Shown in pieces: positions 1 through 64,000 of a stretch of 64,000 nucleotides of DNA (positions within the stretch are counted from its first letter, which is position 1; the number at the start of each line of letters is the position of its first letter). Source of the DNA: Agelas oroides (taxonomy: Eukaryota > Porifera > Demospongiae > Agelasida > Agelasidae); contig OX422184.1 of NCBI GenBank assembly GCA_949130485.1, forward strand, positions 913,443 through 977,442, read 5' to 3'. The notes under the pieces are model-generated. The model did not search any database. It was not told where the DNA came from and was given only the letters and a program-made list of their open reading frames with translations. A program made the position numbers and the translations under genes.

Positions 1-244
1 ACTACTGATAGCGTCTAACAGTTGTCGCTGTATCACCTGTACATGTAGGTACCTTATCCAGTGGTCATTGATGGTCTGTGGACTTTCCAAAGAAATAGAT
101 GCCACCCTCGGATAGTAGCCGCGACGTCTGATCGAAGAAATGTGGTATTTGTGCATTCTACAAAGTGTATATGATGAGCCCACCCTTAATGAAAGTTCAG
201 GGATAAAGCACTTTGAACATGGTGATGTCCTGGATGCTACCTGG

Positions 245-469
245 GACCGCCACGTGTAACGTGTGATTCTTCCTAGTTATCATGTCAGTTCATGGTCTTC
301 TCTCAGAGTGTTCTGAGTGGACCGCCACGTGTAACGTGTGATTCTTCCCAGTTATCATGTCTGTTCACCGTCTTCTCTCAGAGTGTTCTGAGTGGACCGC
401 CACGTGTAACGTGTGATTCTTCCTAGTTATCATGTTAGTTCACTGTCTTCTCTCAGAGTGTTCTGATCC
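245..469 (+). repeat. 75-bp tandem repeat, 3 copies, carrying a splice acceptor
   Basis: Three consecutive copies start at 245, 320 and 395 with GACCGCCACGTGTAACGTG and end in CTTCTCTCAGAGTGTTCTGA. The third copy runs straight into the coding exon at 457. The repeated end contains a polypyrimidine-AG acceptor plus the first bases of that exon, so the acceptor exists in triplicate. Confidence 0.85.
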
Positions 470-698
470 TGAAGGCAACGGCTCAGGCAGCTGTGCACAG
501 TGTGAAGGACTGTCTGGCCCTGATGAAAGTTCAGCAGGTAACGACATGGATGTTTAGGTTCTTTGTGTAGGCAGTTGTGAACTTGATGTATGCCCTCTTT
601 CCATTTTTGGGGGAGGGTCTGGGAAATGAAAGTGTTCAGACGAGATTCTTTTAGATTCTTTGCTGCATAGGGTCCGCGGAAAAGTTGGCCTGGGAATG

Positions 699-757
<59 letters not shown>

Positions 758-1581
758 CTTGCATATGTGCATGTGTGCGTGTTGGGGTCACTTCATGACA
801 AAAACTGTGTTTATGAATTCAGACGCAGGGTTCATCAGAGCAGTATCTAAGAGGAGTGAGCATCTCAAGTTCTACTGCAGCTTCAGTCAGGTGAGCAAGC
901 ATACTCTTGTGTACTCATCTTTGTTCTGCCATGCACTGTAGGAGGGGGGAGGGAGGAAAGGAGGGAGGGGGAGGAAGGAAAGGAGGGAGAGGGAGGGAGA
1001 GAAAGCGAGGGAGGGTGCCATGCACTGTGTGGGAGCAGTGGCTTCTCAATTCTCAGCCATTTCATCCTGTCTCACCTGGCCAGTTTCACGTAGTGCACAT
1101 GACCAAATTGTTCTGTACAGTGAAACCTCTCTATTCCAAATTGAGGACGCCTCTTTGCAGTTGGGAATTGAAAGAGGTGTCCTCATTTCAGAAGTGAGTT
1201 TACATTAAGGAAATTAAGGAATGTGGAATGTATGTACTAAAATACAGAGGTGTCCTCATTTGTTTGGCATAGCATCACCTAGCCTCATTCCCAGGTTCCT
1301 TCTCAGGTTTTTGGTCACACAATATAGCCTGAAAGGCAGGAGCCCGGAAATGAGGCTATCGTCATACTCATTTGTGCCAACGTCACCAGATTTGTGCTGT
1401 GTAATCACTTTCCTGTAGCTCACCAAATGACGCTGCTGCAGTGGATAAGAGACTAAAGATGCCACGCCCCCTCAGCGCATCAAATATTGATGATCAGTTG
1501 ATAGATCTCTCACCCGAGTCTCATTCCCAGACTGAAGGTGGTATGAGGACTAAACGAGCTATGACAACCACTGCAGTGTGA
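457..1581 (+). CDS. C-terminal three exons of an unidentified protein
   Basis: Three exons join in a single open frame: 457-537 (phase 0 to 0), 823-890 (ends phase 2) and 1419-1581 (stop TGA at 1579-1581). Each is bounded by AG acceptors and GT donors (CAG/GTAACG, CAG/GTGAGC). The deduced tail is about 103 residues: a helical stretch (ILKATAQAAVHSVKDCLALM), a Ser/Thr-rich linker, and a polar C terminus with KMPRPLSASNIDDQLIDLSP and final TTTAV. I do not recognise the family. The C-terminal TAV could be a PDZ-type ligand (inference). The rest of the gene lies left of the window. Support is the splice phasing, not a database match. Confidence 0.55.
700..754. repeat. (GT)n microsatellite
   Basis: Uninterrupted GT dinucleotides in the intron between the first two exons of the left-edge gene. 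Confidence 0.95.
1280..1358. mobile_element. Short TAGCCTC...GAGGCTA inverted-repeat element
   Basis: Begins TAGCCTCATTCCCAGG and ends GGAAATGAGGCTA, inverted copies of the terminus that recurs across this window. It lies in the last intron of the left-edge gene. No convincing target duplication is seen at this copy. Confidence 0.6.
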
Positions 1582-1761
1582 TAGAGTAGAGAATGGTCTG
1601 TTTTGCTTACTACATTGTCTTTGATAGCCTTGACTGACAACTAGTGTGATATACGAATTCACGGTTATACTTTCATAATGCACTCTTATACCATATTTGG
1701 GCATGGTCTACTATTGCTCTTATGTGATTGGGTGTGAATTTAGTATGCTGAAGGTCTATGG

Positions 1762-1850
1762 TAGCCTTATTTCCAGGCCTTCCACGCCTCCAGTTTTTGA
1801 TCACTTGCAGTATGAAAAACTGGAGCTGGGAAGGCCTGGGAACGAGGCTA
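1762..1850. mobile_element. Short TAGCCTT...GAGGCTA inverted-repeat element
   Basis: An 89-bp foldback with termini TAGCCTTATTTCCAGGCC and GGCCTGGGAACGAGGCTA. Flanks GGTCTATGG and GGTCTAGGT match at 7 of 9 positions, consistent with a decayed 9-bp target duplication. Confidence 0.75.
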
Positions 1851-1858
1851 GGTCTAGG

Positions 1859-2194
1859 TTGAAACATTCTGCGCAGTTCTGAATAAGGACTTGTTTGAGT
1901 ACAAGTGTCCTAACTGAATTTAAGCAAAGAAAAAAAATTCCAAACTAGCATTGTGTGTGTGTGAAGTGTAATGTGTTTGCAGTAGTATATTGCTGACTAG
2001 ATTCATAGTCTGAAGTCAATCAGGCATCCCCCTGTATGTTGACATAATGTTTCTAGCTATATAGTTGTTCCAGCTCATAAGTTAGCCTCTCTTGGGTACA
2101 AGTATATAAATTGGACACTGGCTGTAAGAATAACATCTTGGAAAGTACTGCTGTTCATGCCTGTATGTTCTAATGGTATAACACAAACAAACAT
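1859..2194. other. Intergenic spacer, nothing recognised
   Basis: AT-rich sequence between the left-edge gene and the first F-box-like copy. No open frame, repeat or RNA gene was recognised. Confidence 0.5.
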
Positions 2195-3241
2195 TCAAAC
2201 TTCTTTGAAGTTATACTTGTTCAAAAGAGATTCTGGAACACGTACATTCTCCAGGATGATTGACTGGCGGTCTGAGGTATACAACCAGCTCCCAGTGGTA
2301 TACTGAAAGTCCAGTGGGGTAGGGTTGAGGGTCTGTTTGATGAGCTCTGCAACCGATTGTGGTGAGGCATCTCCACCACTTATTGTCAGCTCGGGGTCAG
2401 GTTGGTGGGCAAGGAAGGAGAAGAGTGGGAGCAATGGCTCCAATGAACGATGTGCAGGGTTGTGAATGTGCACCTTTCTCACTGTTGAGGGTATATGGAG
2501 CATAGCCATTTCATCTAACACACTACAATCTGTATCAACATGATCATCAAATTCTATGTGCAGTGATGCTAGTCTGTTTGTCGAGGAGAATAGCTTGTTC
2601 AGCTCGTGAGACTGCACACTATCTTTCCAGAACATGATAGAAAGCTCTTCTAGATTTCCTACAACTGACTGGTCAGTCAAGTACTTGAGATCATGATGAT
2701 CATCGATCAATGACCCGATGCCACTAGTCCAAAGCCGCAACCTAGTTGGAGGCCCAAAGCATGACAGAGCCAACTGTACTAGCTCTTCCTCACTGCTTGC
2801 TACTGTGGAGTAACGAGGAGGGACTACCCCATGAATGTGCGGATGAGGAGTCTCACTGGGCTGTGAGACCAGTGGATGAGATGGTCCACAACAGCATCGC
2901 AATGTGCAGAGGAGTTTGTGATGATGGGATTCTTCCAAAACTTGGGAAAATATTATTTCCCAATGTGGACCATAATGTTTAAACACAATATCCTCAAATA
3001 CCATCTCACTGTAGAACTGTTTGAACCCCTGTCCTAGGCCTCGGTGAATTTCTTGTTTAGTGGACGGACACGCTGCAACAAACTCACTATTCAACTTAAC
3101 AATCTCTTCCCAGAACTGGTCTGGATTAATCCTCTTGTCACCATATTCTACCTCACTGTATAATTTCAGACGTGAAACCCATTCTTCTTCTGGTTTGCAT
3201 ATATGAAGAACAGCCTGTTTCCAGAACTGAGTCATATCAAT
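2195..3241 (-). pseudogene. F-box-like/LRR family copy 1, 5' end replaced by a LINE
   Basis: A 346-codon open frame on the minus strand, starting at M 3235 (MTQFWKQAV). It has the family's conserved blocks: a CPSTK motif, LRCCCGPSHPLVS, an SSEEELVQLALSCFG block, leucine-rich segments (NLEELSIMFW, RLASLHIEF) and a C-terminal ISGG/TPLDFQYT region. Copies 2 and 3 have an upstream F-box-like segment. Here that segment is missing and a plus-strand LINE abuts the frame within a few bases of the initiator. The frame is intact from there on, so the copy could still yield an N-terminally truncated protein. It is called a pseudogene because the first coding part and start region are gone. Function is unknown; F-box plus LRR would suggest a ubiquitin-ligase substrate adaptor (inference). 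Confidence 0.65.
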
Positions 3242-4186
3242 CCCATCATGCTGTATGGATGTGAACTATGGTCTATATCTAAAACTGAATCACTTATGCT
3301 GGAACGCGTCCACTGGAAGATCCTAAGGACCATTCAAGGCCTCCCTGTCAGATGCCCTAGTGTAGCTCTAACTAGTCTCCTAGGCTCCAGGGACATATCT
3401 TCGTTCATATCACAGCAACAACTCACCTTCATCAACTCCATCGCATCCATGTCCACTACTGACCTTCCCAGACTGATCCTTGAACAACGGTTGACTAACC
3501 CATTGCTCTCGGGGATCATCCCCCTATGGCAACAACTATTGGACAATCTCCACCTTCCATCCCTTGAACAGCTTATCTCCACCCCAAGGGGCAAAGTCTC
3601 TTGGAAAAACTCCAACAAAAGGCTGCTAAATATCAATCACTACATCGCCCTCACTGAAGAGTGTCCAGACTATCCGATCGGCTACTGTGACCTCCCCCTC
3701 GGTAAACCCTCCCACCATTGGTCCTCCACCCTGCACGATCGACAAGCCACCATCAGAACCAACTTTCGTCTTAGAATGCTGGTTGGCTGCGATGGCCTGG
3801 AGGCTGACGCCTCGAGGTTCCGACGCAGGATGAATAGCACAACCCCTGGCAACTCCACCTGCAAGCTGTGTCTCACTGCACCTGAGGACCCCGCCCACTT
3901 CATCTTGCGCTGCCCCTCCCTCTCCACTCGCCGCCGTGAATTACTCTCAGATGCACCCTCCAACGTTAAATCGCTACTCCCTGATATCAACCTGGACCCG
4001 GACCACTTTGTCGACGTCATGCTCGGTTGTGTATGGATTAAGGACCACACAACACAGGTGTACATTGTGGACTTTCTAAACCAACTCCGTGCACACCGGA
4101 ACGCACTACTACTCCAACCCGGCCCTACATAGCCCAACTTGGGATACTCTCCTAGAAAGGAGGTTACAAAGACGAAGAAGAAGCCA
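3242..4186 (+). mobile_element. 5'-truncated non-LTR retrotransposon (LINE) fragment
   Basis: The plus strand encodes about 295 residues of the C-terminal part of a LINE ORF2, from IMLYGCELWSIS (typical of the end of the reverse transcriptase domain) through ILRTIQGLPVRCPS to a C-terminal zinc knuckle (CKLCLTAPEDPAHFILRCPS), stopping at 4132. A short 3' UTR ends in a GACGAAGAAGAAG tail at about 4186. The 5' truncation is typical of LINE integration. The open frame is continuous, so the copy is fairly young. It sits where copy 1 of the F-box-like family should have its first coding segment. Confidence 0.8.
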
Positions 4187-4262
4187 GCAAACTGCGCATG
4201 CGTGAGCGAGCTCTCACCGCACGTACTTTGAACTTTGAGTTGCAATGCAACAACCAGTGCAT
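4187..4262 (-). promoter_or_regulatory. 5' flank of copy 1, shared with copy 3
   Basis: GCCAGCAAACTGCGCATGCG and the following ~50 bases match positions 12307-12372 upstream of copy 3 almost base for base. This is the original 5' flank of copy 1, now separated from its coding part by the LINE. It shows that roughly 200 bp carrying the first coding segment was lost at insertion. Confidence 0.65.
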
Positions 4263-5290
4263 GAAAACCTCATGTACAACCCTTGTACCTAGATTTGTCT
4301 TTTTAATTCATTTTAAATGAAAAATTAAGAAGGTAGCCTGAGAACAACAACTGACAAGACAAGACCTGGCCACGGACCCTTAAAGTAGGAATGGTCAGCT
4401 CTACAGACACTACAATACTGTGTCATAACTGTGCTGCATGCAGTTGTTGATTCTCAGAGTAGTTGAGACTGCTGGTTTGTGAGGGTGAATACATGTACAT
4501 GATAGTACTGTTGTAAGTAAGGTCATACCACACTATCCCTCGTTCCCAGGATCGGATGGGGCCTTGGAACGAGGCTATCCCAGTACGGGCTATAGTGGGG
4601 CAAGTTGGGGATCCAATTGCCGTAATATATGGGACATACCCTATAATCAAAATCCCTTGCAGAAGGTGGGAAATTTGACACATATAGTATGCAGTATATG
4701 AAGAACATTGCCATATTTGAGGTGTCTTCAATAATCAAATTCCCAACTATAGGGGCAGCCTCTTTTGGCCAACCCCCCATGAAATCTGGGGGTAGTGAGG
4801 CATAAATGAGACTATTTGCTATGTATATGCCTGGTACTAGCCTAGGTTGTTCATTAAAAAAAAAAAGAAAAACAAGAACACCATGAGTATGAGGCTGGCC
4901 TGCTACAAGATGCCGGTTTTTGCTTGATTGAATTTTTTTTAAGAGCCTCTGCAAAAAAAGTTTGTTACTCCAGTAAAGAATACTAAAATTACTACTCCGC
5001 GTGTATAACTGAGCCATCTTCTTAGGGCCCAAGATTATGATTATTGCAGGAGCACATAATGATGTCATTATGGTTATTACTCTATTGGACCAGATTCACA
5101 TACACAGCTGTACATTGGTCGGTTTTCATGCTAATGTATATACAGTCAGGGGTATCTTTCCATGCTCACTAGTATGTTAATAATATTGCTCTGATCATTT
5201 AGAACCGAATCAGCAGTTTTACTATTGGGTATGCTGTAACAATGTGCCACACATGAAACTCAACATTGAACCGGTTAGACATATACTGCT
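4263..5290. other. Spacer between F-box-like copies
   Basis: No gene recognised. A small inverted repeat with CCCTCGTTCCCAGG and CCTTGGAACGAGGCTA lies at about 4534-4577 and belongs to the window-wide TAGCCTC family. The remainder is AT-rich with short A and T runs near 4856-4960. Confidence 0.5.
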
Positions 5291-6382
5291 TCAGTCATCC
5301 ATTTCCTCTTGCTGCCTCTTACGACCAAGTTGTGTAAAGTTGTACCGCTTCACAAGTGATTCTGATACACACACATCTTCCAGGATGATTGACTGGTGGT
5401 CTGTGGTATATGACCAGCTCCCAGAGGTGTACTGAAAGTGTAGAGGGGTAGGGTTCAGTGTCTGGTTGACCAACTCCGTAACTAATGGTGCAGCTGCTTC
5501 CCCTCCACTGATGGTCAGCTGGATGTCAGGTTGGTGGGCAAGGAAGGAAGCCAGTGGGAGCAGTGGCTCCAGTGAGTAATGTCCAGGGTTCTCAATGTGC
5601 ACTTTTCTCAGTGATGGGGGTAGTAGTGACTTCATATCCAGCTGGGCCATTTCTTCTAACAGATCTTCAGACATGTAAAACTCGATATGCAGTGACACTA
5701 GATTCTTGGCTGAGGACAATAGCTTGTTCTGCTTGTTAACACACATATCACTCCAAAACCCAATTGAAAGTTCCTCAAGGTTTCCTACAACTGATAGGTC
5801 AGTAAGGTACTTCTCATCAACATCACGAAACCAAAAAGTCCAAAGCCTCAACCTAGTTGGAGATCCAAAGCATGACAGAGCCAACTGTACTAGCTCTTCC
5901 TCACTGCTTGCTACTGTGGAGTAACGAGAAGGGACCACCCCATGGACATGTGGATGAATAGTCTCACTGGGCAGTGAGACCAGTGGATGAGATGGCCCAC
6001 AACAGCATCGCAATGTCACAAGAAGGTCATGGATGGTCAATGATCTTGTCTGCCTACTACCCAAGCGTCTCTCTAAATCTTGCCAATATGAACTGTAATG
6101 CTTGAAAATGATGTACTCAAAGACCATCTCGTTGCAGAACTGCTTGTATCCCTGTCCTCGCTGAAACTCCTTCCTAGTGGATGGGCATGCTCCAGCAAAA
6201 TTCAACCTGGCAATTTCTTCCCATAATTGGTTTGTAGTACTAATCCCATAAGACTGCATAACTGGCAATCTTGCTTCTACTTCTGAAATTGAAGTGGCTT
6301 TCAGTTTGCACGCCTCGGTAACAGCCTCATGCCAGACTTGGTTCATATCGATCCCCTCCACCGTGGCCCTTCCAGTTTGCAT
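5291..6382 (-). CDS. F-box-like/LRR family copy 2, downstream frame
   Basis: An open frame of 363 codons from M 6382 (MQTGRATVEGIDMNQVW). It shares nearly every conserved block with copy 1: CPSTRKE, LRCCCGPSHPLVS, SSEEELVQLALSCFG, leucine-rich segments, ISGG and TPLHFQYTSGSW, ending in a charged tail. Leucine spacing suggests an LRR fold. The F-box-like segment is encoded immediately upstream in a different frame and overlaps by 40 nt. Reading LCKLEG into GIDMNQVW would need a +1 shift or one extra base. It could be a separately initiated protein, a frameshifted product or a broken gene. The family is unidentified. Confidence 0.55.
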   Translation of the reverse strand: MQTGRATVEGIDMNQVWHEAVTEACKLKATSISEVEARLPVMQSYGISTTNQLWEEIARLNFAGACPSTRKEFQRGQGYKQFCNEMVFEYIIFKHYSSYWQDLERRLGSRQTRSLTIHDLLVTLRCCCGPSHPLVSLPSETIHPHVHGVVPSRYSTVASSEEELVQLALSCFGSPTRLRLWTFWFRDVDEKYLTDLSVVGNLEELSIGFWSDMCVNKQNKLLSSAKNLVSLHIEFYMSEDLLEEMAQLDMKSLLPPSLRKVHIENPGHYSLEPLLPLASFLAHQPDIQLTISGGEAAAPLVTELVNQTLNPTPLHFQYTSGSWSYTTDHQSIILEDVCVSESLVKRYNFTQLGRKRQQEEMDD

Positions 6383-6528
6383 AAATCTGCTAACGGGAGG
6401 TGGAGGAAGAGCTTTGTTCGTATCCTAGTGGGCAGCATGGCTACGCGTTCGGGAGGAAAACACTCAAAGTTCAAGAGGATGTAGAAAAAGGAGGAGTCCT
6501 CCAGGGACATGAGCTGGCCAGCGTTCAT
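6343..6528 (-). CDS. F-box-like N-terminal segment of copy 2
   Basis: A 61-codon frame from M 6528 to TGA at 6343-6345. Its core MLPTRIRTKLFLHLPLADLC resembles an F-box (leucine-proline start, then alternating hydrophobics), preceded by an SFFYILLNFECFPPERV segment that copy 3 also has. It ends in the overlap with the downstream frame. If joined by recoding or a missed base, the product would be an F-box/LRR protein of about 415 residues. The F-box call is by pattern only. Confidence 0.45.
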   Translation of the reverse strand: MNAGQLMSLEDSSFFYILLNFECFPPERVAMLPTRIRTKLFLHLPLADLCKLEGPRWRGSI

Positions 6529-6548
6529 GTTCTCACGACAAATTATCG

Positions 6549-6606
6549 TAGCCTCGTTCCCAGGCTCTCTCGCCCCAACGAAAAATAAAAACCTGGGAAC
6601 GAGGCT
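6549..6606. mobile_element. Short TAGCCTC...GAGGCT inverted-repeat element
   Basis: TAGCCTCGTTCCCAGGCTCT and CCTGGGAACGAGGCTC flank an A-rich loop, 20 bp upstream of the copy 2 start codon. It may therefore contribute to the promoter or 5' UTR. Confidence 0.65.
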
Positions 6607-6693
6607 CAAAGGTTCAAAGGTTCATTTGCGACTGACCGGTAAGGCATGCGCATAATTTACAAAGATATACACACACAAACATGAATAGCTACA

Positions 6694-6811
6694 CAAAAAA
6701 CTTTGGTTGTGGCCAAATGTAACTCCAACATTTCAGCTCCAGTCAGACTCATGGCTGTAGGCAACATGCACCAAAGGGGCTATACCCATCCCACGGCATG
6801 ACAGGTGGCCC
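6694..6811 (+). repeat. Left ~115-bp direct repeat flanking the large foldback
   Basis: CTTTGGTTGTGGCCAAATG through GCAACATGCACCAAAGGGGC to CATGACAGGTGG is repeated in the same orientation at 8243-8357 with scattered differences. The pair brackets the foldback at 6841-8163. Confidence 0.75.
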
Positions 6812-6840
6812 AGGCACGACTCTGCGATGAGTAGAGTAAA

Positions 6841-8163
6841 AATCAACTATCGGACACCCCACATTATCGGACGGCTGCATAGCACGAATGGGAGTAACAA
6901 TGGCCCTTGTTTCTGATCCAGTAGGTAGGTTGATGCAACTGCTACGTGCACCCCAAATTTGAGCTTTATAGACCAGTGAATGCCAGTGGACGCAATGTCC
7001 GATGGTCGCGACCATCGGACGAAACTACCGATTCACGGACGACGATGTCCTATAAAGCGAAGGAGGCAGCACTGTCCACCAAACTTGGTTTTCAGCTGCA
7101 GCTATCCTTAACGGAGGGAAGTGTCGCTTGAAGAAGCGAGTAGGTTCAACCAATCGATCATCGGATGAGCATGCGTGTATGCACATTTTGACAAAGCACG
7201 TGAAATTGAAAAGGCTTTTGGAAGGTACGAATCCTTCAAAAGTAGGCAAATAGTCTGACATAGTATGTACCAGTCGCTAGTGGGAAGTAGGCTACATACG
7301 AAGTGTGGAACGTGTGATAAGCTGTGTCATGCTGCAGAGAAGTATGCTATAGATGGTTTTCATGGGGCGTGGCTTCACTTCCAGAGGGCAAAAGTCGGTG
7401 TCTGGGTTTAGTGCAGCTGCGTGCAAAATACAGGCTAGTAAGTGCTACATCGAGTCCTTACTATTAGTACCGAAAGATAAAAGAAGCTGGTTCTCTCAAG
7501 GTGAAAGGTCCGCTGTACAGCTGCCTATCTATCGCGCGTTTGCCCTCCGGAAGTAGGACGCTTAATCGACATTTGGAAACCATCTATACCACGTTCCATG
7601 CACATTTCCAATATAGGCCTACAGGCTACTTATCACACGTTCCACACTTCGTATGTAGCCTACTTACCACTAGCTACTAGTACATAGGCCTACATATGTC
7701 AGACTATTCCCCTACTTTTGAAGGATTCTTACCTTCCAAAAGCCTTTTCATTGTCAAAATGTGCATACACGCATGCTCATTCTCGTCCGATGATTGATGG
7801 GTTGAACCTGCGCGCTTCTTCAAGCGACACTTCCCTCCGTTCAACAACAGAATCGCTGATAATTGGAGGTTAGGTAGAGTAAGGATAGCTGCAGCTGAAA
7901 ACCAAGTTTGGTGGACAGTGCTGCCTCCCTCGCTTTATAGGACTTCGTCGTCCGTGGATCGGTAGTTTCGTCCGATGGTCGCAACCATCGGACACCGCCC
8001 TTTATTGGGGCATAGCGTCCACATTCGCTGATCTATAAAGCTCAAATTTGGGGTGCACGTAGCAGTTGCATCAACCTACCTACTGGATCGGAAACAAGGG
8101 CCGTTGTTACTCCCATTCGTGCTATGCAGCCGTCCGATAATGTGGGGTGTCCGATAATTGATT
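6841..8163. mobile_element. 1.3-kb foldback element with ~600-bp inverted arms
   Basis: The left arm starts AATCAACTATCGGACACCCC and its inverted copy ends GGGGTGTCCGATAATTGATT. Matching blocks continue inwards: the GTCCGATGGTCGCGACCATC palindrome, the block around CATACGAAGTGTGGAACGTG, and ATAGATGGTTTTC against GAAACCATCTAT near the centre. The two arms span almost the whole element with a short unpaired loop near 7480. The arms differ by substitutions and small indels, so it is not recent. No transposase frame is seen; short frames inside are incidental. Confidence 0.75.
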
Positions 8164-8242
8164 GGTTACTCTATTTGGTCAATATCAAGTGGGTCTTGTG
8201 ATTCAGAGAGATGTCCTTTCGTCAATTGGGGAGCAAGGTTAC

Positions 8243-8357
8243 ACACACAACTTTGGTTGAGGCCAAATGTAACCGTAGCACTTCGGCTCCAGCCAGACCC
8301 ATCGCTGTCGGCAACATGCACCAAAGGGGCTACCCATCCCACGACATGACAGGTGGG
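8243..8357 (+). repeat. Right ~115-bp direct repeat flanking the large foldback
   Basis: Partner of 6694-6811 in the same orientation, sharing CAACATGCACCAAAGGGGCT and CATGACAGGTGG. Confidence 0.75.
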
Positions 8358-8374
8358 TATCACGAAGATTATTA

Positions 8375-8655
8375 TGGCACTCATTTACGTCTTACGTAAA
8401 CCGCTGCCATGTATAAACGTGGCGAGAGAGACGTAAAACTGTGCCATGTATTACACGTGGCAAGGAGTACGTAAATCCGTGCCACGTTAGTGCGTGCAAC
8501 TAGTACCTAAATTTACGTCAATGTCTATACGACCCTCGTCACAGAGTCGTGCCCCGCTCATGGTAGTTTTTTTTACGCAAGACGTAAATCCTTGCCATAT
8601 CAGTACGCACTCCATCCGAGGCAACTATATACGTATACCTTTACGTGTCTTGCTA
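8375..8655. repeat. TTTACGTC/ACGTAAA motif array (left)
   Basis: Repeated short modules: GGCACTCATTTACGTCTTACG, TGCCATGTATTACACGTGGC, GAGACGTAAA, AGTACGTAAAT. Many are palindromic around ACGT or CACGTG. The same modules recur at 10385-10620, so the pair brackets a ~1.8-kb segment containing helicase remains. Confidence 0.65.
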
Positions 8656-8659
8656 TAGA

Positions 8660-9215
8660 TTGTGCTGAGGTATCAAGCTGAGCAGACCCAAGGAAGATAG
8701 CTGGTGTGCCTTTCCTCTGAAGGTTTTCAACCTGATCTTCCATTAAGCTTATTGTGGGAGACACAACAATGGCTTTTTTTCCTTCAAATACTGGAGGAAA
8801 GTGATAACATAAGGATTTTCCACTGCCTGTACCTTGAATGATTAGTGTATCCTTCCTTCTAGTGTGGAATCAATCACAATTTTCTGGTACTTATGGAACC
8901 AAGTTAGGTCAAATGTTTCAGCTAGAACACACACTTTTGAAGCTTCCTGGAATGTATCATTGATAGAAGGAGAGTCGGTAATATCAAATGAATCATTATG
9001 TATACTTTCTTCATCTGAATGCTGATCAATCTGTTGTGGTCTGTAATCTGAAACTGGGTGGTTTTTTCTGGAGGGGTGCTTGTGAAATATCCTACAACAA
9101 TCACTGCAGAAGAATTTTCCCTGACAATCATTGCAAATTAATGTTCCTTGTACAAAGCATATATCACATTCTCCACTTCCACCTTTGCCTTGAATTATCA
9201 GGAATTATTGGGAAG
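8660..9215 (-). pseudogene. RecQ-like helicase fragment with N-terminal zinc finger
   Basis: Read on the minus strand, 9190 to about 8890 encodes a Cys/His cluster (ECDICFVQGTLICNDC, then FFCSDCCRIFHKHPSRKNH, B-box-like) followed by an acidic linker. After a one-base frame break near 8862 comes a Walker A segment (DTLIIQGTGSGKSLCYHFPP) and motif Ia-like VVSPTISLMEDQVENLQ. This order matches the start of RecQ-family helicases. The rest of the helicase core is absent and reading stops in the repeat array near 8655. An adjoining minus-strand frame at 9219-9467 may be its 5' part, but this is uncertain. It looks like a transposon-associated or duplicated helicase copy that has decayed. Confidence 0.6.
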
Positions 9216-9479
9216 TTTTTAAAATCCATCACAGGTAAGTGGTTTGTTACAATACAACAGCTGTTGATATTGCTTTGGAATTCCAAGAGTAGAAGTGAGG
9301 TGTGACTGCCGATCATTGAGTGACAAATGTTCATTCCATAAGATCGTGACTATTGATCTAAGTGGTGAATGAACAAAGTAGGTTTTAGTCCCTGCAAAGT
9401 ATATATTACATGCTGATATCAATTTTAATACATGCCAGGCAAGAAGTATAACAGAAATGTAATACACCAGTGGGCTTCA

Positions 9480-10380
9480 AGAGAAGGTGTAGATAAGGGT
9501 TAGAAAGGATACTCAGTGGATTGTACATTCATGTATTTATTCATTAGATGTGACTTACCACTGCATGAAGTACAGTGTGGTTTGGCTTGATGTTGAGAAC
9601 AATGAGGTGACAATTGTTACATAGTACTAATGATTGCATGCTAATTGACAAATGTGATACTGTAATATTCCGTTGATTTCATTTTTTCAACATGTTATTA
9701 CAGCTATTCTTACCCTGAGCACTGAAACTTTTTGCTCCCAGTATTGAACCATCTTTAAGAACAAGTACCAGTGTTCAAATGTAGTACAGTGACACAGTAT
9801 ATACACTAAGCTATATATGCTATCAGCTTTGACATCCAAGTTGATTACATACCTTGAGGTGTGATGCCATGGTATCTTCATAATTTGGTACACACTACAC
9901 GACAACAGAAAGCACAGTAGAAGGGGTGCTAATGAATGATAAGAGTGTCCTTCAGAGCTAATTAGCCATAATCATGGCGCACTAACCATGTCTGCATAGG
10001 TCTTTTCAAACCCAGCAATACCAGTGCTACAGTGGCCATCACAAGGTATATACGCCAAGGCAGATGGTAGTCTGACAATGGTGATTGTCCTTACTGGAGC
10101 TCACAGGAGGTTACATCTGTCTGCAGCTTGCAAACAATCATACGCCTCATCAATGACAGTATTACAGGTGGAACTGGAGGCTGGAGTGCCACCAGAAGGG
10201 AGACAAGAAGGCAGTACTTCAGCAGCCTCACGGAAATGGTCATGGTTTATCTCTGCCTCTCTCCAGAACTTTCCTGGTAGAAAATCCCGCCAGGTATACT
10301 TTTGCCGCCAGAATAGTAGCCCCACCCTCGCTTTCACGGCAAAACTCGGTTAACGTATAAAGGGGCCAACTGTGAAGTTG
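9480..10380. other. Spacer between helicase relic and right motif array
   Basis: No supported gene. Overlapping short frames on both strands at 10024-10353 show no family features. The sequence is AT-rich and may be decayed parts of the same helicase-bearing segment. Confidence 0.4.
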
Positions 10381-10384
10381 CTAT

Positions 10385-10620
10385 TGATATGGCACTGATT
10401 TACGTCGTACATAAAAAGTTGCCTTGTGTGTGATACTTGGGTAGATATTACATGGCAGTAATTTACGTACGACGTAAATCAACGTCATGTATCAGACGTG
10501 GCATGGGAGACGTAAAGGCTTGCCATGTATACACGAGGCACTCCATACGTATTTCGATGCCATGTATTACACGTGGCATTTATTGTGAATTTACGTCAAG
10601 TTCTAAACGACGGTGACGAG
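10385..10620. repeat. TTTACGTC/ACGTAAA motif array (right)
   Basis: GGCACTGATTTACGTCGTAC, TTACGTACGACGTAAATC, GAGACGTAAAG and GCCATGTATTACACGTGGCA repeat the modules of 8375-8655. About 100 bp further on, GTGATTCAGAGAGATGTCC (10721 on) repeats 8198 on, in direct orientation. Confidence 0.65.
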
Positions 10621-11068
10621 TATTTGTCTCGCCTGCCATGTGTACACATTTAGCTGCTATAAGTCTGATGAAACGTTCAGCACGGCGGTTCTCTGCCTCC
10701 GGTCGATATCAAATACGTATCGTGATTCAGAGAGATGTCCCTTTCGTCAATGGGCGAGCGAGGCAGGCTCCATTATCCATTATTCGGAGAGAGCACTTGC
10801 ACACACCATCTTGCCCGCAAGTCACATTCAGGCTACGACAATCGCGCGCGCGCATGCATGAGAGCAGTTCCCACGCAGTTGTTGCCATGCCAGATCCGTT
10901 GTTCACGCAAGCAATAATTTTTTGTTCATAAAATTTTGATGGGATGAAATCAGTACATAGGTACAGTGGAAAGAGACCAAAATTCAGTGTAATTTATAGC
11001 TATGAGTGTCGGTGTCAGTCATGGCCACCATATAAAACTGTAGTTGAAATTTGTTGTTTAAGTTCTGT

Positions 11069-11329
11069 CAAGAGCGCATAAAAACGGGCGGCTAGAGTAA
11101 GAGCGTGTAACTACGTAAAATTCGAAACCGGGCGGAATTTACCGCCAGTACTAAAAATAGTAACACGCACTGCGCACGCTGCGTTGACATAAGCCCTTAT
11201 GCATTGTTGCTAAGCGCACACGTGACCGGATGTTCTATTTTTAGTACGGTTCAATAATTTTGCCCGGACTACGGGCTTCTATTGGAGTTACACGCTCTTA
11301 CTCTAGCCGCCCGTTCTTATGCGCTCTTG
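11069..11329. mobile_element. ~260-bp MITE, 7-bp TSD family, copy 1
   Basis: Starts CAAGAGCGCATAAAAACGGG and ends CCCGTTCTTATGCGCTCTTG, with ~45-bp terminal inverted repeats that include AGAGTAAGAGCGTGTAAC. It is flanked by exact 7-bp duplications GTTCTGT (11062-11068 and 11330-11336). No coding capacity. Four other copies occur in the window. Confidence 0.9.
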
Positions 11330-11736
11330 GTTCTGTTGTTTAAGTTCTGTATAAGAGGGAAAGTTAACATATGTTACTGAACTGCATGATAGTATTGTGG
11401 ATTATTTGTGCCTTTACGTTGTATTGTGTATTTGGGTACTTTGCCAATTTATACTGTACACATTGGGGTCTTGAACCTTCAGCTGGGGTAGCTAAGCTCA
11501 TAAAAAGGTCATCAATGTTCATAAATGCTCATAAAAACTTAGTGGTTCATAGCGAAGCTCAAACAGAAATAGAATGTTTTGTGAACTTAATTTGTTCATG
11601 ATCTAGCAACACTGTTCTCACATGAGAGGGTCTGGCACGCAATATTGCATGTGCAAGATTGAGACTGTAACTGTGAACTTTGAACTTGCCAGTTAGTAGT
11701 TGCCCAATCGCAAGTGTCCAAGCATGCACTAACATA

Positions 11737-12144
11737 CTAATAACATTGGTAGAGTTCTGAAAACTCAATATGGAGTGACACTAGTCTGTTGGTTGAGGAC
11801 AATAGCTTGTTCAGTTCATAAACATTGATTCCATCTTTGTAGAATCTGATGGAAAGCTCTTTGAGGTTTCCTAGCAGTGTCATACCATACAGTGAAGTAT
11901 CACTGTACCAAGTGTTGCCACTAAGTCTCAACCTAGTTGGAGGCCCAAAGCATGACAGTACCAATTGTACTAGCTCTTCCTGAAGGGCGGTCACTCTGTA
12001 CAACACCTCCTTGTACAAGTGTCTGTAACCCTGTCCTTGCTGAAGCTCTATCTTAGTAGATGGACATGCATAACGCTCACTAATATTGAACTCCTTGATA
12101 GCTTCTTTCCAGAATTGGTTCATATCAATTCTTCCAGTTTGCAT
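11737..12144 (-). pseudogene. F-box-like/LRR family copy 3, shortened downstream frame
   Basis: 135 codons from M 12144 (MQTGRIDMNQFWKEAI). It keeps the CPSTK, ELVQLVLSCFGPPTRLRL and LKELSIRFY blocks but lacks about 100 internal residues between YKEVLYRVT and LQEELVQ, and ends at SELYQCY before the C-terminal LRR/ISGG region. It is therefore a truncated, internally deleted copy. Its F-box-like segment lies upstream in the other frame, as in copy 2. Confidence 0.65.
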
Positions 12145-12293
12145 ACATCAGCTACCGGGAGGTGGAGGAAGAGCTTTGTTCGCATTCTGGTGGGAAGCAG
12201 GGCCACATGTTCAGGAGGAAAGACCTCGAAGTTTGTTAGAATGAAGTAGAAAAAGGAGTCCTCCAAGGGCACGAGTTCCCCGCACGCATCCAT
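12120..12293 (-). pseudogene. F-box-like N-terminal segment of copy 3
   Basis: 57 codons from M 12293. The core LLPTRMRTKLFLHLPVADVC is nearly the same as copy 2, as is the preceding SFFYFILTNFEVFPPEHV. It ends at TGA 12120-12122, overlapping the downstream frame by 25 nt, with the same +1 relation as copy 2 although the junction differs by 12 nt. Confidence 0.5.
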
Positions 12294-12304
12294 CTTGCAC
12301 ACAC

Positions 12305-12372
12305 GTGCCAGCAAACTGCGCATGCGTGAGCGAGCTCGTACCAAACGTACTTTGAACTTTGAGTTGCAATAT
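12305..12372 (-). promoter_or_regulatory. Conserved 5' flank of copy 3
   Basis: GCCAGCAAACTGCGCATGCG and about 45 further bases are shared with 4187-4262 upstream of copy 1. Conservation reflects common descent by duplication; promoter function is inferred from position just upstream of the start codon. Confidence 0.5.
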
Positions 12373-12551
12373 CGATGCATATGCAAAGCAACAACCCCAC
12401 TGCACAAGGGGGAACGGTAACACATACAAAACAGGATAAAGTTCTGTATTGAAGTCACAAGGCTAGGAAACTGTCTCCAAAGTAGCTTGTGCAGCTATAC
12501 TGATTTTAAGAGTTTTTTTTGCTTTGTATAGGAGCCAGAGCTGCTCAGTCA

Positions 12552-12960
12552 TGGTCTCAGAGGGGGGAGTGTGGTGGACTAACTGTACTTTGTGAACCAA
12601 TTGTACTTGCACTCATTTCTATAAATATTAGCATACATGCATAAATCTCACTAGTGGTTTAGTCATTTCCTGTCATCTCTTAAGCTGTGTGTTGTACTGT
12701 GTCATTCAGTGTACGTATTTGTCCATCAGTCCGAGTCAGTGCTGCTTGCTTGCTGCCAACGTGTGCACTCGGGTTAGCACACACATCTCCCTATATATAT
12801 CTACCTACCATTTCTATACCTGTTTGGCATCAGTACTTCATGGTGCCCATCTGCTAAAGGAACGAATAAGTAGCTATAGTCTCATGCTCAGCTGTCTGCC
12901 AGGACAGCTGGACAACTGGGCACGAAACTGAAGTAGCCATTGGTCACTCCAACATGGACA
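12552..12960 (+). mobile_element. Possible LTR retrotransposon remnant (PPT and LTR)
   Basis: A purine tract AGAGGGGGGAG (12559-12569) is followed by TGTGGTGGACTAACTG and, about 50 bp on, a TATAAATA box. This order (polypurine tract, TG start, TATA) is that of the 3' end of an LTR element. The LTR end could not be fixed and no second LTR or gag/pol was found. Confidence 0.25.
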
Positions 12961-13764
12961 GCTGTTCACACCCAAGCTGAGACAGACTTTCTGTTAGTAC
13001 TAGCGATGGTAGCTTCATGAGTGCTGGACTGTAGACCAAAAGGTGGCATTAGTATAGGCCTTCCCAGGCTCCTCCCAGCTTCTGCTACATCGGGCTTGCG
13101 AGACTACCTTACACCATAGATCATCCAGACTACGTAACGACCATAGATCATGTAGGTTACATAGTCTGGTCTGATACTATGACACTTAAAAACTTGAGTT
13201 GCACATTTTGAAATTTTGAGTAGTAAAAGATTATAACTGATTCAACGATTCAATACAAATTCAAGTCAGGTCGATCATGACCATCTCTGACAATGTGGGA
13301 CCATCTTGCCTGTAAAAATGAGGGAAAAATAATATGTATTCATGTATCACTGAAGTACAAAGCTATACCAGAAAATACCACAAGTTTGTTGCCTTAGTTA
13401 GTACGAGTGTGCAGCACAAACAACAATACCAATGGTAACAAACGAGTGATATTACCTACAGTAAGGCCGAACTCCTCCACCCCCAAACTGTCAGACTACA
13501 AAACCGTACACACCCTTCCTTCCCTTGGTTGAGCCACAGGTTTCCAAGTCTATCTGGTATGGTAGCTGTTTTGTAGTCTTGTGCCCAGACCCAACCCACA
13601 AAGAAAAGAGTCTAGTAACACAAGCCCAAATCGTTGGGCTTACGGAAATGCTGAAGCCTTGTAATTATAAGATTACAAATTGAAGCATTCATTGCATGTC
13701 TCTATAATTTCATTGGTCGCTCTCATGATTCTGCCACAGATATGTTTTACCTATAAGTTTGGGC
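12961..13764. other. 3' flank of the Kunitz gene and spacer
   Basis: No gene recognised. A half copy of the TAGTCT...GCCCAGACCC transposon terminus occurs at about 13572, and a short palindrome around the two ACCATAGATCAT blocks lies near 13110-13180. Confidence 0.4.
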
Positions 13765-16700
13765 TTACCTCTTGTTACTGTGACCATTACGCTTCTTCTT
13801 CCGTAGTACATATGCCACGCCCACAATAGCTCCCATGACGACCAGGTACATCCCAAGAGCCAACGCCACGACACCGACTGATACATAATCAAACACTTTT
13901 TCTTTGGCAGTTTCAACCGCGAAGTAATTTTGCTCTACTGCAAGTTCATTAGCTTCGTTTTCACTTTCAACGTCAGCTTGCGGTGCTAGTGCTACGCTGA
14001 TGTGCACTTTCATCAATGGTTCATCTACAGATGGATTTTTGTCTCCCTCGTCCTCCCCAGACGCATTTCCCTCCTCCCCAGACGCATTTCCCTCTTCTCC
14101 AGACGCATTTCCCTCCTCTCCAGATGGCTTTCCTTCTTCTCCTGACCCTGGTGTTGTACTTGGTTCTGTGTCTGGTCTGGTCGATATCAGAGATTTCAGT
14201 TCATTCTCTAGTAAGTCTGCATAATCAGGAACTTCATCAGGGGGAGGTGGAGCCGTGCTGTCTGCTGGGGGTGTGGCGACTGGCTCAGGTGAGTTTGGGT
14301 CTGTTGCTAGGTTACCAGTTGCTGAAATCACAAAGGAGGTTCCATTTTAATGTATACCAACGACTTAGTGATGTTTTCTAGAGATTGACAGTGTTATACT
14401 GAGGGTTTACTAGGTTATACTAAGATTTACTGGTCAACATATTTGGACTGAAATAGTACATACCTAGGCTCTTAGAATTATTTATGGTATTAAGTAACAG
14501 GGTGTGGTCACTAGTTTGTGAGTATATAGTATCAGGTATAGGCCAACATTGTGTAAAATGACCATCCCATATATCTATTACCTAGGCAACACCATGGCAA
14601 GAGAGATGTGATCATGAGTGACAATATTTGTGTGGCCATGTTCCCAGGTCACTCTCATATTTTATCTTACAGCCATGGACCAATCTGGGAGTGGTCTGAA
14701 AACGAAGCTAAACCTGTGTGCAATATTGACAATTTGGTAATTGTTAGGTCACATTTACCTTCTCCAGGTAGCTTGGTATCTGATGCTTGTGTGCCTTCTG
14801 CTGTTGGCACGGTTACCGACACTGAAGTGTCTGGCTCTGGTATGTGGGCAGAGTCTGGGGGAATGGGGCCAGTGGGGAGTGGAGGTTTTGTGGTGTCTCC
14901 TGGTGTTTCTTCAGATGGTGCCACAGTACTGCCGGTACTGCCATGTGTGAGCGTGTAGAGGTACGAAGAGCTCTCTGGTGCCAAACTCTCCAGTAAGATG
15001 GTCGCTGTGCATGTACAAAGAAGGGTCAGCTAAGTCATTTTGTCATCAATAAGGCTGCAATGAATGCTAGTTTTGTCCACCTGGATATCCAGATACCTTA
15101 AAGCCAAGGTAAGTAAATTCATTGTTTCTCAGGCCCACCCACCTCAACAAAAAACAAAAAGCAAAACCTTCCACTTCTTTTTAAATTAAGTTCCCTGATC
15201 ACACATGCGTGTGCAAAATCGGCTGCGTATTCCACATGCACTCTCGTGTGTGCGTGTACCGTACTGAGGGTCTGGGAACAAGACTAGATTCCACTAGTTT
15301 CCACTACATACTGTACTTAAGAAGAAGGCCTAAGAACTGAAAATACAGTATTCCTTGATCAGATGCCACACTCAAATAATAGCTGCAGTAGTCTCATTCC
15401 CAGACCCCCCCCCCTCCACTTTGGGCTTGGGAATGAGACTATAGCTGCGGCTAGTACATGAACACATCTACAAACAATTTCCGATGACAGACATCATGCT
15501 AGTGCTAGGGCCAATCATGTTCTGTAGCTGATTACGATGAGACCAGGAGACTCCACCTACTGTACCACCAGGCCTAGCTATATTACTTGAACACCAACAG
15601 TTATAGCCAGCTTGCTGCTTTCTCCAAGAAATATAGCGAGACGTCCCCCTCAAATGGTAGCTACACAAAAATTAACAGCCAAACGAGTGGAAGTTGTGAC
15701 ACCTGATCGAGGAAATGCAGTAATTGTCATCAACACTGTTTTCACAAACGACATCACAGTGTACATTGTTTACACAGACAACTGAACCAATCAAATTGTT
15801 ACCTACAAATTCCTCGGTGCCCAAACATTTTGTCACCAGACCCTCCTCTCTCGTGTGTGTGCGTGTACCGTACTGAGGGTCTGGGAATGAGACTAGTTTC
15901 GGCATCTCTTGTCGAATATTCAGAAAGTGCAAATTGCACACTGTTTTCACAAACTACATCGTGGTGTACAATGTTTACACAGACAACAAAGTGTACACTT
16001 CTGTGTGTGCGTGCGTGTGGGGGGGAGGTTCAAGCTTATACTGGAGGCACTGGGGGAGGTTCTTAATGAGGAAAAGTACATTTTCCAGATTCCAATTTAG
16101 ACTCTGGAGACAGTGTCTTCCACTGAATAGCTACAAAGAGTTTGATTGTATTGCTGTGTTGAAAGTGCTGTACGCAACACTGAATCTTTGGGGGTGGGGC
16201 TCACATAGATGCATAAATATTTGTTGCGTCTTATGAAGCACATATAAGCTCTGCCCTTAACAAAAGTTTTAGCGATATAGTGCTTCAAGTGCGGTGATAT
16301 AATCAAAATGCACAACGGAATAATCTTTTAATTTCTACACAGCACTGTCACACATTCGTTGTAGTCCTAGTCGTTAGGAAGGTATAGTTTGGTAGAAGTC
16401 AAGCCTGACCTACCTAAGTCACTTAAGGTTACGCCAAGAGCGCATAAGAACGGGCGGCTAGAGTAAGAGCGTGTAACTCCAATAGAAGCCCGTAGTCCGG
16501 GCAAAATTATTGAACCGTACTAAAAATAGAACACCTGTCACGTGCGCGCTTAGCAACAATGCGTAAGGGCTTATGTCAACGCAGCATGCACAGGGCGTGT
16601 TACTATTTTTAGTACTGACGGTAAATTCCGCCCGGTTTCGAATTTTACGTAGTTATACGCTCTTACTCTAGCCGCCCGTTCTTATGCGCTCTTGGTAGAA

Positions 16701-16992
16701 GTCATAAGGTTACGCCAAGCCTGACCTACCTATGCCTAGCATTAGAAAGATGGGCAATAATTGGAGTTCTTAGGCCCTACCTGGACCGTTGGTTGGGACG
16801 TGTGTTTCTGAAGTTGGGAGTTTATGGGGAAGAAGAATTCTATTTGATGCTCACCAAATTTAGTGAAATTTTCCAGCTGTCCTTCTACAAGAATGCACTG
16901 CAGTGCTATGTCCCTTCCTCTGCCACCAGCGACAAAATTGTTAGAGGTAAAGCCATCTAGGATGGTTGTGTTTGTGTGTGTGTGTGTGTGTG

Positions 16993-17025
<33 letters not shown>

Positions 17026-17621
17026 ATGTGTGTGTGTGTGTGTGTGTGTATGTGTGCAAGTATGGGGGGAGGGGGAAAGAAGTAGTCAGATTTTCTTACT
17101 TCCGTTACGACTGAAGACAAAAGGTTCATACTGTTCAGTAAATGAGATGTTGTATATCAATATGCAGCAATTTGGTACAGACTGTAGCCTCGTTCCCAGG
17201 GTCTCTCCTCTCTCTTCAAAAACGGGGGGAGGAGAGAGCCTGGGAACAAGGCTAGTAGTCTCGTGCCCAGCCATCCACGCCCCCTGGCGGAGAATGTCTG
17301 GTGGCTTGATTACAGACTGTATATGAAGGAAAGCTTACCTGTATAAGTGGCCATCTTGCCTCCCCGCATCCCACACACCCTCTCACACTCCTCCCACGTC
17401 TGAAACCCGTACATGGACCCTGCCGTCCCACAGTATGCGTACGGGACACACTGGCCCTGAGGAGTGTTGTAATACACACGTCGGGGGTATGCACACCCGT
17501 GAATATCATTAGGGACCGGGAGCCGACATCTGTCAGGGGTGGCATACGTCGTACTTGGCCATTTGAGGCACAACGTAACCAAGACAAGAACTGAGAGGAG
17601 CCGAAGGAGGTGGAGCATCAT
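13765..17621 (-). CDS. Type I membrane protein with Kunitz domain and Ser/Thr/Pro stalk
   Basis: Minus-strand gene with phase-matched exons 17621-17339, 16956-16781, 15004-14759 and 14321-13765. Two further exons between the second and third (listed separately) would be needed to keep phase. The first exon gives a signal peptide (MMLHLLRLLSVLVLVTLCLK) and a Kunitz-like domain with the expected Cys pattern (CRLPVPNDIHGCAYPRR, YYNTPQGQCVPYAYCG, WEECERVCG). Exon 2 resembles the start of an Ig-like fold (GGRGRDIALQCILVEG). The last two exons give a Pro/Thr/Ser stalk, an acidic GEEGNAS repeat, a transmembrane helix (YVSVGVVALALGMYLVVMGA) and a short basic tail RKKKRNGHSNKR. The TAA at 13765-13767 overlaps a good donor (AAGAG/GTAAGC), so an alternative C terminus is possible. 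Kunitz domains usually inhibit serine proteases; the role here is unknown. Confidence 0.6.
14035..14135 (-). repeat. 21-bp coding repeat (GEEGNAS)
   Basis: About four copies of a 21-bp unit inside the stalk of the Kunitz membrane protein. Each encodes the acidic, glycosylation-competent GEEGNAS/GEEGKPS heptad. Confidence 0.8.
15389..15441. mobile_element. Short TAGTCTC...GAGACTA inverted-repeat element
   Basis: TAGTCTCATTCCCAGACCC and GGGCTTGGGAATGAGACTA form a 53-bp hairpin flanked by TAGCTGCAG and TAGCTGCGG (8 of 9 identical). It is a variant of the TAGCCTC family with the same 9-bp duplication. Confidence 0.8.
15569..15872 (-). CDS. Possible middle exons of the Kunitz membrane protein
   Basis: Candidate exons 15872-15703 and 15660-15569, separated by a 42-bp GT-AG intron, restore phase between exon 2 (ends phase 0) and the stalk exon (needs phase 1). 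They encode SVVCVNNVHCDVVCENSVDD, then YISWRKQQAGYNCWCSSN; the latter resembles the G-x-Y-x-C end of an Ig domain. The GTGGTA donor is weak and the upstream acceptor lies in transposon-like sequence. A diverged copy of the VVCVN-VH-DVVCENSV block exists at 15937-16010 in an open frame. The whole model would give about 507 residues. Confidence 0.25.
16435..16694. mobile_element. ~260-bp MITE, 7-bp TSD family, copy 2
   Basis: CAAGAGCGCATAAGAACGGG...CCCGTTCTTATGCGCTCTTG, in an intron of the Kunitz gene. The simple 7-bp duplication is not intact. Instead, parts of both flanks (GTAGAAGTCA, AAGGTTACGCCAAGCCTGAC) are repeated on either side, pointing to a rearrangement. Confidence 0.9.
16968..17055. 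repeat. (GT)n microsatellite with GC interruptions
   Basis: GT dinucleotides interrupted by GCATGT, lying just upstream (minus sense) of the second exon of the Kunitz gene. Confidence 0.95.
17185..17254. mobile_element. Short TAGCCTC...AAGGCTA inverted-repeat element
   Basis: TAGCCTCGTTCCCAGGGTCT and GAGCCTGGGAACAAGGCTA around a CTCTCCTC/GAGGAGAG inner stem, in the first intron of the Kunitz gene. Confidence 0.75.
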
Positions 17622-18180
17622 GTCTTGTCTCAGGTGACAGGGTGACTGTGGTGGTCCTACAATGCCACAGCTATAGAGAAAAAAAAAAAAGAGTTGAATA
17701 GACGCACGTACAGCAGTTACAGCGGATCGCAGTTGCACTGAAATAGTCCGTATTCCATGGGGTTTCATGCTAACTATGTTCTACAAGGGAGGACTCATGC
17801 GAACTACATGACATGGATTACACCAAGGTTCTGTAACTCTCTGCGGCACTCATGCGTAACTATACCAACACTTCATGTGAACTCCGCAAAAACCCACAGA
17901 TACAGAACGCAACTGCGATCCACTGTAACTAACCAAGAGTGAGCTGAATTCCAGTAACACAGAGTGGAGGGGAAAAGGATTGCATTAGCCCTAGTGCACG
18001 GTATAAGACATTGGAAGGGAAAGATTTTCAACTATTGTACTACAGTACATTAAGTGTGCATGCTCTGTATAAGGATATTGTTCTCATTTTTGAGGCCTCA
18101 TCAGGATCCATCTACATGTTTGAGAAAACATGGTAATTGAACTCATTCGATGTTTGTCATGCAACGGCCATTTTTCCTTG
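17622..18180. other. 5' flank of the Kunitz gene
   Basis: No gene seen. The frame of the first exon stays open to 17768, so a longer 5' coding part is formally possible, but the methionine at 17621 sits directly before the hydrophobic signal sequence. Confidence 0.4.
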
Positions 18181-18183
18181 TGT

Positions 18184-18450
18184 GTAGCAAATCATGCACA
18201 AGACAACTATTTAACCCACGATCTAATTATAAGAAACAAGGTCTAATCAGAGCTTCCACATCTTTGCAGCTGATCTTGACCAATCAAATAACTCTGTTTG
18301 TAACTTGTACTGAGCCTGACGACCCCTTCCTCCAATGAGGTACTATGAAGGTGGGGGGGGGGGTACGTCGCTCCCATACGCCCTGTAGTCACAACTGCAA
18401 CTGTGGAAGTGGGTTTGGCTTGTGAGACTAAAAATCATGGTAGCAGTGGT
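18184..18450 (+). repeat. ~270-bp direct duplication, left copy
   Basis: TTTAACCCACGATCTAATTA through CAGCTGATCTTGACCAATCA to GTGGGTTTGGCTTGTGAGAC and GGTAGCAGTGGTTTGGAATT recurs at 19070-19360 with small indels. The two copies flank a nest of inverted-repeat elements. Confidence 0.8.
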
Positions 18451-18617
18451 TTGGAATTACTCAAAGTTTCATGCCCAGACCCGACCTGCGAAGAGAGGGG
18501 TCTGGTGACATTCGGTTGATTCCTCGGGCTTCATTACAAAATTTATAGCTTACTGTATGTATAACTAATTTACGTGCCAAAAAAGTGCTGTGTCATCATG
18601 CTGAAGTAGCCAAGGAT

Positions 18618-18889
18618 TAGCCTTATTCCCAGGCCTCCCCCGTTTTTTTTTTTTGTTCTTCAGTTTGCATTCAGTATAATACACGGAAGCGGAAGAACGG
18701 CGAAAAACGGGGAAGGCCTGGGAACATCTATCACATGAATGACATCTGGTCCACCTCGCGTCCACCAGACGTCATCCATGTGATAGGTGTTCCCAGGCCT
18801 TCCCCGTTTTCACTGCTCTTCCGCCTCCGTGTATTATACTTAACGCAAACCGTAGAACAAAAAACGGGGGAGGCCTGGGAATGAGGCTA
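18618..18889. mobile_element. Composite TAGCCTT...GAGGCTA foldback with exact 9-bp TSD
   Basis: Two inverted half-elements, each with AGGCCTCCCCCGTTTTT and GTATAATACACGGAAGCG-like parts, flank a ~60-bp centre. The flanks are exact 9-bp duplications GCCAAGGAT (18609-18617 and 18890-18898), so the whole composite moved as one unit. It lies inside a larger inverted pair with CATGCCCAGACCC (~18468) and GGGTCTGGGCACGAGACTA (to 19042). Confidence 0.85.
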
Positions 18890-19069
18890 GCCAAGGATTT
18901 CTGGTGTTGCAACCACAGACTGTAACCTGAATTGGCGGACGGAAAAGTCTCCCCAGAAAGCAATCAAAGTTAATGAAGCCTGAGGAAACGGCCGAATATC
19001 ACCGGACCCTCTCCTCTCAGGTGGGGTCTGGGCACGAGACTATGCCTCAGTTGGCCATGCAGCGACTAG

Positions 19070-19360
19070 CAAATCATGTAACAGAAGACAATTATTTAAC
19101 CCACGATCTAATTATAAGAAATCAGAGCTTCCACATAAATCTTTGCAGCTGATCTTGACCAATCAAATGACTCTGTTAGTGACTTGTACCACTCCGAGCC
19201 TGAAGCTCCCTTCCTCCACTTTGTCACAAGATTACTTGAGGTACTCTGAAGGGAGGGTCGCTCCCATACGCTGTGTAGTCACAACTGTGACTGCAGAAGT
19301 GGGTTTGGCTTGTGAGACTAAGAATCATGGTAGCAGTGGTTTGGAATTACCCTCAAGCAC
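19070..19360 (+). repeat. ~270-bp direct duplication, right copy
   Basis: Partner of 18184-18450. It contains the same TTTAACCCACGATCTAATTA and GGTAGCAGTGGTTTGGAATT blocks. Confidence 0.8.
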
Positions 19361-19573
19361 GAGGTGCTTGGAAGAAGCCTCAATGAAGACCTTACTGAGC
19401 CTTCTTTTAATAGCATTGCCTGGATACATTGAGCACAAATTCCTGATCAATTTGTAGGGATTCATGCACCCCTAATCTCACAGGCCAGACCAACCAACCC
19501 CAGCGACTGAAAGTGATCGCGATGGGGTCTGACTTGCGAGACTTGTGCAAACCGTCCCTGCATGCATCTTGAC

Positions 19574-19626
19574 TAGTCTCGCGGGCCAGACTCTCATCTC
19601 GTGTGAGAGTCTGGCCCGCGAGACTA
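19574..19626. mobile_element. 53-bp hairpin element with exact 9-bp TSD
   Basis: TAGTCTCGCGGGCCAGACTC and GAGTCTGGCCCGCGAGACTA are perfect inverted arms around a ~10-bp loop. The flanks are CATCTTGAC on both sides (19565-19573 and 19627-19635). It is among the shortest members of the TAGYCTC family. Confidence 0.85.
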
Positions 19627-19639
19627 CATCTTGACTGCT

Positions 19640-20101
19640 AGAGTACCTGACACCAATTCATAAAGCTTTCTACACCCAACACATTAGATTACCTTTTATC
19701 TTTCAAGCTTTCGTAAGGCAAGAACTTTTACGCACTGCTGCAGCCATTTTTGTGATCTCCCCCGAACGACCGCTGGTCGATGGAAGAATTAGTTGATTAA
19801 TTTTGTGCTCCGCCCCTTTGCTGAGCCGCGCGCGCATCTCTCGCGCGAGTGAGCGTGGAGTGAGAACGAACGTTTAGCGATCCAAAGCTGTGAGTTGTAA
19901 TGCACAAAAAAGAATAGATAGATCATGGATAATACACTACTTATATTATCCATGGATAGATGGAGCACGCTAGTGATGTCGATCAGCTGCATTATAGGAT
20001 CAGTATGCCACACTGTATGACTACTGAACGTAGACCATACAGTAAAGTGAGCCGACTGACTTCTTGTGTTGTACTTACCCACAGAAAGTTGAGTCCGGGA
20101 G
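19640..20101 (+). promoter_or_regulatory. 5' flank of the NLR gene
   Basis: Upstream region of the NLR start codon. It holds no gene I can support. An in-frame TGA at 20090-20092 precedes the ATG at 20102, supporting that start. No TATA box stands out. Confidence 0.35.
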
Positions 20102-23100
20102 ATGGTGGATTGTTGGAGCTACCGCGTAGTGTGGCAGAGGAAGAGAAGGACCAGTAGTCGACTTCGACTCCTCCTCTATTTGCTTGTGTTGCCACTGCTG
20201 CATAAAGGCATGGTGAACATAACTGATGCAGTTGGCTTGCAGAGCAAAGGTATGTTTTGACAGTTGCTATACTGTACTGAGTGATTGGGACAGCATTACT
20301 CCCTTTATCTTGTAGTGTTCAGTAAGTTAGCCTCGTTCCCAGGTCCCACTTCAACTGCTAGTCTCGCAAGCCACACCCTTCGCAGTGGGGAAGGGTCTGG
20401 TCATGCTGCAACCATCGATTTGTCGCCACACCAGAAACTTGACGTGACCTATCAGATCCGCGCTCTTCGTAGATCACATCCGTTGTCATGGAGTAGCAAT
20501 TACGTCACAACGTGTTTAGCGGATGTCAGCATCTCATTGTCTAATCGCTATGTTTGATAATTGTGTTCCTCGGCAACTGGTTGCAGCGTGACCAGACCCT
20601 TCCTCTCTGTTGCTTGCGAGACTATTGAACTGCTTGGTCATAATTGGATTGGCACGTATGGTGGTTACTAGCCTCGTCCCCAGGCCCCACCCAAAAATCG
20701 GGAAAGGGGCCTGGGGTCACTTGCAAACTTTCCTGTATGTGCTGAGTCAGCATATTATGTAACGATTACGTGCCTTACTTGATCACGTGGTAGCCAGCTA
20801 CTGTTGACGATGGCATTACGGAGTAGATGAACAGATCTTGCTACGGAGCGACTACAGAAAAATCCTGTGAGGCAAAAGCAGTAGCCTAGCAAGCGTAACT
20901 ACGCTCTAAGTTTCTGAAATCCGAGGTTTATAAAAAGTGTGCTTGCCCCATTCCCATTTTCAAATGGTTTTGGAACGAGTCTACTACTTTCACGTGTCAA
21001 GAATTTAGTAATTGGTAATGGACGAACGTGATTCCTCTACTCCAAACGAAGACTGTTGACACAGCACATACGGGAATTTTTGCAAGTAACACCAGGCCCC
21101 ATTCCCAATTTTTGGGTGGGGCCTGGGGACGAGGCTAGGTGGTTACCAGGTTACTCCCCAGCATGCACACACAAAATACATAATAATTCCATATTGGTCT
21201 AATTATACTTCACTTATACTGCATTCATTCCTAAGTATAGCGTTACTGCTTCTATGATGCATCCTCCCACATGCATTCACTATGAGACCACAAAGTGGAA
21301 TGGAACCATTTGATACTCAGTTAACCATTGTATTTGACACTTTTTATACACTACATGTTAATGATCTGTGGACGTTTCTCACTATTTTGTCCAGGATGGT
21401 CAAGCCGTTCATCTGAATCAGAAAAGATGCGGAGAGTCTGGCAGAACTTTGTGCTACCGGTAAGTACGTACCTCCTAACTGCATTGTGTACCAAATACTT
21501 GTGTTCTTGCAAGAGCGCATAAGAACAGGCGGCTTGAGTAAGAGCGTGTAACTCCAATAGAAGCTCGTAGTCTGGTTAAAAATTATTGAACTGTACTGAA
21601 AATAGAACACCCGGTCAAATGCTTAGCAACAATGGCTTACGTCTCACAGCACGTGTTACTATTTTTAGTACTGGTGGTAAATTCCAACCAGTTTCAAATT
21701 TTACGGAGTTACATGCTCTTACTCTAGCCGCCCGTTCTATTAACCCATGCAGGAGGAGGCTTTGCCAGTCCAGCTGAGGGACCCTGTGCTTGCTAGGACA
21801 CACGAGAAGTACCGGATCAGGATCTCTTATGGATGTGGTGTCAAAGTGATCACTAAGGCGTGTGTTCTGGCTGTATTTGTGCTGCTACTGTTGTTGTCAG
21901 GAGATGTGGAACTGAATCCTGGGCCACCAAAACTTGGTATGAGTGAATTTTATATATTATCTTTTCAGACATATACTAGCTTCATTCTCAGCCTCTCCCA
22001 GCTTTCATAGCTTGCAGTATGGAAAGTGGGGAGCTTGTTAGAAAGTCACACGTGATATTGTGGCATGTCATCAAAACTACGAAATGTCGTGCATGTAAAG
22101 ACCGCAGAGAAGCACTCTTGAATTTGTTAATGTGAGATCTGTGTTAGTTTCTCTAGTTAAGAGAGAGTTTAAATGGCATTGATTTTTACTGTGGGTTGGT
22201 TCTGCCAGAGTGTAGTGCTACCTCGTACAAATTATCCACAACAGAGACAAAGTCCTATCTACACATCAGGTAACATTCTCCTTTGTTGTTGTGACTGACG
22301 TCTCACAGACATGGTCACAACTCAGGATAGTACTCTGGTAGCAGGTATCAGTTCTGATCATGTGGTTATGCACTTTCAGCCCCTGGTAGTAGTATGGATG
22401 AGTGAGGCTGCAAATACATTTGTACAAGCTGTTCTTCGACTCAGGAGATCTCGAATAAAGTAGTACCGTATAGCGGGAAATTTTCACTGGTCCAAATTTT
22501 CACGAAAATCCCGTTTCCCCTCCAGAAGAAATTTTCGCGGTTTTAATTTTTGCGGTTTTAATTTTCGCGTTTAGTGTGAGGTATTGACCACGCCCCTTTA
22601 TCGTCGCCAGGCTACAGAGGATGAAAGATCTCCTGTGGGAGAGGGTAGGAAGTTGTCTGCTGTTTTGAAATAGCGATACAGTGCCATCGTCAGATCGAGT
22701 GAGACTAGCGCACAAAACGCATGTGCGAAAATTTCCACAAGTTCAAATGTTCACGTAAAAGTTCACGTGTTCAAATTTTCGTTCTTATTTCGCGGTTCTT
22801 ATTTTTGCGTGTTGGTTGTGGGTCGCGAAAATCGCGAAAATTTGGACCTCGTGAAAATTTCCTGCTATACGGTAGTTCTCACGAGACTTGTAGTACAACA
22901 GAGTACGGCTTTTTATAAACTGCATGCACCTGCAAGGCTTCCCCATTGACTCCTGTACACTCGTGCGAGTTAAATGTATCACAATTCAATGTATTTATTG
23001 TCCCAATATTGTGTGCCAATCTGTACATCTGTATATCAAATATCATGCTAATACCGTAAAGCTACAATTGTATACATGTGAGAAATTTATGCGATTTTGG

Positions 23101-26100
23101 AAAATCTGGCCTCTTAACAAATTTATGCGATTTTTATTTATGCGTACCTCACGTAGAACAGCTGCGTTTGCTGTCTGTGTCACGCCTTGTTTCTTTGGCT
23201 GTTAGCAAGGAGGCCGTAGATTGGAAGTAACGATACAAATTGATGTTGTCCCAGCTCTATCACAAATTGTCCATAGGGGTTTATGTTGTAATAGCCAGAT
23301 CGACATATCAGTACTTATGTTGGAATAGCCAAACATATCAGTGTTGATAACTGTTCAATATTTCTGTAGATGTGACGAAACCACAACTTAAAGACCTTGT
23401 GAATATGTATATAAAAGACTGGTATGGACTTGGTCTTGTTCTGGGTCTCAGTGAACATGAACTGGACATCATTCGTCATGACTGCCGAGACAAGTACCAG
23501 GACTGTGAGCGGGAAATGTTCAAACTGTGGCTGCAGGCTGATTCTGATGCTAGTTACAAGAAACTCGCCAGTGCCCTACATGCGGTAGGAGATTGTTGGA
23601 ATACTGCCAGACTTATCAGAGAGCATGGTAAGCCATTGCATGTGCTCGGAATAAATACTATTATCCATTTGGGGTGAGCCCAAGATTAGTGTAAAGCTAT
23701 GCAAAGTCCATGACGTGCTGCATATACTGGAATTCAAACATGAACATCCTGTAATCTATAATATTCAAATATTATAGCTGGTGCTTGCTATGTTGTATGT
23801 GTGGCCAACAATGTTGATTCATGAGTTGTCTCACATAAGGACTATGCAAGACAGATAGGCCAAGATACTGATGTCCAGCTAGAGCTAGTTTGTAGGGAGA
23901 GTAGGTAAGAGTAGTCCTTGTGCTCGCCCCCACAATGTATGCATTCATCTATAGTATTATGATGTGATACTAACTAAAGGAGGTTTACTAACTAAAGTGA
24001 GTGATGGAGGATATTGTTTTGGACAAACTGTAGTACCTAGGTACACGTAATAGTTATAGCATAGGTTTGAGGGCTGTACTGGATATATTACCTGAGCCTG
24101 AAGAAGCCATGCTATAACTATTTTATCGCCTAGGAAATGCATCCCATTTCTAGGTAACTACACATTTGGGCAATAACAAGTCACATCACTATGGCAACAT
24201 TATTGAATTTCAAACTGGAGGCTCCTGCTCCTCTGTTGTGTTCAGTGGAGACTGTGGAGGCTGGCATACACATGTGAAAGTCTCTGAAATCTTGTACTAA
24301 CCAACTAATTAAGCAATTGTATGAGAAGGATTACTTGGGCTGGACTTGGATGCTCTTTTGCTGTTCATGCTATAACTATTCCAGTCAACAGTAGCCAAGT
24401 GCATGTTGAAGATACTGGTATGTCATTGCATATAGTTTTTTCTTTAACAACAGGCTTAAGTTTGGAGCTCCCAAAACCATTACCACCAGGCAACATAGCA
24501 CAGTATGCTGAACTTCTGAAAAGTACTTACAGAGACGTTGATATGTATTTGCTTGATTGTTGGCCCCCTATGGGAAGCAGTGAGTTCATAACCCCATCTT
24601 TTCAGTACCACAACCGGTATGGAAATAAACACAATATTGCCATTACACTGCAAGACATTTTCAAGTCAGAAACCTACATCAAGCAATGCTGTGCTTACGA
24701 TCGTTTTCAAGGTTGCAATGATCTTAGAGAGGTGCCAGACAAAGACGTCTTGGGAATTAGAGTTTTGTTGGATGGCAGTCCTGGCAGTGGGAAAACTGTA
24801 CTTTGTCACCACTACTGCAAGAGGTGGGCGGAAGGAAGTTTGTTGGAAGCGTACTTTCTGGTGGTTTACATTGCCCTACGTGACGTTGATGCTAGCTCTG
24901 CTTCTAGGATTGAGGACTTGCTAAGCTATGGGAAAGACTCTCTCAGGAGAAAAGTGGCTGAAGAATTGCATGCTACAAGTGGGGAAGGTGCACTGTTTAT
25001 TCTTGATGGATGGGATGAATTGCAGCATGAACTAAGACACAAACAATCCCTTGTTTGTAAAATCCTTCTCAGAAAGGTGCTCCCAAAGTGTTCAGTTTTG
25101 GTAACATCAAGACCTCATTCTTCAGCATGGATGAAGCAAAGTAAATTAGTGACAAGGCATCTGGTTATCACTGGCTTCACTGAAGGCCAGATTAAGGAAT
25201 GTGTTGCCAGTGAATTTTGTGAGAACCATTCTGAAGGTGATAAGTTAGTTAGCCTGCTGGAGTCTCGTCCGGATTTAGCTAAGCTCTGTAACATTCCTCT
25301 CAACCTTGCCATTCTTATGTACATGTACAAGGTCAGTCATCACACTCTTCCAAACACTCTGACCAAAATCTACCAAAAGTTTATTATCAATGCTCTGCAT
25401 TGTCACATGTCAAAATGTAGCTTGTCTACAGACGTTGTGGAATTTCATACAATAAATGAACTTCCAGGCCTTGAAAGAGAACTCTACGAAGCTATGCGCA
25501 AACTCTCATTTGATGGACTTTGCAATGATGAGCTTGTATTTTCCCAGCTGTGTCTGAAAAGGTATCACCCAGGTCTACCTGAGAATCTACTGGGACTTAT
25601 GACAGCAGCTAAGACCTTCACAGACACAGGAATTAAATCCAAGTATCAGTTTCTTCATGCATCAGTTCAAGAATTCTTAGCTGCTGAGGAACTATCTATC
25701 CAGGCTCCACATATTCAAGTTGATTTTCTCCGCCAACATCTTCATGAGGATCGATTTCATTTGATGATCATATTTTTCTGTGGTCAGGCTCACATTTCAC
25801 CTGAATTAGAGAGCATATTTATATATCCAGCCCCAATTCTGGGATCCTATTTCTTCTACCAACATTGGTATGAGGAACCTCACCACCAGACAAGAACCCT
25901 CCTGCTGTTAATGGAAATGGTATTGGAATCACAGAACAAAGAACTTTGCTTGGCACTTTCTATGAGCATGCACGACACGAGTCTTGATTTCACAGACTAC
26001 ATTCTGAGCAAACATGACTACTTCATATTAGCAAATTTTTTGTGCTTTGGAGGATGCAAATGGAAGACACTGGACCTGGAAAGGTGTAGATCTGAATATG

Positions 26101-27881
26101 ATGCATTAAACCAATTTTCTGAAATATTACGTAACTCTCCAAAGACACTGCAATTTGAAAAGTTGACGTTATCTCTGCTTAGTTATGATTCTGACAGTAT
26201 AAATCAATTGCTAAGACAACCACCATTTCAGTCTTTGAAAGCTCTGAAGTTGCAACTTCCATTTATTGATATTCAAAGTGGTCTTGTAAAAATGGGTTAT
26301 CGGTCCCAAGAAGTTTTTTGGGACATTTCAAATCTGAACTTACACCATCTTTGTGATCTTTCCTCCCTGACAATTGATGCAGTTCTTTCAGATGATGAAT
26401 ATTCTAAGGTACTACAACTTGTTCAGAAATTGAAATCTCTAACCTCCTTGCAACTACTCCCTCAAGGCAATGTTTGGGTCCAGGAGTTAGATTGGTCCCC
26501 GGATTCTGTGAACACCAAAGCTTTTGGCAACTGGTTAACCCACTGCAAGGTATTACAAATTAAGGGATTTGATCGTTCTATTAGACACTCAAGAAAATCA
26601 GAGTTTCTGTATAATATGAATCCGGGTTGCTTTCATAATGTTCAAAAGCTGCACTTAACTTGCTGTCGTCTGAATTCTGAACAGGCATACTGGCTTTTCA
26701 CCTACGTTCACAACAGCAGTATCACTGAACTTGATTTGAGTGGCAACTATAGTATGTTTCAGTCACCTGAAGCAGCTGAAGAAAATTCCAAGAGGTTCTT
26801 TCCTATTGAAGAACATTTACAGTTTAAAGAATTAAAGGTAAATCATATTGATGCTGCTGAAGCTTTGAAATCATTTCTACAGGCAACAAAAACACTGGTA
26901 ATTTTGAATCTGTCGCACTGTGGAATTGATGGCATCACTATGAATATCATTGCAAATGGAATTTCCCTCTGTAGCACACTTGCACAGTTTCATGTTGGAC
27001 AGAATAGGATTAGTGGGTCAGGTGTGTCTGCTTTGTGCTCTGCTTTGGCCTCTAGATACAAGCCAAATACCTTGCTACCAAATCAATCGCCCATGAAACT
27101 GGCACTGTTTTTACAATATTGTGGACTTAATAATGAGGATGCAACTGCAATTGCAGAACTGCTTCAAAAGAATACTCGTATTGCAGGGTTGGACCTGTCA
27201 CTCAATGATATGTCAATTTCAGGTGTTTCTGCCATCATGTCCTCTGTCTGTCCAGTAAAAACAATTGATCTCTCCTACAATAATCTTGGGGGTAGAGATA
27301 CACAGAAACTATCACAAGCCTTTGAGAGAGCACTGTCCACATCCAGTGAATTAGAACAACTCCTCATAAAATACACTCACCTGAAACCATCTGCTATGAG
27401 GGGTATAGTTTTGGGACTAGAAAGAAGCCCATCATTAACACATCTGAAAATCCATGAGCCTGATATTAATGCTTTGGTTCTTGTAGACCTACTTAATGCT
27501 GTTGCTAGCAACAGAATACTTAAGGAACTATGTGTTAATGTAAATGACCTTGAACTGAGTGTATTTGCTATGGTTGACCCAATTTGTAATATGCTCCAGA
27601 ACAATACAGTCTTGACCACCTTGAAGCTGGGTCGATACCACTACATGGACAACCAATGCCAAGATCTCTTAAAAATTTGTCAAGCATTAAGGCAAAATTT
27701 CACTTTGACAAAACTAACTCTGAAGTTTCTTCGGAAGATAGAGAGGTGGCCGGAGGCTGAGGGTGTAACTGATCTTGAAAAATGTGCATTGAAAGAGAGT
27801 GGTTCCGTTAATCTCGTACGTGCAAGAGAAAAGAAACCATATGTAAAAATCAATATTAAAATCCGTCTTAGAAATGTATAA
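20102..27881 (+). CDS. NLR innate receptor: leader with 2A motif, Death-like domain, NACHT, LRRs
   Basis: Five phase-matched exons: 20102-20249, 21395-21459, 21753-21936, 23370-23627 and 24454-27881. Together they total 4083 nt (1360 residues). All junctions are GT-AG, with strong donors CCG/GTAAGT and AAAG/GTATGT. Residues 1-~50 carry a hydrophobic stretch (LRLLLYLLVLPLL). Residues ~110-129 are a second hydrophobic stretch ending in SGDVELNPGP, a 2A-like motif. Residues ~133-218 form a Death-fold-like domain (GLGLVLGLSEHELDIIRHDC). The NACHT has Walker A GSPGSGKT at ~326-333, Walker B ALFILDGWDEL at ~398-408 and LVTSRPHS. LRRs fill roughly 750-1300. Such receptors sense microbial ligands and signal through Death-fold assembly. 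The two large exons are firm; the three short 5' exons rest on phasing and splice consensus. Confidence 0.85.
20359..20624. mobile_element. TAGTCTC...GAGACTA element, 266 bp, in the first NLR intron
   Basis: Termini TAGTCTCGCAAGCC and GGCTTGCGAGACTA-like (GTTGCTTGCGAGACTA), with subterminal AAGGGTCTGGTCATGCTGCA and TGCAGCGTGACCAGACCCTT. Flanks TTCAACTGC and TTGAACTGC (8 of 9 identical). It is non-coding. Confidence 0.8.
20669..21137. mobile_element. 469-bp TAGCCTC...GAGGCTA element with exact 9-bp TSD
   Basis: TAGCCTCGTCCCCAGGCCCC ... GGGGCCTGGGGACGAGGCTA, flanked by GGTGGTTAC on both sides (20660-20668 and 21138-21146). The interior has no long frame. A second, inverted copy lies at about 56690-57166. 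It is inside the first NLR intron. Confidence 0.9.
21510..21739. mobile_element. ~260-bp MITE, 7-bp TSD family, copy 3, 3' end eroded
   Basis: Starts CAAGAGCGCATAAGAACAGG and is recognisable to AGCCGCCCGTTCT at 21739, where the expected TATGCGCTCTTG end is replaced by ATTAACCCATGCAG. The acceptor of NLR exon 3 (AG at 21751-21752) lies 12 bp after this eroded end. Confidence 0.85.
21888..21926 (+). other. 2A-like ribosome-skipping motif in the NLR leader
   Basis: Codons for LLLLSGDVELNPGP. The D-V-E-x-N-P-G-P consensus of 2A peptides is complete, with predicted skipping between Gly (GGG 21921-21923) and Pro (CCA 21924-21926). It directly follows a hydrophobic run, so skipping would separate the leader from the receptor, while read-through would keep it attached. 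2A sequences at NLR N termini have been reported in sea urchin. Activity here is untested. Confidence 0.75.
22464..22874. mobile_element. ~410-bp inverted-repeat element (TACCGTATAGCGGGAAATTT)
   Basis: Starts TACCGTATAGCGGGAAATTT and ends AAATTTCCTGCTATACGGTA, with GCGAAAA/TTTTCGC-rich arms. It lies in the third NLR intron. Diverged relatives (ATAGCGGGAAACTTTCG) occur near 43088, 52526 and 55064. Confidence 0.8.
22875..23369 (+). other. NLR intron 3, remainder
   Basis: No further element defined. Two short ATTTATGCGATTTT repeats lie near 23086-23140. Confidence 0.4.
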
Positions 27882-29055
27882 ATTAATATTTCTTTTTAGT
27901 GTAATATACTTTTTCTGTAATTTGATGCAAAGTAGAATGAAAAGCAGCGAGATAGATTTTTGTTTCAAGTTTGCAATGGGAAAACATTCGTGTTGTATAT
28001 CACAGTCTCATGTTTTCTCTTTGATCTGTACAATCATGCATGGTCTGTTTGATTTCATGTTAGGCCTTTTGCACAGTTTTTGATTGCTAGTTTCAGTATT
28101 TAGAGGGAGTTTCTTCATAGTATACAGTCTAATGATCAGGCCATTCCCAGCTTCCTCCATGCAGCTAGCTTGTTTAGTGTATGTCTGATCATGACAGCAT
28201 GCCTTTTACAGAAATGAATGAATTCTGCATACATAGTATGCATATGAATGGACCTGGGACTGCACTAGTACCTTTATGCCTAATGACACATTACCTGCAC
28301 ATGCACACATTGTAAGATACAGTACTCTACATATAGAATCGCCTGCTGTGCCAGTGTGACTGATGATAATTATACGTATGCATTTCATATGGCTATGAAG
28401 ACGCTAAAGACCACCATGCATGGCTCATCGTCTAGCCTTGTTCCCAGTCCTCCACCACAGGTAATATATTGACACTTCCAGCAGACATATGAGCAGAAGC
28501 AAGTGAAGGTGGTGGTAGATGAACAAAGGCTCTCCATAAATTGAACTTGAATCATTTGACACTAAATGTATACAGCGTATACCAAATATTGGCAAAATGA
28601 ACACCACACACACAGTCATACATGTACATGCACTACAGAGTCTTCTCTATAGCTGGAAGTTTACTACTGTTGAAGGCACTGAATGAGATGGTAATCTCTT
28701 GGTATTCATGGTATCCTTAAACATACCCTTTGAGTTTGTGGTTGCAGTCTGGCTGCATCAGCATGGACTAATTATAAATTACCACATGTATGCCTCGTTC
28801 CCAGGCTCTGGGAAGGAGGCTGGGAATGAGGCACAACATGAATGTAAAGTCACATCTCCCTGTCAAAATTAAGACGTACTGTTAACTTATATTAGTCATC
28901 TGCCGTACATTCAGCTATAATATTGACACAAAACCAACATGCATATGCATGCATGGTGACTATTTCAAATTACTGCAGCACACAGGTATACAGGTATACA
29001 GAACAAACTCTGATAGTAAAATTGACAAAATCCCAAACCAGCAGAACACAAGACA
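27882..29055. other. Spacer between NLR and HIKESHI 3' ends
   Basis: Convergent 3' flanks. A small TGCCTCGTTCCCAGG...TGGGAATGAGGCA inverted repeat lies at 28791-28833, and a half terminus TAGCCTTGTTCCCAG at about 28434. No other gene seen. Confidence 0.5.
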
Positions 29056-31908
29056 TTAGAGAGTTTTCCAGAAGTTAGGATTGGTTTGCAGTCTTCTCTG
29101 AAAGTTAGCGTACCACTGTTGCAAGGCCCTGGAGGGGACGTAGGTCTCGCTAGGGTTCAATGGTGTCAGTGTGGGGTTGACGGCAAATGAACTTGCATAG
29201 TTGAAGAAGTTCTCAAGCATTTTCTGAGTGAATTCTGTGAAGGAATCAACTGTAGAGGCCTTTGAGGGAAAATGGGGAGTGTAGCAGATACGTTATAGAT
29301 AATAGGAACGTATGTAAGGATTATTTACAGCATGGAAGGGAGATTTTAACATGATTGACATGAATTGCTGATGGATTTTCAGATACACCAGTTATACTTT
29401 TAATGCAATTGGTTGACACTGCCCTACAATGTCACTGTGAAGTTGAGTTGTGACCCCCCAACTCATGATGTCATGCCTAACTGCTATTTGTGTAATTTAT
29501 ATGTGCTCTATAGCTACATTAATATCACATAGTTTATACCCTTCCCAATGGTGCTACTGGGTAACATGCCTTAGGGGATTATGCTTACAGTACATTTATG
29601 CTCTTTACAGCTCTTTATTATGGCAGCGTATGTACCTATACTTTCATCCCACTATTCCAATATTTATTGCACAAGGGAGCAAAGCAAAGGTGATATCAAA
29701 GCATAACAAGAACTTCAGTTAAACATTATAAGAAGTGTGTAAGGAGTGTATCATCAGATAAGAGAGATCAGTTTTTTTATCACTATTGGTACCACTCTTG
29801 GTACTTGTGACACTAGCCTCATTCTCAGGCCTGTTTTAAAAAATACGAACAGGCCTGGGAAGAGGCTATTGTGACACCTGACAGGTCAGGGTTTAATAGG
29901 CCGGGTCAGGGTTTAATAGGCCAAAGCCACAAGCCACACCTGACAGGTCATAGTTTAATAAGCCAAAGCCACTTGCTCATAAATACTTTTATAAGGAAGC
30001 ACTGGAAGTTCAGAGCATTGGAGCATAGCATAATAATTCACCAAGGCCTATGTAGAGTCACCAACTGCTGGTACAAAGTCCAGTGTCAGATACACTAGCC
30101 TCGTACCCAGGCTCTTGGTAGGCGCCCACCGAGAGCCTGGGTACGAGGCTACAGATACACAAACGTGATACACATGATGGTTTCCTATAGGCCCAGTTGT
30201 TATATAATACCAAGCTTCATTGCATACACAGCCTATCTTAAACCACCTGTACATGAAATGATAACGCTTCACCTTAGTGTCGGCAGCTGTTGATTTCTGA
30301 ACAATCTGGTCCAGTGGTTCAACCGAGATGCCAATGAGAGCAGTGGTGGAGCTTTGTAGCTGTGCCACGGTGTCCATCATTTGCTGGCCAAAGGGGGTGA
30401 GGGAGGCCTCTGTTGGTTTGACTTTTGACAGTTTGAAGATGGCACTTGGTTTATCGTTTGAGATGTGGCCTAAGAGTTGCCAAGAGACACCACCCTCTGT
30501 TCAATGGAGAGAGGGAGGGAGAGGGAGGGAGGGAAGGAGAGGGAGGGAGGGAGGAGAGGAGAGGAGAGGAGAGGAGAGGAGAGGAGAGGAGAGGAGAGGA
30601 GAGGAGAGGAGAGGAGAGGAGAGGAGAGGAGAGGAGAGGAGAGGAGAGGAGAGGAGAGGAGAGGAGAGGAGAGGATGGGAGGGAGGGAGGGTTACAACAA
30701 CTACTCATTTGTACTCGAAAACAGTGGGAGGAGGTCCTAATAAACATTGCCAGAACAGTAATCAGTTGTTCACACCGAATATGGGTGGCCCGCAACTTTA
30801 AAGACCTGTAACTCAACAGGATATCAACAATTTGTTTCTGTACTCTTGTCTGTCTATTCATGTATTAGTCTTTTTATATACCACCCTAGTTGAGCCAAGT
30901 GAGGACTCACTGTGAGCCATGTTATCACTCCCTATATCACCTGGCCCTCATACATGTGTACATGTTGCACATACAATGAGATGTTTATATATTTTTGGGG
31001 GAGGGAGGGAGGGAGGGGAAAGAAAGAAAGGGAGGGAGCAATGGACAAATGGATGGAGGGAGGTAGGGGAGAGGTATGGAGGGAGAAAAGAAGAGAGGAA
31101 GGGAGAGGGGAACAAAGGAAGAGAAAAAAGGAGGGAGAAGGGGAGAGAAGGGAGAGATTGAGGAAGGACCTGTACAATGTCATGGAGGTACTAATTTGTT
31201 GCTCATTAAGTTTGAGTTACTAAAGAGTAAGTGCGTGTTGTCAGCTTACCGACTGGCCACCCAAAGTAGATGGAGCCCCCGAACCCATCACTGAAGGGAA
31301 CCTGTCCCGTGAGGAAGACTACCACGTGGTTGATGCTCTCCACCTCCTCCAAGGTGAGGTAGAACTCACTGGCACCTGCCTGCTGGACATTGGTGTTCAC
31401 CTGTGTGTGTGTGTGTGTGCATTAGTCTCATAAGCCGTACCCCTCACAGAGATAGGAAGGGTCTGATCATGCTACACAGTCTGTCATAGAGACAACTCAT
31501 GATGGTTGCAGCGTGACCAGACTTTTCCTCTTCCCGTGAAGGGTCACATGATGGCTTAGATAGTGGAATAGGACAAGACAAGGGGTGGCTTGCTAGACCA
31601 GGCACATGGAAGTCAGACCTTTTCTGTTGTTCCTCAGTGCTGCTTTAGCATACTGGAAAGCAGTCAGCACTGAGGAACGGGTCTATCACGCTGGAATCAT
31701 AGGCTACCTTATATAAACGTTGTCTTTTTTCGCCCATGGGTGCTTAGGAGAGAACGGTTAGCCTCGCATTAGCAAGACTCCTCGCCGGAAAGAGTCTAGG
31801 AAAAGGTTGCGCGTAAAAACCTCTACCTTAACTTATGGAAGACAAATCATGCATGTATTCGATCTGCTATAGTCATACCAGCCTTCCTGAGGCCAAGACG
31901 CCAAACAT
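29056..31908 (-). CDS. HIKESHI: Hikeshi (OPI10 family), Hsp70 nuclear import carrier
   Basis: Four exons on the minus strand: 31908-31879, 31400-31250, 30496-30273 and 29259-29056. They join in phase to 609 nt (202 residues); human Hikeshi is close to 197. Family landmarks are all present: the start MFGVLASGRL, ESINHVVVFLTGQVPF, FGGSIYFGWP, SWQLLGHISNDKPSAIFKLS, ISVEPLDQIVQ, FTQKMLENFFNYASSFAV and the C terminus WYANFQRRLQTNPNFWKTL. In animals Hikeshi binds FG nucleoporins and carries Hsp70 into the nucleus after heat stress. Intron 2 holds a (GGAGA)n tract and intron 3 two small inverted-repeat transposons. It is divergent from the neighbouring PAQR gene, starts about 0.8 kb apart. Confidence 0.93.
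29814..29868. mobile_element. 55-bp TAGCCTC...GAGGCTA hairpin with exact 9-bp TSD
   Basis: Arms TAGCCTCATTCTCAGGCCTG and CAGGCCTGGGAAGAGGCTA. Flanks are TTGTGACAC on both sides. In HIKESHI intron 3. Confidence 0.85.
29870..29960 (+). repeat. Short repeats of CCTGACAGGTCA and GGTTTAATAGGCC
   Basis: Two to three imperfect copies of GACAGGTCAGGGTTTAATAG and GGCCAAAGCCAC units, in HIKESHI intron 3. Confidence 0.6.
30096..30151. mobile_element. 56-bp TAGCCTC...GAGGCTA hairpin with exact 9-bp TSD
   Basis: Arms TAGCCTCGTACCCAGGCTCT and AGAGCCTGGGTACGAGGCTA. Flanks are CAGATACAC on both sides (30087-30095, 30152-30160). In HIKESHI intron 3. Confidence 0.9.
30510..30690. repeat. (GGAGA)n purine tract
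   Basis: GGGAGGGA-rich start passing into about 25-30 units of GGAGA, in HIKESHI intron 2 immediately next to exon 3. Open frames across it are artefacts of the repeat. Confidence 0.95.
30990..31165. repeat. Purine-rich low-complexity tract
   Basis: GGGAGGGA and GAAAGAAAG-type sequence with few pyrimidines, in HIKESHI intron 2. Confidence 0.85.
31423..31562. mobile_element. Decayed TAGTCTCATAAGCC element
   Basis: The left end TAGTCTCATAAGCCGTACCC and inner GGAAGGGTCTGATCATGCTA and TTGCAGCGTGACCAGACTTT match the element at 20359-20624. The right terminus is eroded. In HIKESHI intron 1. Confidence 0.6.
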
Positions 31909-32711
31909 TCTCAACAGCTCCGTAGACGCAGCTCTGTCTTAATACTGCAGACACACACTCCCACTCCCAATGCAAACAGAAGCGCAATCCGCAGCGCAAT
32001 CCGCACAGCCACCTCAAATAGAGCACACCATAAACATTGCGCTTGTTTGTGGGCGTGTCTCTAGTTTGAGTGGGTAAGTTGCTCAATGATCCGTGTGTCT
32101 GCTACAACCTATCCTCCGCTCAATTCTTTCATAGTCACTGCATATATCTCCGTGTACAGGAAGGCTCGATCCCTAATTACAATTAATCTGTGAGAAGGCA
32201 CCTACTTACTGCATGTACCTGTATCTGCAAATTAACCCAAAATGATGACATCATGTCTGTCATTTTCAATTGTTATTGTACGTATGTATGTGCTCACTAT
32301 AATGTTACACAGTCCACCAATGACATCATTTTGGAATAGTTTGTAGATCTCGCGACCATCCCTCTCCCCTTTCCCAATAACAAAAATGGCATGGATTTTA
32401 TTTATCTAGGAAAGAAGCAAAGGGTTGGCCACTCTTTGAAGTCTCTCACACTTTGGTTAAAATCTCTGTTGAAATCTGATATCTCAAATCCATACTTTCA
32501 TTCCTTGAGAGGAGGGGGAAGGGAAGGAGGGGAGAGGAGAGGAGGAGGAAGGGAAGGAGGGGAGAGGAGAGGAGGGGGAAGGGAAGGAGGGGAGAGGAGA
32601 GGAGGGGGGAGGGAAGGAGGGGTAGGAGAGGAGGAAGAGGGAGCTTGCAAGGCCACAATTGTAGACAGATATAACAAGAAAATTTTGTTTCTTAATGCCA
32701 TTTTTTCTGCA
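31909..32711. promoter_or_regulatory. Divergent HIKESHI/PAQR promoter region
   Basis: Two genes are transcribed away from this ~0.8-kb interval. An acceptor (TTTTTTCTGCAG, ends 32712) just before the PAQR start implies an untranslated first PAQR exon somewhere in this interval; I could not place it. A purine minisatellite occupies 32507-32636. Confidence 0.45.
32507..32636. repeat. 28-bp purine minisatellite
   Basis: About 4.5 copies of GAGGAGGGGGAAGGGAAGGA + GGGGAGAG in the presumed 5' intron of PAQR. Confidence 0.9.
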
Positions 32712-32724
32712 GGTATAAGTTGCC

Positions 32725-33810
32725 ATGGCAACTAGCACTCACCACTCGACACACAAGCCTTCCTCCCCCCCCTCCTCCTTCAACTCAACCTCAAAGGTGG
32801 TTACGACATCATGGGGGCTAACTTTCCACCATCGCAGTCAGATCCCAGCCATTTATAAAGAGCCGTACATCATCAATGGATACCGAAAACCCAACTCCAC
32901 GGTGACAGAAAGCCTCAAGTATCTCTTTGTGAAGCACAACGATGTGGGCAACTTTTGGACCCACTTTATTCCACTCTGTGTTTGGTTATGGTGGCTTTAT
33001 CGTCTCTCCTTTCGTCTCGATTTGACCAATCCTTATTTCTACCCTCTGCTCTGCTTTTGGGCTGGTTCTTGCTCTTACGCTTTCTTCAGCAGCATTGCTC
33101 ATATGTTCTCCGTTGTCTCCTTCACTGTTCGCACTGTTTGCTTCATGCTTGACTACCTGGGGATCGCAATGTACGGATTAGGTTGTAGCTTGGTGATCTT
33201 TTTCTATGAACAGCCGATACAACACAATTGGTTTGAACAGAAATGGCTGGTGCTGTCGCTGCAAATGGTGTTTGCAATCAATGCAACTTTGGTTTGTTCT
33301 CTTTCACGGTTTTTCTGGAAGAACCAACGCTACACGATTCGAGCGTTAGCCTTTGTGATCCCTTACATTTTGATGATGACTCCATTTGTTCAGAGGGTGC
33401 ATGTTTGCGTGAAGACCGGGAACGAATGTGTCCCTGAGACGCTTTACCTGCATCTGTTGTGTGTCGTTGTCACACACGTGGTCGCTTTTTTCTTTGTGAC
33501 AAAAATTCCAGAGCGGTTTTCACCAGGCAGATTTGATATTATTGGACAGAGCCATCAGCTGTTTCATATTGCAGCTGTCATTTTGACCTCAATACAAATG
33601 TACATGTACCCAAAGGATGCTATTCTGAGAAGAGACGAACTATCACAGGTCAAAGACGCAGCTCCCGAATTTCACACTACCTTTTTACCCTATGTTGTTG
33701 TGCAAGTATCTGGGCTGTTGATTGTTGCTATGTTCTGGTGTCTTATCGTCAGGGGAGTTGTAGTTAGTAATAAACGGGATGTCGTCAAGGAGAGAAAGAA
33801 GCTGTACTAA
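32725..33810 (+). CDS. Class II PAQR, membrane progestin receptor-like
   Basis: A 361-codon coding region in one exon, starting 12 bp after an acceptor. PAQR landmarks appear in order: IPAIYKEPYIINGYRKP at ~40-56, HNDVGNFWTHFIPL at ~72-85, SSIAHMFSVVSFTVR with the conserved S-x3-H at ~122-126, DYLGIAMYG at ~143, and RFSPGRFDIIGQSHQLFHIA at ~268-288. About seven to eight hydrophobic helices follow the usual topology, ending with ~15 basic residues. The S-x3-H and H-x3-H residues are the zinc/ceramidase-like site of the family. The length and the C-terminal extra helix fit the PAQR5-9 (mPR) branch better than the AdipoR branch, but the exact member is not assigned. It likely acts in the plasma membrane in steroid or lipid signalling. 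Confidence 0.9.
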   Translation: MATSTHHSTHKPSSPPSSFNSTSKVVTTSWGLTFHHRSQIPAIYKEPYIINGYRKPNSTVTESLKYLFVKHNDVGNFWTHFIPLCVWLWWLYRLSFRLDLTNPYFYPLLCFWAGSCSYAFFSSIAHMFSVVSFTVRTVCFMLDYLGIAMYGLGCSLVIFFYEQPIQHNWFEQKWLVLSLQMVFAINATLVCSLSRFFWKNQRYTIRALAFVIPYILMMTPFVQRVHVCVKTGNECVPETLYLHLLCVVVTHVVAFFFVTKIPERFSPGRFDIIGQSHQLFHIAAVILTSIQMYMYPKDAILRRDELSQVKDAAPEFHTTFLPYVVVQVSGLLIVAMFWCLIVRGVVVSNKRDVVKERKKLY

Positions 33811-34735
33811 TGATCAACACGAAACTGAAAGCTCATAAAGATGAACTATTTTTGATGGATTCTCTAATTATTGGTAAATTGTTTGTGTGAGTGTGTTGTT
33901 TCCTATATTAGTGCAGAGATGTTTTCTATTAATTTCTGATACAACTATTGTATTAAGATATAATATATTCTTAATCATACATATCATGACGTTCAGCAAA
34001 TAAGTGATTCATAAAACAGACTGGAATTAACTTTTCTTTTTTTTTGCTGGAGATGAAGAGATCCAAAATGCCAGAGCTCCAATGGCTCCGTGTGCTTAAG
34101 AGCATCTGACTGGTACATATTTGGAAGATCTAGGTTAAAATCCTATAGCTGCAGTTATTCTATTCAGCAAGTAATGTAATTATGTATGCACTTAGCTGGA
34201 AGCTAGTCTTATTCACTCCCATAGCAAGTGCCCCTCCCTATTTTTGCTGATGAGAGGGTGGGTTCAATCAGTGCATGAGTCTAGGTGCAGAAGAAGACAA
34301 TGTACTGAAAAGAAGACTTGAAAACGCTTGTACATGGCCGCCCAGCTTAGTCCACCCCCACGTAATTAAGTTGTGTCTACCCGTGACAAAATGTACCAGG
34401 CTCTCCCCCTCCTTAGCGGGGAGAGGGGGAGAGCCTGGGAACAAGGCTAATGTTCTCCCCCATGTCAATTTCATACCCCCTTTGTCCCTGTTCCCAGGCT
34501 ACACTAAGGTTCCACTAAGCATTCTGGGAATGAGGCTAAGTCAGCTCATATGCGTCATTTCTGTTCTCAATTCAAGTTTAATAATTCACAGAAAGAGGAG
34601 AAAATTAGCAAGGCAAGAAGAGCATGTATAGCTGAAAACGTCTACTCTATATTGGTTACTATGGCAACAGAGCATGGTACACAAACTCTAAACATAGCAC
34701 AGACAATCTTGGATGGCATATCGTATAAATAAATA
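33811..34735. other. Spacer between PAQR and SPRYD3 3' ends
   Basis: No gene recognised. Two degenerate inverted-repeat elements: about 34399-34449 (CAGGCTCTCCCCCTCC against GGGGGAGAGCCTGGGAACAA) and about 34488-34538 (CCCTGTTCCCAGGC against GGGAATGAGGCTA). Confidence 0.5.
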
Positions 34736-36061
34736 TCACCCACTCAGGGGGCTGAAATTTAGCCTAACACGCTCCCCCTCACTCAACATGGCTACGACAG
34801 GGTAAAACCCTCCCTTAGGAACAGTACATTCAGTTTCCCCGACCTTCTCTCCGTTCTTTGTGAAGTAGACTATGCAAGTTCTACCACTGTCTTCGTCATG
34901 TTTATCAGTGTTTGGTTTATTAACACTCTTCAGTCTTCTCGGCAGACGAAATCCGTGACGCCCTAAATAGAGGTCATCAAGTAAATAATCGTCTTCGTCC
35001 TCATCGTAATAATCCTCAAAACAGTCCTCGTCACTTTCTTCATAACCGTAGAGTTCTTCGAGATCTGGTGTATAGTCAAATTCAGAACCAGAATCAGACC
35101 CTGCGGCACCACCACCGTCATCAGTATCGGAACTGGGAAGGAACTTAATTCCACAGCCCATTGTATCCCCTTCGGTACAAGTCGGCCCGAACGGCTCCCC
35201 GTGGCCTTTCTCTTTGTACAAGTGTCCATTATCAGCATGGTAACCCACCGAACCTTTATTCCAACCAGGATGTCTGTGTAGCGGATATGTCGTCTTGGCT
35301 AGACCAATTGCCAGCCACCCTTCTTTCCCAGCACTCAGAATTTCCATTTCAAAATAGTGTAATGTACGATTGAGTTGAAATTTTGACTGTGCAATTCCAA
35401 CATCTTGTCTATCGAGACCTTCTCCTGCATACTCCAGTGTCTTTCCATCGTCCAAGTATCTTACTCCGTTTGAGCGAAGCCAGACGTTTGAAGGTGAGCA
35501 ATCTAATTCCATTGGATCTTGAATACCATCTGGGACCTTTCTCCAGTGTCCCAAGTATCGTACCTTCTCTCCACGACTGTGCATTCCAATTAGAGGATAT
35601 AGGCCATAAAGTGGTCGCTTCATTCGCGCAGTTTCTCCGACCTGTTTGCCGTTCTTTGTGAAGAACACACTCACGTAGCCATACCCACAGTCAGTATCAA
35701 AATCAACACCACAGCCCATGCGATCTCCTTCAGTGCAGGTTGGTCCAAATGCCTTCCCATATCCGTCTTGGTGAAACAAGCGTCCATCATCGGCATGATA
35801 GCCAATACCATTTCGGTTCCACCCAGGCATCCTATCCAAGGGGTAACTCTGTTCTCCGACACCTACGCCCAGAGCACACTTCTGCCCGCGCGACAATATC
35901 TCATATTCGTAGTAGTTCAGCATGGGCGACATCGGTTCTAAGATCTTGACCACGCCCACACTACCTCCCTCCGCTTTGAACTTGAAAACATCTCCCTCAA
36001 TTTCCGCGTTTCTTCCACAGTAATGGCGCCCCTTGGTGTGCAACTTGACTCCCTGCTCCAT
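34736..36061 (-). CDS. SPRYD3: SPRY domain-containing protein 3
   Basis: 441 codons from M 36061, no introns in the coding part; human SPRYD3 is 442. There are two SPRY domains. The first covers ~20-180 (YYEYEILSRG, GYHADDGRLF, GDRMGCGVDFD, VFFTKNGKQVGE, LYPLIGMHSRGEKVR). The second covers ~220-440 (HYFEMEILSAG, VGYHADNGHLY, FGPTCTEGDTMGCGI). Like the vertebrate protein, the second SPRY is split by a long acidic insertion (ESDEDCFEDYYDEDEDD) before FTKNGEKVGE and ends in GGFYPVVAMLSEGERVR...PLSG. The frame stays open upstream of 36061 to about 36160 without a better methionine, so an upstream spliced exon is possible. SPRY domains bind proteins; the function of SPRYD3 is poorly known. Confidence 0.9.
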   Translation of the reverse strand: MEQGVKLHTKGRHYCGRNAEIEGDVFKFKAEGGSVGVVKILEPMSPMLNYYEYEILSRGQKCALGVGVGEQSYPLDRMPGWNRNGIGYHADDGRLFHQDGYGKAFGPTCTEGDRMGCGVDFDTDCGYGYVSVFFTKNGKQVGETARMKRPLYGLYPLIGMHSRGEKVRYLGHWRKVPDGIQDPMELDCSPSNVWLRSNGVRYLDDGKTLEYAGEGLDRQDVGIAQSKFQLNRTLHYFEMEILSAGKEGWLAIGLAKTTYPLHRHPGWNKGSVGYHADNGHLYKEKGHGEPFGPTCTEGDTMGCGIKFLPSSDTDDGGGAAGSDSGSEFDYTPDLEELYGYEESDEDCFEDYYDEDEDDYLLDDLYLGRHGFRLPRRLKSVNKPNTDKHDEDSGRTCIVYFTKNGEKVGETECTVPKGGFYPVVAMLSEGERVRLNFSPLSG

Positions 36062-36850
36062 CGCACGACACTGGGAGAAGGGGTCGTTTTCACAGCTTTG
36101 GCTACAAAAGTCCGACAGAAATCCGATCCGGAGGGGGATGGAAATTGCCCAAGGGGTCAATTATTGGGAATCCCCTAATCAAACGTTATCACCAACTAAC
36201 GTTAAAATCTGATTGGTTAGTTTTACCTGGGAAGAAAGAAAAAGGCGCGAAGTTTTTTTGCTTAGTTGTGCAAGTTAGTGCGTGTTTCTAGGGACAGCGT
36301 TGTCAGCATTAGAGTTATGCAGGTATGATCTATGTAGACTGTTGCGATCCACGCCGACCGTAGCAATCTGTCATTGTGAAGTTAGCATGCTAGGGTATCT
36401 AGTTAACACGGCTGTTGTTTGTGAATCCTATGAAGTGGTAAGAGTTCTAATTAAAGAGCAAGCTAGTTGTTCTGTCTGCACTACTGATAAGGAGAGCTGT
36501 TACTGTGAAACTGAAGCAAGTTTGCTGTTGTTTGAATGATTGGGGCCTTATAGTCTTGTGTAGCCAGACTCTCGCTGGGAAGTGTCTGGCTATGTGCATA
36601 GTTGTCATATAACCTTCGGACTGAAGGCTATATATCATCTATGCTACATGTGACTACAAAATATGTTGTACGTTCATGAATTCATGGTTATGAGGTAGAC
36701 AAGGGTTGGTCACTCCCACAAGCACTGTACATACATGGACTTGGTGTCCCTTAACCTCATTCCCAGGTTCTTGTGTGTAGGGTGAAGCTAGATGACAAAC
36801 GGGTCCCAATATACCAACAGATTGTGCTTAGAACGTTGAGGGGTCCAAAT
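36062..36850. other. 5' flank of SPRYD3
   Basis: Divergent interval with PKMYT1 about 1.9 kb away. A short plus-strand frame at 36282-36539 has no recognisable features. A small TAGCCAGACTCTCGC...GTCTGGCTA hairpin lies at about 36559-36594. Confidence 0.4.
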
Positions 36851-36854
36851 ACTT

Positions 36855-37165
36855 TGGTACCAGGGTTTCATACAGAGGGGTGGGGGGGGGGGGGGGGGCA
36901 CTGGGATTTCCCCCCCAGACAGAGTTTCCCCCCCCTCCTTTTTGAAAATTATGATGTCATAATTGCCTCAACAGCTACAATAGGGTATACAACGCAATAA
37001 CAAAGTATAGCATAATTACAGGCTTAAGCTGAATCCGATGACTCTTGTCCTTAAATATGTCCAGAGTTTCTACAAAACCCTAGTGGGTGAATCGACACGC
37101 GCATGCACCTGTTGCACGCATCTACATTTCCCACCCCCAGGAAAATATGAAACCCTGGGTACTCA
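36855..37165. mobile_element. Inverted-repeat element with poly-G stretch
   Basis: TACCAGGGTTTCATACAGAG near 36857 is matched in inverse by AAATATGAAACCCTGGGTAC at 37143-37162, with GGGGGG and CCCCCC runs inside (36880-36935). The boundary is approximate. Confidence 0.5.
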
Positions 37166-37412
37166 GTAAGTGGACGAGGGGGAACTATTTTGGGTGGGGT
37201 CCATTTGTTTTTGGTACTACTTAGATCAGACCGGGGGATCAGGGATCCAGATACGTCAATATAGTTGGACCCCATGGGGGTCCACTTATTTCAGAGGGAA
37301 TCTAAATACTTCAGTACTACTCTGAAGTAAATGGACCGGGGGTAACTATTTCAGGTGGGATCCATTTTTTTTTCGTGACGGACCCTGTATACCCAAGTCA
37401 TAAACATAAGTA

Positions 37413-37584
37413 CAGTTAAACCTGTCTACAATGGTCACTGTTGAAGGTAGCCACTTCTTTATCGTGACCACTACTCCTGGTCCCAGTTCGTGCAAAATGA
37501 CCTGGATAAAGCGACCACCTGTCCATAATGCCCCAAAAAATGCTGGTCCCATGGCGACCATTTTAGATAGGTTTCACTGTAAAG
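37413..37584. mobile_element. ~170-bp MITE (ACAGTTAAACCTGTCTACAA)
   Basis: Starts ACAGTTAAACCTGTCTACAA and ends in the inverse ATTTTAGATAGGTTTCACTG, with matching GACCACT/GCGACCA subterminal parts. A related half (ACAGTGAAACCTCTCTATTC) is at 1117. Confidence 0.7.
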
Positions 37585-37600
37585 CACTTATCGGAGGGAC

Positions 37601-37842
37601 CAAGAACACATAAGAACGGGCGGCTTGAGTAAGAGCGTGTAACTCCAACAGAAGCTCGTAGTTTGGGCAAAATTATTGAACCATACTAAAATAGAACACC
37701 CAGTCACGTCCTTAGCAACAATGGCTTATGTCTATGCAGCATACGTGTTACTAATTTTAGTACTGGTGGTAAATTCCGACCAGTTTCAAATTTTATGGAG
37801 TTACATGCTCTTACTCAAGCTGCCCGTTCTTATGCGCTCTTG
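37601..37842. mobile_element. ~240-bp MITE, 7-bp TSD family, copy 4
   Basis: CAAGAACACATAAGAACGGG...CCCGTTCTTATGCGCTCTTG flanked by exact 7-bp duplications GAGGGAC (37594-37600, 37843-37849). It ends 142 bp upstream of the PKMYT1 start codon. Confidence 0.9.
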
Positions 37843-37983
37843 GAGGGACCAATCACAGGTGTACAAGCAACGGAACAACGTATTTTCATTTTTTTCGTCA
37901 TAACATACAGGTCTGATTCTTCGGTGAAGTGTATGGGTATACAGAAGCGACTCATGTTCCAGAGAAGTTAACGAACTGTCATC

Positions 37984-64000
<26,017 letters not shown>

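What the first reader, a model, noticed from the sequence alone, without database searches (positions are those of the whole stretch)
20102..21936. NLR receptor with a 2A ribosome-skipping motif at the end of its leader
Three short exons upstream of the Death/NACHT/LRR exons join in phase and encode two hydrophobic stretches, the second ending in GDVELNPGP, a complete 2A consensus. Skipping would release the receptor starting at Pro129 in the cytosol and leave a ~128-residue leader. Failure to skip would keep the receptor attached to a signal-like segment. This would let one mRNA send the same immune receptor to two compartments. N-terminal 2A motifs on NLRs are reported in sea urchin; one in this lineage would imply either an old feature or repeated acquisition, possibly from LINEs, which also carry 2A motifs.
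Basis: partly seen in the sequence, partly recalled or inferred. Interest (0 to 1): 0.88.

Follow-up and report, generated by a model that had tools for sequence, protein, structure and literature searches.

The report
Sponge immune receptors with 2A leaders
In what is probably a sponge genome, many immune-type genes, this receptor among them, begin with a membrane-like leader that ends in a motif known to make ribosomes skip a peptide bond, so one message could yield both a free and a membrane-tethered receptor; the idea resembles one described for sea urchin receptors and has not been tested here.

Summary
Five GT-AG exons (20102-27881) join into a 1360-residue Death-NACHT-LRR receptor whose leader has two hydrophobic segments and ends LLLLSG-DVELNPGP, skip point Gly128/Pro129.

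It is not a lone case. The 259-Mb genome holds 285 D(V/I/M)ExNPGP sites; the reversed pattern holds none. 169 end three leader families, 5 more precede a Death domain, 54 lie in PHD-bearing mobile elements, and 57 are unassigned, the window gene among them. Leaders searched for without their 2A carry it in 158 of 162, and the two families measured are constrained in frame only. Of 81 sites read, 36 have a Death domain downstream on the same strand, none upstream or antisense.

Best reading: a StopGo leader that works like the sea urchin NLR leaders but is longer, has two segments in the five-exon model, and also heads Death-ankyrin and Death-unknown-Death loci. Skipping, expression and localisation were not tested. 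LINE ancestry of the leader is not supported. A Helitron-like element with 2A was also found.

The parts
20102..20249 (+). Exon 1: start codon, basic N terminus and first hydrophobic segment (about residues 21-40)
   Evidence: Open frame, GT donor, hydropathy; start context GGGAGATGG. No homologue found; model by consensus only.
21395..21459 (+). Exon 2: polar linker, residues about 50-71
   Evidence: AG/GT borders and frame
21753..21936 (+). Exon 3: second hydrophobic segment, 2A, phase-1 end
   Evidence: relatives found only through the hydrophobic stretch and 2A
21840..21896 (+). Second hydrophobic segment, residues 101-119
   Evidence: Kyte-Doolittle windows
21903..21926 (+). 2A/StopGo core DVELNPGP; predicted skip between Gly128 and Pro129 (21923/21924)
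   Evidence: Direct reading of sequence; genome site C2:935345
23370..23627 (+). Exon 4: Death domain (residues 138-206)
   Evidence: Pfam PF00531 8.6e-8
24454..27881 (+). Exon 5: NACHT (about 24762-25217) and LRR, stop codon
   Evidence: Pfam PF05729 1.5e-20, LRR_1 2.9e-5; NACHT hit at the same place in the genome search
21747..21749 (+). Alternative ATG overlapping the exon 3 acceptor (rival start, weak context)

Best explanation
This is an NLR-type receptor whose N-terminal leader is a translated StopGo (2A) module. Proposed steps. (1) Shown by sequence: the leader has a first hydrophobic segment near residues 21-40, a second at 101-119, then the 2A core. (2) Inferred: the first segment leaves the ribosome long before the 2A is read, so it can dock the ribosome at the ER. 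(3) Inferred from the motif class: at NPG/P most ribosomes release the 128-residue leader and continue, making the Death-NACHT-LRR receptor free in the cytosol from Pro129. (4) Inferred: ribosomes that do not skip leave the receptor tethered to the two-segment leader, most likely anchored with Death-NACHT-LRR facing the cytosol. Leaders of the same layout head other Death-domain loci here (NLR, Death-ankyrin, Death-unknown-Death), so I read it as a standard front module of a Death-domain immune repertoire.
For: Motif and architecture. Leaders searched for without the 2A still end in it: family A 63 of 65 full-length places, B 61 of 63 places, C8 34 of 34 full-length places. In-frame pN/pS is 0.43 (A, 33 copies) and 0.45 (B, 11 copies), against 0.94-1.12 in the shifted frames (copies were required to have the 2A and an open frame). 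Death domain downstream on the same strand in 36 of 81 read sites, 0 upstream or antisense (the local Death model was seeded with six of these sites plus the window, so 30 of the 36 are independent of the seed). L086 and L087 carry leader, 2A and Death in one open frame, with Death starting 27 bases after the start of the core, so no splicing is assumed. NACHT: 12 of 105 listed have a same-strand 2A within 10 kb upstream, 1 downstream, 0 antisense. Exactly two hydrophobic segments in 57 of 71 non-PHD sites. Hexapeptide before the core ends in G in 80 of 81. Published: a sea urchin NLR 2A leader skipped about 80% in vitro and sent the fused form to the Golgi when skipping was abolished (PMC4981915); ER-docked chains can lower skipping (PMC2978324, passages including the abstract).
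Against: No RNA, protein or reporter data. Exons 1-2 of this gene have no homologue, and the ATG at 21747 would give a one-segment leader. The window leader does not align to the other leader groups beyond the 2A region, so constraint on families A and B does not speak directly for this gene. Most listed NACHT genes (93 of 105) have no exact 2A within 10 kb upstream. The Pfam Death score on the one-frame L087 is below its cut-off (19.9 against 22.6), as is that on a piece of L033. The C8-type Death next to the leader in L041 has no Pfam hit and was itself a seed of the local model; only a later Death in L041 is over the cut-off. The loop between the two segments is net basic (read by eye), which does not favour a lumenal loop. 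No signal-peptide or topology predictor was available. A search for a family-A leader on full-length proteins found nothing at E up to 10 among 1826 candidates.
Confidence: 0.6

Rival explanations
1. The 2A serves simply to make two proteins: skipping is nearly complete, the leader is a small membrane protein with its own job, and the receptor is always cytosolic. No dual targeting.
For: Family A leaders are most constrained at their N terminus outside the 2A (WRARIGL region, pN/pS 0.16), which suggests a leader function. The four upstream motif classes tested in PMC12846837, an L-rich one among them, gave about 93 to 100% in vitro (section 10).
Against: Two hydrophobic segments placed to anchor a fused product; published ER-dependent inhibition of skipping (PMC2978324); the sea urchin leader skipped only about 80% (PMC4981915).
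Confidence: 0.3
2. In this gene the leader is vestigial: the functional transcript starts at the Death exon or another first exon, and exons 1-3 are ab initio artefacts.
For: No homologue for exons 1-2; exon 3 similarity is limited to the hydrophobic stretch and 2A; the window leader aligns to no other group.
Against: All borders are consensus and in frame; the 2A core and its LLLLSG hexapeptide are intact; a phase-1 exon end just after the 2A recurs at other loci.
Confidence: 0.15
3. The 2A exon was captured from a LINE or Helitron, which carry 2A plus PHD in this genome.
For: 54 of 285 sites are PHD-type; L074 is a LINE and L073 a Helitron-like element with N-terminal 2A.
Against: No profile alignment between the four PHD-type leaders compared and any cellular leader group (last 14 residues removed). 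Cellular exons usually end in a phase-1 intron just after the 2A, while the mobile elements read straight into PHD. The 2A itself is too short to trace.
Confidence: 0.15

Closest known systems
Sea urchin (Strongylocentrotus purpuratus) NLR N-terminal 2A signal sequences, SpNLR2A (PMC4981915)
   Same: 2A-like motif at or near the N terminus of Death-NACHT-LRR receptors, hydrophobic lead-in, cytosolic and ER-directed products; also widespread there (that paper gives about 35%, 85 of 241 NLRs)
   Different: The tabulated sea urchin leaders (14) are 26 residues. The window leader has 128 residues and two hydrophobic segments in the five-exon model (about 60 and one in the alternative), and leaders here also head Death-ankyrin and Death-unknown-Death loci
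Viral StopGo/2A elements, L-rich upstream class (PMC12846837)
   Same: Core D(V/I)ExNPGP and LLLLSG hexapeptide
   Different: Immune-type gene instead of a viral polyprotein; the upstream product is a hydrophobic leader
2A in APE-type non-LTR retrotransposons (Odon 2013, known from citations only; text not held)
   Same: 2A in the ORF; a LINE of this genome has one near its N terminus (L074)
   Different: The window gene model has no endonuclease, RT or PHD match; leaders do not align
Sponge NLRs with transmembrane segments (Dysidea avara, PMC12909245; passages read)
   Same: NLRs with membrane segments in a sponge; Death-type NLRs
   Different: The terms 2A-like, NPGP and ribosom do not occur in its main text; a 2A leader may explain such segments (inference)

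Membership tests
StopGo/2A element | Core octapeptide (D/G/C/N)(V/I)ExNPGP | tested here: met
   DVELNPGP at 21903-21926; definition from PMC12846837
StopGo/2A element | Permissive upstream hexapeptide | tested here: met
   LLLLSG, named as a class in PMC12846837
StopGo/2A element | Actual bond skipping during translation | not testable with these tools
   Needs a reporter assay
SpNLR2A-type dual-targeting leader | 2A at the N-terminal end of a Death-NACHT-LRR protein | tested here: met
   Gene model, Pfam
SpNLR2A-type dual-targeting leader | Short (26 aa) leader | tested here: not met
   128 residues in the five-exon model, about 60 in the alternative; so it is filed as working like this kind, not as a member
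SpNLR2A-type dual-targeting leader | Leader works as a signal sequence when not skipped | not testable with these tools
   Only hydropathy available
NLR (Death-NACHT-LRR) | Death, NACHT and LRR domains in order | tested here: met
   Pfam over cut-off for Death, NACHT, LRR_1; LRR match is short
LINE-derived 2A | Leader homologous to LINE leader | tested here: not met
   hhalign E 0.53 for window against a set of four PHD-type leaders

The most novel reading that the evidence does not exclude
A Death-domain immune repertoire in this animal (about 170 leader exons in several mostly unalignable families, heading NLR, Death-ankyrin and Death-unknown-Death genes) runs through a StopGo switch coupled to the ER. 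The first segment docks the ribosome, and the state of the translocon or translation stress sets how much receptor is freed into the cytosol and how much stays membrane-anchored, so disturbance of translation or the ER would itself shift receptor pools.
Probability: 0.25. Interest if true: 0.92.

Novelty: new variant of a known kind. Interest (0 to 1): 0.8.

Why it matters
StopGo motifs are described as very rare in cellular genes (PMC12846837, opening text), with NLRs as the cited cellular case (PMC11512398, passages read; data from sea urchin, PMC4981915, where 85 of 241 NLRs are said to have one). Here one probable sponge genome holds 169 sites in three leader families, and the members of those families that were read often head Death-domain exons. 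The motif is kept in 158 of 162 leaders found without using it. That makes a role of 2A in animal immunity directly testable, gives many natural leader-2A pairs for structure-function work, and offers an explanation for membrane segments reported in sponge NLRs. Unalignable leaders with the same layout raise the question of repeated origin against fast divergence.

Tried and rejected
Rejected: LINE origin of the leader, on the leaders compared. Rejected: chance motif (reversed control 0). Set aside: 57 of 285 sites could not be assigned, the window's own site among them. Not read: the two full-length A leaders without an exact 2A, and one of the two such B leaders.

Led nowhere: a search for a family-A leader on full-length database proteins. 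Organism naming: of 12 NLR hits the single named one is from Amphimedon, so 'sponge' is probable, not proven. A genome-wide Death count (PF00531) did not complete. No paper on 2A in sponge NLRs or Helitrons appeared in the listings; several of those listings are of unrelated papers, most listed papers were not opened, and the library holds open-licence PMC papers only, so absence from print is not shown.

Biases. Read loci were taken by pattern order, by similarity to the window exon or to leader A, or picked by me as group representatives, so 36 of 81 is not a random rate. The local Death model was seeded with six read loci and the window, the PHD model with six read loci. Copies used for pN/pS had to match the 2A pattern, so the low value for the core is biased. 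Leader starts are the first in-frame Met in the held frame, not verified; two loci are cut at their edge. The splice rule is crude: of 62 distinct contexts 48 phase 1, 5 other phase, 9 no donor found, two mobile elements included. One search scored 105 of 314 NACHT candidates and one search scored 150 of 194 PHD candidates.

Full report
Observation. The window holds a five-exon gene model on the + strand (20102-27881). All introns are GT-AG, the frame is open throughout and the product has 1360 residues. Pfam places Death at 138-206, NACHT at 322-473 and a short leucine-rich repeat match further on. The leader has hydrophobic segments at 24-40 and 98-126 and ends LLLLSG-DVELNPGP, so skipping would release the receptor at Pro129. 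Exons 1 and 2 have no homologue, and an ATG at 21747 gives a simpler, one-segment alternative that keeps the 2A.

It is not alone. The pattern for D(V/I/M)ExNPGP matches 285 places in the 259.3-Mb genome: 80, 58, 66 and 81, with no match to the reversed pattern in any of these searches. Random expectation by my own arithmetic is about 0.5.

What the sites are. Three leader families were searched without their 2A. Family A (MGIDLATWRARIGL...) gave 84 places, 65 full-length, 63 of these with 2A; counting fragments, 74 of 84. Family B gave 63 places, 61 with 2A; one of the two misses (L029) has the near-match DLETNPGP, the other was not read. The C8 family gave 38 places, 34 full-length, all 34 with 2A; counting fragments, 36 of 38. 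Together that is 158 of 162. A PHD query from a LINE gave 108 places (150 of 194 candidates scored), 52 with an exact 2A just upstream. Assigning all 285 sites: 72 A, 61 B, 36 C8, 5 other leaders with a Death domain, 54 PHD-type mobile elements, 57 unassigned including the window gene.

What follows the 2A. Of 81 sites read, 36 have a Death domain downstream on the same strand within the DNA held, 10 are PHD-type and 35 show neither, most with about 1.5 kb or less held; no Death hit lay upstream or antisense. The Death model was seeded with six of these sites plus the window, so 30 of the 36 are independent of the seed. By family, A 22 of 36, B 8 of 18, C8 1 of 3; the one C8 case (L041) is a seed whose first Death has no Pfam hit, though a later Death in that locus is over the cut-off. 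L086 and L087 carry leader, 2A and Death in one open frame of 291 and 263 codons. L033 has an open frame of 322 codons, part of which may be intron in its relatives. Pfam Death on L087 (E 0.0008) and on the L033 piece (E 0.0031) is below the curated cut-off. L075 and L076 have leader, Death and NACHT exons in order. L040 has a Death exon followed by ankyrin repeats. L039 has a Death exon, a region without Pfam match and a second Death. L042 has ankyrin repeats but no Death found. That these exons are joined in one message is inferred from order and strand. Among 105 NACHT places scored of 314 candidates, 12 have a same-strand 2A within 10 kb upstream, 1 downstream and 0 antisense; at 20 kb 20, 4 and 0. 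So a minority of these NACHT genes have a nearby exact 2A.

Selection. In-frame pN/pS is 0.43 for 33 family A leaders without the core and 0.45 for 11 family B leaders, against 1.01 and 0.94, and 0.95 and 1.12, in the two shifted frames. Copies were required to have the 2A in an open frame. I read this as leaders that are translated and constrained. In family A the first 25 columns (WRARIGL region) give 0.16; the core gives 0.13, a biased value (34 copies). Leader-A relatives are abundant in public metagenome proteins: 500 at E up to 0.001, best 120 listed, of which 118 have the exact core; the other two read NVETNPGP and NPGT. That query contained the 2A.

Shared layout, unrelated leaders. 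Exactly two hydrophobic segments occur in 57 of 71 non-PHD sites and three in 3 more; the hexapeptide before the core ends in G in 80 of 81. The C10 NLR leader (L075) is short, 52 residues with one segment in the same call. In cellular loci the exon usually ends in phase 1 a few codons after the 2A: 48 of 62 contexts by a crude rule. Profile comparison joins A, its C3 copy, the MGID(V) set and, weakly, C8 through the WRARIG motif; B, the C3 NLR set, the window leader and the PHD-type set align to nothing (small sets). Either leaders diverge fast or the layout arose more than once.

Mechanism. Shown: sequence architecture, conservation, association with Death domains. Inferred: skipping at Gly128/Pro129, from the motif class (PMC12846837, sections 9 and 10 read) and from a sea urchin leader, which skipped about 80% in vitro and sent the fused form to the Golgi when skipping was abolished (PMC4981915: abstract, passages, Results part 1 of 2, Discussion). 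Inferred: the first segment emerges well before the 2A, so the ribosome may be ER-docked when the 2A is read, and docked chains can reduce skipping (PMC2978324, passages including the abstract). The unskipped form would then be a membrane-anchored receptor, probably facing the cytosol, rather than a secreted one. The net basic loop between the segments speaks against a lumenal loop.

Organism. No name is given. Of 12 NLR relatives found, the one with a name is from the sponge Amphimedon queenslandica, so a sponge is likely.

Novelty. N-terminal 2A on NLRs is known from sea urchin, where 85 of 241 NLRs are said to have one (PMC4981915). In the library searched I found no report for sponge NLRs or for Helitrons; most listed papers were not opened, the sponge lncRNA paper among them. 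I rate it a new variant of a known kind: probable new lineage, long two-segment leaders, several Death-domain architectures.

Noticed in passing
L073 207-5000 (genome C1:10533358-10538357): A Helitron-like open frame (PHD, DUF6570, Helitron_like_N, PIF1) starts with a hydrophobic stretch and 2A (GDIETNPGP); further places share that 2A and a PHD match. No paper in the library holds both 'Helitron' and '2A-like'.
   Followed up: partly
L074 (genome C7:4321063-4325562, - strand): LINE with N-terminal signal-like segment, 2A and PHD, followed by an endonuclease and RT frame. Its PHD resembles that of the Helitron-like element.
   Followed up: partly
L039 179-2404 (-) and L041 4667-5887 (+): Death-domain proteins with a region that has no Pfam match and looks repeated in L039; weak TRADD-like_N hit in L041 (0.027).
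   Followed up: no
window 44479-45596, 45594-47953, 61226-62437: Large tandem arrays: 50-base unit x22, 33-base x73, 87-base x14.
   Followed up: no
window 32719-33807 (+) and 34739-36160 (-): HlyIII-type membrane protein and SPRY-domain protein frames near the receptor.
   Followed up: no
window about 18600-18900: Inverted repeat with CCCAGGCCTCCCCCG-like ends, seen by eye; looks like a small transposable element.
   Followed up: no
L043-L072, leader N terminus: WRARIGL motif shared by leader families A, MGID(V) and C8 and the most constrained part of family A outside the core; function unknown.
   Followed up: partly
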